Source: Alkalihalobacterium alkalinitrilicum (lineage in GTDB: Bacteria; Bacillota; Bacilli; Bacillales; Bacillaceae_F). Taken from it: DNA of 64,000 nucleotides. Below are positions 1-64,000 of the stretch, in pieces. Below the pieces are notes generated by a model. That model saw only the letters and a list, made by a program, of their open reading frames with translations. It was not told the DNA's origin and searched no databases. Each line of letters starts with the position of its first letter. Within the stretch, counting starts at the first letter, position 1. The position numbers were made by a program, and so were the translations under genes. The stretch is from positions 2,759,517 to 2,823,516 of the forward strand of contig NZ_KV917368.1 of the NCBI RefSeq assembly GCF_002019605.1, in the 5' to 3' direction.

Positions 1-649
1 CATGCCCACCAAGAAATTTAGTCGCGCTATGAAGGACAATATCGGCACCGAGTTCTAACGGCTGTTGGTTTAAAGGTGTCGCAAACGTATTATCGACAAT
101 GACAATTGCTCCCGCTTCGTGTCCTGCTTTTGCCATTCGTTTGATGTCGGTAATTTTTACGGTTGGGTTAGTGGGTGTTTCTAAATATAAAATTTTGCAT
201 CCTTTAGCAACTTCTGTTTCTATTTGCTCGTGATTGCCTGTTTCACAAAACGAAATGCTTATATCCATTTGCGGTAAAAATTCCGTAAAGATTTTGTTCG
301 TTCCCCCGTACGTGTCTTTTATCGTAACGACTCGATCGCCAGGTCTTAAAAAAGTATAGAGCGTATTACTAATCGCCGCCATTCCAGTAGAAAAACTAGT
401 CGCTGCCGCTGCATTTTCTAGAAGTTTTAATTTATCTTCAAAAGCTTGCACCGTTGGGTTTGTATTTCTACCGTAAATATGTCCTTTTTTACGTCCAACG
501 GCCACTTCATACCATTCATCCATATCATCATAGTTGTAAGCGACACTCGGTATCACAGGTACTTGTGTTGCCCCGTGAACGAGATAGTCTTTCTCACCAG
601 CCCAAACTGCTTTTGTCCCCATTTGTGCTTTCCTCATTTTGTTCTCCAT
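1..649 (-). CDS. Cystathionine gamma-synthase family PLP enzyme (3' end outside window)
   Basis: A fold-type I PLP enzyme of the Cys/Met metabolism family, which catalyses gamma- or beta-replacement or elimination on sulfur or oxygen amino acids. 216 residues are visible, running off the left edge. The PLP-binding lysine is at residue 211 in the motif SATKFLGGH, and the GRNTNPT phosphate-binding segment lies in the N-terminal part. The ATG at 649 follows GGGAGGAG at good spacing; a second in-frame ATG is at 637. It lies 22 bp downstream of the DoeA-like gene and is probably cotranscribed with it. Family membership is clear. Its substrate is not; the neighbourhood suggests a role in handling ectoine breakdown products (diaminobutyrate-like amino acids) rather than methionine synthesis, which is inference. 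Confidence 0.85.
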   Translation of the reverse strand, partial: MENKMRKAQMGTKAVWAGEKDYLVHGATQVPVIPSVAYNYDDMDEWYEVAVGRKKGHIYGRNTNPTVQAFEDKLKLLENAAAATSFSTGMAAISNTLYTFLRPGDRVVTIKDTYGGTNKIFTEFLPQMDISISFCETGNHEQIETEVAKGCKILYLETPTNPTVKITDIKRMAKAGHEAGAIVIVDNTFATPLNQQPLELGADIVLHSATKFLGGH

Positions 650-671
650 TCGATCTCCTCCCTTAATGTAA

Positions 672-1880
672 TTACGCTCCCATACCTCCTGGCCATTGTT
701 TCTTTTCTGCATCTTTCACAAACAACTTTCTAGGGAAGCTCGCCAATAATTCATAGCCCTTATCCGTCACACGAAACGATTCGCTTAACTCTACTCCGTA
801 ATCGTCCATCCAAATGCCTAGAATCATATGAAATGTCATATTCGGCTTTAAAATTGTTTGATCTCCTGGACGTAAGCTTGCTGTATGCTCTCCCCAGTCT
901 GGAGGATAGTTTAGACCGACAGAATAACCGATCCTTGATTCTTTTTGATAGCCTCTTTTGTGAATTGATTTTCTCCAAGCGCGTTCAACTTCTTCACAGG
1001 TAATGCCTGGTTTAACCACATTCAGTGCTGCTTCCATGCCTTCAATGACGACTTCCGATAAGTCTTTTACTTTTTCATCAGGTTCGCCAATCGTTACCGT
1101 TCGTGCCAATGGTGCGTGGTACCTTTGATAACATCCTGCTAACTCAATGAGTACGGTCGTATTTGGTTTGTACGTTTCATCACTCCACGTAATATGCGGG
1201 GTCGACGTTCGTTCCCCTGCCGGCATCAGTGGAACAATCGCTGGATAGTCGCCTCCAAACTCAGGTGTTCCTTTAATTTGCGCTTCAAATATTTTCGCCG
1301 CAACATCACATTCACGAATTCCTACGTCAATGGCATCAATACCAACTTCCATGGCGCGGATAGCAATTTGACCTGCTCGTTTCATATAGTTAATTTCCGT
1401 ATCCGACTTAATAATGCGTACCCAATTGACTAAATTCGTACTATCTTTAAATACCGCGTGAGGCAAAGCTTTGTGTAATCTTTCGAAACATTTGGCTGAA
1501 AAATAATAATTATCCATCTCAAGACCGATAACTCGCCTACTTTGACCAATTTGGTTTAAAATGTTCCCGATAAAATCATATGGATGAATCGTATCCGAAT
1601 TCACGTAAAAATCTGGATATGGAATAATATGCTCATGAAAAAGCCAACTCGTTACTTTCGCCGCGTTCGCATCCATTTCTCTTCCTATCCAAAGTGGCTG
1701 CGGCTCATCAATGATGACGACAAGTGCTTGGTGAACATAAAATGACCAGCCATTATAGCCCGATAAATAATTCATATTGGCTGGGTCCGTCACTACTAGC
1801 ACTTCAACCCCTTCATCGATCATCTTCTCTTTTGTACGCCGCAAGCGTTCATGATATTCCCCATGTGTAAAATGGAGCAT
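672..1880 (-). CDS. doeA: Ectoine hydrolase-like M24 family protein (DoeA/EutD)
   Basis: A 402-residue creatinase/M24 pita-bread protein: N-terminal creatinase-like domain (about 1-160) and C-terminal hydrolase domain (about 165-390). DoeA/EutD opens the ectoine ring to N-acetyl-diaminobutyrate in the cytoplasm. The usual M24 metal ligands are not all present: the second Asp of the D...D-x-x-RT pattern is replaced (YHAPLART, about 254-261). A Glu at 246 (LIELAG) sits about where ectoine hydrolases carry their catalytic glutamate. The ATG at 1880 is preceded by GGAGTGGAGG. It forms an operon with the downstream PLP enzyme and lies near a PucR-type regulator. A creatinase or Xaa-Pro peptidase relative is the alternative. 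I am fairly sure of the family and moderately sure of the substrate. Confidence 0.72.
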   Translation of the reverse strand: MLHFTHGEYHERLRRTKEKMIDEGVEVLVVTDPANMNYLSGYNGWSFYVHQALVVIIDEPQPLWIGREMDANAAKVTSWLFHEHIIPYPDFYVNSDTIHPYDFIGNILNQIGQSRRVIGLEMDNYYFSAKCFERLHKALPHAVFKDSTNLVNWVRIIKSDTEINYMKRAGQIAIRAMEVGIDAIDVGIRECDVAAKIFEAQIKGTPEFGGDYPAIVPLMPAGERTSTPHITWSDETYKPNTTVLIELAGCYQRYHAPLARTVTIGEPDEKVKDLSEVVIEGMEAALNVVKPGITCEEVERAWRKSIHKRGYQKESRIGYSVGLNYPPDWGEHTASLRPGDQTILKPNMTFHMILGIWMDDYGVELSESFRVTDKGYELLASFPRKLFVKDAEKKQWPGGMGA

Positions 1881-2192
1881 TTTCCTCCACTCCTTTCGCC
1901 CCTTTCTGCATTTTCCCTTACATTTTGTTATTTGTTATTATCATAAGCTTTCGAGAGCGGACACGATATTGTAAAAAGTGTAAGAAGATTCTGTGAACGC
2001 ATATTACATTTTGACACTGTTAGCCCTATTACTAAATGGGGTAACTAGATAGCTTTTTACTGTTACGACTATGTAGTAACGTAAACATATTCCGAGTAAC
2101 TTCTAATAAATCTGGGACGGGAATACTTCACTATGAATTATTTTTACCAATTTCCTCATAATAGAAAGAAAAGACTTGGAGGGGGAAATGAT

Positions 2193-3491
2193 TTGGAAAC
2201 TGAAGTGTATGATTTAGTAGGAGTGGGAATTGGACCTTTCAATTTAAGCCTTGCCGCTTTACTCGATGACATTCCGGAAGTGACATCCGTTTTTTTCGAT
2301 AAAAAACCCGAATTTGATTGGCATCCAGGCATGTTAATCGTAGGGACGAGGCTTCAAGTTCCGTTTATGGCAGACTTAGTAACATTAGCTGATCCAACTA
2401 GTCAATACAGCTTTTTAAACTATTTATCCGAAAAGAATCGCTTGTACCCTTTTTACTTTTTAGAGCGATTAGATATCCCAAGAAGAGAATATAATGATTA
2501 TTGTCAATGGGCAGCAAGTAAATTAGAGAACTGCCGTTTTGGAAATAGAGTCGTTGCGTTAGATTACATACAAAATGAAGAAAACTTTGTAGTAACGATT
2601 GAACAAATTCAAACGAAAGAAACAACGACGTATCGATGCAAAAACCTTGTATTAGGGACTGGTAGTATTCCTGTAATGCCAAAGTCTTTTCAAGGTCTCT
2701 CCACCGAACATGTTTTCCACACTGCAGAGTTTTTAAATCGTCAAGACCGGTGTAGAAAAGCGAAATCCATTACTGTGATTGGTTCAGGCCAAAGTGCAGC
2801 AGAGGTGTTTCGTGAGTTGTTAAAAGAACAGATGGAACATCATTATCAATTGAATTGGATCACTCGATCGCGAAGTTTTTTGTCGATGGAAGAATCGAAA
2901 TTAAGTGTTGAACAATTCTCCCCAGATTATGTGAATTATTTTTATCAATTCTCTCAAGAAGAAAAAGATAAAATCTTTGCATCTCAAGATTTACTTTATA
3001 AAGGAATTAGCTCACATACCATTACAGATATTTATAATTTACTTTATGAACATTCCGTCTCAGGTGAAAAAATGAATGTTGGTTTACAAGTACTAACTGA
3101 AGTTAAAAGTATCCAGGAAAAAGGAAATAAATATGAAATTCTATGTCACCAATGGCAACAAAAGAAAGATTTTACCCATGAAAGTGAAATCGTTATTGTA
3201 GGGACTGGCTACCGTCCCAATGTCCCTGACTTTATTCAAAATCTTGCATCGTATATTCAATGGGATGATAAAGGGAGGTATGAGGTGGAGGCAGATTATC
3301 GTTTGCGTCTCGATATTCCTAATCAAATATATGTCCATAGCGGAATATCACATTCTCACGGAGTTGGATCTACAAATTTAGGGCTTGCTGTTCACAGAAA
3401 TAAAATTATTATAAATAACTTATTGGGGCAGGAAGTATTTCCAATCTATGATAAAAATGTTTTTCAAAATTTTGATGCAGAAACGTTTTAA
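2193..3491 (+). CDS. L-lysine/L-ornithine N-monooxygenase (SidA/IucD/PvdA family)
   Basis: A flavin monooxygenase that hydroxylates the side-chain amine of lysine or ornithine (or a diamine) for hydroxamate siderophores. Starting from TTG at 2193 the protein is 432 residues. It opens with a FAD-binding GxGxGPxNL motif (VGVGIGPFNLSLA), has a second nucleotide-binding motif GSGQSAAEV for NADPH, and ends with the family ATG-like motif GTGYRPN. I chose the TTG because GGAGGGGG at 2178-2185 lies 7 nt before it and the protein then starts at the usual place. An ATG at 2133 would add 20 non-conserved residues and has no ribosome site. No siderophore synthetase or transporter is adjacent, so the product is unknown. 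It is transcribed divergently from doeA. Confidence 0.85.
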   Translation: METEVYDLVGVGIGPFNLSLAALLDDIPEVTSVFFDKKPEFDWHPGMLIVGTRLQVPFMADLVTLADPTSQYSFLNYLSEKNRLYPFYFLERLDIPRREYNDYCQWAASKLENCRFGNRVVALDYIQNEENFVVTIEQIQTKETTTYRCKNLVLGTGSIPVMPKSFQGLSTEHVFHTAEFLNRQDRCRKAKSITVIGSGQSAAEVFRELLKEQMEHHYQLNWITRSRSFLSMEESKLSVEQFSPDYVNYFYQFSQEEKDKIFASQDLLYKGISSHTITDIYNLLYEHSVSGEKMNVGLQVLTEVKSIQEKGNKYEILCHQWQQKKDFTHESEIVIVGTGYRPNVPDFIQNLASYIQWDDKGRYEVEADYRLRLDIPNQIYVHSGISHSHGVGSTNLGLAVHRNKIIINNLLGQEVFPIYDKNVFQNFDAETF

Positions 3492-3688
3492 GTGTTTGAG
3501 CACGAAGATTTACTCTGGTTAAACCAAAGAAGAGGCTGTCTCAACGGGTTATCATGAGTGACCAGTATGTGTCAGCCTCGTAAAGCTGTTTCAATCGTAC
3601 AGTCCATTTGTACTCCGAGTTGAATTGGACGATTAAGGTTTGGTACATGAAATCAAAATGTCCTGAGCTTATATTTCTAATCTGTTTG

Positions 3689-5431
3689 TTAAATTGGCGG
3701 GGATTGTGAGTAAATGTAATACCTAGCATCTTCAGGTGCGGATGTCGCTAACCATATTCGAATGCTTAAATTTAATAAAAATAAATCATCGGGATTGACG
3801 AGTGATAAGCTTGTAAGTTTTTCAATTTTACGAAGGCGATAAAGTAATGATTGACGGTGAAGGGATAATGTCCGGGCGGTTTTACTTACATTATAATGAT
3901 GCTGCGTAAACACGATAAAGGTACGAACGAGCTCCATTTGCCTCACACGATCGTAATTAACTAAAGGAGTTATAACCGTTTCTGATAAATGTTGAACTTC
4001 TTCATTTTCACTTAATGACAACAGAACGCGCTCTACTTTCGAGTCGTCATAATACAAACGCTGACCAGGACCTTTTTGCCGTCTACCAATTTCTAAAGAT
4101 TGCTGCGCATCACGATAGCTTTTCGAAAATTTTAATTCTTCATCATAGACTCTGCCAATTCCCCATGACATCACGACACCAGGTAATAAATTCCCTAACC
4201 TTCTTTCCAAAAGATCCAGAAAATAATGAACATTGTCTTTTCGTGTCACGATTGACGCTTCTAAAAAAATAATTAACTCGTCTAGCTGATAGGTCATAAG
4301 TAACTGCTTTTCTAAAGACTGACTAGCAAAAATCACTTCTTCTTCGATATAGTGAACCATAATATGCAACCATTTTTCGTAAGTCGTATGTTTGATTTGG
4401 TCACTATTTTCATACATTGCTCGAAGATTTTCTGGGTATCCAACAATACACACATACGGTACACTGACGTTATAATCAAGTAACCTTGCTCTCTCACTTA
4501 TCCTCTCCCATGACGTAAGATCTCCTTTCGCGATACTTCTTACAAAATCATCACGCAACTTGAACTCCGTTTCAAGAATAGCATTTTCACGTAAAAACCA
4601 TAAAGCACAGACCGTTGAAGCGTGCTCTAGTAAATTAATAGAAAAACCATTTAATTCGTTCTTTAAAGAATGAGTCGAATGTAATAAAACAAATAAATAA
4701 CCTAGAACGCGATGAACATCTTGAATGATCGGGAATTGGATAACGGTCCAAGGAAAATAGTCCGTTTTATGAACTTTTTGATGAAGTGGATGATGGGTCG
4801 AATCTTCTTGTATTACTTCTTGACTAGGTACTTTGCTATCTGATTTTAATTTATTCCATAGTTTTCGAGTTTCTTGATTTTGTCTTGCACTTCCTTTGAT
4901 AAGACCTTCTTTATCTGTAATTAATACAGGTGCGTGAATATGCTTTCCAACATATTGCGCGACTTTCTCAAGATTGCCACCATTTAATAATATATTGAGA
5001 AGTTGTTGTTGAACTTTTTCTGATTCTTTCAAATCGTGTTGCTGTCTTCTTGTGAGCTCTTTCATTACTTCGTGTGTAATGTCAGCAAATCGAATTTCCC
5101 ATGGTATTTCAATAATGGGAAACTGTTCTTGTTCCGCAAAATGTATAACCTCAATTGGAATATCATAAATAAATCGGCCCGTGGCAACAGCTAATGCACT
5201 TGCTTCGGAATTAACCACATCTTTAACGTATTGTTCAAATGCTTCAATGCTCTGTTCACAGCCCATCCCCGTCGTCAACACGAGTTCATTTTTCCTTACA
5301 AAGTTTTCAACAGGACTTTCCGTTATCGATACCCATTCTACGAAGCGTTCTTCTAAATACTTTTCTCCAGATAGGACACGAGCTGAATCCAACAAGTCAA
5401 AATTCATAATATCTTTCATTGTGAGTTGCAT
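3689..5431 (-). CDS. PucR family transcriptional regulator
   Basis: A 580-residue regulator with the PucR layout: an N-terminal purine-catabolism-type sensor domain (about 1-125), a central GGDEF-like/CdaR-type region (about 290-430) and a C-terminal helix-turn-helix (about 505-560, with NVSKTARTLSLHRQSLLYRL typical of the PucR HTH). Such proteins activate catabolic genes in response to small nitrogenous ligands. The nearest catabolic genes are the DoeA-like pair at 1-1880, separated by the N-hydroxylase gene on the other strand. Control of ectoine breakdown is therefore a reasonable inference but not shown. The ATG at 5431 has GAGGAGG upstream at longish spacing. Confidence 0.85.
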   Translation of the reverse strand: MQLTMKDIMNFDLLDSARVLSGEKYLEERFVEWVSITESPVENFVRKNELVLTTGMGCEQSIEAFEQYVKDVVNSEASALAVATGRFIYDIPIEVIHFAEQEQFPIIEIPWEIRFADITHEVMKELTRRQQHDLKESEKVQQQLLNILLNGGNLEKVAQYVGKHIHAPVLITDKEGLIKGSARQNQETRKLWNKLKSDSKVPSQEVIQEDSTHHPLHQKVHKTDYFPWTVIQFPIIQDVHRVLGYLFVLLHSTHSLKNELNGFSINLLEHASTVCALWFLRENAILETEFKLRDDFVRSIAKGDLTSWERISERARLLDYNVSVPYVCIVGYPENLRAMYENSDQIKHTTYEKWLHIMVHYIEEEVIFASQSLEKQLLMTYQLDELIIFLEASIVTRKDNVHYFLDLLERRLGNLLPGVVMSWGIGRVYDEELKFSKSYRDAQQSLEIGRRQKGPGQRLYYDDSKVERVLLSLSENEEVQHLSETVITPLVNYDRVRQMELVRTFIVFTQHHYNVSKTARTLSLHRQSLLYRLRKIEKLTSLSLVNPDDLFLLNLSIRIWLATSAPEDARYYIYSQSPPI

Positions 5432-5572
5432 ATGCCGTGGCCTCCTCTTCGAAAAAGTCTCCTACTACCACATTATTACACTGTGCATCTATTTATTAGC
5501 ATTAAACAGGTTTTTTCCTATTGATACCTTTCCACCTTTCAATAAACATTCCTTTAAAAAACTCGTAAATGG

Positions 5573-5605
5573 CAAAAAAAAGCTATCCAATTCTTATTGG
5601 ATAGC
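5573..5605 (-). terminator. Intrinsic terminator, minus strand
   Basis: A perfect 10-bp stem (GCTATCCAAT at 5582-5591 with ATTGGATAGC at 5596-5605) with a 4-nt loop. Read on the minus strand it is followed by a run of seven T residues. It lies about 115 bp downstream of the 110-residue minus-strand gene and upstream of pucR, so it separates the two. Confidence 0.8.
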
Positions 5606-5719
5606 AACTAAGGGGGAGTTGGAGAGAGAACAGTTAGAAGCCAGCTCTTGTTAAGGAGCACCTTGTAATCTTAGTATAGGGAATTAAAATAACTCTAACA
5701 GTATTTTTGTTAGATTTGC

Positions 5720-6052
5720 TTACGGGAAAAATCCATCTTTTTCTTCAATGTTAAAAAAGTATCTCATTTGTTGAATGACTTCTTGTAATTGTTGGTTTTC
5801 ATTTTGTTGACGAGATAACCGTTCCATCTCTCCATACATGGATTGTAGCATTGCTTGTGGGTTCTTTTGATGATCATGTTCATTCGCAGTAGTAGAAAAA
5901 ACGTGATCACTCATCATATGAACTTCATCTGTAGACATCGATTGAAGTTGTTCTTGTACTCCATTAAGTTTTGATGTTAATTCGGCAGGAATTGAATTTG
6001 CCTGCTCTAAAAATTGGTTAACAATTTGCTCCATTTGTTGCTTTTTGTCCAT
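5720..6052 (-). CDS. Uncharacterised 110-residue protein
   Basis: I do not recognise this family. The protein is hydrophilic and Gln/Met-rich, with no membrane segment or signal peptide. Predicted helical stretches rich in Q, E, L and M (about 1-40 and 64-100) suggest a helical or coiled-coil protein; a His/Asp cluster (EHDH) lies near residue 58. The ATG at 6052 follows AAAGGA. It sits alone between the response regulator gene and a terminator. Coding is supported by the ribosome site and downstream terminator; function is unknown. Confidence 0.65.
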   Translation of the reverse strand: MDKKQQMEQIVNQFLEQANSIPAELTSKLNGVQEQLQSMSTDEVHMMSDHVFSTTANEHDHQKNPQAMLQSMYGEMERLSRQQNENQQLQEVIQQMRYFFNIEEKDGFFP

Positions 6053-6157
6053 AATTTATTCAATCCTTTCTATCTACCCTAATCATAGGATTTACAAGAA
6101 CATGAAAAATATGTCACATTCTTTTTTGGGAAATAAAAAGAAGTTGTCCATTTTAGA

Positions 6158-6832
6158 TTAACCTTGTTCCATTTGTAATTTTTTTAAGTAAACGATCGCT
6201 TTGGCCCGGTCTTTCACACCTAATTTACTATAAATTTCACTAATGTAATTTTTCACTGTACCCTCACTAATATAAAGTTCTTCTGCAATTTTGCGGTTGC
6301 TAGTACCTTGCATAATAAGTGATGCGATTTCTCTTTCTCGGTCCGATAAGTGAATACCTTGCTTTTTTAATTTAACAACGTTCATTTCATTTTCCATTAT
6401 CGAATTATATTTAGATAGATGTTTCGCCAATTTTGTGGCAATGACGGTCGGAAGCATTAACTGCCCATTTGCTGCTTCACGAATTGAATGAATGAGTTGA
6501 TCGTAGTTCATATCCTTTAAAAGAAAACCATCTGCTCCACTCGCTAAGCCTTCTATAATATATTCATCTTCCGCAAACGTTGTTAAAATAATAATTCTAA
6601 CATTTGGATGTGTTTCTTTAATCCTTTTCAAACTTTCGATCCCATTCATATTCGGCATTTGAATATCCATTAAGATCAAATTCGGGTTCGCTTCATTTGT
6701 TTTTTCAATCGCATCTTGTCCATCTTCGGCAGTAGCAACAACTTTCATGTCCTCTTCTAGATCAATGATCGTCTTAAGCCCTTCCCTCATTAACGTTTGG
6801 TCATCAGCAATTAAAATGTTTATAGCCGTCAC
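6158..6832 (-). CDS. NarL/LuxR-type response regulator, no adjacent kinase
   Basis: A two-domain response regulator of 224 residues from GTG 6832. The receiver domain has the acidic pair D10-D11, phospho-acceptor D56 (in LMDIQMP) and K106. The C-terminal LuxR-type HTH (about 155-220) contains LSDREREIASLIMQGTSNRK. The GTG at 6832 has GAGGTG 6 nt upstream; the other in-frame GTG at 6841 has no spacing to a ribosome site. Usually such regulators (LiaR/DesR type) are paired with a HisKA_3 kinase, but none lies on either side: the neighbours are a hypothetical gene and a divergent Lrp-type gene. It is therefore an orphan within this window, and its target genes are unknown. Confidence 0.88.
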   Translation of the reverse strand: MTAINILIADDQTLMREGLKTIIDLEEDMKVVATAEDGQDAIEKTNEANPNLILMDIQMPNMNGIESLKRIKETHPNVRIIILTTFAEDEYIIEGLASGADGFLLKDMNYDQLIHSIREAANGQLMLPTVIATKLAKHLSKYNSIMENEMNVVKLKKQGIHLSDREREIASLIMQGTSNRKIAEELYISEGTVKNYISEIYSKLGVKDRAKAIVYLKKLQMEQG

Positions 6833-7055
6833 CTTTTTCACCTCAAATACAGATACATCTTACTCTATTATACGACGAAACTCCTAAAAAATAGCAAACA
6901 TTTGAGTTTTATGAATATTTTTTATATACTTTATTTATTCCTATTTTAAGTCATCATTCAGTATATTCATACTTTTTTTAGGAATTTTTCTTTGTAGTGA
7001 TTACTAAATTAGACTTATTATTTCATACTTCTACCTAAAGGAGGGAAATGCTAGT

Positions 7056-7499
7056 TTGAAAGAAATTGACCACCTAGATAAAAGCATCCTTCGACTTCTA
7101 TCTAAAGACGGAAGAATGTCTTTCACTGAAATTGCCAGCCAATTAGAGGTAACCGAAAAAACGGTTAGGACTCGTTATAGAGCCCTCGTCGATCAAGGAA
7201 TATTAGAAGTAGTAGGTGTTGTCAATCCCATATCTCTTGGGCTTAAAGTTTCAGCTATTATTCAACTTGGGATTGAACCTCAACAACTGAATGACGTAAC
7301 GAACAAAGTGATGAGCTTTAAAGAAGTTCGGCACGTTTCTTTAATAACGGGTGAATATCAACTCCTCATTCAAGTAAATGTTAAAACATATGATGATTTA
7401 ACAACTTTTCTTAAAAAATTGAATGACACACCAGGTATTAGAAAACCTAATGTGATGGTACAACTTGAAGTTAACAAAAATACGTTTGAAATTTATTAA
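7056..7499 (+). CDS. Lrp/AsnC family transcriptional regulator
   Basis: A 147-residue Lrp/AsnC protein: N-terminal winged HTH (about 1-50, with LDKSILRLLSKDGRMSFTEI) and a C-terminal RAM/effector domain (about 65-140). It starts at TTG 7056, ten nt after AAAGGAGGG. The stop is 11 nt before the S9 peptidase ATG, so the two form an operon. Members sense amino acids, so control of a peptide-degrading partner is plausible. That link is inferred from position only. Confidence 0.87.
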   Translation: MKEIDHLDKSILRLLSKDGRMSFTEIASQLEVTEKTVRTRYRALVDQGILEVVGVVNPISLGLKVSAIIQLGIEPQQLNDVTNKVMSFKEVRHVSLITGEYQLLIQVNVKTYDDLTTFLKKLNDTPGIRKPNVMVQLEVNKNTFEIY

Positions 7500-7510
7500 G
7501 GGGGATACAT

Positions 7511-9499
7511 ATGCCAAATAAACGACCAATTACTAGTGAGGATTTATTTAAAATTGCGAATGTCAGTGATCCACAAATTGCTCCATGTAGCAACAAATTC
7601 GTATTTGTGAAAACGACCATTGATGAAGACCAAGAGTATCGCTCACACCTTTACTTTCAACGTTTCGACGAGCCTACTAGTATTCAATGGACATTCGGTA
7701 AAGTAAGAGATCATTCACCACGGCTTTCTCCAGATGGTAAGCAACTTGCCTTTGTTTCTAACCGTTCAGGAAAATCACAAATTTGGGTGATGTCGACCGA
7801 AGGCGGTGAACCACAACAGCTCACTTCAAATAAAAACGGTGCATCTGACCCTATATGGTCCCCATGTGGCAGTCAATTACTATATAAGACGTCATTAAAT
7901 TTAGATGAAAATGAAACAGTTCTTGATCAAGTAGAAAAGAAAGAAGACAAGAAAAAATCTCAACCACTTGTCATTAACCGATTAAAATATAAATCGGATG
8001 CGACAGGCTTTTCTAACGAATCGTATCAACAACTTGCCCTAATTCATGTTGAGACGAAAGAAGTAACAGAACTAACATCAGGAAAATATAATTATGAACC
8101 TAGCTCTTGGTCACCATGCGGTAAATTTATAGCGCTTTCAACAAACCGAGCAGAAGATGCAGATTATCAAATCATCTCAGATGTGTATTTATTAAATGCT
8201 GAAACAAAAGAATTAACATTATTAACAGACCAAAATGGTGTATACACCAACCCCACTTGGTCACCTGACGGAAAAAATATCGCATGTTTCGGAAACGAAC
8301 GTGAATTTTTAGGAGCTACCATTAATCAGATTTATATTATTGATGTAAATTCGAAGGAAAAACGCTGCATTACCGAAACGTGGGATGTTCACATTACCGA
8401 TGCAGCGATTTCCGACATGCGTTCAGGTCATCCTAATCAAGGTCCTGTTTGGGCAAAAGACGGAAATACCATTTATTTCTCAGCAAGTGAAAATGGGAAT
8501 ACGAGCCTTTACTCAATAGGTAAGGATCTTGAAATTACCCCAATATTTGCAGAAGAAGGACATGTTTTTGGATACACGTTTGATGAGGATAGACAGTTTG
8601 CCATCATCGGCCTAAGTGATGCATCGAATCCTGGTGATCTATACAAAATCGTTATTGGCGAGAAAAAGAAAACGCGTCTAACACATGTAAATGAAAAATT
8701 CCTATCCACTGTTCATTTATCCATCCCTGAAGCAATTACAGCAAAAGCTAGTGATGGTTGGGAAGTCCATGGTTGGGTAATGAAGCCACATAACTTTGAA
8801 GAAGGTAAACAATACCCGATGATTTTAGAAATCCATGGCGGTCCGCATGCGATGTATGCCAACTCATTCTTCCATGAACTTCAACTTTTAGCCGCTCAAG
8901 GGTATGTTGTTCTTTATACGAATCCACGTGGAAGTCACGGTTATGGCCAAAAGTTTGTTAATGCTTGCCGTGGTGATTATGGTGGTAAAGATTATGAGGA
9001 TTTAATGACAGCTGTCGATTATGTTTTAGAACACTTTGATTATATTGATGAAAATCGCCTTGGTGTAACTGGAGGAAGCTACGGCGGGTTCATGACGAAC
9101 TGGATTGTCGGTCATACAAATCGTTTTAAAGCTGCAGCCACTTTACGTTCAATTTCCAATTGGACGAGTTTTTATGGAGTCAGTGACATCGGATACTTCT
9201 TTACGAAATGGGAAATTGGTACTTGCTTCCAAGAGGATCCAGAAAAGCTTTGGTATCACTCGCCACTTCGTTATGTGAACAACATCGAAACGCCGTTATT
9301 AATTTTACACGGTGAAAATGATTACCGTTGTCCAATAGAACAAGCCGAACAGCTTTACATTGCTTTAAAACATCAGAAAAAAGACACGATGTTTGTTCGT
9401 TTCCCTGAATCAAACCACGAACTTTCACGTAGTGGTCCTCCACACCTGCGTATCGAACGTTTAAATCATCTTGTGAACTGGTTTAACGAAAAACTTTAA
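7511..9499 (+). CDS. S9 family prolyl oligopeptidase / acylaminoacyl-peptidase
   Basis: A 662-residue cytoplasmic serine peptidase of the S9C type. The N-terminal half (about 30-400) has TolB/WD40-like beta-propeller blades (repeated W-S-P-D/C-G elements), and the C-terminal half is an alpha/beta hydrolase. The catalytic triad is visible: S523 in GGSYGGF, D604 in HGENDYRCP and H636 in ESNHEL. The size fits the family (about 650-690). There is no signal peptide. GGGGG lies 7 nt before the ATG. It is cotranscribed with the Lrp-type regulator and ends at a strong terminator. It probably trims acylated or short peptides; the exact specificity cannot be read from sequence. Confidence 0.9.
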   Translation: MPNKRPITSEDLFKIANVSDPQIAPCSNKFVFVKTTIDEDQEYRSHLYFQRFDEPTSIQWTFGKVRDHSPRLSPDGKQLAFVSNRSGKSQIWVMSTEGGEPQQLTSNKNGASDPIWSPCGSQLLYKTSLNLDENETVLDQVEKKEDKKKSQPLVINRLKYKSDATGFSNESYQQLALIHVETKEVTELTSGKYNYEPSSWSPCGKFIALSTNRAEDADYQIISDVYLLNAETKELTLLTDQNGVYTNPTWSPDGKNIACFGNEREFLGATINQIYIIDVNSKEKRCITETWDVHITDAAISDMRSGHPNQGPVWAKDGNTIYFSASENGNTSLYSIGKDLEITPIFAEEGHVFGYTFDEDRQFAIIGLSDASNPGDLYKIVIGEKKKTRLTHVNEKFLSTVHLSIPEAITAKASDGWEVHGWVMKPHNFEEGKQYPMILEIHGGPHAMYANSFFHELQLLAAQGYVVLYTNPRGSHGYGQKFVNACRGDYGGKDYEDLMTAVDYVLEHFDYIDENRLGVTGGSYGGFMTNWIVGHTNRFKAAATLRSISNWTSFYGVSDIGYFFTKWEIGTCFQEDPEKLWYHSPLRYVNNIETPLLILHGENDYRCPIEQAEQLYIALKHQKKDTMFVRFPESNHELSRSGPPHLRIERLNHLVNWFNEKL

Positions 9500-9510
9500 A
9501 TACAACCGCA

Positions 9511-9599
9511 GCTGACTCATAAGTAGAGTAATACGCCCTCCCTACGAGAAAAATTATCGTATGTGAGGAGCTAAACACTTATGAGTTAGCTTCTTTTTT
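9511..9599 (+). terminator. Long-stem intrinsic terminator after S9 peptidase
   Basis: The outer stem GCTGACTCATAAGT (9511-9524) pairs with ACTTATGAGTTAGC (9577-9590) with one G-T pair, and TTCTTTTTT follows. A smaller inner hairpin (CTCC..ACGA with TCGT..GAGG) lies within the loop. It ends the Lrp-peptidase operon. Confidence 0.8.
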
Positions 9600-9636
9600 G
9601 ATATGATAAGTATAAAACTTTAAGGAGATGGGGGAA

Positions 9637-10266
9637 ATGTCTGTTACCATAGATCAAATTAAACAAAAGTTAGCTCAACGAGAAGCTGGTGTATTAGATG
9701 CTCGCTCGTCTAAATCCGCCGTCTTTGTCCCATTCATTGAAAAAGACAAAGAACTGCATATACTCTTTCAAGTCCGTTCTAAACAATTAACCCACCAGCC
9801 AGGTGAAGTTTGTTTTCCAGGGGGAAGGGTCGATCTAACGGACACATCCGAAGAAGCAACCGCCAAAAGAGAGTTATGCGAAGAGTTAGGATTATCCGAA
9901 GCTGATATTACGTCTATTGCTCCTTTAGATGTACTCGTTACACCGTTTCGAGGGACCATCTTTCCATATGTTGGCCAAATTCTATCACCAAATAATATTT
10001 CACCTAGTGAACACGAGGTTGAAGAAATTTTTACGGTACCGTTATCTTTTTTACTTCAAACAGAGCCAGAACTGTACAAGATGAATATTCACTTTGAACC
10101 TGATGAAAATTTTCCATTTGATCTAATTCCCAACCGAGAGGCTTATACAACTAAAAGAACCCAGACCATTCCTGAGCTCTTCTATTTTTATGATCAATAT
10201 GTCATTTGGGGATTAACCGCTCGTATACTTCATCATTTAATTGAACTCATTAAATCGGAACATTAA
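9637..10266 (+). CDS. NUDIX hydrolase, CoA pyrophosphatase type
   Basis: A 209-residue NUDIX protein. The Nudix segment contains PGGRVD and the catalytic helix RELCEELGL. The preceding FPGG and the spacing match the NUDT7/YeaB-type CoA diphosphatases, which split CoA and its derivatives to phosphopantetheine and 3',5'-ADP. The ATG at 9637 is preferred: AAGGAG (9622-9627) is 9 nt upstream of it, whereas the in-frame ATG at 9628 abuts the ribosome site. It is convergent with the MFS gene, separated by 5 bp. The family is secure; CoA as substrate is likely but not certain. Confidence 0.85.
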   Translation: MSVTIDQIKQKLAQREAGVLDARSSKSAVFVPFIEKDKELHILFQVRSKQLTHQPGEVCFPGGRVDLTDTSEEATAKRELCEELGLSEADITSIAPLDVLVTPFRGTIFPYVGQILSPNNISPSEHEVEEIFTVPLSFLLQTEPELYKMNIHFEPDENFPFDLIPNREAYTTKRTQTIPELFYFYDQYVIWGLTARILHHLIELIKSEH

Positions 10267-10271
10267 GTCTC

Positions 10272-11765
10272 TTAGGCTCGTTCATCTCTTGGCAATAAGA
10301 GAATTAAAATAAGACTAATGAGCGCCAATAGAAAGATTCCACCATACACATAAGCCAAAGCATGGGAAAGTGCATCTTGTATAAATTGAATTTCATACTC
10401 CGTGAGTAATTGCCTTTGTTCTGGATTTAAAATCACATTAACAATGTCCATATTTAACTCAACATTTACGGAATCGATTTCACCTTCTAAACTTGACTTC
10501 AGACGACTGTTCAGTATACCACCGAGTAAGGCCACACCTACTGCTCCTCCTAATGTACGCATAAACATATTTGAAGCTGTGGCCACCCCTCTCTTTTTCC
10601 AGTCGACATGACTTTGGATCGATACGATGAAAGTCGTAGTTGAAAAGCCCATACCTACCCCTATAAAAAACGAACCTAACCCTGCCCAAATAGGGTGATG
10701 AATAAATGGTAACGTTAAATAAAACAACGACCCGACCACTAACGAAACCCCTCCGATGATAGCAGCCTTTCGATAGCCGATTTTAAGTAAAAGTTTCCCA
10801 GCAATTGTTGAAGAAATGGGCCAACCGATGGAAATCATTGTTAAGGTAAAACCTGCGATCATTGCAGGTTGGTTCATGACGCCCTGTACATAGGTTGGGA
10901 GAAAAGACGAAACAGCAAGTAACAAGGCTCCTGACGTAAACGATGCGATATTAGCAACAACAATTAACGGAATTCCCCATATTTCCATTGACATGATTGG
11001 CTCTTGTGCTCGTTTTTCTTGATAGATGAAACCTATAAAACTTACAACAAACAAACTGATACAGATTAATATAGGAAGAGATACCCAATCCCATTCTACT
11101 CCACCTTGAATTAAGACCATCATTAACGAACCAACGCTAATTAAAATTAATATCGAGCCAAAATAGTCAATCGCTGGTTTTGTCTTTTCAACTTTTTCTT
11201 TTAAGAAAATTCCTACTAAGACGATTGCCAATAAACCAAATGGAATGTTCATCCAAAAGATCCATGACCAATGGAAGTACTGTATAAATACTCCACCTAA
11301 GACAGGACCTAGGATAGAGGATATTCCCCAAATACTCGCTAAGTACCCTTGAATGCTTGCGCGTTCTTCCTTCGTGTACATATCACCAACAATAGTTGTG
11401 GCAATGGGCTGAACAGCGCCTGCTCCAAGCCCCTGGATAAACCTAGCAATAATTAACGATTCCATCGAGTTTGCAAAACCACACCAGATTGAACCGAACA
11501 AAAAAATGAATATTCCAATTGAAAAAATAATTTTTCGGCCAAACAAATCTGCTAGTTTCCCATAAATAGGAATTGAAACAACTTGCATTAACAAGTAGCC
11601 ACCAAATACCCAAGTAAACAAACTAAAGCCACCTAGCTCAGCAACAATTCCAGGCATAGCTGTTGCAACGATCGTTGCCTCCACAGCAGCCATAAACATC
11701 GCCATAATAATCGCAAATAGTACGATTGGTCTGTTGGTTTCCCGTTTTTTTAATAATTTTTCCAT
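10272..11765 (-). CDS. MFS multidrug exporter, DHA2/EmrB-QacA type (14 TM)
   Basis: A 497-residue integral membrane protein with about 14 hydrophobic segments, the length of DHA2-family proton-drug antiporters. The loop 2-3 motif GKLADLFGRK and the motif-C-like stretch with GPVLGG are both seen. It lies alone on the minus strand. No TetR or MarR regulator is adjacent, so the substrate cannot be suggested. The start ATG at 11765 has weak AGGG upstream. Confidence 0.88.
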   Translation of the reverse strand: MEKLLKKRETNRPIVLFAIIMAMFMAAVEATIVATAMPGIVAELGGFSLFTWVFGGYLLMQVVSIPIYGKLADLFGRKIIFSIGIFIFLFGSIWCGFANSMESLIIARFIQGLGAGAVQPIATTIVGDMYTKEERASIQGYLASIWGISSILGPVLGGVFIQYFHWSWIFWMNIPFGLLAIVLVGIFLKEKVEKTKPAIDYFGSILILISVGSLMMVLIQGGVEWDWVSLPILICISLFVVSFIGFIYQEKRAQEPIMSMEIWGIPLIVVANIASFTSGALLLAVSSFLPTYVQGVMNQPAMIAGFTLTMISIGWPISSTIAGKLLLKIGYRKAAIIGGVSLVVGSLFYLTLPFIHHPIWAGLGSFFIGVGMGFSTTTFIVSIQSHVDWKKRGVATASNMFMRTLGGAVGVALLGGILNSRLKSSLEGEIDSVNVELNMDIVNVILNPEQRQLLTEYEIQFIQDALSHALAYVYGGIFLLALISLILILLLPRDERA

Positions 11766-11992
11766 TTTCTAACCCTATTCTTCCCTGATCTGTAATTTAA
11801 ATCCAATTTTAACGCAAAATATTATAAAAATGAAAATTTAATGAACTTTTCCAACGATTTTATCTTGAAAATTTCAGAAACTTCGTGTAAATTCAAATTA
11901 AGTTTACTAATTTTACTTTACTATGGAAAGTGAGGGGGATTTCTCATCTCTACGCAGTCTTCGCTATTCGGGGTTTACTATATAAAAAAACC

Positions 11993-12058
11993 GAGTGGTT
12001 GTTCAGCTTTTTATCTTTTACATGAAGGCAGATTGAGTGTTTGTTCAGTTTATCTTTA
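11993..12058 (+). promoter_or_regulatory. Pair of 42-bp-spaced direct repeats upstream of symporter operon
   Basis: Two near-identical blocks (consensus GAGTGNTTGTTCAG then TTTATCTTT) start at 11993 and 12035. The 42-bp period is four DNA turns, which would place bound protein on one face of the helix. They lie 57-122 bp before the start of the small subunit gene. The rest of the 349-bp gap 11766-12114 shows no gene; it is AT-rich and carries the back-to-back promoters of the MFS gene and this operon. Operator function is inferred from spacing and position. Confidence 0.45.
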
Positions 12059-12078
12059 GTTAGTAACCTTCCGTAAAA

Positions 12079-12093
12079 ATGAAAGCACTTACA
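12079..12093 (+). promoter_or_regulatory. cre-like CcpA site
   Basis: ATGAAAGCACTTACA matches the cre consensus WTGNAANCGNWNNCW at all fixed positions except the G of the central CG. It lies 22 bp before the start codon, a position where CcpA would repress. Carbon catabolite control fits an organic-acid transporter. One mismatch at a conserved base keeps this tentative. Confidence 0.4.
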
Positions 12094-12114
12094 AAATAAA
12101 GGGGGAGAATTATA

Positions 12115-12393
12115 ATGAGTGCATATAAAAAAGAAGTTTGGTTTACGATTATTATGTCTGCAATCTTTCTATTAGCTGGACATGTCGGCTTTATCTTTTC
12201 TATCTTTCCTGTAGAAGGTAACTTGTTCGGGTTTCCAATTATGTATATCGTACCCATTCTTATTGGGTGGTTTGGTATTTTCATTCTAACTCTTATCGCA
12301 GGTAAAATTGGAAATCACATCGATGATGCAATTGACGCAGAAAACGAACAATTGGCTAATGAGAAAAAGGGCCATGAGAAAGGAGTAAGCTAA
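12115..12393 (+). CDS. Small membrane subunit associated with sodium:solute symporter
   Basis: A 92-residue protein with two hydrophobic helices (about 9-29 and 40-62) and a charged C-terminal tail (Asp/Glu/Lys-rich, about 63-92). Its stop is 1 nt before the symporter start, so it is translationally coupled. Small two-helix proteins commonly precede acetate/solute symporters of the VC_2705/ActP-like subgroup and are thought to form a complex with them. GGGGGAG lies 8 nt before the ATG. The partner role is inferred from gene coupling. Confidence 0.8.
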   Translation: MSAYKKEVWFTIIMSAIFLLAGHVGFIFSIFPVEGNLFGFPIMYIVPILIGWFGIFILTLIAGKIGNHIDDAIDAENEQLANEKKGHEKGVS

Positions 12394-12394
12394 T

Positions 12395-14044
12395 ATGGAA
12401 GAACAAGTGTGGCAATTATCCAATCCAGTTATCGGAATCGTAATCGTTGTAGCAACATTCGTACTCTTTTATGCAGTAAGTTACTTTTCCAATCGTGCTA
12501 GTAAATCCGTTGAAGATTTATATGCTGCTGGTGGTGGCGTTGGTCCAATCACAAACGGTCTAGCAATGGCTTCAACCTACATGAGTTTAGCTACATTCTT
12601 AGGAGTAACAGGATTAATCCTAAACCTTCAAGTTCCATTCGTTATGTTATGGATCCAAATGATTTTAGCTATTCCATTAATTACAATTATTTACGGAACT
12701 TCATTACGTCGTATGGGTGCTTTCTCCCCTACTCACTTTGTTCGTGAGCGTTATGGTGTATCCGCTTCCATTATTGCAGCATTATTTATGATCTTAGTAT
12801 CAATCATGTACGCACTAGGGCAAATGATTGGTATTGCTGTTACATTTGAAACACTCCTTGGTATCCCTTATATTACAGGACTTATTGTTGGTGGTGTTCT
12901 AATTGTTGGATACGTAACCATAGGTGGAATGAACGGGGCTACTAACAACGCCGCTATTCAAATGGTCATAATCGCTCTTATGTTCATCGTACCTCTTGGA
13001 GCAATTATGAAAGCAATGGGCGGAACGGGTTGGTACTTCCCTCCACTTCTATATGCTGATATGGTACCTGCAATGCTTGAAGCAATGCCTGGATTTTTTG
13101 ATTATCAATATTCATCAAAATGGTATTTTGCTATTATTCCAGCTTTAACAATTGGTTCATTAGGGTTACCTCACTTAGCGATGCGTATTTACACAGCTTC
13201 TAGTTTAAGAAGTGCTAGACAAGCTATGGTGTGGTTCGCTCTAGTATTAGGTCTTGTTTTCTCTGCAACATATGCAATGGGCTTTGCAGGTGTGTACTAC
13301 ACGCAAATTTCTGGAGTAGAGATTTCTGCTGCAGATGCGGATAAGCTTACCATCATTCTTAACCTTGTTTATAACCCTGAATGGGTAACAGCACTCGTTA
13401 TTGCTGGTGCGATTTCTGCAGGTTTATCGACATTAAGTGGTAACTTATTAGCAATTGGTGCGTTAATTTCTCAAGATATCGTTACAACGCTTAAACCAAA
13501 CTTAACTAGTAAATCAAAAATACGTTTAGGTTATTTTTCAATCGCAATGGGTGGTTTAGTCAGTGTGTTACTAGCATTTAATCCACCTGAATTCTTAACC
13601 GTAAGTATTCTATGGGCCTTTGGACTAGCCGGTGTTACGAATGCACCACTGATCATCATGGGTGTTTGGTGGAAAGAAGCAAACAAATTCGGTGCAATGG
13701 CAGCGTCAGTGTTTGCCGGTGTATTATATGTAATTGTTTCTCCGTTCGTCTTACCAAATATCGTCGTAAGTGGACATGCTTTAACAGACGGTATGGGATT
13801 ATCTGGTGCAATGTTATGTGTGCCACTTAGCTTTATTTTACTAATTGTAGTATCATATATTACAAATCGTATTCCATCTTTACAAAAGTATTTGCCAACT
13901 GAAGCAGATCATAAATTAATTGAACGTATTCACGGGTGGAGTGATGTAAATCCTGCTCGTTATAACAGCACATTTGGAGCGTTCGTTATTACTGCATTAA
14001 GTATTGCTATCTTAATTTGGTCAATACTACCTTGGGAATTTTAA
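12395..14044 (+). CDS. Sodium:solute symporter (SSS family, ActP-like)
   Basis: A 549-residue SSS-family transporter with about 13 membrane helices. The first helix begins near residue 10; the segment LYAAGGGVGPITNGLAMAST and the SLGLPHLAMRIYTA motif are typical of the acetate/monocarboxylate (VC_2705-like) branch. It takes up a small organic acid with sodium. It follows the small subunit with 1-nt spacing and AAAGGAG upstream, and ends at a terminator. The cre-like site and direct repeats upstream suggest catabolite control. The substrate (acetate, pyruvate or similar) is inferred. Confidence 0.87.
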   Translation: MEEQVWQLSNPVIGIVIVVATFVLFYAVSYFSNRASKSVEDLYAAGGGVGPITNGLAMASTYMSLATFLGVTGLILNLQVPFVMLWIQMILAIPLITIIYGTSLRRMGAFSPTHFVRERYGVSASIIAALFMILVSIMYALGQMIGIAVTFETLLGIPYITGLIVGGVLIVGYVTIGGMNGATNNAAIQMVIIALMFIVPLGAIMKAMGGTGWYFPPLLYADMVPAMLEAMPGFFDYQYSSKWYFAIIPALTIGSLGLPHLAMRIYTASSLRSARQAMVWFALVLGLVFSATYAMGFAGVYYTQISGVEISAADADKLTIILNLVYNPEWVTALVIAGAISAGLSTLSGNLLAIGALISQDIVTTLKPNLTSKSKIRLGYFSIAMGGLVSVLLAFNPPEFLTVSILWAFGLAGVTNAPLIIMGVWWKEANKFGAMAASVFAGVLYVIVSPFVLPNIVVSGHALTDGMGLSGAMLCVPLSFILLIVVSYITNRIPSLQKYLPTEADHKLIERIHGWSDVNPARYNSTFGAFVITALSIAILIWSILPWEF

Positions 14045-14053
14045 TTAGAAAAG

Positions 14054-14090
14054 CATAAGCGTCGTTTAGCGGCGCTTATGAGAGATTTTT
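14054..14090 (+). terminator. Intrinsic terminator after symporter
   Basis: The 11-bp stem CATAAGCGTCG (14054-14064) / CGGCGCTTATG (14070-14080) contains one G-T pair and is followed by AGAGATTTTT. It may only partly separate the symporter from the downstream membrane gene. Confidence 0.8.
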
Positions 14091-14154
14091 AAACAACAAA
14101 GTCAGAAGTTAACAGATGATACAAAACAAATGGATTTAAAATGAGGGGATATTA

Positions 14155-14727
14155 ATGGCAGGGTTGATACTTTATATTCGCACCATCCTACTAAACACCG
14201 AAGCTATAGCCGAACTAACAACTTCTCCAAAATGGAATATATGGGGTCACCTTGTTACTATCCTTTTAGGCTTCATTTATGGCTTTATTTCTATTCAACA
14301 AAATATGGACTACATTTCTAGCTTCGATGCTGAATTTTTACGAAATATAGTCGTTCCTGGATTTTTCATCGTTGCAGGCATTATTATGGTGTTTCTTACG
14401 AGAGTTGCTCTCTCTCTACTTTTATGGGCAGCGTCTCGAGGATTTGGTGGTCCTGGATTACTAGGTCAAATTTTCCGACTATCCGCTGGTGCGATGATCC
14501 CGTCTATTCTTGCGATGCCGGGGTTTATAGCTAACGGTCTCGATGCTACTGTACCTTTTATCGCAGTAGTTGGTGTTATAGTAGGGATTGCTTGGATGTA
14601 TATCACATGTGTAAAAATTGTATTAGTCACTCAGAAATTTGTACCATGGAAAGCTTATATATCCGTGCTCGTGATCTTTATTTTCTTTATTAGCATCTAC
14701 TACATCGTCATTCCGCCCGCAACTTAA
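14155..14727 (+). CDS. Uncharacterised membrane protein, Yip1-like
   Basis: A 190-residue protein with about five hydrophobic helices (near 35-53, 66-95, 108-125, 132-155 and 167-187). The overall pattern, including a GG/GPG-containing central loop, resembles bacterial Yip1-domain proteins, but I cannot assign a family firmly. AGGGG precedes the ATG. It lies downstream of the symporter behind a terminator and is closed by its own terminator, so it may be a third gene of the same unit or independent. Confidence 0.7.
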   Translation: MAGLILYIRTILLNTEAIAELTTSPKWNIWGHLVTILLGFIYGFISIQQNMDYISSFDAEFLRNIVVPGFFIVAGIIMVFLTRVALSLLLWAASRGFGGPGLLGQIFRLSAGAMIPSILAMPGFIANGLDATVPFIAVVGVIVGIAWMYITCVKIVLVTQKFVPWKAYISVLVIFIFFISIYYIVIPPAT

Positions 14728-14754
14728 TAAACGGTGTCTAATGCACCATTAAAG

Positions 14755-14790
14755 AAGAAGAGGCTAACATTTGATGTCGGCCTCTTCTTT
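14755..14790. terminator. Bidirectional terminator
   Basis: The stem AAGAAGAGGC (14755-14764) / GCCTCTTCTT (14780-14789) has A-rich sequence on the left and TTTATAT on the right. It separates the plus-strand membrane gene from the convergent minus-strand yrhC. Confidence 0.75.
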
Positions 14791-14810
14791 ATATATAATG
14801 TTATTTCTAT

Positions 14811-15062
14811 TTATTGTCCATACTCTTCATTATTTAGCTGATTTCGGTAATGCATGGCTCTGCGATGAAAAATGAACGCTGTCACTAATGACAATACCGT
14901 TCCTCCCATCATATACTCAGCATAATTTCCACTCAAAGGAGCTTCGTTGGGAACGAGGAGTCCAATACACATAAAGACACTTAAGGACAATAAAATAAAA
15001 CCAAAACGCTTATAGTCTTCTGCTTTTCCTTTTAGTTCACGAATTTTCTTATTATCATCCAT
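14811..15062 (-). CDS. yrhC: YrhC-like small membrane protein
   Basis: An 83-residue protein with two membrane helices (about 19-40 and 52-69) and basic ends. The sequence pattern and position downstream of mtnN match YrhC, the last gene of the B. subtilis mtnN-mccA-mccB-yrhC operon; its function is unknown. I use the ATG at 15062, 6 nt after GGAGGA; the in-frame ATG at 15068 abuts that site. The mccA and mccB genes that normally separate it from mtnN are absent here. Confidence 0.78.
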   Translation of the reverse strand: MDDNKKIRELKGKAEDYKRFGFILLSLSVFMCIGLLVPNEAPLSGNYAEYMMGGTVLSLVTAFIFHRRAMHYRNQLNNEEYGQ

Positions 15063-15209
15063 ATACATTCCTCCTATTACACTCTCCTATTCTATCATAG
15101 AAAGGTGTGACGAAGAGGATGTAACTGTTGTTACTAGAGGAAACTTATAGGATATACCTTATTTAATTAGAACACTTAAGTCAAATTTTTGACTTCAACT
15201 TTCTTATTC

Positions 15210-15908
15210 TTACTGCTTCTTGAGTTGATCAACCATAAGTAAAACGAGATTTGCTGAATTTATAGAGGCTGTCTCTAAAAATTGATCATAGGAGACTTTT
15301 GCATCGCTACCTGCAATATCTGAAAGAGACCGAATGATCACAAATGGACATTCAAACTGATGACATACTTGTGCAATGGCTCCTGCTTCCATTTCTGCAC
15401 AATATGGATTATTAAAACGAGATTTAATGTCTTCGACTCGTTCATGATCACTCATAAATGAATCGCCTGAGACAATTAAGCCTTTCACCGAATGAACCCC
15501 AACATCATTCGCTGCGACTTCAGCTAAGGTAACTAACTCTGTATGAGGTGTATAAAACGCTGGCATTCTTGGGACTTGACCAAATTCATAACCAAAAACA
15601 GTAGCGTCAACATCGTTATAACGTACTTCTGTTGAGATCACGATATCCCCCACGTTTAAATCTTCATGAAATCCTCCTGCGGACCCCGTATTTATAACTT
15701 TTTCAACCTTAAATAATTGAATTAACAAAGTCGTTCCAATCGCTGCATTCACTTTCCCGATCCCTGATTTAAGTAAAACAACATCGACACCATTTAAAGA
15801 GCCTTGATGAAATTCACACCCTGCAATCGTTTGATCTACTCGGCCATCGAGCTTACTTTTTAATAATTCAACCTCTTCATCCATCGCTCCGATAATTCCA
15901 ATTCTCAT
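15210..15908 (-). CDS. mtnN: 5'-methylthioadenosine/S-adenosylhomocysteine nucleosidase
   Basis: This enzyme hydrolyses MTA and SAH to adenine plus methylthioribose or S-ribosylhomocysteine, recycling the by-products of SAM use. It is 232 residues from the ATG at 15908 (GAAGGGAAG upstream). An in-frame upstream extension to 15983 lacks a ribosome site and adds 25 non-family residues. Catalytic residues match the family: E12 in GAMDEEVE, the MEAG ribose-binding motif and D197 in RSLSDIAG. In B. subtilis mtnN sits between yrrT and mccA; both are missing here. Confidence 0.94.
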
Positions 15909-16033
15909 ATGTATCTTCCCTTCTGTTACAACAGTACACTTCAACATTTTTCCAATAATATCAATAAAGTATACAATGTCCAATGTTCTTGGTATATTAT
16001 AACTGAAATTGGAGTGAAAGGGAGAGAAAACGT

Positions 16034-16243
16034 ATGCAAATTCATTTAAATAATATTGGAGATAAAGTTGAATGTTTTGAAGCCCGAAGCTTTAAAGAGT
16101 TAGAAAAGCAGATCAATGAGCAAATTGATAATAATCAAGTACTCATGCTAGAAGTTCATCAAGTCCAACACCATGTATATATTCATGAAAAAACTTCTTT
16201 GCCGATTTATACTGCCATTGTTCATTTTAAAGCAAAAAAATAA
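16034..16243 (+). CDS. yrzA: DUF2536 family small protein (YrzA-like)
   Basis: A 69-residue soluble protein matching the DUF2536/YrzA pattern by size, sequence feel and position between mtnN and yrrS; its function is unknown. GGGAGAG lies 8 nt before the ATG. In B. subtilis this gene is co-directional with its neighbours, whereas here it is on the opposite strand, divergent from mtnN and convergent with yrrS. I am moderately sure of the family name. Confidence 0.72.
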
Positions 16244-16244
16244 A

Positions 16245-16318
16245 GCTGCCCAACTAAGAGTCAGTCTTCCCTTCTGAGATGAAGGCTTTCTGACTCTTTC
16301 GTTTGGACAGCACTTTTA
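16245..16318. terminator. Long bidirectional terminator
   Basis: The outer arms AGCTGCCCAAC and GTTTGGACAGC pair, and inside them AAGAGTCAG pairs with CTGACTCTT. A run is present on the right (TTTT) and A-rich sequence on the left. It serves the convergent yrzA and yrrS genes. Confidence 0.75.
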
Positions 16319-16325
16319 ATCTTTT

Positions 16326-16958
16326 TTAACGAAGATACGGGTTTTCAGATAACTGGATGACCTCTACTGGCTTCCACCCTCGTTCAGGTACCCATTCAAT
16401 GCGAACACGGTATGGTGTGTGTTTGTTATCTCTACCACTAACCGTACCAACTGCGCTTTGTGGATTACCGCCATTTTCAATTCGCCAAATTGTAATGTCA
16501 TCGTCTAGACCTGTCGCATATTGGATAGCATGCGTCATTTCCTTCCAGTTAACATGATCTTTTGAAAAGTGTTGTGACTCTAATTCAAATGGTTCACTTT
16601 GCACCGTTCCAATCGGTTGCCAATCACCAGGACGAACTTCATCATTGAAGCCTTCCTCTTCATCTTCCTCTTCATCTTCTTCCCGTAGTTCTTCATTTTC
16701 AATTTCGTTTTTGCTTGTTTCGTCTTGGGCAGAATCGATATCTGTATTCTCTTCAATTAGTTGTTCAGTGTTTTCTTCATTATGCTCTTCTTGTTGTTCT
16801 TCTTGATCGTGATCAGCAATGGCTTCCTCGCTTCCAGAGCTAAAGAATAATTGTATAGCAAAGTATATAATTAAGATTGCTACAACTCCAATCGCTACAT
16901 TCAGCAATCGATTTAAACGGCGTTTTTTACGTTGTTCATACCTTGTTGAGTAGTCCAT
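16326..16958 (-). CDS. yrrS: YrrS family membrane-anchored protein (DUF1510)
   Basis: A 210-residue protein with a basic N-terminus (KKRRLNR), one membrane helix (about 20-41), a long acidic Glu/Asp-rich linker (about 43-108) and an extracellular domain (about 110-210) with the conserved WQPIGTVQ and W-x-x-M segments of DUF1510. B. subtilis YrrS is made in sporulation and is encoded next to the penicillin-binding protein gene pbpI. Here pbpI is missing: the next gene upstream is an ABC permease. GGAGAG precedes the ATG. Confidence 0.85.
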   Translation of the reverse strand: MDYSTRYEQRKKRRLNRLLNVAIGVVAILIIYFAIQLFFSSGSEEAIADHDQEEQQEEHNEENTEQLIEENTDIDSAQDETSKNEIENEELREEDEEEDEEEGFNDEVRPGDWQPIGTVQSEPFELESQHFSKDHVNWKEMTHAIQYATGLDDDITIWRIENGGNPQSAVGTVSGRDNKHTPYRVRIEWVPERGWKPVEVIQLSENPYLR

Positions 16959-17046
16959 TGGCCATCTCTCCTTCCCAATTCCACCCTAATACTATCATGT
17001 GCTTTACTATGTTTCTAGTTATTTTACTACTATTTCCTTTTCCTTA

Positions 17047-18219
17047 CTAGTAATTAATTACCCGAATTGGTACTAGTTCGTGAAAGTTTTCATATATGGC
17101 TATTTGCGGACGGCTTTCCCCAATCAATTGCTCAATCTGTTCAACATCTCTAGGTTCGACACTAATTGAACCAAATAAAGTAAACGTCGGCTGGCTTTGG
17201 TGATAGGACCAACTGCCATAATGTGTGCCCCATTCTGGACCGACATACGAAAACAATGGATCCTCATCTAGAAAGACAAGACTAATACCCAACTCATCTA
17301 GTAATCTAGGGTCTGAAAGATGCGATGCCGTTAATACAACTTCATATTGAATGACTGAATAACTAGAATAATTAGTTCCTTCTTTTTCAAGCTCTAAATT
17401 AAGACGTTCAACAGATATGTGTTCAATAATACTCTTCTTCGTATTCAGGGGCGGTGATGACATGGCAAAAGCGGAACTAGCCATCGTTATCATCAGGAAA
17501 AAAAATACACCTATGAATGAAGCTGTTATATATATTTTCTTTTTGACGTTAAGATAGTTATGATAATTCCAAATTGAGAACAAGATAGACACTACAGTTA
17601 ATAATAAAGTAATAATAAAAAAGAATTGATTTAATAGCGGTTCAATGGTCGCTAGAGGTCGACCGAAAATCACACCTGTTGGTACGCTCCAAAACATTGG
17701 GAGAAAAATCGCTCCAAAAATAAACAGACAACCTATCCATGTCGCAACATAAGAACCAAAACTTAGATGGAAAAATAGATAAAAACTAATGAATAGCAAA
17801 ATAAGTGCATTAAAGAACAAAATCACACTACCTGCGTTGCCAACCCCTACAGAGTGCCCTAATATTACTTGGACAAAAAATAAAGCTCCAAACGTAATGA
17901 CATTAATACTAACTGCAATAATTAGTAAAGAACAAAACTTAGCTAAAACAATTGATGGAACTGAAATCGGCAACTTCCAAATTCGTTTATGAATACCGCT
18001 CAATTCTTCTGTACGACAAATATGTGTCATTAATCCATAACTCATTAATAGATTAAACAATGCAATGAAAAGTACTATTCCACTTAGGTCATTATAACGA
18101 AATCCGCTCATTCTACTAATATACCATCCGATAAAAAATAGAAATAAAACTGTAATTGGAATAACTATCATAGCAATGCTTTTTAAAGAGAGTAAATCTT
18201 TCTTAATCAAAGATCGCAT
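17047..18219 (-). CDS. ABC-2 type transporter permease
   Basis: A 390-residue membrane protein: six to seven hydrophobic helices up to about residue 250, then an extracellular C-terminal domain (about 255-390). The start (17 nt inside the ATPase gene) follows AAGGGGG, showing translational coupling. It is the permease half of an exporter with the ATPase and YtrA-type repressor upstream. Such three-gene units often export peptides or respond to wall-active antibiotics; the cargo is not identifiable. The large extracytoplasmic domain at the C-terminus is less usual for a simple ABC-2 permease. Confidence 0.82.
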   Translation of the reverse strand: MRSLIKKDLLSLKSIAMIVIPITVLFLFFIGWYISRMSGFRYNDLSGIVLFIALFNLLMSYGLMTHICRTEELSGIHKRIWKLPISVPSIVLAKFCSLLIIAVSINVITFGALFFVQVILGHSVGVGNAGSVILFFNALILLFISFYLFFHLSFGSYVATWIGCLFIFGAIFLPMFWSVPTGVIFGRPLATIEPLLNQFFFIITLLLTVVSILFSIWNYHNYLNVKKKIYITASFIGVFFFLMITMASSAFAMSSPPLNTKKSIIEHISVERLNLELEKEGTNYSSYSVIQYEVVLTASHLSDPRLLDELGISLVFLDEDPLFSYVGPEWGTHYGSWSYHQSQPTFTLFGSISVEPRDVEQIEQLIGESRPQIAIYENFHELVPIRVINY

Positions 18220-19063
18220 GATTTACTCCCCCTTCAACGACAAAATATAGGATTTCATCTAATGTTGGGGGTCGACAGTGTCCATCTAACTCATCACCAT
18301 GCTCTTTGTCGATAATGCCTGTCACTTCATATGCTCCTTTTTGGTAGCCGTAAATTCCAGATCTAGGTAGCTTCATTTGAAGTGATGTTGTGAAATAGAG
18401 ATAGTTGTCTTTTAATCGGTCCTTCTCATCATAAAGTGCAATTTGACCCTCTCTTACAAAAACAACAAAATCAGCGATTTGTTCAAAGTCCGTCGTAATA
18501 TGTGATGATAAAATTACGGTCTTGTCACCCGTCTCAATCCATTGCTGTAATAGCAACAATAGCTCTTGTCTTGCTACAAGGTCTAATCCTGCTGTAGGTT
18601 CATCGAAAATAAGCACCGCTGGATGAAAGCATAGAACTAAAAGCATATTTAACTTTAGTTTCATTCCTTTTGAAAGCTCATACACCTTTTTCTTTGGCAT
18701 TAAATTAAATTCACGAAGCAACTTTTGTTCAAGGTTTACATCCCAATTGGAATAAAAAGAAGAAACAAAATCGATCGTTTGTCGGACTGTAAAATCACTA
18801 TACATATTTACTTCATCTGAGACATAACAAATCTTTTTATTAAAGGTCACTCGATCTTGTTCATACGAACAACTCTCAACCACAACTTCTCCTGACGTAA
18901 AAGGGGTAACATTCGACATCCCTTTTAATAATGTCGTTTTACCAGCACCATTTCTACCGATTACTGCTGTTATAAAGCCTTTTCTTATATTCAAATCGAT
19001 AGGGCCTAATTGAAAACCTTTATATCTTTGCATTCCTTGTTCGATCGCCACTGCATCAGTCAT
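18203..19063 (-). CDS. ABC transporter ATP-binding protein
   Basis: A 286-residue ATPase subunit. Walker A GRNGAGKTT is at residues 36-44, the signature is degenerate (ELSKGMKLKL), Walker B is VLIFDEPTAGLD, and the H-loop is SSHIT. The C-terminal 60 residues extend past the core domain. It overlaps the gntR gene by 8 nt upstream and the permease by 17 nt downstream. GGAGGAAG precedes the ATG. It powers export with the adjacent permease. Confidence 0.93.
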   Translation of the reverse strand: MTDAVAIEQGMQRYKGFQLGPIDLNIRKGFITAVIGRNGAGKTTLLKGMSNVTPFTSGEVVVESCSYEQDRVTFNKKICYVSDEVNMYSDFTVRQTIDFVSSFYSNWDVNLEQKLLREFNLMPKKKVYELSKGMKLKLNMLLVLCFHPAVLIFDEPTAGLDLVARQELLLLLQQWIETGDKTVILSSHITTDFEQIADFVVFVREGQIALYDEKDRLKDNYLYFTTSLQMKLPRSGIYGYQKGAYEVTGIIDKEHGDELDGHCRPPTLDEILYFVVEGGVNHAIFD

Positions 19064-19436
19064 TCTCTTCCTCCTTGATCCGCTGAATAATTGTTACCAT
19101 TTCGTCGGAATTTAGTCCTAAGCTTTTTCCTCGTAGCAATAATTGTTTGGCTTCTTCTACAAATTGTTGTTCTGCTTTCTCTTGTAAAATGCTTTTTTCT
19201 GTTGACTTCACAAACGTTCCTTTACCTGCTCTTGTATAAATAAAACCCTCTTGCTCTAATTCCGAGTAAGCCCGTTTTACAGTAATCACACTCGTATGAA
19301 TGTTTTTAGCAAGTGTCCTAATTGACGGTAGTTCCTTATCTCCTGTTAGGCTCCCGGCAATTATTTGCTGTTTGATTTGATCTTTCAGTTGCTTATAAAA
19401 TGGTTCCTTTGATTCATTCGATAGATGAATCCACAT
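19056..19436 (-). CDS. GntR family regulator, YtrA subfamily
   Basis: A 126-residue repressor with the GntR winged HTH (about 10-75, with SIRTLAKNIHTSVITVKRAY) and only a short helical C-terminal tail for dimerisation, typical of YtrA proteins. It is the first gene of the regulator-ATPase-permease operon. A perfect 8+8 palindrome 15 bp upstream is the likely autoregulatory operator. GAGGTG lies before the ATG at 19436. Confidence 0.9.
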   Translation of the reverse strand: MWIHLSNESKEPFYKQLKDQIKQQIIAGSLTGDKELPSIRTLAKNIHTSVITVKRAYSELEQEGFIYTRAGKGTFVKSTEKSILQEKAEQQFVEEAKQLLLRGKSLGLNSDEMVTIIQRIKEEEND

Positions 19437-19450
19437 CTCGACACCTCAAC

Positions 19451-19469
19451 TGTATATAAAGTATATACA
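19451..19469. promoter_or_regulatory. Palindromic operator for the YtrA-type repressor
   Basis: TGTATATA (19451-19458) and TATATACA (19462-19469) form a perfect inverted repeat around AAG, directly upstream of the gntR start. YtrA-family operators are AT-rich palindromes overlapping the promoter, so autorepression is likely. The rest of the 323-bp gap 19437-19759 shows no gene; a minus-strand open frame there lacks a ribosome site. Confidence 0.65.
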
Positions 19470-19759
19470 CAGTATAAACTTAGGGTTTTTCCGTTTCAAG
19501 GATAAAAAACACCATATGAGGATATTCTTTTTCAAAAAGAACGAATTAGTTTTTCTGAAAACTGTATAGGAATTTCGCAATCCTTGTCGAATAAAGAGAA
19601 TGACACGGTTCTTTTTTCCTAATTTCATGATAATTGGAAGGAGAAACCAGAGCCAAAACTTGTCAAAAATAAAAGAATTTTCTCGATAAGATACGCAACC
19701 ATCGTTTAGATTTGTCACTTAATCTGGAAAGTTATTAATAGTAGAGAAGAGGAAATGTT

Positions 19760-20717
19760 GTGTCAAAGAAATCAAATGAGACGTTTGAATTTGTCCCACG
19801 TTCAATCAAACACAAAAAAAGGAAGCGAAAACGAACTTCTTTTATAATATTAGCTATCTTATTAACGCTAAGTATTGGCGTTATTTCTACTGCCGTAATT
19901 AAATTAGAAATGTTTCCTCAATCACAAACAGGAAATATTGCTCCCGAACAAATGGAAGATGAAGATCGTTCTTCAGACGACGATCCAGACGAAAGTCCAG
20001 ACCAAACAGATCGTTCATCTAATAATACAGATGAAGAACCGCTAGAAGAAAATGAAGATAAAACGAGTTCAAATAAAAATACTAGCGAAGGTGGAACAAA
20101 AGAAGTCACTCAAAATGAGGCTAACCAAGATGAAAATAAGTCATCTTCGCAAATCGAAACAAAACCTAAAGAAACTAACACCACACCAAAAGAAAATAAA
20201 AAACAACCTGCAGATAGCAAACCTGAATTGGTCATTATCCATGAAGTTGGTCCAAATGAAACGTTATATAGCATTACTAGAAAATACTATATAGATACCG
20301 AGCAACAACATAAAGTTGCCCAGTTCAACGGTATTGTAAATCCAGCTACTGACATAAAGGCTGGACTACAATTAAAACTACCTGATACTGACATCATTGC
20401 ATTTCACGAGGTCGAAAAAGGGGAGACACTTTTTAGTATTACTAACAAATATTACGGTAACGCAAATGAACTCATTTCACTAGCAAAATATAATGGGATT
20501 TTCGACCCATCAACGGATGTCAAAGTAGGAATGAAACTGAACATCCCACATCCTTCTATACTAAAAAATTATAGAGAAGACGGTTATACCATTAAAGTAA
20601 GTAAAACGATGAATACATTAACCGTCTATCGGAATTCAGAGGTCTTTAAGACCTTTTCGGTCGCCACAGGAAAAGACGCATCATTGACACCTGAAGGCGT
20701 TTACCAAATTGTCAGTC
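19760..20717 (+). pseudogene. LysM / L,D-transpeptidase gene, 5' part (disrupted)
   Basis: The 5' 319 codons of a cell-wall enzyme gene, starting at GTG 19760 after AAGAGGAA. The product has a basic N-terminus, one membrane anchor (about 27-47), an acidic Ser/Thr/Asn-rich linker (about 50-150), two LysM peptidoglycan-binding domains (about 155-208 and 214-263) and the beginning of a YkuD transpeptidase domain (from about 273, TIKVSKTMNTLTVYRN). It breaks at 20717 where an IS1341-type element begins. The frame continues at 22591-22633 and 24259-24460. The native enzyme would cross-link peptidoglycan through meso-diaminopimelate residues. As it stands the product ends 16 residues into the IS and lacks the catalytic Cys. 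Confidence 0.9.
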
Positions 20718-21018
20718 AACGTACCCCCACTGAGAACCTTGCGATTCCTATTTCAGTGGGGGCTTGAGTTTGCTACTCAGGTCTCCTCGTTAAGACGATT
20801 TGACGCTCTGAATAGCGAGTGTCATTAAGCACTCCCCGAACACTGTTTTTGGTTGGTATTGGCGATGAACTATCGTTTTCCCACTTGCACCACCCTTCCG
20901 AAAAAGAGCAGTTCTTCCTTACGGAAGAAACCACCACTCAGATTACTCTGGCGTGTGCTACAAGCCCCGACAAGTCGAGTACACATGGATGTGGTTGACG
21001 CACCCACTAAACTATGCG
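20718..21018 (-). ncRNA. Candidate omega (reRNA) guide RNA region of the TnpB element
   Basis: The 300 bp between the tnpB stop and the right end has no open frame but contains several inverted repeats, including the terminal hairpin and a CGATTTGACGCTC / TCATTAAGC-type structured stretch. In IS200/605 elements the tnpB 3' end and right end encode the guide RNA. The guide would be read from the flank beyond 20717, i.e. the transpeptidase gene. Transcription and exact ends are not visible from sequence. Confidence 0.5.
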
Positions 21019-22361
21019 CTAAGCAACAGTTTTACGTTTTTGTACTTCCAATTTGATTGGAGTTTTGACTTTAAGATTTTCATCCAATTCTACGACTTCT
21101 GATTTACGCAAAATATTCAATGCCCCGTTGATGTCAGCATGGATACATGGTCCAGTTTTACTTTGATACTGACCACGATGTATACGTTTACCACTAAATG
21201 AGTAGTTCGTCTTATCGTCCTTCGACCAAACAGGGGTAGTGTCTCTATCTAAGAAACTAGCTTTTGATGTATAGCTTTCTTCTTGTTTTTTGAAACGAAT
21301 GCCTTCTTTCAGGCATTTGTTTTCGATTGCAGAAATCAGTTTATGAAATGGAATTTGAACAAATTGTTGTTTGTTCTTTTTGCCCATATCGGACTCTTGT
21401 TTCCAACCAACGTTATAACCAACAACAATGGTGTCGATGTTTAGTTGTTTGACTTTTTTAAACAATAAGCCTACGGCTTGTGAGATATAACCATTGATTT
21501 GACTACTTCTTTTGTTCCAAAGTGTTGCCATACGGTTGGTTACAACACGTTTTGAAATTCCGTTTTCGATATTTTTTTCTTGCAGCTCACTTATCGTTTT
21601 ATTGAAATATTGGTTGATAGACTTTATCTTTTTCCCATCCATCAAGAACGTATCGCCATGATTTGTTGCACAACTCATCAAGTAGTCTACACCTAAATCG
21701 CAACTCAAAGCATTCATCGTTATCGTTGGTTGTTTCTTCATTTGAGCGACTTGCATTTCATATGTGTAATGCACCTCAAAGAACCGACCTTTTTGCTTTG
21801 GCACTATTTCAATGTATGAGATTTTCTTGTTTAACAAATTTTTAGGCATACGAATTTTAATCGAACCCAAACGTTTTCTAAATTCAACGTTCATCGGAAT
21901 TGACCAGTACCCGTCTTTATCTACTTTTGGAACTTGGTAGATTTCGATAATGCGTTTCTCAGTAGTGGAAGAATACTTCGGAAATTGTGGACGACCCGTG
22001 AAATTCTCAGGGTTTTTCTTCCACTTTTTCAGCGCCTCAAAAAAGCTCTTCGCCTCTGAAAATAGAGTTCTGCGAATAGCTTGAACGGAGTTCGATTGAA
22101 CACCCCAATAGTTAACATCTGCCTTCATTGCAGCGTCTACTTCTTTAGTGGTCGCCATCTTATTGTAAATTAAGTAATTTTGTTTCAACGTGTACAATCC
22201 CACATTACGTAACGCCTTCGAACTGTGAGACATGCGTTGAAGCAGACGAAATTCTTTAGCCGTAAGGCTACCACGTCCATATTCTGTTTCTGAGTGAAAC
22301 GTTGAATATTTTCAGTTTTCTTTTGTTTACGCAATACTTTAATGGGTTTCTTTTTAGCCAC
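21019..22361 (-). pseudogene. tnpB: tnpB RNA-guided endonuclease, N-terminal frameshift
   Basis: A TnpB homologue of the IS1341 type. A GTG at 22361, after AAAGGTGGTG, begins MAKKKPIKVLRKQKKTEN, but the frame is lost near 22293. One added base there joins it to SETEYGRGSLTAKEFRL and the rest, giving about 447 residues. The internal ATG at 22233 would yield 404 residues lacking the N-terminal segment. The RuvC residues are retained: Asp in SCDLGVDYL, Glu in KKQEESYTS and Asp in HADINGALN. The zinc-finger cysteines of larger TnpBs are absent, as in other IS1341 proteins. Probably inactive or truncated because of the single-base deletion. Confidence 0.82.
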
Positions 22362-22590
22362 TTGTGTTCACCACCTTTCTCAGCGAGTCAATAGATTAAT
22401 CTAATATTGATTATATCATTAAATAAAAAAATAAACGAACATTAGTTCCCTTAAAAACCAGAAAAATTATATAAAAACAATCAATGAAATTGAACCTAAC
22501 GGTTGACGGCAATTCATCTCCACCTGATTTGTTGGGGTAACGACCTTAACCAAATCAGGTGGAGTCTTCTTGCCTAAAAGGATAAAGTAG

Positions 22591-22633
22591 AAAAGCCATG
22601 GTACAATCCAAAAAATATCCCTGGGGCCGACCC
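22591..22633 (+). pseudogene. L,D-transpeptidase gene, middle fragment
   Basis: A 43-bp fragment of the disrupted gene, encoding KPWYNPKNIPGAD, the segment just before the N-P-L-G-x-x-W-L-G motif of YkuD domains. It is stranded between the IS1341-type element and the IS231-like element. Its last 10 bp are the left copy of the IS231-like target duplication. Confidence 0.85.
22624..22633. repeat. Target site duplication, left copy
   Basis: GGGCCGACCC directly precedes the inverted repeat of the IS231-like element and recurs at 24249-24258 directly after it. The site TGGGGCCGACCCTA fits the GGG-N5-CCC preference known for IS231. Confidence 0.88.
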
Positions 22634-24248
22634 CAATGTCATCAAGACAAGTTTCCAATTAGTTCCCAATTAGTAACTCTCATGAACCACACAGTATTAA
22701 AATGAAAAATTCCAAACTATGATACTGAAAACAACTAAAAAAAGACAATAGGATGCCCGGGAGATGTTTTACATTTTTTTACATCACCCTAAGGCATCCT
22801 CTTTTACTTCGTTAAATGCTATAATGCAGACTTCTGAACTAGCCCGTTTCTATTAGCTCGCAACCCCTTAGTACGTTTGAAACTTCTACCTGGTCTTATG
22901 GGAGTACGATTCCTTTTGATTTCGTCAAGCATTTGCTTATATAGCTTTTTACGTCGTCTTGGACTTTCCTCTAATATAATACGGACTAGATTAGCTTTCA
23001 GCTTACCGGTCAAAACGTTGGCGTTAGCTGTGTATTCATATTTTAGATCCTTTCCTTCTTGCTCTTTGGCAATCATTTCGTCAGCCTCTTGTTTAACTAG
23101 CGAGGCCATGTTTGCTAGAAACATGGTCGCATAAAAATCTTGTTCAACTGAAAGAGGAGTATCACCTGTAAACTTTTCAAGTTGAAGTTTATTTTTTAAT
23201 TCATCATATTTTGTTTCAATTCTCCACCGCTTAAAATAGAGTGTTTTAAAATCCTGTATCCCAAATGTTTCATCTTCTATATTTGTGATGAGCAACTCAT
23301 CTTCACCCGATGGCAGTGTAAACCGTATAGCCCTTAAGCGCATCACGCTCCCTTTTCTTTTAAGCTCAATTATTTGGTCAGGCACCGAAGATTTAATACT
23401 AGATTTATAATAATTGACAGGTGTTCTAATCATAAATTTTACATTTAATTCTATTAGATAAGCGAAAAAATCTAATGATGGATATCCTCGATCAAAAAGA
23501 AAAAGGTCGTTATTGTTCAAGTGATCTTTAAAGCTGTTCATCAGTTTGATAGCGACAGACCGTGCTCCATCTGTACATTTTGTAATCAAAGCCTTTACAA
23601 TTAGATTATTTTCGGTATCATAGATACAGGATGCCATTGCGCGAGCCAGTTCTAAAGAACTGCCTTTCGAAACGCCAAAGGCATCCCTTAATCTTATGGA
23701 ATTATTTATTTCCAAGATGGATGCATCGATAGCGAAAATACGAAACCCCATAAATTTTTTATAAGGATTTTCCTTGTAGTACCAATCCACAATGGTATCA
23801 AATAATTTTATAAATGCTGCCGGTTTAATCTTCTTTCTAGCCTCAGAAAACGCCTGTTTACTAATACTTTCCGTCCTATTTCCAAGAAGCTTAAAATAGT
23901 CATCCAGCTCAATCTGAAAGCTTTTTTTCACGAAATTGAGCATAAAAAGAATAGTGCTAAGAAAATTTAATTTGTGTCTCCCTTCACGAGTAAAATAGGT
24001 TGGTTTGGAACGTGATTCACACTTAAAAACATAGTCATGTAGGACGTTCTGGGTTACCTCTACAGCTTCTAAAAACAGGCTTTTTGCCACAAAAAATCAC
24101 CACTTCATCGTTGATATACCAAAAAATGGTATTCAGGTCGATTATTGTGGTGATTTTGAAAAGTCAAGTGGTTTTTCGTGCTGTTAATAATATTTTTATG
24201 ACAATCTTATCCATTTACATATTTTGTAATCTTAAGTTGATGACATTG
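22634..24248 (-). mobile_element. IS231-like insertion sequence (IS4 family)
   Basis: A 1,615-bp element bounded by a perfect 12-bp inverted repeat (CAATGTCATCAA at 22634, TTGATGACATTG ending 24248). The right repeat extends to CAATGTCATCAACTTAAG, close to the published IS231 terminal sequence. It is flanked by a 10-bp direct repeat. One transposase gene occupies most of it. It looks intact and so probably recent. It interrupts the transpeptidase gene at codons for P-G-A-D-P. Confidence 0.92.
22819..24090 (-). CDS. IS4 family (IS231-like) DDE transposase
   Basis: A 423-residue transposase. The DDE residues are visible as Asp in FAIDASILEI, Asp in LFLFDRGYPS and Glu in the signature Y-x2-R-x3-E-x6-K, which is matched exactly by YFKRWRIETKYDELK. 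Length and motif spacing fit IS231-type IS4 members. There is no frameshift or internal stop. A basic C-terminus (SPRRRKKL... RSFKRTKGLR) follows the catalytic core. It moves its own element by cut and paste. Confidence 0.93.
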   Translation of the reverse strand: MAKSLFLEAVEVTQNVLHDYVFKCESRSKPTYFTREGRHKLNFLSTILFMLNFVKKSFQIELDDYFKLLGNRTESISKQAFSEARKKIKPAAFIKLFDTIVDWYYKENPYKKFMGFRIFAIDASILEINNSIRLRDAFGVSKGSSLELARAMASCIYDTENNLIVKALITKCTDGARSVAIKLMNSFKDHLNNNDLFLFDRGYPSLDFFAYLIELNVKFMIRTPVNYYKSSIKSSVPDQIIELKRKGSVMRLRAIRFTLPSGEDELLITNIEDETFGIQDFKTLYFKRWRIETKYDELKNKLQLEKFTGDTPLSVEQDFYATMFLANMASLVKQEADEMIAKEQEGKDLKYEYTANANVLTGKLKANLVRIILEESPRRRKKLYKQMLDEIKRNRTPIRPGRSFKRTKGLRANRNGLVQKSAL

Positions 24249-24258
24249 GGGCCGACCC
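24249..24258. repeat. Target site duplication, right copy
   Basis: GGGCCGACCC repeats the bases at 22624-22633 and directly follows the right inverted repeat of the IS231-like element. Confidence 0.88.
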
Positions 24259-24460
24259 TAGTAATCCACTTGGCAGTCATTGGCTTGGACTCAATGTTCC
24301 AGGAACTAATAACTATATCTATGGGATACACGGCACAAATGACCCTTCTTCGATTGGAAAGCATGTCAGTCTCGGATGTATTCGAATGCAAAATGCAGAC
24401 GTTCTTTGGATGTATAATAATATCCCCCTACAAACAACGGTTTATATTTTCAGTGAGTAA
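24259..24460 (+). pseudogene. L,D-transpeptidase gene, 3' part with catalytic cysteine
   Basis: The last 67 codons of the disrupted gene. Translation in the restored frame gives SNPLGSHWLGL, the YkuD active-site motif HGTNDPSSIGKHVSLGCIRM, and a stop at 24458-24460. In the reconstructed 400-residue protein His is residue 358 and Cys is 374. It is promoterless here and separated from its start by two insertion sequences, so it should not be expressed as enzyme. Confidence 0.9.
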
Positions 24461-24470
24461 TATCTTTATA

Positions 24471-24507
24471 AACAAAGCTTAGGCAATGCCCATGCTTTGT
24501 TTTTTTA
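24471..24507 (+). terminator. Intrinsic terminator of the L,D-transpeptidase gene
   Basis: ACAAAGC (24472-24478) pairs with GCTTTGT (24494-24500), followed by TTTTTTTATT. It lies 11 bp after the transpeptidase stop and is the original end of that transcript. Confidence 0.75.
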
Positions 24508-24639
24508 TTATATTAATGGAAATTTTCATGGAAGGTCACTACTCCCCCTTTTAGCGCACACAGACAATTCTATTTGAAATTCATATAGTATTACATGGGA
24601 TTTTTCACCAACATTTGAAAGGATGTTCTCTATAATAAA

Positions 24640-24971
24640 AAAGTATCAAAAAGCAGCGAACATACGAAGCGCCAACCCAATTTCCTCATCTTAATGGTCG
24701 ACCAAGAACGCTTCCCGTCAGTCTATGAAACCAAAGAATTAACAGAGTGGCGAAAAGAACATTTAGTAACACAAGAGTTATTACGTGAGAATGGTTTAGA
24801 GTTTTTAAATCATTATGCAGGGAGTACAGCATGTTCCCCTAAACTACATTACATTATGCAAGGATACAAAACCCTGAGATCGCCGCTGCACTAGAATCTC
24901 ATCCAATTAATGAAGCAACAATTCCAAAACGGTCGAAACTCAAATTAGAAAATAATTTTCGTAAAAAACCA
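24640..24971 (+). pseudogene. Decayed coding fragment upstream of tyrosine recombinases
   Basis: Three frames in succession give protein-like sequence: TYEAPTQFPHLNGRPRTLP (24671 onward), then ETKELTEWRKEHLVTQELL and on to TACSP (about 24727-24840), then LHYARIQNPEIAAALESHP leading without a stop towards the recombinase ATG. This looks like one gene with two frameshifts. I do not recognise the family. It may be the remains of a third gene of the recombinase element. The gap 24508-24640 before it shows no gene. Confidence 0.4.
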
Positions 24972-25937
24972 ATGACTTCCTTACGACGAAAATATACGAT
25001 GACGTCACAGGCTGCCCCCCTGGTTGGGAAGTTAGCGAACCAAATTGAGGAGTTTATAAGAACGGCAATTGGCATGAAAAAATACAGTAAAGGAACAATT
25101 AAAGAATTCCGATTTAGTCTAACTCGATTCTCCGTAGGTTGTCCTAACTGCCTTGAAAATGGCATAGAAACTTTACGTGGTCAAGACATTATTCGCTGGT
25201 TGAGCTCTCGTAGACAAGCTGGGATTTCTCAATGTACCATAGATAAAAACTTGTCTCACCTTCGGTCTTTTATTTCCTACGCCATGGAACGGGGCTGGCG
25301 GTCAGACAATCCAATGGAGGCACTAAAAATGGTACCTAAACAACCAAAAGAACAAGCTTACCTAACTGAAGATGAAATGATGAGATTACTATCTGCACCA
25401 GACCGATCTGAGCTAGAAGGATTTACTGATTATATGGCGCTTCTTGTTCTATATTCTACTGGTCTTCGTGTGGGAGAACTAAGTAATTTGAACATCGAAG
25501 ACGTAGACATAAAAGAGGGCTGGGTCCATATTCGTGAAGGCAAAGGCCGTGACAGACAAATCGCCATTCCAAAAGCTGCTTTAAATGATTTCAAGCAATA
25601 TCTTGGGTTGTACCGGAAGGAGAAATCTGGTCCATTCTTACTTAATTTAAAGGGAACTCGTATAAAGCCTTGGACCGTTACTAGACGTATTTGCCATTAT
25701 GCAGAAGTCGCCAATATTCAAAAACCTGTAAGCCCACATACCATTCGTCATACCTTCACCGCCCACCTTATTAAACGTGGAGGCCGGATTGAAGTCATCG
25801 CAAAAGCTTTAGGGCATAAGACATTAGCTGAAACGAGTGCCTATGCTCATGCAGATTTTGAAGATCTCAGAAAAGCAGTCAGTTTATTACGTAAAAATAT
25901 ACCACCTTTGTCAGGAGAGAAAAAAGATGATGAATGA
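24972..25937 (+). CDS. Tyrosine recombinase / integrase 1
   Basis: A 321-residue site-specific recombinase. N-terminal SAM-like core-binding domain (about 20-115) and C-terminal catalytic domain (about 125-305). Catalytic residues: Arg in STGLRVGELSNL, Lys region in EGKGRDRQIAI, HxxR in PHTIRHTF, His in LGHKTL and the nucleophile Tyr in ETSAYAHAD. It overlaps the second recombinase by 11 nt. The frame is open a little upstream of the ATG (into the decayed fragment), so the true start is uncertain and no strong ribosome site is seen. It probably mobilises its own element together with the second recombinase. Confidence 0.85.
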   Translation: MTSLRRKYTMTSQAAPLVGKLANQIEEFIRTAIGMKKYSKGTIKEFRFSLTRFSVGCPNCLENGIETLRGQDIIRWLSSRRQAGISQCTIDKNLSHLRSFISYAMERGWRSDNPMEALKMVPKQPKEQAYLTEDEMMRLLSAPDRSELEGFTDYMALLVLYSTGLRVGELSNLNIEDVDIKEGWVHIREGKGRDRQIAIPKAALNDFKQYLGLYRKEKSGPFLLNLKGTRIKPWTVTRRICHYAEVANIQKPVSPHTIRHTFTAHLIKRGGRIEVIAKALGHKTLAETSAYAHADFEDLRKAVSLLRKNIPPLSGEKKDDE

Positions 25938-26889
25938 ATCTACGATTCAAGAGTTTCTAGAATATGCACAAATGGTTCGAGGATGTCGTCCCAAAACCGC
26001 TGAAGCTTACGCCATTGATCTAAAAGTAATGAATACTTTCTGCACTATTTACTATCCACACGTGGATAATCCCTCTAAAGCTAAATTGGTTGTGGATTAT
26101 ATTCGTTATCTTCGCGTTGAGCGAAAAAATGCCTCAGCTGCGGTTGGTCGAAAGTTGGCAACTCTTTCAGCTTATATTGACTTTCTCATCCTGATGGAAC
26201 TACTAGATTCAAAACAAGATCAACGTGAAAAATGGCCGAAACTACTAGATACACCAGAGCGTCTTCCAGTCGTACTTGAAAATAAAGAAATGCAGGATAT
26301 TCTTTCTCAACCAGATACCACAACAATTCTTGGCCGTCGCGACCGAGCAATTCTTACATTAATTTATTCTGCCGGTTTACGCGTGAGTGAAATTTGTTCT
26401 TTGAAAGTGATAGACGTCAATTTCACTGAAAAACAAATCCTTATTTCTGGTAAAGGGGGACGTCAACGTTATGTGCCACTGGATTCCATCGTAGAAGAGG
26501 CTCTTGATGAGTACTTAGGATCTAGAACTAGCGAGATTCCTGAACTCTTTGTAAGCAAAAAAGGTGGTCCCCTCACTCCTCGTGCGATCCAATACATGGT
26601 TAAAAAATATGCAGAAGGAGCTAATATTGATAAGAATGTGACTCCACATAAATTGCGGCACACTTGTGCTACGCACCTTCTTCAAGATGGGGCTCATTTG
26701 GTGTCCATTCAAAAATTACTTGGACATAAAAGTTTATCTACAACTCAAATCTATTTACATATCACAATTACTGATTTAAAAGAACTTTCAAAGCAACACC
26801 CTATGAGAAAAATGCGCACCATTATGGGGCTAAAGGGAGACCCCATCAGTTCTTTTCAGACACCTTACGGTATTCGAACAGGTACTTAA
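25927..26889 (+). CDS. Tyrosine recombinase / integrase 2 (XerC/D-like)
   Basis: A 320-residue recombinase from the ATG at 25927, chosen because AGGAGAG lies 7 nt upstream within the end of gene 1. A longer in-frame start at 25837 has no ribosome site. The SAM-like N-domain is about 5-95. Catalytic residues: Arg in SAGLRVSEICSL, HxxR in PHKLRHTCATHLL, His in LGHKSL and Tyr in TTQIYLHIT. The two overlapping recombinase genes form one translation unit. Pairs or trios of such genes occur in RIT-type and Tn554-type elements. The chromosomal XerC/D pair is not encoded adjacently in Bacillus, so this is a mobile pair. Confidence 0.85.
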   Translation: MMNESTIQEFLEYAQMVRGCRPKTAEAYAIDLKVMNTFCTIYYPHVDNPSKAKLVVDYIRYLRVERKNASAAVGRKLATLSAYIDFLILMELLDSKQDQREKWPKLLDTPERLPVVLENKEMQDILSQPDTTTILGRRDRAILTLIYSAGLRVSEICSLKVIDVNFTEKQILISGKGGRQRYVPLDSIVEEALDEYLGSRTSEIPELFVSKKGGPLTPRAIQYMVKKYAEGANIDKNVTPHKLRHTCATHLLQDGAHLVSIQKLLGHKSLSTTQIYLHITITDLKELSKQHPMRKMRTIMGLKGDPISSFQTPYGIRTGT

Positions 26890-26924
26890 CAAAATAAATA
26901 GTAATCATGCGATAGAGTTAGCAT

Positions 26925-27407
26925 TTAACAGTATTTTAGTAGTTTTTTCACCTTAAAGGTTGTATTTGGCCCTAAATTAATGTCGCTAAATCTCTCTAGG
27001 TCGATATCTACTATCCATCGATAACCTTCTTTAATATACTTCCTAGCTTGACGAACGGCATCATGACCTCTCTTGTTGGGACGGAAACCGTAACTCTGTT
27101 GAGAGAACGTTGGGTCATAAATTCTATTCAATGTTTGTGCAATAGCTTGTTGTAAGAAACGGTCTATCACTGTCGGAATTCCTAACTTCCTTACCCCACC
27201 GTTTGGTTTCGGGATTTCGACTCGACGGACAGGTTGTGGTTGATAGGTACCTTCTTCGAGTTGCACTCGTAAGGATGACCAGTGTTTCATGAAATGAGGT
27301 CGTAGGTTTTGTACGTTCATTCCATCTACACCGTGACTTCCTTTATTACGCTCCACTCTCTCGAGTGCGCTTAATAAGTTTTGATGTGATAGTACTCGTT
27401 CTAACAT
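26925..27407 (-). pseudogene. ltrA: Group II intron reverse transcriptase/maturase, truncated
   Basis: The N-terminal 140 residues of a group II intron-encoded protein: GSHGVDGMNVQNLRP (RT0), IPKPNGGVRKLGIPT (RT1), then SYGFRPNKRGHDA (RT2) and WIVDIDLERF (start of RT3/A). Homology stops at about 26988; the last 20 residues come from unrelated DNA. The YADD catalytic motif, the rest of the RT and the maturase domain are lost, so it cannot support splicing or retrohoming. Confidence 0.9.
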
Positions 27408-27955
27408 TGATATCAGTCTCCTACGTGAATTAGTCTATCTTCTTGTGTGGTGTTAACTTTCAGCCCTTCTAATGTCCCCCGTGAAATTCATCACTTCCTC
27501 CATTAGGAAGGTTCTATGTTTCTGCTTCATTAAGTTACACGTACGCCAAGCGCTAATTCTTCTTAAATGATTCAGCCCTTCCCTTAATTTCTAGAAAATT
27601 AAGGTACTATGGCTTCTGCTGACTTCTGACTGTTCAGCTATTTATCACTAAATAGGTTACCAAGTGTGCTTGGCGTATCAGTCAGACCTCCCCAGGAAGA
27701 ATGCAATCTTTCCCTCCACCTATCTGCTTCATTTACTCTGTATCACCTTTGACAGAAAGGACTTTGTTTTGTTTTGCAAACTCATCCAATGATACCTAGC
27801 CTGATATGAAGTTCGTGTCCCTCAGACCGGAGGTTTGCCGCTCGCTTCCTTCAGATTCCACGTCACCATGGACACCCTTGCGTTAAGCTAACTGCTACTT
27901 CTGCCTTCACAGCTCGGGACTTTCACCCTAGAGATTGCACCCATGCTGGGCGCAC
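26988..27955 (-). mobile_element. Group II intron, 5' remnant (class C-like)
   Basis: Read on the minus strand the intron begins GTGCGCCCAGC at 27955, matching the bacterial group II 5' consensus GUGYG, and contains about 550 nt of structured, gene-free RNA domain I-III sequence (27408-27955) before the truncated maturase gene. It starts five bases after the greA terminator stem, right behind its T-run, the insertion preference of bacterial class C introns. Domains V and VI and the 3' splice site are missing. Left of 26988, the 98 bp to the recombinase stop shows nothing recognisable. Confidence 0.85.
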
Positions 27956-27996
27956 AAAAAGAACTGCTCAAGTTAATTTAACTCGAACAGTTCTTT
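27956..27996 (-). terminator. greA transcription terminator (intron target)
   Basis: AAGAACTG..CAAGTT pairs with AACT..AACAGTTCTT around an AT loop; on the minus strand a T-run follows, and then the group II intron begins. It lies 11 bp downstream of the greA stop. Confidence 0.85.
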
Positions 27997-28006
27997 CTCA
28001 TCCTTT

Positions 28007-28483
28007 TTATTTTACTTCTAAGATTTCAACTTTCATTTCTCCAGCTGGTGTGTTAACGGTTACTTTCTCACCAACTGATTTTCCAAGTAAGCTTTGTGCC
28101 ATTGGAGAGTCGTTAGAGATCTTACCTTCAAAAGGATCCGACTCAGCACTACCAACAATAGTATATTCTTCTTCGTCTCCATCAGGAAGTTCTACAAAGC
28201 GAACTGTTTTTCCTAAAGAAACGACAGAACTGTTTGTATCATCATCTTTAATAATAACGGCATTGCGAATCATTTTTTCTAATTGAGAAATTCGACCTTC
28301 TACAAATGCTTGCTCTTCTTTTGCTGAATCGTACTCAGAGTTCTCAGAAAGATCACCGAAGCTGCGTGCCACTTTTATACGTTCAACCACTTCTTTACGC
28401 TTCTCTGTTTTTAGAAACTCAATTTCCTCTTCTAACTTTTGCTTCCCTTCAAGGGTCATATAATGTTTTTTCTCTTCAGCCAT
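28007..28483 (-). CDS. greA: Transcription elongation factor GreA
   Basis: A 158-residue GreA, which stimulates RNA cleavage in backtracked RNA polymerase. The N-terminal coiled coil (about 12-75) carries the acidic tip, with [16 protein letters not shown], and the C-terminal FKBP-like domain spans about 85-158. The ATG at 28483 follows AGAGGAG with 8-nt spacing; a GTG at 28492 abuts the ribosome site and is less likely. In B. subtilis it lies between pbpI and udk. Here pbpI has been replaced upstream by mobile DNA. Confidence 0.96.
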
Positions 28484-28556
28484 GACGTTCACTCCTCTTT
28501 CCTACAAAAAAAGTATATTACTTTATGAAATACATTTTCAAAATCAGGCTATGTAA

Positions 28557-28592
28557 AAGAAAAGCAAGGCAATGATTACCTCGCTTTTCTTT
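28557..28592 (-). terminator. Hairpin between udk and greA
   Basis: AAAGAAAAGC..AGG pairs with CCT..GCTTTTCTTT (stem of about 13 bp, one bulge). On the minus strand a CTTTTCTTTTA stretch follows. It would reduce read-through from the udk transcript into greA. Confidence 0.6.
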
Positions 28593-28698
28593 ATCCCATT
28601 AGTACTTCAAAGCCTCATTAAAGATACTCTTATAGTATAAACAAAAACAACGTATCCTGCTATGCTGTTATGATAACTTTTTACATTTTTTCTTAGAT

Positions 28699-29290
<592 letters not shown>

Positions 29291-29291
<1 letters not shown>

Positions 29292-30568
29292 TATTTAACC
29301 TCTTTACGCATCATATTCCAAGGATAGACAGGTTGTTTCGTTTTTATCTTTACAATTTGTAGCGGGTGACGGGCTGCATCTAATTCATTTCCGTCTTCAT
29401 CCCAAATTGTATCGACAGTTTGAACAAAGTTTTCAATTTCTGGACCAAAGAACTCGATTTCATCACCTGGTTTAAAGTGATTTCTTTGTTGTAACGTTAC
29501 AATACCCGTCTTATCATCATAGTCTAATACAAGACCTGCAAAATCATACGTCGTGCGTTTCGGATGAATACCATACATTTGTTCTTTAAAAGTTGGCGTT
29601 TCTTCAAAAAACTGTGGGGCAAAGTCACGGTTTGCACATTTCTCTAGTTCCTCTAACCACTCTTGTTTAATTACGAAGTTGTCTGGGTCTTCACAATATG
29701 CATCAATCACTTTACGATAAACGGACGTCACTGTCGCTACATAATGAATTGATTTCATTCGCCCTTCAACTTTAAGACTATCGATACCTGCTTCTATTAA
29801 TTGTGGAATCGATTGTAGTAAATTTAAATCTTTTGGACTCATTGTATATTGAGTGTCATTTTCCGCAAATAGCGGAATTTCTTTCACAAGCCCTTTTCCT
29901 TCTTCTTGTTGTTCGAATAAATCATAATCCCAACGACAGGATTGACAGCAACCGCCACGGTTGGAATCTCGCGCTGTCATATGGTTACTTAATACACAGC
30001 GGCCAGAATAGGCAATACACATTGCACCGTGGATAAATGTTTCAATTTCAATATCAACGTGTTTTTTCATTTCCAACATTTCTTCAAGACCTACTTCTCT
30101 AGCGAGTACGACACGTTCTAAGCCTTGTTCTTTCCAAAACTTTACTGCTAACCAGTTGCTTAAAGATTGTTGAGTGGATAAATGAACTTCAACATTTGGT
30201 GCGACACGACGACACGTTTCAATAATCAACGGGTCCGCTACGATAATCCCTGCTACTCCAACTTCTTGTAATCCTTCTAAATATTCTTCTAATCCATCCA
30301 TATTTTCATTATGGGCAAAAATATTAGTCGTTACATAGACTTTGGCTCCATAACGCTTCGCAAATTCTACCCCTTCGCGCATTTCTTCTTTTGAAAAGTT
30401 ATCGGCATTCGAGCGTAATCCGAACTCTTGTCCACCAATGAATACCGCATCTGCTCCGTATCGAACGGCAATTTTTAATTTTTCTAAGTTTCCTGCTGGG
30501 GCAAGTAGCTCAGGCTTTTTCGTGATAACTCTTTTTCCAGTTTCATTAATTTCTGAAATAGCTTGCAT
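29291..30568 (-). CDS. yrrO: Peptidase U32 family protein, tRNA hydroxylation (YrrO/TrhP-like)
   Basis: A 425-residue U32-family protein. In B. subtilis the YrrN/YrrO pair (TrhP) is needed with prephenate-derived cofactor for 5-hydroxyuridine at tRNA position 34; collagenase activity is an older label. It has an N-terminal TIM-barrel-like domain with [12 protein letters not shown], the U32 signature [16 protein letters not shown], and clustered Cys (GGCCQSC) likely for an Fe-S cluster. The start is ATG 30568 after AAGGAGGG; an upstream in-frame ATG at 30625 overlaps yrrN without a ribosome site. Confidence 0.92.
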
Positions 30569-30581
30569 TTTGTTTCCCTCC

Positions 30582-31514
30582 TTAATACACTGTTTCTTTA
30601 AAGAAGAAGCCTGTGTCAATATCACGGTTTTTGGGTTGAATTTCGCGAATTTTCTCTACAAATTCTTCCTTTTTCTCGGCATATGCATCTTCATCTGTTA
30701 AATATAAGTGAATTGCTTCATGATAAAGTTGAGTCACTTTTTCCATATATTCCGTACTTTTTAAAATCCCATCAATTTTAAACGAGTCGACTTCAGCATC
30801 GATCATTTCTTCTAATTCATCAATAATACAAATATCTTTCGGACTCATAATATGGGTACCATTTTGATCTTCGTATATCGGATATTTCGCATTTCTTTCT
30901 TTATCAAATAAAAACATTTGACGTTCTTTATCTGTTTTTTCTATCGAAAGATTTTTCCCTTGATATTCAAAATAGTTTCCAACTAATGAACGCTTCGATT
31001 GGAACATATTCGTCATTCCATGCACTTGTACTTCAATCTCAACTTCCGCATTTTCCTTAGTTTCAACGATTGCATCCATATTAATTTCACGGGCAAGTAC
31101 GGCTCGTTTCGCCCCTTGTCTTCCCCAATAATTAGCTGTGTACCAGTTCGTTGCAATCGTTTCAGGATTCCAGTGAAGCTTCATGTTTGGCGCGACATCA
31201 CGGGCTATCATTAATAATGCTGGGTCACCGAATACAATTGCATCTACATCTATCTCTTTAAGAAACTTCATATAATCGGAAACATCACCAAGATGCTCAT
31301 TATGAAAAATCGCATTCATCGCTACATATACTTTGACTCCCTGCGCTTTCGTAATTTCATTGACCTTCTTTATATCTTCTCTATTAAATTCCCCTGCTAA
31401 ACGTAATCCAAAGCGTTGTTCACCAATTAATACCGCATCTGCACCAGCTTTTATTAATCGCTCAACAGCTTCAACATTATTTGGGGTTACTAAAATTTCT
31501 GGTTTTTTCCCCAT
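30582..31514 (-). CDS. yrrN: Peptidase U32 family protein (YrrN-like)
   Basis: A 310-residue U32-family protein, the shorter partner of YrrO. N-terminal LVTPNNVEAVERLIKAGADA and the motif VHGMTNMFQSKR, a degenerate version of the U32 signature without the cysteines of YrrO. It therefore probably acts in a complex with YrrO on tRNA uridine 34. It lies 13 bp upstream of yrrO and 14 bp downstream of yrrM on one transcript. The ribosome site (GTAGGTG) is modest. Confidence 0.9.
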   Translation of the reverse strand: MGKKPEILVTPNNVEAVERLIKAGADAVLIGEQRFGLRLAGEFNREDIKKVNEITKAQGVKVYVAMNAIFHNEHLGDVSDYMKFLKEIDVDAIVFGDPALLMIARDVAPNMKLHWNPETIATNWYTANYWGRQGAKRAVLAREINMDAIVETKENAEVEIEVQVHGMTNMFQSKRSLVGNYFEYQGKNLSIEKTDKERQMFLFDKERNAKYPIYEDQNGTHIMSPKDICIIDELEEMIDAEVDSFKIDGILKSTEYMEKVTQLYHEAIHLYLTDEDAYAEKKEEFVEKIREIQPKNRDIDTGFFFKETVY

Positions 31515-31528
31515 GTCTTACACCTACT

Positions 31529-32173
31529 TTACTTTTTTATAGATAGGGCAATGCCATCTCCTATAGGCAAAATGGTCGTTGTAAATTGCTCATTTTTCAT
31601 CAACCATTCATTATATCGACGGAGTTTTCTAGCCATGCCTGCATGATTTTTATTTTCGATACTTTCTTCAGCCACCAAGCCACGAAAAAGTATATTATCA
31701 GATATGATGAGCCCTCCTGAACGAACAAACGGCTCATAGATATGAAAAAAATTTTCATATTGCCCTTTAGCAGCATCAATAAATAATACATCAAATGGGG
31801 CATAAAATTCAAGTTGTTCGCCTACTTGTAAAGCATCTCCAAAAATGACATCTATTCGATTACCTAAATTCGCTCGTTCAATATAATGTAACGCTTGACT
31901 ATACCGATGTTCATCTCGTTCAATTGTGACTACTTTTACATTTTCTAAAGCTTGTGCCATTCGAATAGCAGAGTAGCCGATCGCTGTTCCAATTTCAAGA
32001 ATGGAATGAGGTTGGTTCATTCTTAGAAGTTGTAACATGGCTTCAATACCAACTAACTCCATAATCGGTACTTGCTGATCTCTAGCTAGTTGCTCCATTT
32101 CTGTGAGCAGATCATTTCGGTTAGGAATCAGCGATTCAATATACGTATTTATTTTATGATCATTAGGAAGCAT
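31529..32173 (-). CDS. yrrM: SAM-dependent O-methyltransferase (YrrM/TrmR)
   Basis: A 214-residue class I methyltransferase of the O-methyltransferase 3 family, with the SAM-binding motif ILEIGTAIGYSAI and acidic post-II motif FIDAAKGQY. B. subtilis YrrM (TrmR) methylates 5-hydroxyuridine to 5-methoxyuridine at tRNA position 34, which fits its place directly before the hydroxylation genes yrrN and yrrO. AAGGAGG precedes the ATG. Confidence 0.92.
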   Translation of the reverse strand: MLPNDHKINTYIESLIPNRNDLLTEMEQLARDQQVPIMELVGIEAMLQLLRMNQPHSILEIGTAIGYSAIRMAQALENVKVVTIERDEHRYSQALHYIERANLGNRIDVIFGDALQVGEQLEFYAPFDVLFIDAAKGQYENFFHIYEPFVRSGGLIISDNILFRGLVAEESIENKNHAGMARKLRRYNEWLMKNEQFTTTILPIGDGIALSIKK

Positions 32174-32287
32174 TACTTTTCCTCCTTAGTGTGCCTCACT
32201 CTATAACGCTTTATTTTACCATAATCAACAGTTAATCGTGAAATATACTTATTCCACAAAAAATTAAAACAATCCTATATATAGAAG

Positions 32288-32325
32288 GAAAAACACTAGC
32301 ATCATATAATGATCCTAGTGTTTCC
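32288..32325 (-). terminator. Terminator after mltG
   Basis: AAACACTAG (32291-32299) pairs with CTAGTGTTT (32315-32323); read on the minus strand TTTTTCC follows. It ends the mltG transcript, so yrrM has its own promoter in 32174-32290. Confidence 0.7.
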
Positions 32326-32348
32326 TATAGAAATTCGTTTCGCTCTTA

Positions 32349-33503
32349 TTATTCATCTTCTCCGCTTTCTTCCGATTGTGCAGCTTCAGCCCATTCATGT
32401 CTATACTGTTGGTGAATACGGTTATGTTCCTCATACGTTTTGGAATACAAAACGTCTCCACCGTATCTCGCATAAAAGTATAAATAATCAATTTCTTCTG
32501 GTTCAAATGCAGCCTTTATCGAAGCTTCTCCAGGGTTAGCCACTGGTCCAATTGGAATTCCTGCATACATATACGTATTGTACGGTGAGTCTACTCTTGT
32601 CTGTGCGATAGAGGTCATATATAGATGTTCACCGATCGCATAAGCAACCGTAGGATCAACTTGCAACCTCATATTACGGTCTAGTCGATTGTACAATACG
32701 CCAGATATCTTATAACGGTCTTCTTCTTTTTGTGCTTCTCGTTCAATAATTGAAGCTAATGTTAGAGTTTCATGGATCGAATACGGGTGATCTGGATAAT
32801 ACCCCATATACGTTGTAACGACTTTATCTGTCCGTTCAATCATCGATTCAATAATTACTTCAATAGAAACATCTTCTTCAAGGAAATCATATCGTGCTGG
32901 GAATAAATACCCTTCCAACGGGTGACGAATACCCTCTGTTAATATATCCTCCGTTAACACATCATAATTTTCAATTAACTTATTTAGGTATTCTTCATCA
33001 CTTAACGTCTCGATAATTGTTTCTTCCTCGTGGTCTGTATTTTGGGCAATAATCCGTGCTACATTTACTAACCACAATCCCTCAGGCACTGTAAAAACAA
33101 GATCTGCATCTTGCATCATTCGCCCTTCTTTTAATTCATCAATAATTTCATCTAATGTCATTGCTTTGGATAGCTCGTAGTTCCCAGCTTGAAAGCCAGT
33201 TTCATTTTTGTATCTTACATAATAACGAAAGAATAAGCCATTTTTAATGACCCCTTCATCTTCTAAAATTCTTCCGATTTGCGTACTTGATGAACCAATT
33301 GGAATTTCGACAGCTACCATTTCTATACTTTCATCATCCATAGGCCCTAGAGCTGATTTAATATATATATAACCAAATGCTAATGCTGATATAAAAATAA
33401 AAAATATAATTGCGACACTTATAAGTACAATTTTTCGGACAATTTTTGCCCTCCGGACTTTCTCAGCATACTTCTCTAGTTGGTTATCTTTTGAATCACT
33501 CAC
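32349..33503 (-). CDS. mltG: Endolytic murein transglycosylase MltG
   Basis: A 384-residue YceG/MltG protein that cleaves nascent glycan strands and sets their length. It has a basic cytoplasmic N-terminus (about 1-24), one membrane helix (about 25-48), a LysM-like subdomain and the catalytic region with SIIEREAQKEEDR (conserved Glu), then VLYNRL and VDPTVAYA. The acidic C-terminus (AQSEESGEDE) is not conserved. GTG start at 33503, with AAGGAGG upstream. Confidence 0.93.
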   Translation of the reverse strand: MSDSKDNQLEKYAEKVRRAKIVRKIVLISVAIIFFIFISALAFGYIYIKSALGPMDDESIEMVAVEIPIGSSSTQIGRILEDEGVIKNGLFFRYYVRYKNETGFQAGNYELSKAMTLDEIIDELKEGRMMQDADLVFTVPEGLWLVNVARIIAQNTDHEEETIIETLSDEEYLNKLIENYDVLTEDILTEGIRHPLEGYLFPARYDFLEEDVSIEVIIESMIERTDKVVTTYMGYYPDHPYSIHETLTLASIIEREAQKEEDRYKISGVLYNRLDRNMRLQVDPTVAYAIGEHLYMTSIAQTRVDSPYNTYMYAGIPIGPVANPGEASIKAAFEPEEIDYLYFYARYGGDVLYSKTYEEHNRIHQQYRHEWAEAAQSEESGEDE

Positions 33504-33581
33504 AGTTCATCCTCCTTTCACCTTCACCATTATACTACAAAACAATGCATAATTCGTGAAAAATAGACAGATTTTATTCCG

Positions 33582-33680
33582 AAAGGCGAAAGGCGTCTGC
33601 CTGACTCCGAAAAGCCAATGTTCTGTCTAATGCAAAGTCCGCTTTTTGACTTTTGTCCTGAAAGGTTATATAGCCGCAAT
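33582..33680 (-). repeat. Partial copy of the 124-bp interspersed repeat
   Basis: The sequence from GAAAGGCGTCTGCCTG through AATGTTCTG, AAAGTCCGCTTTTTGACTTTT and GGTTAT aligns with the first three quarters of the unit repeated at 39208-39845. The CTCGAGGGGCTAG... end is missing. It fills most of the 304-bp gap between mltG and the yrzB-like gene. Confidence 0.7.
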
Positions 33681-33770
33681 TAACTAAGTTATGTGCAATT
33701 CAAAATGTCCAAACTTTCACATATTAACAATATATTACCTAGCTATACAACCATATGCTTTTAACTCCAT

Positions 33771-33800
33771 AAAAAAACAGGGCCACTTTCGCCCTGTTTC
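33771..33800 (-). terminator. Terminator after the DUF1292 gene
   Basis: AAACAGGGC (33775-33783) pairs with GCCCTGTTT (33791-33799); a T-run follows on the minus strand. It closes the alaS-ireB-ruvX-yrzB gene run. Confidence 0.85.
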
Positions 33801-33807
33801 AATTTGC

Positions 33808-34116
33808 TTATTCCTCGTCGTCTTGTTCTTCAACGAATGTATTGAGCATTTCCTCAACCATTGCCCATTCTTCGTCAGTTTCGATAGGCATTAACGCAAG
33901 ATCACTTCCGTCGTCGCCTTCTTTGTCCTCATATTGAAATGCAATGACTTCTTGCATATCATCATCTTCGTCATCCTCTTCACTGTCTCCAACGGGAACG
34001 AGAAGAATATAAGACTTCCCAGTTTCATCTACTGTAAACTTAAATAGTTCTTCAAATAGATGCTCATCTCCATTTTCATCTGGGATAATAATTCGTTCTC
34101 TTTCTTCTTGTGTCAT
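33808..34116 (-). CDS. yrzB: DUF1292 family protein (YrzB-like)
   Basis: A 102-residue strongly acidic protein of DUF1292 (many D/E runs such as DSEEDDEDDD). The function is unknown in all Bacilli. Always found with ruvX and ireB, as here. The ATG at 34116 follows GAGGTG with 5-nt spacing; a TTG at 34131 would overlap the ruvX stop region and lacks a site. Confidence 0.88.
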   Translation of the reverse strand: MTQEERERIIIPDENGDEHLFEELFKFTVDETGKSYILLVPVGDSEEDDEDDDMQEVIAFQYEDKEGDDGSDLALMPIETDEEWAMVEEMLNTFVEEQDDEE

Positions 34117-34131
34117 GGTACACCTCTTCAA

Positions 34132-34551
34132 TTAATTTGATTTACTGTCTAAGTAACCTTGTAAGATCATGACAGCAGCCATCTTATCAATGACTTTTTT
34201 TCGCTTTTTTCGGCTAACATCCGCTGAAATTAACATTCTTTCAGCTGCAACCGTCGTAAGACGCTCGTCCCATAAGATAACAGGGCAGTCAACATTCTCT
34301 TTTATTACTTCTGCGAATTGTTGACATGCCTCTCCACTTGGTCCGATGGTTCCGTTCATATTTTTAGGCAATCCAACAACGATAGCTCCAACATTGTACT
34401 CTTTAGCAAGATTTACAATATAGTTTGTATCCGCTGTCTGGTCATCCTCTTTTCGTCTGTACGTTTCAATGCCCTGAGCTGTCCACCCTAATTCATCACT
34501 AATAGCAATTCCAATCGTTTTAGTGCCTACATCTAAGCCTAAAATTCTCAT
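34132..34551 (-). CDS. ruvX: RuvX / YqgF Holliday junction resolvase-like RNase
   Basis: A 139-residue RNase H-fold protein, with the first acidic residue in [13 protein letters not shown], then VGLPKNMNG and the conserved WDERLTT motif. The family processes pre-16S rRNA ends and can cleave Holliday junctions. Its start overlaps the ireB stop by one base (TAATG), showing coupling. Full length for the family. Confidence 0.95.
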
Positions 34552-34820
34552 TACTTCTCCTCTTGGTGCTGTGACAAATAAGACTTTACTAGCTCCTCAA
34601 TCAATTCATCGCGCTCTAACTTACGAATAATCGACCTGGCATCCTTGTGTCTTGGAATGTATGCAGGGTCACCAGATAATAGATATCCAACAATTTGATT
34701 GATTGGGTGATAACCTTTCTCCTCAAGGGCTTCATAAACCGTTAGCAGCACTTCGCGGACATCGACATCAACCGTATCATCTTGAATATTAAACTTCATC
34801 GTATTGTCCATTGAGCCCAT
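34551..34820 (-). CDS. ireB: IreB family regulatory phosphoprotein
   Basis: An 89-residue protein of the IreB/YrzL (DUF965) family: [12 protein letters not shown] near the start and [20 protein letters not shown] in the middle. In enterococci IreB is a substrate of the PASTA kinase IreK and tunes cell-envelope stress resistance. The ATG at 34820 follows AGAGGTG; a start at 34829 abuts the site. It follows alaS, as in other Bacilli. Confidence 0.93.
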
Positions 34821-34907
34821 CACAAACACCTCTTTCTATACTGCCTATTTCCATGAGTAATCATACCCATAGCATGTTTGATTTCATTGTACACTATATT
34901 TTCCTTT

Positions 34908-37550
34908 TTAGGAAATTGATTTTAAATATTCTTCCACATAATTTAATGCACTTTCAAGCTTTTCTGGATCTTTACCACCTGCTTGTGCCATATCAGGACG
35001 GCCACCACCGCCACCGCCACAACGAGTAGCAACCTCTTTCACGAGTTTTCCAGCATGGAACCCTTTTTCCACAAGGTCTTTTGAAACTCCAGCCACGATG
35101 TTAACTTTACCATTACTCGCAGCTCCGAGTACGATTACTCCTGATGTGATTTTATCCTTCAGTGTATCCATAATTCCACGTAAATTATCCATATCAGTTG
35201 CTTGAACTTGCTTAATTAGTGCTTTAGTTCCAGCAATTTCTGTAACCTCATTTACAAGACTACCTGCTTCCATATTTCCTAGCTTCGCATTTAATGATTC
35301 ATTTTCACGCTGAAGATCACGAATTTGTTGTTGCATCGTTTGGAAACGTTGTGGAACATCTTTTATATTTTTTGCCTTTACCAACTCAGCCGCATTGCGC
35401 AATAAATCGAGCTGACCATTCATAAATTCATACGCACCTTGACCTGTTACAGCTTCTATTCTTCTAACTCCAGCTCCAATTCCAGACTCAGAGATAATTT
35501 TAAATAAGCCAATTTCAGCCGTGTTCTTCACATGACATCCACCACAAAGCTCGATGCTGTATTCGCCCACTTGGACTACACGAACGACGTTACCATACTT
35601 TTCACCGAAAAGTGCCATCGCTCCCATTGCTTTAGCTTCTTCAATATTTTTGCTCATAATATTGACTGAAATCGCATTCCAAATCTTTTCGTTTACAATC
35701 TCTTCAATTCGCGTTAACTCTTCGCCTGTTACTTGTCCAAAGTGAGAAAAGTCAAAACGCAATCTTTCTTCAGAAACTAAAGATCCTGCCTGATTCACAT
35801 GTTCTCCAAGTACATCTTTTAAAGCACGATGCAAAAGATGTGTTGCAGTATGGTTTTTGACAATTCCATTTCGACTTGTCTCTAAAACAACCGCTTCTAC
35901 TTTAGCACCTTTTTTCAGTGTACCTTCTACCACTTTTACGAAGTGTAAATGCTGCCCATTTGGCGCTTTTTGTACATCTTCAACATGAACGACAACACCA
36001 TCAGCTGTTAGAACACCTGTATCAGCTACTTGTCCACCACTTTCAGCATAAAATGGTGTAACATCTAAGATTACTTGAATTGTTTCATTAGAAGTTCCCG
36101 CAAAATCAGTTAATGCTTTATCTTTTATAATGACTTCAACTGTTGCATTTGTAGATAATTGTTCATAACCGATAAATTTGCTTTCTGCTTTTAACTCTCC
36201 TAATACTTGGTCTTGAACTTGCATCGAGGCCCCTTCTTGGCGAGCTGCACGAGCACGTTCTCTTTGACCCTCCATTGCTAATTCAAAACCTTCACGATCA
36301 ATTACGAGTCCTTTTTCTTCAACGTATTCTTCGGTAAGGTCAACTGGAAATCCGTAAGTATCATATAAACGGAACACGTCTTTACCAGAAATCGTCGTTT
36401 CGCCTTTACTCTCAGCTTCTGCGAGAATTTTGGAGAGAATCGTAAGTCCTTCATGAAGGGTTTCATGAAAACGTTCTTCTTCATTCTTTATCACTTTCTG
36501 AATAAAGTCTGTTTTTTCTTTTACCTCTGGGTAGAAGTCAACCATGATTTCTCCAACGATCGGGACAAGTTCATACATAAATGGCTTTTCGATTTGAATA
36601 AGCTTTGCATAGCGTACGGCACGACGAAGAAGACGACGTAATACATATCCTCGGCCTTCATTCGAAGGAAGTGCACCATCTCCAACCGCAAATGTTACTG
36701 TTCGTATGTGGTCGGCAATCACTTTAAAAGAAACATCTGTTTCTGTATTCTGGCCATACTTCACACCCGAAATTTCTTCAGTTGCACGTATAATCGGCAT
36801 AAAAAGGTCCGTATCAAAGTTCGTTTCTACATCTTGAATAACTGAAACTAATCTTTCTAATCCTGCTCCAGTATCAATATTCTTTTTAGGAAGTGGTGTA
36901 TAGGTACCATCAGGATTATGATTAAATTGTGAAAACACTAAGTTCCAGACTTCAAGATAACGATCATTTTCTCCACCTGGATATAGCTCTGGGTCGTTTT
37001 CATCATTACCATACTTTGGCCCTCGATCATAGAAAATTTCTGTATTTGGACCACTTGGACCTTCACCAATATCCCAGAAGTTCCCTTCAAGACGAATAAT
37101 TCGTTCTTCTGGAATACCGATTTTCTGCTTCCAAAAGTTATATGCCTCCTGATCTTCTGGATGAACAGTAACCGATAAGCGCTCTGGATCAAACCCAATC
37201 CATTTTTCGCTCGTTAAAAATTCCCATGCAAAATCAATCGCTTCTTCCTTAAAGTAGTCCCCGATAGAAAAATTCCCTAACATTTCAAAGAATGTATGAT
37301 GTCGTGCTGTTTTCCCGACGTTCTCGATATCATTTGTACGAATTGACTTTTGTGCATTTGTTATTCTTGGATTCTCAGGAATAACACGACCATCAAAGTA
37401 TTTTTTCAATGTTGCTACCCCACTGTTAATCCATAATAGGGACGGGTCATCGATAGGGACTAACGATGCACTTGGTTCAACATCATGACCTTTCTCCTTG
37501 AAAAAATCTAAATACATTTGACGAACTTGAGCAGAAGTTAACTTCTTCAC
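34908..37550 (-). CDS. alaS: Alanyl-tRNA synthetase
   Basis: An 880-residue class II AlaRS of normal length. It has the aminoacylation domain (about 1-440, motif [14 protein letters not shown]), the editing domain (about 550-720, [11 protein letters not shown] and CGGCHVKNT zinc-binding motifs) and the C-Ala domain with a Gly-rich [19 protein letters not shown] start at 37550 after GGAGG. It is controlled by the T-box leader upstream at 37817-38046. Confidence 0.97.
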
Positions 37551-37816
37551 TATGTATTCCTCCTTAATTCTCGTTAATCATCGTAACCAAAAAAAGTAAA
37601 AAATAACCATAAAAAGCATAATCGCACGTGGTCGTATATCTACCGAATTGGACGACGATTCGTTATTTGGGGTTTTACAGCCTAAATTAGTTTAGAAATG
37701 TTACAGTAAGGGATCTGGTGTCCGTTTTTAAATGAATACTAACTGTCTTTATGTAAATCACGGAAAGTATGTCTGCAAGCCAACCACCAACCCACTGACT
37801 CAGTGGATGGGCATAA

Positions 37817-38046
37817 TAAAAAAACTCTCATCCCTAAAAAAAGGGACGAGAGTTATATTCACGCGGTACCACCCTAGTTATGGACAGTAATCTGGCCATC
37901 ACCTCAAATGCTTTAACGCAGCAAACGGTAGGTTTTTCTACACTCAGGATTAGCTTTCTGTTACTCTTCGTTTAGCATTTCTTTCAGCCTAGGAAATACC
38001 TCTCTTTAAAACGGGCTTTAACATACTTGTTCCTTCAACGCATTCA
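37817..38046 (-). promoter_or_regulatory. T-box leader of alaS
   Basis: The conserved T-box AGGGTGGTACCGCGT is at 37861-37875 (minus strand). The downstream terminator stem pairs ACTCTCATCCCT (37824-37835) with AGGGACGAGAGT (37842-37853) and is followed by a T-run. Uncharged tRNA-Ala stabilises the antiterminator. A GCU triplet at 37952-37954 is a candidate specifier. Oddly, 266 bp (37551-37816) separate the terminator from the alaS start; that stretch holds no gene, only a CCCACTGACTCAGTGG hairpin. Confidence 0.93.
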
Positions 38047-38093
38047 TTATATTTTGATTTCAATATTTATTATAAAAATGGATGCAACACTTG

Positions 38094-39158
38094 TCAATGA
38101 TTGAGTAGATTTGTTCGTAAATGAAGTAATACAACTTTTACAACCGATAAAATCGGAACCGCTAATACAAGTCCTAGCACTCCAGCTGTTTCGACTCCAA
38201 TTAAGAGAGCAATCATTATTAATATTGGATGTAAATGAACCGACTTCCCCACAATAACTGGAGATAAAATATTTCCCTCGATTTGCTGAAGAATGAAAAT
38301 CAGTAGCACCGTAAAAATAAGCATTTGCCAAGAGTGAAGCGCAGCTACAATAACGGCTGGAAAAGCACCTAGGAATGCACCGAAATAAGGAATAATATCC
38401 GTCATGCCGATAAATAAGCCTAAGATAATTGGATAAGGTACACCGATTAGCCACAAACCAAGCATGGCGATAAGACCGACACACATCGAGACAAGAATTT
38501 GCCCACGAATATAGTTTCCTAATGATTGATCTACGTCACGAATAAATGCAACGCCTTCATTCCTCCATTTTTTTGGCGTAACATACCAAGCCACTTTTTC
38601 GATTAACTGATAATCTTTTAACAAGTAAAATACTAAAAATGGAATAACAATGAAATAAATAAATGAGCTCAAGATAGAACCGATAGTATCTAGGATTTGC
38701 TCTCCAATTGATTCAGCTCGTCCTTCTAAACTTGTGATCCAATCCGCTAATTGATTTTGCATCCCTTCTGGTAACGAGGAAATTTGCCTTTCAAATAAAT
38801 TACTCCATTGTTGAATTTGTTGAATAATTTGAGGCAGATTATCAATAAATTCTCTAAGTTGTTGAATCACATATGGGAAAGCCGCTGTTATCAAAGACGC
38901 TAAGCCACCAAAAAATAATAAATAAATGATTAACACAGCCACTGGACGAGGTAGCCCATAAGCATGTGCATTTTCAATAACTGGATGTAATAAATAAGTA
39001 ATGATTGCAGCTATAAGTAAAGGAATAGCCACTCGTGATAAAACTTGAAGAACTGGTAACCAAAGTGGAGATAATTGCAAAAAGATGTATAAACAAAGTA
39101 ATACCAAAATTGTAATCGAAAGCTTAATAATCCATTGTACCCCTTTAGACTTTTCCAT
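38094..39158 (-). CDS. yrrI: AI-2E family transporter (YrrI-like)
   Basis: A 354-residue membrane protein of the AI-2E exporter / PerM family with about eight helices: two paired helices at the N-terminus, a soluble coiled region (about 105-150), then six helices with the conserved PYFGAFLGAFPAV and IQEGNILSP-like (QQIEGNILSPVIVG) motifs. The substrate is unknown; relatives include sodium-proton exporters. It follows the usual synteny upstream of alaS. GGAGGGAG precedes the ATG. Confidence 0.88.
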   Translation of the reverse strand: MEKSKGVQWIIKLSITILVLLCLYIFLQLSPLWLPVLQVLSRVAIPLLIAAIITYLLHPVIENAHAYGLPRPVAVLIIYLLFFGGLASLITAAFPYVIQQLREFIDNLPQIIQQIQQWSNLFERQISSLPEGMQNQLADWITSLEGRAESIGEQILDTIGSILSSFIYFIVIPFLVFYLLKDYQLIEKVAWYVTPKKWRNEGVAFIRDVDQSLGNYIRGQILVSMCVGLIAMLGLWLIGVPYPIILGLFIGMTDIIPYFGAFLGAFPAVIVAALHSWQMLIFTVLLIFILQQIEGNILSPVIVGKSVHLHPILIMIALLIGVETAGVLGLVLAVPILSVVKVVLLHLRTNLLNH

Positions 39159-39207
39159 ACATCTCCCTCCATAGTTATATACTGTACAACTTCACAAAAA
39201 CTATGAA

Positions 39208-39845
39208 GAAAAGCGGAAGGCTCTTGGTCAGCCCCGACAAGTAAATGTTCTGACTGAACAAAAGTCCGCTTTTTGACTTTTTTCAGGTAGGTTATTTAAC
39301 CTCGAGGGGCTAGAGCCTGCAGCTAGACAAAGAAAAGCGGAAGGCTCTTGGTCAGCCCCGACAAGTAAATGTTCTGACTGAAGAAAAGTTCGCTTTTCAA
39401 CTTTTTTCAGGTAGGTTATTTAACCTCGAGGGGCTAGAGCCTGCAGCTAGACAAAGAAAAGCGGAAGGTGCCCGTTTAGCTCCGACAAGCAAATGTTCTG
39501 ACTGAACAAAAGTCCGCTTTTTGACTTTTTTCAGGCAGGTTATTTGACCTCGAGGAGCTGGCACCTGTAGCTAGACAAAGAAAAGCGGAAGGCTCTTGGT
39601 CGGCCCCGACAAGTAAATGTTCTGTCAGATCAAAGTCCGTTTTTTGACTTTTATCTGGCAGGTTATTTAACCTCGAGGGGCTAGAGCCTGCAGCTAGACA
39701 AAGAAAAGCGGTGGGCTCTTGGTCGGCCCCGACAAGTAAATGTTCTGTCAGATCAAAGTCCGTTTTTTGACTTTTATCTGGCAGGTTATTTAACCTCGAG
39801 GGGCTAGAGCCTGCAGCTAGACAAAGAAAAGCGGTGGGCTCTTGT
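39208..39845 (-). repeat. Tandem array of a 123-124 bp interspersed repeat (five full units plus a partial)
   Basis: Units begin (at GAAAAGCGG) at 39208, 39332, 39456, 39580, 39703 and 39826, giving periods of 124, 124, 124, 123 and 123 bp. The sixth stops after about 20 bp. Read on the minus strand each unit runs TTGTCTAGCTGCAG... to ...CCGCTTTTC, with internal CTCGAGG and GTCGGGGC blocks. There is no open reading frame. The unit ends resemble those of the 149-bp insert in tnpB at 51278-51426. It fills the 738-bp gap between yrrI and yrzQ. Confidence 0.95.
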
Positions 39846-39856
39846 AATCGACAATC

Positions 39857-39886
39857 AAAAAAGACTGATACACGAAAGTATCAGCC
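39857..39886 (-). terminator. Terminator after yrzQ
   Basis: CTGATAC (39865-39871) pairs with GTATCAG (39878-39884) around ACGAAA; a T-run follows on the minus strand. It lies just right of the tandem array. Confidence 0.75.
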
Positions 39887-39896
39887 TCCTAATTGT

Positions 39897-40079
39897 TTAA
39901 GCGATATTTTTTAACACTCTTTTTTTCATTTTTTGTAGACCATTTTTATCTGGGACGATGGTTTGAAAGTCAATGTTTGTTATCGGTTGTATCCATTTCA
40001 TGAACCGTTTTCGATTGCGGCGATCTCTCATCGAGAAAGCTGCCGCACCCAAGCCAAGCGCTAACATTACACTACGCAA
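39897..40079 (-). CDS. YrzQ-like small protein (DUF3918)
   Basis: A 60-residue protein: an Ala/Leu/Gly-rich hydrophobic start (about 1-16) followed by a strongly basic stretch (MRDRRNRKRFMK) and a mixed tail. This pattern and its location near yrrD fit the YrzQ family; the function is unknown. TTG start at 40079 after GGTGGTG. The short length makes the exact start uncertain. Confidence 0.68.
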   Translation of the reverse strand: MRSVMLALGLGAAAFSMRDRRNRKRFMKWIQPITNIDFQTIVPDKNGLQKMKKRVLKNIA

Positions 40080-40106
40080 CGGTAATCACCACCATTTTAA
40101 TGGAGT

Positions 40107-40295
40107 TTACATTTCAATTTGCAAATCCTGGTCTTCAAATAAATCATCTAGGGAACTTAGGGAACCGTCTTCTTCAACTTGGTGGAGTGACAATTTTCCT
40201 TTGGTAATCGTCATTTCAACAAAGCAATTCCAACAATAATATTGATTTGTTCCTATTTTACCGATATCTTTACAATTACAGTTTGGACATTGCAT
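40107..40295 (-). CDS. Small zinc-ribbon protein
   Basis: A 62-residue protein with two CxxC pairs (CPNC at 3-6 and CWNC at 21-24, plus a further Cys at 8), suggesting one zinc ribbon, followed by an acidic tail. By position it corresponds to the small gene next to yrrD in Bacillus (YrzR-like), which I cannot confirm. GGAGA lies before the ATG. Function unknown. Confidence 0.7.
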   Translation of the reverse strand: MQCPNCNCKDIGKIGTNQYYCWNCFVEMTITKGKLSLHQVEEDGSLSSLDDLFEDQDLQIEM

Positions 40296-40313
40296 GATAG
40301 GGTCTCCTCTTTT

Positions 40314-40787
40314 TTATAATTGAACAACAAGAATGTCTTTGCCAATTGTTAAAGGATAATCGGTTTTTACGACTTTACGCCCTTCTTTAATATCAGCAAT
40401 TAGACCTTCTGTTACTTCATACCCTACAATCGTGCCCAATTCTTCCATAAAATATACATCTTCTACCAAACCTAGCTTTTCACCCTCACTCGTAAGCAAT
40501 GGCCTCCCTGCAAGCTTTTCCTTCCCTTGCTTTAGATGATGTTCGTTCTCTTGTTTATGATATACAGTTATATCTTTCATATCATGAACCATTAGGCTTT
40601 CATGCCCAAACCCTGTAATGGTATCAATCGGTACGAATAGATGGCGATTAAACCAACCTTTTTTATCAACGACTATGCCTTTAACCACCCCGTGATCATT
40701 AAGCAACAAATCATTAACAATCCCTAGTTCCTCACCTGTCTTTGCACAATAAAGTGACCGTCCACAAATAGTTGCAAATGTTCGCAA
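40314..40787 (-). CDS. yrrD: PRC-barrel domain protein (YrrD-like)
   Basis: A 157-residue protein with two PRC-barrel domains (about 5-75 and 88-155), shown by repeated G-x-x-L-G-x-V-x-D-[LV] elements (GEELGIVNDLLL and GEKLGLVEDVYF). PRC-barrels bind partners in RNA processing or membrane complexes; the role of YrrD is unknown. TTG start at 40787 behind GGAGG. Confidence 0.85.
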   Translation of the reverse strand: MRTFATICGRSLYCAKTGEELGIVNDLLLNDHGVVKGIVVDKKGWFNRHLFVPIDTITGFGHESLMVHDMKDITVYHKQENEHHLKQGKEKLAGRPLLTSEGEKLGLVEDVYFMEELGTIVGYEVTEGLIADIKEGRKVVKTDYPLTIGKDILVVQL

Positions 40788-40847
40788 AGGACCTCCTCCT
40801 CTCGAACAGTTATAGTGTTTGATGTTTGGCTTGTTTTCATCCTGGTT

Positions 40848-43115
40848 TCATGTTACCAGTGCTTCCTTAAGCTTATCGCAAAGCATGGAATTTCTAATAT
40901 GCTCATCCTTTTGTTCAATCGCTTGAAAAAGGGCGTCATGCTCTCCACATAAAATTAAATACTGTTTAGCTCGGGTAACTCCCGTATAAATTAAATTACG
41001 CCTTAGCATTCGAAAATATCCTTTTACAACGGGCATAATTACAATTGGAAATTCACTTCCTTGGGCTTTATGAATTGAAGAACAATACGCATGGGTGATT
41101 TGGCTTAAATCTTTTTTGTTATAAACAACTTCTATTCCATCAAAAGAGATAACGATTTGATCCATTTTTTCTACATTTTCTTTTGCATAAATAATGGCTA
41201 CAATTTCGCCACGGTCCCCATTAAATACCTGTTCATCAGGATTATTCATGAGCTGAAGTACAACATCACCTTTGCGATAAACTATATCGCCAAATTCGAT
41301 TTCTCTTCGTCCTTCCACTGCTGGGTTCACAAGATTTTGCAATTCAACATTTAACCGTTCTATTCCTGCATTCCCTCTATACATCGGTGCTAGGACTTGA
41401 ATATCTTTTGGTGTGTAGCCTTTCTTTATAGCATTTATATAGACTTTTTCAATAACTTGTATAACTTGGTTTTGAGTACAAGGAAAAAATCGCCGGTCTG
41501 CTTTCGCTTCTTTTAAATCATTTGGTAACGTACCGTCTTTAATTTCATGGGCGAGTTTAATAATCGAAGAACCCTCTTCTTGTCGATATATATCCGTCAA
41601 TTCAACAACCGGTATGGCCTTGGATCGTAATAAGTCACTCAAAACTTGGCCAGGACCAACGGAAGGAAGTTGATCTTGATCTCCAACTAAAATCACTTGC
41701 ATATGATCAGGAATCGACTTGAACAATTGATTGGCAAGCCAAATATCAACCATAGATACCTCATCAACAATCAGTAGATCTCCCTCTAGCTGCTCATATT
41801 CGTTTTTTTCAAACCCGCCATTACCACCTTTCCAGCCTAAGAGACGATGAATGGTTAAAGACGGAAGACCTGTAGCTTCTCCCATTCGTTTCGCTGCTCT
41901 TCCCGTAGGAGCCACTAACAAAACAGGAAAAGGATCCCCTGCCTGATAATTGCTTGGCTCGAGCGTAACTCCATGAAGCTTAGCATAAATTTCTACAATT
42001 CCTTTAATTACCGTCGTTTTCCCTGTCCCTGGTCCTCCTGTTAAGATCATAATTGGAGAGGACAAAGCTGTTTCAATCCCTGTTTTTTGCGAATCTGCAT
42101 ACTCCATTTTTAACGTCTCTTCTAATTCACCTAATGCGGTTAGAAATTCAGATTCAACAAACTGCAAAGGCTCTTCTCGATTAACGAGACGTTTAATATT
42201 TGTCACTAAACCCTTTTCCGCAAAAAATAATGTTTTTAAGTATATTCGTTCATCTTCAATGACGATTTTTCCTTCTTCATCCATTATGATCAAAGCATTC
42301 TCTACTTCTTCAGCTAATATTGGTGTTGAAGATGTCGACAATAAATTCGTTACCTCTTCCACCAATTCATCTTTGGCTAGGTAGACATGACCTTGCTGAT
42401 TACTTAATTCATTTAAGCAATAATGACAACCTGCTTGAATTCGATCCGAGTGAATCCCTGAAATCCCAATCGCTTCGCCAAGTAAATCTGCTCTTTTAAA
42501 TCCAATCCCTTCAACATCTTGGATCAATTGATATGGATTGTTCTGAATTACATCAAGCGTTTGTTGTTTATAGACTTGATATATTTTGATCGCAAGTTCT
42601 ATACCGAAACCATATTTAGATAAAAATAGAATAACTTGTTCAATTCCTTGATGTTCAACAAGTTGATTATAGATTAACGTTCGTTTTTCTTCCGTTAGTT
42701 TTGGAACTTTGTCCAATATGGAAGGATCTTCAAGTATTAATGTAATGACACGTTCACCTAACGTCTTTACTATGGACTCTGCGGTTTTTTTACCGATCCC
42801 TGGAAAACGATCACTAGATAAATACTGAATAATGCCTTGAGCGGTTTGTGGGATATCACGTCGAAATTGTTCCACCACATATTGAAGGCCAAATTTCGGA
42901 TGATCATGGAGCCTTCCGGTGAAAATGTAGACGTCTTGAGGTTCGATTTTCGGTAGAGTACCAACAACCGTAATTTGTGGATCCTCTATTTCTTCTGTAG
43001 ACTTCAGCACTTTCACAGCCGCGACTGTATAAAAATTTTCTTCATTATGAAAGATAATATGAGTGACCTCTCCCTTTATATAAGGAGATTGGTCCTCGAA
43101 TCCTTGGTTCTCCAT
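40848..43115 (-). CDS. recD2: ATP-dependent RecD2-like DNA helicase
   Basis: A 755-residue SF1B helicase of the RecD2 class (no RecBC partner), with 5'-3' polarity and a role in replication fork repair. The N-terminal OB/helix-hairpin region (about 1-190) contains FPGIGKKTAESIV; Walker A is GGPGTGKTT (about 349-357), motif II is LLIVDEVSMVD, motif III is VGDQDQLPSVG and the C-terminal part has AYCSSIHKAQGSEF. GGAGG is 7 nt before the ATG. It lies 11 bp downstream of the TPR gene. Confidence 0.95.
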   Translation of the reverse strand: MENQGFEDQSPYIKGEVTHIIFHNEENFYTVAAVKVLKSTEEIEDPQITVVGTLPKIEPQDVYIFTGRLHDHPKFGLQYVVEQFRRDIPQTAQGIIQYLSSDRFPGIGKKTAESIVKTLGERVITLILEDPSILDKVPKLTEEKRTLIYNQLVEHQGIEQVILFLSKYGFGIELAIKIYQVYKQQTLDVIQNNPYQLIQDVEGIGFKRADLLGEAIGISGIHSDRIQAGCHYCLNELSNQQGHVYLAKDELVEEVTNLLSTSSTPILAEEVENALIIMDEEGKIVIEDERIYLKTLFFAEKGLVTNIKRLVNREEPLQFVESEFLTALGELEETLKMEYADSQKTGIETALSSPIMILTGGPGTGKTTVIKGIVEIYAKLHGVTLEPSNYQAGDPFPVLLVAPTGRAAKRMGEATGLPSLTIHRLLGWKGGNGGFEKNEYEQLEGDLLIVDEVSMVDIWLANQLFKSIPDHMQVILVGDQDQLPSVGPGQVLSDLLRSKAIPVVELTDIYRQEEGSSIIKLAHEIKDGTLPNDLKEAKADRRFFPCTQNQVIQVIEKVYINAIKKGYTPKDIQVLAPMYRGNAGIERLNVELQNLVNPAVEGRREIEFGDIVYRKGDVVLQLMNNPDEQVFNGDRGEIVAIIYAKENVEKMDQIVISFDGIEVVYNKKDLSQITHAYCSSIHKAQGSEFPIVIMPVVKGYFRMLRRNLIYTGVTRAKQYLILCGEHDALFQAIEQKDEHIRNSMLCDKLKEALVT

Positions 43116-43126
43116 CCATCTGCCTC

Positions 43127-43789
43127 CTATTGTGTTAGCAGTTCCTCCATTTTCTTTTTACCGTTTCCTGCTAGGAGATGATCTGGTTGTATTTCAAGTG
43201 CTTGTTCAAAAGCTTCTAATGCTTTTTGGGGTTCATTTTTATATGCATGAGCAACACCAATATTAAAAAAGGCATCCGCATGATTTTTATCATGAACCAC
43301 GACTTCTTCAAATTGCTTCATTGCCTCATCAATTTGTTCAAGCTGAGCTAAGCACAGTCCATATTGAAAACGAGCATCTAAGTCGGTTGGATTCATTTCT
43401 AATGCTGTCTGGAAATGAACCAAGGCATGACTTAATTGACCTAACTGATAGTAACTCATTCCAATCATAAAATACACATCTGCTTCCTTCAGTTCGTTTT
43501 GGGTTGCTTGATTGAACATTTCAATCGCATCTTCAAACTTTTCCAATTGATAAAATGCATTTCCTGCTCCATAATAAGCAGTCCCCGCCTTAGCATCAAG
43601 GCCAATTGCTCGTTCAAAAAAGATGATCGATTTCTCAAGCTCACCAACTATCGCTAATAGATTTCCAAAGTTAACAAATCCAACTGGATCATTGGGATTC
43701 GCTTCAATTGCTTGATTAAAATGGGATGCTGCTTTCTCATAATCTCTTTCTTGCATCGCTTGTAGTCCAAGTTGTATGTAATCGTTCAT
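43127..43789 (-). CDS. yrrB: Tetratricopeptide repeat protein (YrrB-like)
   Basis: A 220-residue protein built of about six TPR units of 34 residues (for example PNDPVGFVNFGNLLAIVGEL and FDPEA-like DLDARFQYGLCLAQLEQID). B. subtilis YrrB structure shows TPR packing and it probably scaffolds RNA-related partners. It is cotranscribed with recD2. GGAAGG precedes the ATG. Confidence 0.9.
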   Translation of the reverse strand: MNDYIQLGLQAMQERDYEKAASHFNQAIEANPNDPVGFVNFGNLLAIVGELEKSIIFFERAIGLDAKAGTAYYGAGNAFYQLEKFEDAIEMFNQATQNELKEADVYFMIGMSYYQLGQLSHALVHFQTALEMNPTDLDARFQYGLCLAQLEQIDEAMKQFEEVVVHDKNHADAFFNIGVAHAYKNEPQKALEAFEQALEIQPDHLLAGNGKKKMEELLTQ

Positions 43790-43839
43790 TGTATTTACCT
43801 TCCTTATCGTTAGTTATTTATAGTATAACAAAGAAGTTA

Positions 43840-43896
43840 AAAAAGGCACTGTTACTCTAACCATAACAATCTCAAAGTTCAACAATGCCTTTTTCA
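43840..43896 (-). terminator. Terminator between mnmA and yrrB
   Basis: AAAAAGGCACTGTT pairs with AACAATGCCTTTTT (one mismatch) around a 30-nt loop; on the minus strand a T-run follows. It is the second of two terminator-like structures downstream of mnmA. Confidence 0.65.
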
Positions 43897-44020
43897 TTTT
43901 TGTTATCAATATTTTAACACTTGTGCCACTCTTCCTACCAAAGATATAGGGGATCCCCTTTATTTTAGATGGCTTTCAAAAGTTGGAAATTAGGTAGAAT
44001 TTATACCTAGACACATAGAA

Positions 44021-45164
<1,144 letters not shown>

Positions 45165-45188
45165 CTACAAAGCTAAGGCCTCTTCAGA

Positions 45189-46331
45189 TTATAGTGATGT
45201 AATTCTTTTCACAATTTTTACTGTTTCCTTAGCCGCTTTCTCTATATCTTCTATTGTATTTCCATAACCAAAGCTAAAACGAACTGCTGATTTTGCCTTC
45301 TCATCACTATTAAACATCGCTGACAGGACATGCGACGGTTCAATTGATCCTGCTGTACAAGCAGACCCACTCGAAACTGCAATTCCTGCAAGATCTAAAT
45401 TCACAAGAAGAGATTCAACATTGACTCCTTTAAAACTTACATTTAACAAATGTGGTAAAACCTCAAGTTCATGCCCATTAACAGAAAAATCTATTTCACC
45501 TTCACGAAAAATCGACAACATTCGTTCACGAAAGTGGAGGTAACGCTGCATTTTTTCTTCAGCTTCTTTAATAGCAATTTTTGCAGCTTCTGCAAAACCG
45601 ACGATACTCGCCACATTTTCCGTCCCAGCTCTACGTTTTCTTTCTTGTTCGCCACCGTACAATTGAGGCTTAAGATCATAACTTTTCTTTGCATATAAAA
45701 AGCCGATCCCTTTTGGTCCATTTATTTTGTGAGCGGAAACCGATAGAAAGGTGATCGCTAATTGCTCAACATCAATCGGAATCGTTCCATATGCTTGAAC
45801 TGCATCCGTGTGAAAAGCGATACCTTTTTCATATAAGTATTCACCTATTTCCTCAATAGGCTGAATCGTGCCTACTTCATTATTACCGTACATGATCGAA
45901 ACAAGGATTGTATCAGGACGGACCGTTTCCTTCAGGTCATTTAAAGAAACCTTTCCTTTATCATCAACTGGAAGATAAGTTACTTCAAACCCTTCTTCTT
46001 CTAATGATTTGCACGTATGAAGAACGGCATGATGTTCAACCGTTGATGTTATAATATGGTTACCTTTAGCTTTATTTTTTAGCGCATAGCCAATGATCGC
46101 CATATTATCAGCTTCTGTCCCACCACTAGTAAAAATTAATTCATCTGGATGAGCGCCTATCGTTTGGGCTAAAGATAAACGAGCTTCATCTAAAGCATGC
46201 CTCGTTCTACGGCCATAGCTATGGATACTAGATGGATTACCGAAATGGTCTGTAAAATATGGCATCATCGCTTCTAATGCATTTGGATGCATCGGCGAAG
46301 TCGCTGCATGGTCTAAATATATTAAATTCAA
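45189..46331 (-). CDS. iscS: Cysteine desulfurase (MnmA partner)
   Basis: A 380-residue NifS/IscS-type PLP enzyme that moves sulfur from cysteine to partner proteins. The PLP Lys is in SAHKINGPKG and the active-site Cys in SSGSACTAGS. It corresponds to B. subtilis YrvO, the dedicated donor for MnmA, which is the next gene. TTG start at 46331, 6 nt after AGGTG. Confidence 0.95.
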   Translation of the reverse strand: MNLIYLDHAATSPMHPNALEAMMPYFTDHFGNPSSIHSYGRRTRHALDEARLSLAQTIGAHPDELIFTSGGTEADNMAIIGYALKNKAKGNHIITSTVEHHAVLHTCKSLEEEGFEVTYLPVDDKGKVSLNDLKETVRPDTILVSIMYGNNEVGTIQPIEEIGEYLYEKGIAFHTDAVQAYGTIPIDVEQLAITFLSVSAHKINGPKGIGFLYAKKSYDLKPQLYGGEQERKRRAGTENVASIVGFAEAAKIAIKEAEEKMQRYLHFRERMLSIFREGEIDFSVNGHELEVLPHLLNVSFKGVNVESLLVNLDLAGIAVSSGSACTAGSIEPSHVLSAMFNSDEKAKSAVRFSFGYGNTIEDIEKAAKETVKIVKRITSL

Positions 46332-46392
46332 TTATTACACCTACTTTTACTTTCACTTGTTGTAACTACCTTTTTATAAAGGTTTAAAAAGA

Positions 46393-46560
46393 AGGACAAA
46401 AAGAGCCGAGAAGATCAAGGCGGCGAAGCTGTGAGTACTGCAGCGTATGCTTTTAATACGTGAGGAACGCAACAGCAAGCCAACGAGCTACCACAGGACG
46501 TGGGGAACTTAGTCGAAGTTCTGCTACCGACCGCTATTTTTCCCAGACTTTCTGAACTAC
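46393..46560 (-). repeat. Probable interspersed intergenic repeat, second family
   Basis: A 170-bp GC-richer stretch with no open frame, with blocks such as GATCAAGGCGGCGAAGCTG and GTGAGTACTGCAGCG. It fills the 232-bp gap between iscS and cymR and differs in composition from the flanks. I recall similar blocks in intergenic regions of other Bacillaceae, but there is no second copy in this window to prove repetition. Confidence 0.45.
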
Positions 46561-46563
46561 CTC

Positions 46564-46983
46564 TTAAATGTAGAACATATAATATTCCTGATTACCTTCA
46601 CCCTTATATTCCGCTAAATCTTGAAGAGTAGTATTATCTAATACATCTTTCACTGCATCGCGAATTTTTATCCACAGATCTCGTTTCGCTGGCTCTTCAT
46701 CATCAAGTACTTCAACTGGACTGATTGGTCCTTCAAGAACACGAATAATATCACCTGCTGTAATTTCTATTGGTTCTTTTGCAAGCATATACCCACCGTA
46801 AGCTCCTCTTACCGATTTTACAAGCATTGCATTTCTTAGTGGTGCAATTAATTGCTCAAGATAATGTTCCGATAAATTATGATCCTTCGCAATCGACTTT
46901 AGTGAAATCGGCCCTTCACCGTATTTCTTCGCTAACGCCATCATGATGGTCAACCCGTAACGTCCTTTTGTCGAAATCTTCAT
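46564..46983 (-). CDS. cymR: Rrf2 family cysteine metabolism repressor CymR
   Basis: A 139-residue Rrf2-family regulator. The N-terminal winged HTH includes MKISTKGRYGLTIMMALA and LSEHYLEQLIAPLR. The three Cys that bind Fe-S in IscR are absent, as in B. subtilis CymR, which senses cysteine status through CysK. It has the usual place beside iscS and rarA. The ATG at 46983 (AGGGG upstream) lies 68 nt inside the end of the YczE-like gene, in another frame. Confidence 0.93.
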   Translation of the reverse strand: MKISTKGRYGLTIMMALAKKYGEGPISLKSIAKDHNLSEHYLEQLIAPLRNAMLVKSVRGAYGGYMLAKEPIEITAGDIIRVLEGPISPVEVLDDEEPAKRDLWIKIRDAVKDVLDNTTLQDLAEYKGEGNQEYYMFYI

Positions 46984-47632
46984 TATTAACCCCTCTTTCT
47001 ATCAGTCGATCTACTAATCGTTGACATTGTGGTAGTGTTACGCCTACAACACTTCCAATTCCAAAACAAAAAATTAATGTACCTATAAATACAGGGCCAC
47101 CTAATAACCAACCTGATGTAAGAACAACGATTTCCATTGCACTTCGAACCCACTGTACTTTAATTTTTGTTTTTTTCGTTATAGCTAACATAAGGCTATC
47201 TCTAGGACCTGCCCCACAGTTTGGTGCAATATAAAGTCCCATACCATAACCAATAATAATAATCCCACTTACAAGCATAATGAGCTTACTAATAAAGGAT
47301 TCAGGTGTTGTTAGAAAAAATAAAAAAATATCAATAAACACTCCAACTAGCACCATATTAACAAACGCACCTAGTTGGGGCCATTCTTTTGTCAATAAAG
47401 TTGTTACACCAATGATGACAAAGCCCATAATTATTGACCACGTACCGATCGTTAACCCTAGCTGAGCTGTAAGTCCGATATGAAGGACATCCCACGGTGC
47501 ACTGCCAAGATCAGCTTTTATCATTAACGCAATTCCGAATGACATGATCACTAACCCTAGCATAAAAATTCCCCAGCGTAAGCCTAGATTCTTTTTTCTC
47601 CAATCCATACGCTCATCTTTGTTCATATCCAA
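46916..47632 (-). CDS. YczE/YyaS/YitT family membrane protein
   Basis: A 238-residue membrane protein with five to six helices and the family motif KADLGSAPWDVLHIG followed later by APNCGAGPRDSLML. Function unknown; B. subtilis YczE is linked to lipopeptide production. It ends inside cymR: the last 23 residues (from about VNNEDFDKRT) are read from cymR's first codons in another frame, so the C-terminal tail may be an extension by stop loss. It is inserted between cymR and rarA relative to the usual order. Confidence 0.82.
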   Translation of the reverse strand: MDMNKDERMDWRKKNLGLRWGIFMLGLVIMSFGIALMIKADLGSAPWDVLHIGLTAQLGLTIGTWSIIMGFVIIGVTTLLTKEWPQLGAFVNMVLVGVFIDIFLFFLTTPESFISKLIMLVSGIIIIGYGMGLYIAPNCGAGPRDSLMLAITKKTKIKVQWVRSAMEIVVLTSGWLLGGPVFIGTLIFCFGIGSVVGVTLPQCQRLVDRLIERGVNNEDFDKRTLRVDHHDGVSEEIR

Positions 47633-47817
47633 TTCCTTCTCTCGCTATACTCTGCTGTAACCAGCTGTAACCCTAAATTCTTTGCCATTATAGCACGAAT
47701 TGGCTTTTATTTCACTTTAAGAAGTTTAATTTCTTTAGGGGAGTAAAGGATAGAAAAGACGTCTATTTTCACCAATTGTTGGCGATACATCGTATCTTTC
47801 TATGCATCCGAAGAGGT

Positions 47818-49113
47818 TTAACTATTTTTTAGTTCATGTATTCGTTTATATAGTTGTGCTAATCGTTTTTCTTGTCCACTTTCTTTTGGTTTATAGTACG
47901 TTTTTTCTTGTAAATGATCAGGTAAGTACTGCTGCTTCACCCAACCCCCAAAATTATGTGGGTATTTATAATCTACACCTCGCCCTAAATCCTTTGCCCC
48001 TTTATAGTGAGCATCCTTTAAATGATCAGGTACTTCACCGATATTGATAGAACGAACATCCGATATCGCTTGATCTAATGCTTTGTATGCACTATTGGAC
48101 TTAGGCGAAAGACAAAGTTCAGTCACAGCAACAGCTAATGGAATTCTCGCTTCAGGTAAGCCTAGACGTTCTGCGGATTGGATCGCAGACAAAACCATTT
48201 GTGGCACTTGACTGTTAGCCAAACCAACATCCTCCCAGGCCGTAACAAGAAGCCGTCTACAAATCACATCTAAATCTCCTGCTTCAATTAACCGAGCTAA
48301 ATAATGGAGAGCTGCATCGACGTCTGAACCTCTCATGCTTTTTTGAAAAGCACTAATAATATTATAAAAGTGATCGCCCTTTTTATCGTAATGTAAGCTT
48401 TTCTTTTGCAGACACTCTTTAATAATATCTAATGTAATTGAAATTTGATCATCTTCATTAGGATCTGTTGATAATACCGCGATTTCTAAGCCATTAAGTG
48501 CTGAACGAATATCACCGCCACAATGTAGAGCAAGTTCATCTAAGACACCCTCTTCAATCAAAAGATCCAGTTTGCCAAACCCCTTTGCTTCATCATGTAA
48601 TGCTCTTTCTAATACATCTTTTATTTCTTCTGCTTGTGGATAGGTTAATTCTAAGATTGTACAGCGTGATTTGATAGCATTATTGATTTCAAAATGCGGG
48701 TTTTCAGTAGTTGCACCAATAAGGATAATAAGTCCACTTTCTAAATATGGAAGCAAAAAGTCTTGCTGACTTTTATTAAATCGATGAACTTCATCAACGA
48801 ATAAAATTGATTTACCGAGTAGTTTCGCTTCTTGTACGACAGCTTCCATCTCTTTCTTTCCTGAAGAAACTGCGTTAATTTCATGAAAAGGTAATGAAGT
48901 CACTTGGGCGATTACATTCGCAATTGTTGTTTTTCCCGTTCCAGGAGGGCCGTATAAAATAATCGATGATAACCGATTCGATTTTATCATTCGTTGAAGT
49001 AATTTCCCTTCACCGACAATATGCTTTTGTCCGACAATTTCCTCTAATGTAGTCGGTCGCATTCGGTAAGCAAGTGGCTCTCTAAAATAATTCTCCACTA
49101 ATATCAACTCCAT
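47818..49113 (-). CDS. rarA: Replication-associated recombination protein RarA (AAA+ ATPase)
   Basis: A 431-residue AAA+ protein related to clamp loaders, acting at stalled replication forks. Walker A GPPGTGKTT, Walker B LFVDEVHRF, sensor 1 IGATTENP and the MgsA C-terminal tetramerisation domain with SDVDAALHYLARLI. The ATG at 49113 has only a weak site; a GTG at 49098 has GGAG 9 nt upstream and would give 426 residues, possibly the real start. Confidence 0.94.
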   Translation of the reverse strand: MELILVENYFREPLAYRMRPTTLEEIVGQKHIVGEGKLLQRMIKSNRLSSIILYGPPGTGKTTIANVIAQVTSLPFHEINAVSSGKKEMEAVVQEAKLLGKSILFVDEVHRFNKSQQDFLLPYLESGLIILIGATTENPHFEINNAIKSRCTILELTYPQAEEIKDVLERALHDEAKGFGKLDLLIEEGVLDELALHCGGDIRSALNGLEIAVLSTDPNEDDQISITLDIIKECLQKKSLHYDKKGDHFYNIISAFQKSMRGSDVDAALHYLARLIEAGDLDVICRRLLVTAWEDVGLANSQVPQMVLSAIQSAERLGLPEARIPLAVAVTELCLSPKSNSAYKALDQAISDVRSINIGEVPDHLKDAHYKGAKDLGRGVDYKYPHNFGGWVKQQYLPDHLQEKTYYKPKESGQEKRLAQLYKRIHELKNS

Positions 49114-49257
49114 GTTTCCAGGTTAAACTAATCTATGATTCTCTATTTCAATCGTCACTTATATCCATTTTTAACGTTTAAAGCAACTTTCAACTATAGA
49201 GTGCTGATTATGATAATAGTTCTATTATATATACTATACCGTTTCACTTTGCAAATG

Positions 49258-49282
49258 AGCGAACTCCAATTCGCTTTTTTTA
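49258..49282 (+). terminator. Orphan terminator-like hairpin upstream of the RsfA-like gene
   Basis: AGCGAA (49258-49263) and TTCGCT (49270-49275) enclose CTCCAA and are followed by seven T residues. No plus-strand gene precedes it; the 320-bp gap 49114-49433 otherwise shows nothing. It could end a short leader or small RNA. Confidence 0.4.
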
Positions 49283-49433
49283 TTTATATGGATAGTCGTC
49301 GTTATTGTTTTTCTGTGTAACCCTAGTATTTTTTAACATTGAATGTATATATCCTAGATTTCTTGGAAATAGTAGTAGTAAATTTCACTAAAATATGAAT
49401 TTACTTATAAACCAAGAAAGATAAGGAGATGGT

Positions 49434-50066
49434 ATGATGAAAGTTCGCCAAGATGCATGGTCACACGAAGACGATGTTCTGCTAGCAGAAACAGTATTAC
49501 GACATATTCGAGAAGGGAGCACTCAATTAGTTGCTTTTGATGAAGTTGGTGATGAATTACATCGAACGTCTGCAGCATGTGGATTTCGCTGGAATGCAGT
49601 TGTACGCCAAAAATATGTAGATCAAATTAGAGAAGCTAAAAAGGAAAGAAAAGAACGCAAAAGAGCCGTTGCCTTTGCGACTAATCGTAGACCCGTTCGA
49701 AATGCAACCTTATATTATCCTAGTGTTACTACTGCACAACCTTTAAATCTAGATAATTTAGACATTGAAACCGTTATTTCATATCTTCGTTCTCTGACTA
49801 CAAACCAACTACCAGCCGATCATTTGAAAAAAGAGAATGAAAAACTTTTAAAAGAAAATCTTGAGCTATTAACGCAAAATAAAGAGCTTGAAACAGAACT
49901 AAAAACAATTAAAGAGGAGCACCAAACGATTGAAGAGGACTATCAATCACTCATTCAAATTATGAATCGTGCAAGACGCATGGCTATTTTACAAGAAGAA
50001 GAGCCTTTATCTAACGCTACATTCCGTATGGATAAAAACGGAAATTTAGAAAAAGTCGCAAAATAA
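49434..50066 (+). CDS. RsfA family transcriptional regulator
   Basis: A 210-residue protein with an N-terminal SANT/Myb-like DNA-binding domain (about 5-60, with [22 protein letters not shown] and the core [10 protein letters not shown]), a basic patch (about 70-85) and a long coiled coil (about 125-185). RsfA/YlbO proteins are prespore-specific regulators of Bacillus sporulation. It stands alone with its own terminator. AAGGAG lies before the tandem ATG codons. Confidence 0.87.
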
Positions 50067-50067
50067 A

Positions 50068-50099
50068 AGCAACAGAACCTACTTCTGTTGCTTTTTTTC
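50068..50099 (+). terminator. Terminator after the RsfA-like gene
   Basis: AGCAACAG (50068-50075) pairs with CTGTTGCT (50085-50092), followed by TTTTTT. Confidence 0.88.
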
Positions 50100-50290
50100 T
50101 TTATATTTATCTTCTTTAGGGAAAGAGTCGTATTTATCTAATTCTATCATTCCAACCAAGAGGACTCCTTCCTCAAAAATACGGTAGAATTTTAGGTGGG
50201 AGGTGAATTGGCAGTTTTAAGGACTATGTTTTTTATGCCTTTTTTGGTAAAATAATTTTTGTGGAACATACGTTTGGAGGTAAGACCAAA

Positions 50291-51881
50291 ATGACAACCT
50301 ACAAAACTATGCAAATCTGGGTTAAAAACGGTCATCGGATCCATCCTTACTTTACTGAAATGTGTCAAAACGCAAAAAAATTGTATAACTCGACCCACTT
50401 TTATATTCGTCAGATTTTTACTGGACTCACGCAAGAAAAAGAATTACACTCTCTTCAAACAGGAGTTTTAGATACGTTACAAAAGCATTTCCCTAGGATG
50501 AATGATAACCAACTTCTAGCGTATCAAAAGAAATTAGCGAAAGAAAAAGCGAAACCTGTGGAAAAACAAAAAGAAATCAAATGCAATTTATTTAAAGGGC
50601 CATCAAAAGAGAAACCTTGTGTTGATTACAATTTACTAGATGCTCTTTTTAAATCGATGGCTCTACATGATTATCGGTCCATGCCTACTCAAAGTAGCCA
50701 AGGAATCATGAAAATAGTGTTTCAAAATTGGAAATCGTTTTACGCAAGCTTGAAAGAATACAAGATGAACCCTACTAAGTTTAAAGCAAGACCAAGAATT
50801 CCTGGTTACAGTCGTGCGAAAGAGAAAGAGGTTTCATTCTCGAACCAAGATTGTGTAATAAAAGAAAATAAATTTTTGAAATTTCCCAAAACAAAGGAAC
50901 GATTAAACATTGGGAAATTAGGTTTCACTGAAGGGAAACTGAAACAGGTGCGTGTCATCCCAAAGTATGGTCATTATGTAGTGGAGTTAATTTTCGAAGT
51001 TCGTACGGAACAAGGTATGAAACCAACGAAAAAGCGTTTCATGTCTGTTGATTTTGGTATTGATAACGTTGCAACCATTGTCACCAACACAGGTCGAATA
51101 CCTGTATTAGTGAAGGGCAAAAACATCAAATCTGTTAATCAACGCTACAACCAATTAAAAGCTCATTTTATAGGTATTCTTCGTCAAGGGAAAAATCCAA
51201 ACGAAGGTCCCTTTACTTCCAAGCAGTTAGAACAAATCAATAAAAAACGTTTTAATCAAATCAAAGATTTGTTTCATTGTCTAGCTCCAGCACCCAGCGA
51301 CTATCGAGACTTCCCTCACCTCCGTACGATAAGTCAACATCGACTCACTAGCGTTCTTCGTGTTTCCTTTATCTCCTACGGCTTAGTCCAGTCCGTACGT
51401 CGCTAAACGGGCGCTTGCGCTTTTCGATAAAGCGAGCCACCAAATCGAGAAAATCGCCTTAGAGGAAGATGTTGATACCATCATCATCGGCCAAAACAAA
51501 GAATGGAAACAACATTCGAATATGGGTAAAAGGAACAACCAATCATTCACAGCGATACCACATAGCTTTTTAATTCAGATGATAAAATACAAAGCTGAAA
51601 AACATGGAATTAAAGTCATCGTAAACGAAGAATTGTATACATCAAAAGCAAGCTTCTTAGATCATGACGAAATCCCCGTTTACGGAGAAGTTGATTCGAA
51701 AAAATCATTTTCGGGTAAGCGTATTAAGCGCGGACTTTATTGTTCGAAAAACGGAACCATTATTAATGCTGATGTGAATGGTGCGGCCAATATTATGAGA
51801 AAAGTGTTCCCTAAAGCCTTTAATGAACCGTTTACTAGTGTTCAAACTTTATTGCAACCCATAACGCTGGTGATTAAATAA
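50291..51881 (+). pseudogene. tnpB: tnpB interrupted by a 149-bp repeat
   Basis: A TnpB gene starting at ATG 50291 after GGAGGTAAG. It reads 329 codons to DLFH (51277), is broken by 51278-51428, and continues as KASHQIEKIALEED from 51429 to 51881. Removing 151 bp gives a clean 479-residue frame. RuvC residues are retained: Asp in MSVDFGIDNVATI, Glu in VNEELYTSKASF and Asp in NADVNGAANI. As it stands the product ends in the insert after about 372 residues and lacks the last two RuvC motifs. It differs clearly from the TnpB at 21-22 kb. Confidence 0.9.
51278..51426 (+). repeat. 149-bp non-coding mobile repeat inserted in tnpB
   Basis: The insert begins TGTCTAGCTCCAGC and ends GGGCGCTTGCGCTTTTCG. 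It is flanked by AT at 51276-51277 and AT at 51427-51428, consistent with a 2-bp target duplication. The empty site is exactly reconstructable from the tnpB frame. Its ends match those of the 124-bp units at 39208-39845 read on the minus strand (TGTCTAGCTGCAG ... GCTTTTC). The middle differs. No transposase is encoded, so it would be moved in trans. Confidence 0.85.
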
Positions 51882-52035
51882 AAGTAATCCCAAAGGCAAG
51901 ACCAATGGGATAGCGGGGTTGGGTGTTTTCAGCACACCAATGTGTCAACTCCACTGGTGGTTAATCGTCATCGTCAAAGTCGATACCCTAGAAACCCCCA
52001 CTTCAAATCCTAAAAGAATTAAGTGGCGGGAGTAT
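51882..52035 (+). ncRNA. Candidate omega RNA / right end of the second TnpB element
   Basis: The 154 bp after the tnpB stop have no open frame but contain structured repeats (CCACTGGTGG-type stems and the terminal CCCCCACTT hairpin). In related elements this region plus the tnpB 3' end is the guide RNA. Its guide would be the lutC 3' end. Expression is not visible from sequence. Confidence 0.4.
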
Positions 52036-52755
52036 TCATTTATCTTCTATTATAATGTACGTTGCTTTAACAGGACCATGAACACCGACCACTAAGTTCA
52101 TCTCGATATCAGCACTGTTACTAGGACCTGAAATAAAGTTTACACAAGAAGGAACTTTCCCTGTTTCTTCTTGAAGCTTATGAATATAGTGTGTTGCTTG
52201 TGTCATACGGGGTACAATCGTACTTTTCGGAATGAGTGCTACGTAATACTGTGGTAACAAACTCACCGATCTTCCTTTTCCATTACCACTAAGTAAAACA
52301 ACCGTTCCAGATTCAGCGAGTGTTATATCAGCGAATGTAATTCCGATATCCGCTCTTTCGGCTAATTTTATATTTTCTTCTCCGACATTAGTATCCCATA
52401 TATGAACATTAGTTCCTGTTGTATTCACTTTTTCATAATATTGATCAATTCCGTACTCTGCAAAACGTGGGTCATCCCAGCTTACAATCGATTTTGCTCC
52501 GTAACGACTCACGACCTCAGCTAATACTTGAGTTAACGTTTCCGTTGTCGCCATAGCCACATCGGTATGAATACGAGTACATTGATCCTTTAACACAGCT
52601 AATAGTTCGTCTTGAGTAAAATCTCTATAAACTTCCCATTGTGGCTGATGTTTCCAGTTCGGACGAGTAACTGGCTTCGTTTGTCGTTGTCGACCTAAGC
52701 TTTGAGCAACTTGGTTCAGAAATTTTTCTTTGTTATGCACTGTTCCAGTAGTCAT
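52036..52755 (-). CDS. lutC: Lactate utilization protein LutC
   Basis: A 239-residue LUD-domain protein (YkgG type), part of the LutABC iron-sulfur complex that oxidises L-lactate to pyruvate. It has the GITFADITLAESGTVVLLSG segment and the terminal region FISGPSNSADIEMNLVVGVHGP. Its start overlaps the lutB stop (TAATG). The stop codon lies at the end of the TnpB element, which abuts the gene. There are no cysteine clusters, as usual for LutC. Confidence 0.94.
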   Translation of the reverse strand: MTTGTVHNKEKFLNQVAQSLGRQRQTKPVTRPNWKHQPQWEVYRDFTQDELLAVLKDQCTRIHTDVAMATTETLTQVLAEVVSRYGAKSIVSWDDPRFAEYGIDQYYEKVNTTGTNVHIWDTNVGEENIKLAERADIGITFADITLAESGTVVLLSGNGKGRSVSLLPQYYVALIPKSTIVPRMTQATHYIHKLQEETGKVPSCVNFISGPSNSADIEMNLVVGVHGPVKATYIIIEDK

Positions 52756-54182
52756 TAGTTCTTCTCCCCCTTCTCACGTTCCTTAAACCACTTACGGAAG
52801 CTTTGTTTGCTTGGTTCTGGGAAATCCCGAATATCGGTCCACGGTTTAATTGGTCCTGGTCCTTTCGTTACTTTCCCTTCTTTTGAGAAAGGTCCCATCA
52901 TCGACGGAGCTACTTTCGATCCCATGTTATACAACTTTGGTGAGCTTGCTGCCATAGCAAAGCCTTTCATTGCTAACTTTTCACCAAAACCACCTTTTCC
53001 TTGTTCTTCAACAATGTTACGACGATGTTTGACGAGTAAGTCGTGAAGTGGAATTTTTACTGGACAAGCTTCGGTACATGCTGCACATAAGCTAGAAGCG
53101 AAAGGAAGTTCTTTATAATCGTCATAACCACCTAGTAATGGTGATAATACTGCTCCAATTGGTCCAGGATATATGGAACCGTAAGAGTGACCACCGATAT
53201 GACGATAGATAGGACAAACGTTAATACAAGCCGCACAACGAATACATTGAAGCGCCGATTGGAATTCCGTTCCCAATATGTTTGAACGGCCGTTGTCAAC
53301 AATGACTAGATGGAATTCTTCTGGTCCATCAACATCGCCTGCATCTTTCGGTCCTGTTAACCCTGTAATATAACTTGTTAGCTTTTGTCCAACAGCACTT
53401 CGACATAACATACTAACTAAAATATCAAGTTCTTCCCACGTAGGAACAATTCGCTCCATCCCCATAACCGTAATTTGTGTTTTGGGAAGTGTTGTTGAAA
53501 GACGTGCGTTTCCTTCGTTAGTAACAAGTGAAATACTTCCTGATTCTGCTACAGCAAAGTTACAGCCTGTAATTCCGATATCTGCTTCTAAAAATTCCGC
53601 GCGAAGCTGTTCTCTTGCAAATAAAGCTAGTTCTTCAGGTTTGGATGATTTCGTGTATCCGCGTTTTTCTTGGAATGTATCTCTGATTTGATCTTTATTC
53701 TTGTGTAACGCAGGTGCGACGAGATGCGAAGGGGGGTCATGATCATCAATTTGAAGAATATACTCTCCTAAATCAGACTCGATTACTTCACATCCTAATG
53801 CTTCTAACGCTTGGTTCATGCTAATTTCTTCTGTAACCATTGATTTCGATTTAATAATTTTCTTGGCTTGTTTTTGTTTTGCAATATTCGTAATATACTC
53901 ATTCGCTTCTTCTGCCGTTTGCGCAAAAAAGACATTTCCACCACGTTGAATGACATTATCCGTTAACTGTTCTAAATAATAATCTAAATTCTCAAGAGTA
54001 TGTTGGCGAATTTCTTCAGCAAGGTTTCGCCACTCCTCCCAGTTTCCAAGCTCTTCTTGCGCTTCTAGTTTTTTATTTTTTAAACGTTCCTGAGCAGAAA
54101 CCATCGCATTTCTCATAAACTCATTTTTTAGCCCTTTCTCGACTCGACCAAAAAATTGTTCATCACTAATTTTCATCGGCAT
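52755..54182 (-). CDS. lutB: Lactate utilization iron-sulfur protein LutB
   Basis: A 475-residue LUD-domain protein with two 4Fe-4S motifs in the C-terminal third, [12 protein letters not shown] and CAACTEACP. The N-terminal LUD domain (about 70-300) has [20 protein letters not shown]. It acts with LutA and LutC in flavin-independent lactate oxidation at the membrane face. It overlaps lutC by one base and follows lutA by 23 bp. Confidence 0.95.
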
Positions 54183-54205
54183 TCAAATCACCACCTTACA
54201 ATTTA

Positions 54206-54925
54206 TTATTTTTTACTATTTAAAACCTGTGCAATATGCATCACTTTGATTGGTTTACCCTGACGTTCAATCCGACCACCAATATTCATTAAACAACCAC
54301 AATCCGCCCCAATTAAAACTTCAGCTTCTGTTTCTTCGATATGTTCAATTTTTTCATTCACCATCTGCTCTGAAATTGGAACCATTTTAACTGAGAATGT
54401 TCCACCAAAACCACAGCACGTTTCTTTATTTGGTAAGCTAGCAAATTCTAACCCTTCGACATTTTCTAACAACTTCATCGGGGCATCTTTAACACCTAAT
54501 AAACGAGTCATGTGACAAGATGTATGGTACGTTGCTTTTGTAGGTAACGATGCTCCCACATCTTCAATTTTTAGTACATCTACAATAAACTGTGTTAGTT
54601 CAAACGTTTTAGCTACTAACGCTTTCGCTCTTTCCTGCCACGCTTGATCGTCTTTAAAAAGGTGAGGATATTCATGAATCATAGAAACGCAAGAACCAGA
54701 CGGCGATACCACATAATCAGATGAGGCAAACGTCTCGATCATATGCTTGGCAACATCCTTTGCTTCCTTATGATACCCACTATTGTATGCTGGTTGACCA
54801 CAGCACGTTTGATTATCTGGAAATACAACTTCACAATTTAGACGCTCTAATATTTCGACCGTATCTTTTCCGACACCTGGATAGAAAACATCCGCTAGAC
54901 AAGTTACAAATAATGATACTTTCAT
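54206..54925 (-). CDS. lutA: Lactate utilization iron-sulfur protein LutA
   Basis: A 239-residue protein with two CCG domains (cysteine-rich, heterodisulfide-reductase D type): [10 protein letters not shown] and CCGFGGTFS, each with an upstream Cys. It is the first gene of lutABC. The ATG at 54925 has AAGGGG 9 nt upstream; an alternative in-frame ATG at 54934 sits on top of that site. A probable operator lies 24 bp before the start. Confidence 0.95.
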
Positions 54926-54948
54926 ACATTTCATCCCCTTAGGTTATC

Positions 54949-54961
54949 TGGTCATCAGATG
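54949..54961. promoter_or_regulatory. Probable lactate-regulator operator upstream of lutA
   Basis: TGGTCATCAGATG recurs exactly at 56903-56915 upstream of lctP and nowhere else that I noticed. It is partly palindromic (GGTCATC / GATG...). Lactate genes in Bacilli are repressed by the FadR-type GntR protein LutR, whose gene is not in this window. Function is inferred from the shared location. Confidence 0.6.
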
Positions 54962-55006
54962 TGTATACTTATATCACTTACTTTAATAGGAATAGTAAAA
55001 ACTTTC

Positions 55007-55034
55007 AAGCCCCACATTACATGTGGAGCTTGTC
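55007..55034 (-). terminator. Terminator between lctP and lutA
   Basis: AAGCCCCACA (55007-55016) pairs with TGTGGAGCTT (55022-55031, one G-T pair); on the minus strand GAAAGTTTTT follows. It separates lctP from lutABC, which then use their own operator-promoter. Confidence 0.75.
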
Positions 55035-55065
55035 TTTTAATAATTTGAAATCCAAGTTTCACCAA

Positions 55066-56316
55066 TTATGCTGCTATATCTTCTTTTTCAATTTTTCGGT
55101 TTTTTTCGCTTCCTTTATAAAAGGCAAAAATAGCAGCTACAATCACAATCATTACCATGAAAGTACCTAGATTATACCCAACTCCATTTATGAGAACAAA
55201 ACCGATTCCTCCCGCAAAGATTACATAGAAGGCAGTAGGGATTAACGTCTTACGAATAATATTCCCTTCTTTACCGAGTAATCCAGCCGCAGCAGAAGCA
55301 GCAACGACATTATGAACACAGGTCATGTTTCCAGCAGCCCCGCCAACGGCTTGTAAAGCAATAATCGTTGATGCGGCTACACCGATATTTTCAGCTACAC
55401 CGAACTGAAATAGTGAAAACATCATGTTACTAATGGTATTACTACCAGCAACAAATGCCCCTAATGCTCCAATCGTTGGAGCTACAGCAGGCCAGTTTTC
55501 ACCTAATGCCACGGAAACAGTTTCGGCCAGAACCAGTGGCATACTACTATACCCCGAAGCATTTACACCTGAATTAATAAAGACTTGAACCATCGGCACA
55601 GCAAACAATAAGGCAGGTGCTGCACTTACAACTGTTCCGAACGATTCTTTTACCGCACGTCCATATGCTTTTGTATCCATTTTGTGCATAAAAAAGACAA
55701 CAAATGAGACTAAGATTAAGATCGAACCTGGCAAATTTAAAGGAGGACTTGTAAATGTAATTGAAGTACCAAATACATCTGTCGCCGTAAATTTTGCTGC
55801 TTTTAACCAATCACCAAAAGGCAATGAATTCATTCGAGTCAACACAAGGACTACCCCTACGATTACGTAAGGTAACCATGACATAAATGGTGAAATTTTC
55901 TTTCCTACAGGTTGTGTAGATACTTTTAATTGACCTACCCAATCTGGATCCCAGTTTGCTCTATCTTCAAAATCCCACGTTTTCTTAGGTAAAAGGAAGC
56001 CTCGTTTTGCCGCAGGAATAACAATAGCGAGTCCAATTAATCCACCGAACATGGAAGGAAACTCAGGTCCAAGTAAATTCGCTACTAATGCGTAGGGAAC
56101 CGTAAACGCAAGACCTGCAAATAAAGCAAATTTCCAAATCGCTAACCCTTCGGTAACGGATCTATTTTTTCCAAAGAACTTTGTCAGCATGGTGACCATG
56201 AATAATGGTATAAACAACCTGACGATTGCATGTATGATGGCAACTTCTCCACCAATAGCGCGAATGTATGCATCAAATGTCATACCAAGGCTCGCCGCCG
56301 TTTCTTGAACCATCAT
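55066..56316 (-). CDS. lctP: L-lactate permease, C-terminal part (split by in-frame stop)
   Basis: 416 residues of an LctP-type lactate permease, carrying nine or ten helices and the family segment GAFVAGSNTISNMMFSLFQFGV near the C-terminus. It follows the N-terminal part in the same frame; only one stop codon (TAA, 56317-56319) separates them, and the next codons are ATG ATG. It could be made by re-initiation, as the stop and start abut, but no ribosome site is obvious. An intact LctP needs both parts. Confidence 0.85.
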   Translation of the reverse strand: MMVQETAASLGMTFDAYIRAIGGEVAIIHAIVRLFIPLFMVTMLTKFFGKNRSVTEGLAIWKFALFAGLAFTVPYALVANLLGPEFPSMFGGLIGLAIVIPAAKRGFLLPKKTWDFEDRANWDPDWVGQLKVSTQPVGKKISPFMSWLPYVIVGVVLVLTRMNSLPFGDWLKAAKFTATDVFGTSITFTSPPLNLPGSILILVSFVVFFMHKMDTKAYGRAVKESFGTVVSAAPALLFAVPMVQVFINSGVNASGYSSMPLVLAETVSVALGENWPAVAPTIGALGAFVAGSNTISNMMFSLFQFGVAENIGVAASTIIALQAVGGAAGNMTCVHNVVAASAAAGLLGKEGNIIRKTLIPTAFYVIFAGGIGFVLINGVGYNLGTFMVMIVIVAAIFAFYKGSEKNRKIEKEDIAA

Positions 56317-56844
56317 TTATTCACTTAAACCAGAATTCACACCAATTAAGATTGGTGTACCTACTGCACCAAATGATACTGGTGTAGATTGAATAATTAG
56401 AGCGACGATAACAGCTCCCATTGCAGGAAAGCCTATAGCAACTAATAACGGCGCTGCTATTGCAGCAGGTGTTCCCCAACCAGAAGCACCTTCAATGAAA
56501 GAACCAAACAACCAACAAATAATAATTGCTTGTACACGGCGATCTGGTGATACATCTGTAAATGTTTGTCGAATCGTTTGAATGGCACCGCTTTCTTTCA
56601 AAGCGTTCAAAAGCAAAATTGCCCCAAACACAATTAGTAGTACTTCTAACGCAGAGACAACACCTCTTGTACTTGCAGCTGCAACTTGATTTGTTGGAAC
56701 ATCCCACACAAACAATGCCACTAAAACGGTTACAATAAAAGCTAACGGCATTGCCCGTTTCGCTGGCCATCGTAAAATAACTAAAAAAAGAAAGACCGTT
56801 AAAATTGGAATAAGTGCCAAAAACGATAAAACCCCTAAACCCAT
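56317..56844 (-). CDS. lctP: L-lactate permease, N-terminal part (split by in-frame stop)
   Basis: The first 175 residues of LctP, with about five helices and the conserved segment [20 protein letters not shown], ending at a TAA after GVNSGLSE. The start ATG at 56844 follows GAGGGG with 10-nt spacing. With the downstream frame it would make about 593 residues, near the usual 550-560. Lactate uptake would depend on suppression or on assembly of the two chains. Confidence 0.85.
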
Positions 56845-56902
56845 AGAACAAACTCCCCTCATATTCTGAACTAATAACGTATGACCTTATCACCTTATCT
56901 TA

Positions 56903-56915
56903 TGGTCATCAGATG
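56903..56915. promoter_or_regulatory. Probable lactate-regulator operator upstream of lctP
   Basis: An exact copy of the 13-bp TGGTCATCAGATG found before lutA at 54949-54961, here 59 bp before the lctP start. This suggests joint control of uptake and oxidation by one repressor. Confidence 0.6.
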
Positions 56916-56987
56916 TTTAAATCTTTTTTCATTATAAGGATTTGTCAAAAAATATTCAATATAGTTTTCGGAAAATATCTCATAAAC

Positions 56988-57018
56988 AAAAAAAGCTGCT
57001 AAATTAGCAACTTTTTTA
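56988..57018. terminator. Terminator at the end of tcdA
   Basis: AGCTGCTAA (56993-57001) pairs with TTAGCAACT (57004-57012, one mismatch). A-rich and T-rich flanks make it work in both directions. The tcdA stop lies at its edge. Confidence 0.75.
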
Positions 57019-57783
57019 TCGTTCAATATGAATGTGATTTTGTTCTAGTATCTTCGTAATAACATGGCCTGCCATAATCAACCCTGAAACTGAGGGCACA
57101 AATGCATTAGAAGATGGTGGGAGTTTTGCCTTCCGAATCGGTCCTTCTTCTGCAGATTCGGGAACAATTTCTTTCCGGATTTCTTCACGAATTTTGACTG
57201 GGCTTTCGTCTGAGAAAACAACATTGACTCCTTTATGTATTCCTTCTTTACGGAGCTTTGTCCGAACCACTTTAGCAATCGGATCATAACTCGTTTTAGA
57301 AATATCAGCAATACGCAACCGCGTTGGGTCCATTTTATTGGCTACACCCATACTCGAAATAATGCCAATGTTGCGTTGCAAGCATTGTTTAATGACATGA
57401 ATTTTGTACGTTATTGTATCACACGCATCAACGACAAAATCTAAACCATAATCAAAAAATTGTTCATACGTTTCTTCTGTATAAAACATTTTTAGAGCAA
57501 TGACTTCACAATCAGGATTAATATCTTTTATTCGTTCTTTCATTAAGTCTACTTTCGGCTTGCCCACTGTGGATATTAGAGCATGAATTTGACGGTTTAC
57601 GTTTGTAATATCGACATAATCTTTATCCACAAGTACAAGGCGTCCAACACCTGATCTTGCTAATGCTTCTGCCGAAAATGAACCGACTCCACCAACCCCT
57701 AATACTGCGACTGTGCTGTTTTTTAACGTTTGAATTCCATCTTTTCCGATTGCTAATTCATTTCTTGAAAATTGATACAACAT
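57016..57783 (-). CDS. tcdA: tRNA threonylcarbamoyladenosine dehydratase TcdA
   Basis: A 255-residue E1-like/ThiF-family enzyme that cyclises t6A37 of ANN-decoding tRNAs to ct6A using ATP. It has the nucleotide-binding motif VLGVGGVGSFSAEALARSG and the conserved DACDTITYK. The ATG at 57783 (GAGG upstream) gives the family start LYQFSRNELAIG; an upstream ATG at 57810 adds nine unmatched residues. It corresponds to B. subtilis YrvM, next to the 6S RNA gene as here. Confidence 0.94.
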   Translation of the reverse strand: MLYQFSRNELAIGKDGIQTLKNSTVAVLGVGGVGSFSAEALARSGVGRLVLVDKDYVDITNVNRQIHALISTVGKPKVDLMKERIKDINPDCEVIALKMFYTEETYEQFFDYGLDFVVDACDTITYKIHVIKQCLQRNIGIISSMGVANKMDPTRLRIADISKTSYDPIAKVVRTKLRKEGIHKGVNVVFSDESPVKIREEIRKEIVPESAEEGPIRKAKLPPSSNAFVPSVSGLIMAGHVITKILEQNHIHIER

Positions 57784-57989
57784 CTTACCTCTTCCTTTCT
57801 CTACGAACACACAAACACTCTATACTAATTTCGTTTCTTATTCAGATTATACCTATAATTGTAATCGGGGTAAAATATACCATAACCCTATTGAAAAAGC
57901 TATACTCTTCAGGAATCTATACTCCTATTATGTACTAAATAGTTCATGTCCATAAACTGATTCGACCAAACTGTTTAATAAAATAAAAA

Positions 57990-58037
57990 ACGGCACCCTA
58001 ATTGTTAGTTAGTGTCTAACAATTAGGGTGCCGTTCA
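57990..58037 (-). terminator. Strong terminator downstream of 6S RNA
   Basis: A 20-bp perfect stem (AACGGCACCCTAATTGTTAG with its complement) and 8-nt loop; on the minus strand TTTTTTATTTTATT follows. It probably ends the 6S RNA precursor. Confidence 0.85.
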
Positions 58038-58089
58038 AGTTCACATACGTACATTATTTGTTATTTTATTAAAATTAAATGAAAACATA

Positions 58090-58283
58090 AAAATAAGAGG
58101 CCCAAAGTGCCGTATCTCCCTAGTTTTGAACCTGCTCTCGCAGGTGGGTGCCAAGCTTCTTTCTTTATGCGTCCTTTATCGTTCAAGGCCTGCATTCTAA
58201 AAGAAGACTTAAACTCCCAATAAAAAAGTGTTGGCTCAAAACTGTCAGGCGCTTACGTACACGCTAGGACTCTTACTTTTCTT
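58090..58283 (-). ncRNA. bsrA: 6S RNA (6S-1 / BsrA type)
   Basis: No protein gene fits the gap 57811-58578. On the minus strand a sigma-A promoter is followed by a 190-nt rod-like RNA: its 5' and 3' arms pair (AGUUUUGA from 58237-58244 with UCAAAACU from 58122-58129; GAGUCC with GGGCCUC at the base), leaving an open central region. B. subtilis 6S-1 RNA lies between tcdA (yrvM) and aspS, exactly this position. It binds sigma-A RNA polymerase in stationary phase. Confidence 0.85.
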
Positions 58284-58289
58284 AATGAA

Positions 58290-58318
58290 ATCATAGCATA
58301 AAATGATTTGAGGAGCAA
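58290..58318 (-). promoter_or_regulatory. Sigma-A promoter of 6S RNA
   Basis: On the minus strand TTGCTC (58313-58318) and TATGAT (58290-58295) are separated by 17 bp. The start is expected about 7 nt downstream, near 58283, matching the 5' end of the RNA. Confidence 0.8.
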
Positions 58319-58578
58319 GAATAAAAAAAGTTATTTTTCTGAATTTTCCATAAAGTGTATTTCTAACAAAATTCTACTTCTCTACCTCGCCTCAAGTTTT
58401 AACGGTGAAAGGGATGGGGCCTAAAAACAAATGCAACCTTCACTTGATTTGTCTCGGACTAACGATGTCCCTACACTTTTAATTATTTCTACTGCATGCG
58501 GTCTTTCATGCTTTTTGCGAAATTAAATAAGCTGTGCTACAGTGATACGTAATAATAAATGATTAAAGGGTGTTTTAA

Positions 58579-58866
58579 ATGGATCCTATCTCCACTCAGC
58601 ATTGTATCTTTGTTGAACAAAAAATTGAGTATACCAAAAAGTTGACCATTGAAAAAAACTTTAATATTGAACTTTATTCCGATAAAATTCGGTTAATGGA
58701 TAAAGAGCTGTTACTTGAACATGTATTTGATATTTCTTATCGACGAGCGACTAATGAGATTGGATTTTTATACCTTCATACGAATCAAGGCGTCATACCG
58801 AATTTAGTCAAAACGAATCCCACACCCTTTATTGACACGTTTAGGAAAGTAAAGCAATTTTATTAA
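58579..58866 (+). CDS. Uncharacterised 95-residue protein
   Basis: I do not recognise this family. The protein is soluble, with alternating hydrophobic and charged residues suggesting a beta-rich small domain (for example KLTIEKNFNIELYSDKIRLM) and a possible PH-like fold, which is speculative. AAAGGGTG precedes the ATG. Its last 26 bp overlap the convergent hom gene. The gap 58319-58578 before it holds its promoter region and nothing else recognisable. Confidence 0.65.
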   Translation: MDPISTQHCIFVEQKIEYTKKLTIEKNFNIELYSDKIRLMDKELLLEHVFDISYRRATNEIGFLYLHTNQGVIPNLVKTNPTPFIDTFRKVKQFY

Positions 58867-60073
58867 CTGAAAAATCGCCTAAAAGCGGGTAACTGCTTTT
58901 TTGAATTAAGGTTTCTAGATCATATACTGTTTTTCCATAACCTAACTTCACAATGAGAGCTAGTTTTCCGTTCATGGTGTCTTCCGTATCTATACAGTCT
59001 GAAATTGTACGAAGTTGTAAAACAACTTCTTCTTTTTCAAATTCATCAACAAATACTACCACTTTTGTTTCCTTGTTCGATACCTGGTTTGAAAGCCGGA
59101 CCTTTCGTCTTTCAAAACCTTGAAATTGTTCATGGAGAACAAAGTCTTCTACCATACTATTAGCAGTTGCTTCTTTTCCTGCACCTGGTCCACTCATCGT
59201 AATACAGTCAACCGTTTCTCCATCAATACATACACCATTCGTTACACCATTAATATTGTACAGTGGGTGTGTTTGCGTTACGAATGAAGGCGATACAAAA
59301 CCACTAATTACTCCGTCTTCGTTTGCCGTTTTTGCAATGAGTTTAATCGTTAACCCTTGGCGTTCTGCAAATTCAATGGCTTCTACTTCCATCCCACTAA
59401 TCCCTTTACAGGAGAAATTCTCTTCACGCGGCCATTCATTAAACGCCAACCGACTTAAAATTCTTATTTTATATAATGCGTCATACCCTTCTATATCGTC
59501 CGTGGGATCCGCTTCAGCATAACCTAGCACCTTAGCCTCAGCTAAGACGTCATCAAACTGCCGATTTTTCTCCTTCATCTCCGTTAAAATGTAGTTTGTT
59601 GTCCCATTCAAAATTCCTGACACCGATCGAATCGGTGTTGTTGTAAATAAGGTTTTAAAACTGTTTACGATCGGAATTCCACCACCAACAGCTGCTTCAA
59701 AGCCTAAATATACTTGGTACTCCTTAGCTAACTTCTCTAGTTCTGCCCCGTGCTTAGCAATTAGTTCTTTATTAGCTGTAATAATAGATGTTCCTGCCTG
59801 AATGAGTTTTATTATGTAGTCTCTTGCAGGTTCAACACCACCAATCGCCTCAAAAACAACGTCGTATTGGTTTTGAAAAAAATTAACCGGGTCGCTCGTC
59901 ATACATTGCTTTGCACCTTGATTATTTCGCTCTTTTTTACAATCCCTCACTAGCACTTTTTTTACCTGTATTTCTTTTTTTAAAGCACTTTGCAATTCCT
60001 CTTTCGAACTTGTTAGTCGCTCATATACACCTGAACCTACTGTACCATAACCAATAATTCCAATACTTAACAA
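58841..60073 (-). CDS. hom: Homoserine dehydrogenase
   Basis: A 410-residue homoserine dehydrogenase (aspartate semialdehyde to homoserine). N-terminal NAD(P)-binding motif GYGTVGSGV, conserved EAAVGGGIPIV and LNGTTNYIL, the EADPTDDIEGYDA motif and a C-terminal ACT domain (about 340-410). TTG start at 60073 after GGAGGGG. It stands outside a thr operon and is preceded by a SAM-I riboswitch, so it is set by SAM level and probably serves methionine synthesis. Confidence 0.95.
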   Translation of the reverse strand: MLSIGIIGYGTVGSGVYERLTSSKEELQSALKKEIQVKKVLVRDCKKERNNQGAKQCMTSDPVNFFQNQYDVVFEAIGGVEPARDYIIKLIQAGTSIITANKELIAKHGAELEKLAKEYQVYLGFEAAVGGGIPIVNSFKTLFTTTPIRSVSGILNGTTNYILTEMKEKNRQFDDVLAEAKVLGYAEADPTDDIEGYDALYKIRILSRLAFNEWPREENFSCKGISGMEVEAIEFAERQGLTIKLIAKTANEDGVISGFVSPSFVTQTHPLYNINGVTNGVCIDGETVDCITMSGPGAGKEATANSMVEDFVLHEQFQGFERRKVRLSNQVSNKETKVVVFVDEFEKEEVVLQLRTISDCIDTEDTMNGKLALIVKLGYGKTVYDLETLIQKSSYPLLGDFSVNKIALLS

Positions 60074-60105
60074 CCGAATCCCCTCCTCATAAAAAGCGCG
60101 AAAAC

Positions 60106-60259
60106 AAAAAACCTCTCCTGATAAGGGAAAGGTTTTTTAAACGCCTCCACTTATCTTTCAGAGCTATAGCTCTGCTGAAATTAGCACCTTTGTTTGTCTG
60201 GCATACAAACCGGTTGCCGGGCATCATCGGGTCAGTCCCTCAGCCTCTCGTGATAAGTT
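60106..60259 (-). promoter_or_regulatory. SAM-I (S-box) riboswitch controlling hom
   Basis: On the minus strand the S-box core is clear: TTATCACGAGAGGCTGAGGG, GATGATGCCCGGCAACC, AAAGGTGCTAATT and the closing GATAAGTGG. An intrinsic terminator (60106-60138, AACCTTTCCC / GGAGAGGTT plus T-run) follows, 33 bp before hom. High SAM would stop transcription. Confidence 0.95.
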
Positions 60260-60337
60260 ATATTTTCAGTTAATAAATTTTTCGAATTTTAATAGTTATG
60301 ATTATAATTCGAATGTTCTTACTTTGTCAATCTTTTA

Positions 60338-62131
60338 TTAAACTTGAACTTTTTTTTCTTCTTCTTTTTTAGGAACAATCGATAAATTCAATTCACGAAG
60401 TTGTGCATCACTCACCGTGCCTGGTGCGTTTGTTAACAAGCAACTTGCACTCGCTGTTTTCGGAAATGCAATCGTATCACGTAAATTATTTCTCCCTGCT
60501 AATAGCATAATGAGACGATCTAAACCTAATGCAATACCACCATGTGGCGGTGTACCATATTCAAACGCGTCTAAAAGGAACCCGAACTGTTCTTTCGCCT
60601 CTTCTTCAGAAAACCCTAGTGCAGTAAACATTTTTTCTTGGACATCACGTTGATAAATACGTTGTGAACCACCACCAAGCTCATAACCATTCAGTACGAG
60701 GTCATACGCTTCCGCACGAACATGACCAGGGTCTGTATCAAGTAAATGTAAATCTTCTTTTTTCGGACTTGTAAATGGATGGTGAAGCGCTACATAACGA
60801 TTACCGTCTTCATCAAACTCTACTAATGGAAAATCTACAACCCATAAGAAATTAAACTTGCTCTTATCAATTAAATCTAGGTCCTTACCGAATTTTAAAC
60901 GTAACGCTCCTAAGCTATCAAACACGATTTGCTTTTTATCAGCAGCAAAGAACAACAAGTCACCTGGTTCAGCATTCATTGCTTCACGCATACCACTCGT
61001 TTCTTCCTCGCTTAAGAACTTCGCAATTGGTCCTTTCAACTCGCTTTCTTCAACTTTTAACCAAGCTAAGCCTTTTGCCCCGTAAATCGCAACAAAGTCT
61101 GCTAGGTCGTCAATTTCTTTACGAGTAAGTTTAGTAGCGGCACCTTTTACATTTAATCCTTTCACGATGCCTCCATTGGCAATCGCATTGGCAAACACTT
61201 TGAATTGTGAGTTCTTCATCACATCTGTTAACTCAGATAACTCTAAACCAAAACGGGTATCAGGCTTATCTGACCCGTAACGGTTCATCGCATCATCGTA
61301 AGTTAATCGTTGGAAAGGAGTAGTGATATCGATTCCTTTTAATTCTTTCATGATTTTTGCCATCATCGTTTCCATCATCCCAAGCAAGTCTTCTTTATCC
61401 ATAAATGAAGTCTCAATATCGACTTGAGTAAATTCAGGTTGACGATCCGCTCGTAAATCCTCATCTCGGAAACAACGAACAATTTGATAATAGCGCTCAA
61501 AACCAGAAACCATTAATAACTGTTTGAATAGCTGTGGTGACTGAGGAAGTGCGTAAAACTCTCCATGATGTACTCGGCTCGGCACTAGATAGTCACGAGC
61601 TCCTTCTGGTGTACTTTTTGTTAACATTGGTGTTTCGATTTCTAAAAATTGCTCGTTGTCCAGTGTATCGCGAATTAATTTCGTCGTTTTATGACGTAAC
61701 GTAAAGATGTTTTGCATATCAGGACGTCGTAAATCCAAGTATCGGTAGCGTAAGCGAACATCTTCTGAAGCTTCTGTATCTTCTTCAATTTGAAAAGGAA
61801 GCGCTTTTGATGCATTTAGAATGGTAATTTGATCAACATGCACTTCTACTTTTCCCGTTGGAATTTTTTCATTAACAGTTTCAGCTTCACGTTTAACTAC
61901 TATTCCTTCAACATCTAACACATACTCACCACGAACACGGTCAGCAATCGTATGGGCTTCAGCTGAAACTTCTGGATTAAATACGATTTGTACAATACCA
62001 GAACGGTCTCTTAAATCAATAAAAATAACTTGTCCTAAATCACGACGAGTTTGCACCCATCCTTTTAACTGTACTCTTTCACCAATTGTATTCTCTAATA
62101 TTTGGCCACAGTGGTGTGTTCTCCCTATCAT
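60338..62131 (-). CDS. aspS: Aspartyl-tRNA synthetase
   Basis: A 597-residue bacterial-type class II AspRS. N-terminal OB anticodon domain (about 1-105), catalytic core with motif 2 [20 protein letters not shown], the GAD insertion (about 290-410) and motif 3 [13 protein letters not shown]. It starts 2 nt after the hisS stop and shares the T-box. GGAGGAG precedes the ATG. Full length. Confidence 0.97.
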
Positions 62132-62133
62132 TC

Positions 62134-63411
62134 TTACTCCTCCTTCAATGTATCTTGCATATATGTAATAAATTCATCAAGTGATACTTCTACTTGTTCG
62201 CCTGTGCTCATTTTCTTCACATTTATTTTATTTGCTACTAATTCGTCTTCTCCTATAACAGCTGTATACTTTGCTTCGAGTCGATCAGCAGCTTTAAATT
62301 GTGCCTTAACTTTTTTGTCTAAATAATCTTTTTCACAAGATAATCCAGCTCTGCGTAATTCAAATAAAAGACTAGCAGCTTTATCTTTCGCAGTGTCACC
62401 TAACGCAACAATGTAACAATCAATCGATTGTTCAATTGGAATAACAATATTGGTGGCTTTTAACGCCATAAGCAAACGTTCAATGCTAAGAGCAAAACCA
62501 ATACCAGGAGTTTCTGGACCTCCAATATTTTCGACGAGACCGTTGTAACGTCCACCACCACATAAAGTGGTAATTGCACCGAAACCTTCACCTTCAATCA
62601 TGATCTCAAATGCAGTATGGTTGTAATAATCTAAACCTCGAACTAATGTCTGATCCACTACATATGAAATTCCCATTGTATCCAAGTGTTGTTTCACTTT
62701 TTCAAAGTAAGAGACTGACTCTTCATTTAAATAATCTAGTATCGAAGGAGCCGTTGCCATTAATTCATGATCCCTATCTTTTTTACAGTCTAAAATTCGT
62801 AATGGGTTTTTCTCGAGTCTTTGCTGACAGTCTGAACAAAACTCATTTATTCTTGGTTTAAAATGGTTAATTAATGCCTCGCGGTGAGCAATTCGGCTTT
62901 CTGTGTCGCCAAGACTATTAATCACAAGCTTCAAGCCAGTTAGCCCTAATTCACGGTAGAATTCCATAGCAAGTGCCATGACTTCAGCATCAATCCCAGG
63001 GTCATTACTTCCTAACGCTTCAATCCCAAATTGCACAAATTGACGCATTCTTCCTGATTGTGGGCGCTCATAACGAAACATAGGTCCTATATAATACAAC
63101 TTTGTCGGTTGCCCTGGATTTCCATATAACTTATTTTCAACAAACGCTCGTGTTACCGATGCCGTTCCTTCTGGCCGTAGGGTAAGACTACGATCGCCAC
63201 GATCCGTAAACGTATACGTTTCTTTTTGAACGATATCTGTTGTGTCACCTACACCACGTTGAAAGAGTTCTGTATGTTCAAAAATCGGGGTTCTAATTTC
63301 TTTATAATTGTAGCGTCGGCAAATATCTTGTGCTTTTCTTTCAACAAATTGCCACAACTCAGAAGTTCCAGGCAAAATGTCTTGGGTTCCTCGTGGAATA
63401 TGTATACTCAT
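62134..63411 (-). CDS. hisS: Histidyl-tRNA synthetase
   Basis: A 425-residue class II HisRS with motif 1 at about 1-80, motif 2 [15 protein letters not shown] and the His-specific [14 protein letters not shown], plus a C-terminal anticodon domain. It is the first gene of hisS-aspS under a T-box with a CAC specifier. GGAGG lies 6 nt before the ATG. Confidence 0.97.
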
Positions 63412-63490
63412 TATGATCCTCCTACAATAATCTCCATTCGAAAAAGGTTATCTTTTACGATCAACACCACTAATCATCTTATTGTACAAT

Positions 63491-63712
63491 AAAAAACCCC
63501 CACCCCTGATTAATAAATCAATCAGGGACGAGAGTTATACCCGTGGTGCCACCCTTATTGAAGCCTAAGCTTCCACTTTTAGCAGTTAACGCCTTGCTTA
63601 CGTTTTTTCCTACTAACAACAGTGTTTCAGAAAAAAACCTCCAGAGTGTTCATTCATTAAGATCCATGTAGAAATGCTCTCAGCCTCGACATTTCCTCTC
63701 TAAACATGTGCC
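63491..63712 (-). promoter_or_regulatory. Histidine T-box leader of hisS-aspS
   Basis: The T-box sequence AAGGGTGGCACCACGG is at about 63540-63556 on the minus strand. The terminator stem pairs CCCCTGAT with ATCAGGG (63503-63527) and ends in a T-run. A CAC histidine specifier is at 63646-63648, in the context GAACACTCTGG typical of the specifier loop. Uncharged tRNA-His would turn on both synthetases. The gap 63713-63802 shows only promoter-like AT-rich DNA. Confidence 0.93.
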
Positions 63713-63802
63713 ACCTTAACTACTTTTCCCCATCAACGGTTATACGATCTTGCATTTGTTTTTTATCTTACGAATGTTTAATTAATATGTCAACTACTTG
63801 TT

Positions 63803-63979
63803 TCAATTTCGTCCAAGCTTCTTCTTTAATTGTTTCACTTCTCTTAAAGACAATCCGAATTCATCTGCTAATTCCATACTTGTGCTGCTATTTTCTTTCT
63901 CGACAAAATCATGAAAATTAACATGAAAAAGTTGGTGCTCATTTTTTCCGCTGCCTTCTTGCTTCATACTTGTGCGCAT
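63803..63979 (-). CDS. yrzK: Small HTH protein (YrzK-like)
   Basis: A 58-residue protein too short for most gene lists. The C-terminal half (about 33-57) reads like a helix-turn-helix (SMELADEFGLSLREVKQLKK). It is located upstream of hisS, where B. subtilis has yrzK; function unknown. GGGAAGGAAG precedes the ATG at 63979. The region right of it to the window edge holds its ribosome site only. Confidence 0.68.
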   Translation of the reverse strand: MRTSMKQEGSGKNEHQLFHVNFHDFVEKENSSTSMELADEFGLSLREVKQLKKKLGRN

Positions 63980-64000
63980 AGAATCTTCCTTCCCTAGTAG

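Follow-up and report, generated by a model that had tools for sequence, protein, structure and literature searches.

An insertion in tnpB and its empty site

We find that a tnpB gene in the window (the whole 64,000-nt stretch analysed, G000:C1:2759517-2823516) is interrupted by a 148-bp non-coding element that belongs to a widespread family of hairpin repeats. At a probability of about 0.48, a little short of even odds, we read the family as non-autonomous mobile hairpin elements that are mobilised in trans through a folded strand. Our confidence was lowered slightly, to this figure, since only a minority of array starts are shown to lie directly beside a hairpin.

The 5' part of the gene (50291..51277, + strand; 329 codons) matches the NCBIfam guided_TnpB model (E 2.7e-16, with a score of 59.9 bits that falls short of the curated cut-off, 100) and runs to DLFH. 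The frame then enters foreign sequence that contains a stop, and restarts with KASHQIEK in the 3' part (51429..51881, +). Deleting the intervening 151 bp (window 51278-51428) leaves 479 codons without a stop, as the first-pass annotation had reported. Deleting 148 bp instead also leaves the frame open, with one additional codon, GAT; because both removals keep the frame, tnpB alone cannot fix the ends of the insert. Two uninterrupted tnpB genes are present in G002, a genome of the same genus, with 73.3% and 72.7% protein identity over 479 residues. Neither contains the inserted stretch, and both present the empty site TTTCATAAAGC, i.e. TTTC-ATAAAGCC. The filled site reads TTTC-AT-[TGTCTAG...TTTTC]-G-AT-AAAG. 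The insertion is real: 151 bp were added with AT at both junctions, and the host gene itself supplies the empty site. No other insertion is resolved at single-base level with uninterrupted genes as evidence.

The insert consists of the element proper (labelled E150; TGTCTAGCTCCAGC ... GCGCTTGCGCTTTTC; 51278..51425, +), which reads TGTCTAG...CTTTTC and matches model R1 at 161 bits (E 1.7e-39), followed by GAT (51426..51428, +), whose AT repeats the AT to the left of the element (51276..51277, +). The presence of AT on both sides fits either a unit of 149 bp that duplicated 2 bp or one of 151 bp that duplicated nothing, the left AT being in the second case a coincidence. The core common to other copies is 148 bp, and the G that follows it is not conserved among them. 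As such, the original description of a 149-bp repeat with a 2-bp AT duplication stands for the gain of 151 bp and the AT at each junction, and not for the length of the unit.

The target within the tnpB coding sequence is a small hairpin, CAAATC-AAA-GATTTG, then TTTC (51257..51275, +). The element starts 6 nt past its perfect stem (CAAATC-AAA-GATTTG-TTTCAT), a distance of 3 nt when the imperfect outer pairs are included. Separately, the region 3' of tnpB (window 51883-52040) is hairpin-rich and contains ...CCCCCACTTC...GTGGCGGGAGT; judged by eye, we take it to be probably the right end and guide-RNA region of the tnpB element.

Extent and ends of the mobile unit

Copies from many genera have closely similar ends. 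In an alignment of 64 diverse copies, for which recognisable ends had been loosely required, the left end retains T3 C4. A6 G7 C8 and the right end is approximately GCTTTTC; independently of that requirement, both ends of the model are reached by 191 of the 306 distinct profile hits. The limits of the unit are also visible in 78 pairs of copies that are at least 94% identical (one further near-identical pair, sharing >60 nt beyond the ends, was omitted). Shared sequence stops 0–1 nt beyond the left end in 53 of these pairs and 0–3 nt beyond the right end in 68, and by the same criteria in 50 and 60, respectively, of the 67 pairs whose members lie in different loci. Small extensions on the right are expected, since the right flank of copies is generally T-rich. 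At least 8 nt are shared on the left in 17 of the 78 pairs; what they have in common there is either a leader or the terminal part of an adjacent member. We conclude that the mobile unit is sharply bounded and inserts as a discrete unit, and the earlier characterisation of a discrete, non-coding, mobile intergenic repeat of Bacillaceae is borne out.

A search of orthologous loci for empty sites gave 17 aligned site groups, two of which are readable base by base. One is tnpB, and the other is a copy in G002 (C20) that lies directly after a terminator T-tract; the corresponding site is occupied in G001 and unoccupied in both G000 and G003. The other 15 groups, too diverged or holding different members, were excluded from the length of the duplication. 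Genomes were sampled at one per species, a scale at which strain-level events are not readable.

These observations bear on whether the family transposes at all, or whether existing repeats merely spread through homologous recombination, gene conversion and tandem duplication. Several features would suit recombination: G045 and G084 hold different members at the same sites, array neighbours can be near-identical (11 of the 78 pairs lie within one locus), and the 17 pairs with at least 8 nt in common on the left have homology beyond the element. However, the gains inside a coding gene and behind a terminator are clean, with relatives empty, and the homology of most near-identical copies stops at the element ends rather than at random points. 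Spread by recombination is contradicted for the tnpB copy and survives only if that insertion is a unique accident, and we regard it as very unlikely.

Flanking matches and the question of a target duplication

The first-pass annotation had expected a constant AT-type 2-bp duplication. We compared the flanks of 182 distinct full copies, 89 of them solo (without a neighbouring member), with shuffled pairs. Exactly two flanking bases match in 9 of the 89 solo copies, against 8.6 expected, and a left AT occurs together with a right AT or nAT in 3 of 89, where about 2 are expected from the single frequencies (15 and 11). With both at chance, we reject a constant AT, or a 2-bp duplication, as a trait of the family. 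Matches of at least 3 bases are found in 6 solo copies at offset 0 (3.3 expected), 9 at offset 1 (3.9 expected) and 8 at offset 2 (2.8 expected), and in 35 copies at offset 0 when arrays are included (12.4 expected). Flank repetition is weak and variable, with no constant AT, and there is no fixed tetranucleotide in the left flank of the 89 solo copies.

The AT at both tnpB junctions would be explained by a non-autonomous element of IS110/IS1111 type, in which a dinucleotide core common to donor and target leaves the same two bases on both sides and terminal inverted repeats are lacking; head-to-tail arrays with short spacers would also agree with it. By contrast, the array spacers are not a constant dinucleotide, and the IS110 domain PF01548 is absent from 10 of 19 repeat-carrying genomes (G001, G002, G037, G038, G039, G041, G043, G045, G080, and G138) and present in 7 of 15 repeat-free ones. 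With the transposase missing from many carriers and no constant dinucleotide core, we reject a derivation from IS110/IS1111 as highly improbable.

Distribution and composition of the family

The first-pass annotation had proposed collecting further copies from the full genome. The window's own genome (G000, 5.5 Mb) does hold two other full copies, in addition to partial ones, and these are only 80% and 77% identical to the tnpB copy. The closest copies, 92–93% identical, are found in G002 and G003 of the same genus. Because G000 now has no close donor copy, the jump did not necessarily occur in this genome and may predate the arrival of the tnpB element.

BLAST matches occur in 19 of 61 genomes (own and relatives), several of which have ten or more. 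The 16-base inner motif is found in at least 119 stretches of named genomes, and the matches listed include the genera Neobacillus, Oceanobacillus, Siminovitchia, Virgibacillus, and Pontibacillus, and further Lentibacillus, Halobacillus, Cytobacillus, Jeotgalibacillus, and Bhargavaea. A covariance model built from the 64 copies, with ten candidates per genome scored, has matches at E <=0.001 in 209 of 299 genomes of the order, a count in which the weaker matches include other interior classes of the family and weak ones elsewhere are taken, unsorted, as model hits. In 86 of the 299 genomes the best match is below 1e-20. For this family, often multicopy in the sampled genomes, the tnpB copy proves an empty site, gives the ends exactly and shows a target.

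Overall, members are about 115–160 bp long, fall into several interior classes, and have common ends of approximately YGTCYAGCTnCAG ... CGCTTTTC; they occur in Bacillaceae and neighbouring families. The copy sets derive from 366 profile hits, reduced to 306 distinct and 191 full-length copies, of which 182 have recognisable ends and usable, distinct flanks and 175 are of normal length for folding. The alignment (A1) takes 64 of 81 cluster representatives, the 17 left out being redundant neighbours or having doubtful ends. The window itself contains a second locus, detected with the covariance model, in which five members of another interior class with the same two ends lie head to tail (39208..39823, − strand), each 121–122 bp long and separated by TT spacers. 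Some draft contigs (G001 C4 and C11; G003 C14 and C21) end inside or beside arrays, and counting copies in drafts may therefore give too low a number.

Neither the plasmids nor the phages searched yielded a match to the element, and no Rfam family matches the copies tested. A search of open-licence literature by sequence and topic found no description of the family, and we do not claim that it is absent from print.

The element folds as a conserved hairpin

The whole element forms a single long imperfect hairpin that closes 5 nt and 4 nt from its ends. The consensus fold has 31 pairs, 22 of which show pair-keeping changes on both sides. In the alignment 92.0% of paired cells are kept as pairs, compared with 79.6% in shuffles and 33–48% in slid structures. 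Cells changed on both sides number 265 versus 73.5 in shuffles, and none of 500 shuffles reaches as high a value. The relatedness of copies inflates covariation, and yet the slid structures, which share the same relatedness, fall far below. These comparisons show a conserved, covarying hairpin fold. The first-pass statement that there are no obvious terminal inverted repeats is literally true, as the ends TGTCTAGC / GCGCTTTTC are not inverted copies beyond AGC/GCT, and it overlooks that the whole element is a single hairpin. Two inner arms are nearly invariant among the 64 sequences: GATAAGTCAACATCG (51328..51342, +) and, opposite to it, CGTGTTTCCTTTATCTC (51359..51375, +). The nearly invariant inner motif GAGATAAAGGAAACACG / CGATGTTGACTTATC may include a tandem G-A.

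The predicted folds of the two strands differ. The bottom strand is more stable in 174 of 175 copies (mean −56.4 vs −44.8 kcal/mol), and in 80 of 81 cluster representatives with both RNA and DNA parameters. Other classes behave likewise, with 56 of 64 members favouring the bottom strand (49 of 53 for the 118–127-bp group). Non-Watson-Crick pairs are 230 G-T to 73 A-C in the structure predicted from the bottom strand and 32 G-T to 77 A-C in that predicted from the top strand, the latter figure being the more telling because prediction favours G-T on its own strand. As a control, random 148-nt stretches differ between strands by a mean of 6.2 kcal/mol, with no fixed sign. The copies are also related to one another, and when set against dinucleotide shuffles both strands stand out (mean z −3.93 and −4.77), with the bottom strand the more extreme in just 31 of 40. 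The predicted strand effect is real in sign and partly compositional. Going by these folding predictions, a folded single strand, either DNA or RNA, is favoured, and the bottom strand is likely the active one. For annotators there is a warning here, since a hairpin of this family resembles a terminator on one strand while its better fold lies on the other.

A bottom-strand transcript that folds would leave the same signs as a folded DNA strand. In that case the bottom strand would be transcribed into a structured RNA, and the family would spread through RNA, as a SINE-like retroposon, or be kept for an RNA function. The strand asymmetry, the tolerance of G-U on the bottom strand, the nearly invariant inner motif and the variable length of flank matches would all be consistent with this. 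Group IIC introns are targeted behind terminators, and the location of the family behind terminators may be analogous. Against an RNA route, reverse transcriptase (PF00078) is absent from 6 of 19 repeat carriers (G001, G038, G041, G043, G045, and G058) and present in 9 of 15 repeat-free genomes, one-sided truncation is not in excess (the left part is missing in 39 copies and the right part in 48), and the tested copies lack an Rfam match. We consider spread or retention through RNA unlikely.

Array starts are enriched behind terminators and other hairpins

Of 96 array starts, 45 are preceded within 130 nt by a top-strand intrinsic terminator and 22 by a bottom-strand one; 51 have, by the test used, no top-strand terminator inside that distance. 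In the controls, terminators are found downstream of 11 of 146 array ends (6 on the bottom strand) and at 127 of 610 gene ends. The first member begins 6 nt from the terminator stem in 4 of the 45 cases, at 20–67 nt in 34, and at 86–106 nt in 7. Stems of at least 8 pairs lie within 14 nt of 16 of 97 array starts versus 77 of 1312 control positions, and stems of at least 10 within the same distance of 8 of 97 versus 26 of 1312, leaving 81 of the 97 starts without a stem of at least 8 inside 14 nt. Array starts are clearly enriched just 3' of terminators and other hairpins, including other members of the family, though most have no directly adjacent hairpin; the tnpB site is among those that do.

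Within arrays, members follow one another head to tail with spacers of 0–5 nt in 113 of 116 junctions, most commonly 3 or 4 nt, and the two spacers that flank one member are often identical. As a member ends as a stem plus TTTC, a neighbour with the usual 2–4-nt spacer starts 6–8 nt after that stem. We infer that hairpins with a T-rich tail are the preferred targets, and that insertion at such targets builds the arrays. Arrays also change rapidly: G045 and G084 carry arrays of different members at the same site (L199/L211, L201/L216, and L203/L208), and array turnover between these two species of one genus is fast.

Orientation follows no simple rule with respect to neighbouring genes: at 72 sites, by a crude ORF call, both genes run in the sense of the element in 25, both are opposite in 20, and they are convergent in 18 and divergent in 9. 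Arrays are in the leading sense in 40 of 52 cases. This equals the bias of coding strands (74–79%) and does not by itself speak for movement coupled to replication.

Under the preferred reading, of a non-autonomous hairpin mobilised in trans, an enzyme would recognise one folded strand, probably the bottom one given its better fold and its G-T rather than A-C mismatches, free the unit, and attach it, a few nucleotides away, on the 3' side of a target hairpin's stem. Arrays would form because each copy, ending as a hairpin plus TTTTC, becomes a target for the next. Short matching flanks, including the AT at tnpB, would be a by-product of joining rather than a fixed 2-bp duplication, and a genome could carry copies without encoding the mobilising enzyme. 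Scattered hairpin repeats are turned in this way into testable questions, namely which strand moves, why hairpins are targeted, and which enzyme is responsible.

Candidate mobilising enzymes

The mobilising enzyme was not apparent to the first-pass annotation, which suggested looking for a transposase whose ends match. Across fetched loci that total 2.38 Mb with their overlaps, we find no credible gene bounded by both ends that could represent an autonomous version. Two hits of a scan for left end, gene and right end were judged spurious by eye, having poor ends and no transposase-like look. A MITE of a DDE transposon was rejected, with no end-matched autonomous element in the 2.38 Mb, ends that lack inverted repeats beyond AGC/GCT, and flank matches of variable rather than constant length.

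By mechanism, a Y1 enzyme remains the most natural kind of mobiliser. The family could be a REP-like element moved by a host IS200/IS605-type Y1 (HUH) transposase or a RAYT, which would bind the hairpin as single-stranded DNA and join it without a true duplication. A strand-specific fold would be expected of such an element, and an unpaired tag, mostly TGTC or CGTC, sits at the 5' foot of the hairpin, as in the CGTC-tagged REPs in the sections of PMC3733652 drawn on here. Y1 transposase (PF01797) has matches in 31 of 33 genomes; the two Y1-less genomes, G011 and G048, have no model match, and G011 has one weak BLAST match (4.8e-4). Y1 is also present in 39 of 44 repeat-rich genomes (44 of the 86 with the strongest matches). 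However, it is about as frequent in genomes without a model match (11 of 13) and absent from 5 of the 44 (G077, G136, G151, G180, and G233), and in G097, G114, G120, G215, and G026 it occurs only as short or stop-broken pieces, G026 nonetheless holding two copies 98.6% identical at different loci. None of 30 Y1 loci scanned has family ends on both sides; one clear end is found in L066 and in L074, each >1 kb away. A fixed target tetranucleotide, moreover, is lacking in the 89 solo copies. In this comparison Y1 presence shows no association with the repeats, and a mobiliser may have been lost after its activity. We regard movement by a host Y1 transposase or RAYT as doubtful. A GTAG REP or REPIN moved by a RAYT was rejected, the tag on the top strand being mostly TGTC/CGTC and not of GTAG type.

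None of Y1, IS110 and reverse transcriptase is a universal partner of the family. Although the window's own genome is rich in mobile genes, with 13 matches to Y1, 9 to IS110 and 22 to reverse transcriptase when pieces are counted, BLAST finds three full copies of the element there. A host function or an unrecognised enzyme remains the bolder reading. In its widest form, the family would be a widespread class of bacterial mobile DNA lacking its own transposase, moving as one folded strand, of DNA or its RNA, and targeting any hairpin with a T-rich tail; terminators would seed self-extending arrays, and mobilisation would depend on a conserved function of the host or on an unrecognised enzyme instead of an IS transposase. 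We put this forward tentatively, giving it perhaps a slim chance.

Comparison with known repeats

The bcr1 repeat of the Bacillus cereus group is about 150 bp long, non-coding, structured and mobile, and makes a 5-bp duplication. Compared by description only, the family shares with bcr1 the character of a structured, non-coding mobile Bacillus repeat of about 150 bp. Going by its title, bcr1 is specific to the B. cereus group, unlike the family described here.

The most similar repeats among published accounts found are CGTC-tagged REPs, BOX elements and stem-loop families such as Bhal-1. CGTC-tagged REPs have stems of 8–9 bp with a 4–5-nt loop, are mostly arranged as head-to-head dimers, and come mostly from alpha-Proteobacteria, according to the portions of the paper used here (PMC3733652). 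Set against those portions, the family has in common with them an unpaired CGTC/TGTC foot tag, a high copy number, a mainly intergenic location with some copies in genes, and no known dedicated transposase (PMC3733652). Unlike them, it consists of hairpins of about 115–160 bp in head-to-tail arrays and is found in Bacillaceae and relatives. In our alignment the CGTC/TGTC tag directly precedes the stem in most of the 64 sequences, and CATC, GATC, and AATC also occur. The element falls outside the REP families tested, from which it differs in length, in stem structure and in how dimers are arranged; its mode of action may be similar. The main text of a survey of HUH enzymes contains no words beginning with "Bacill" or "Firmicutes" (PMC6006769).

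BOX elements of Streptococcus pneumoniae, in the parts of their description relied on here, resemble the family in combining something like a leader with structured units repeated in tandem a variable number of times, in lying between genes, and in having no proven mobiliser (PMC3049150). Their modules are named boxA and boxC, and they have terminal inverted repeats that the paper likens to ISSpn2, features set against the family by description only (PMC3049150). Bhal-1 of Bacillus halodurans, also compared by description only and from a partial account, is a stem-loop family of 74 bp with 36 copies (PMC2267715).

Leaders between terminators and arrays

A genus-specific leader of about 35–60 nt (ATAAGAAAGTATAAA... 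or AGGAAATTATAAA...) lies between the terminator and the first member at L082, L027, L290, L280, L299, and other loci, and at the 34 starts found 20–67 nt from a terminator the leader ATAAGAAAGTATAAA... often intervenes. We rejected this leader as an empty attachment site: only 7 of 39 matches to its motif in 800 kb precede a member, and the other 32 lack the fuller leader pattern by a script filter. At several loci of the Oceanobacillus type the leader contains TGTGGATAA or a near form, which in our view resembles a DnaA box. At L189, two members lie tail to tail and create a palindrome, CGCTTTTTCTTATAC...ATAAGAAAAGCG, similar to how the leader begins. In G038, seven leaders are found in 800 kb, and each is followed by a family member.
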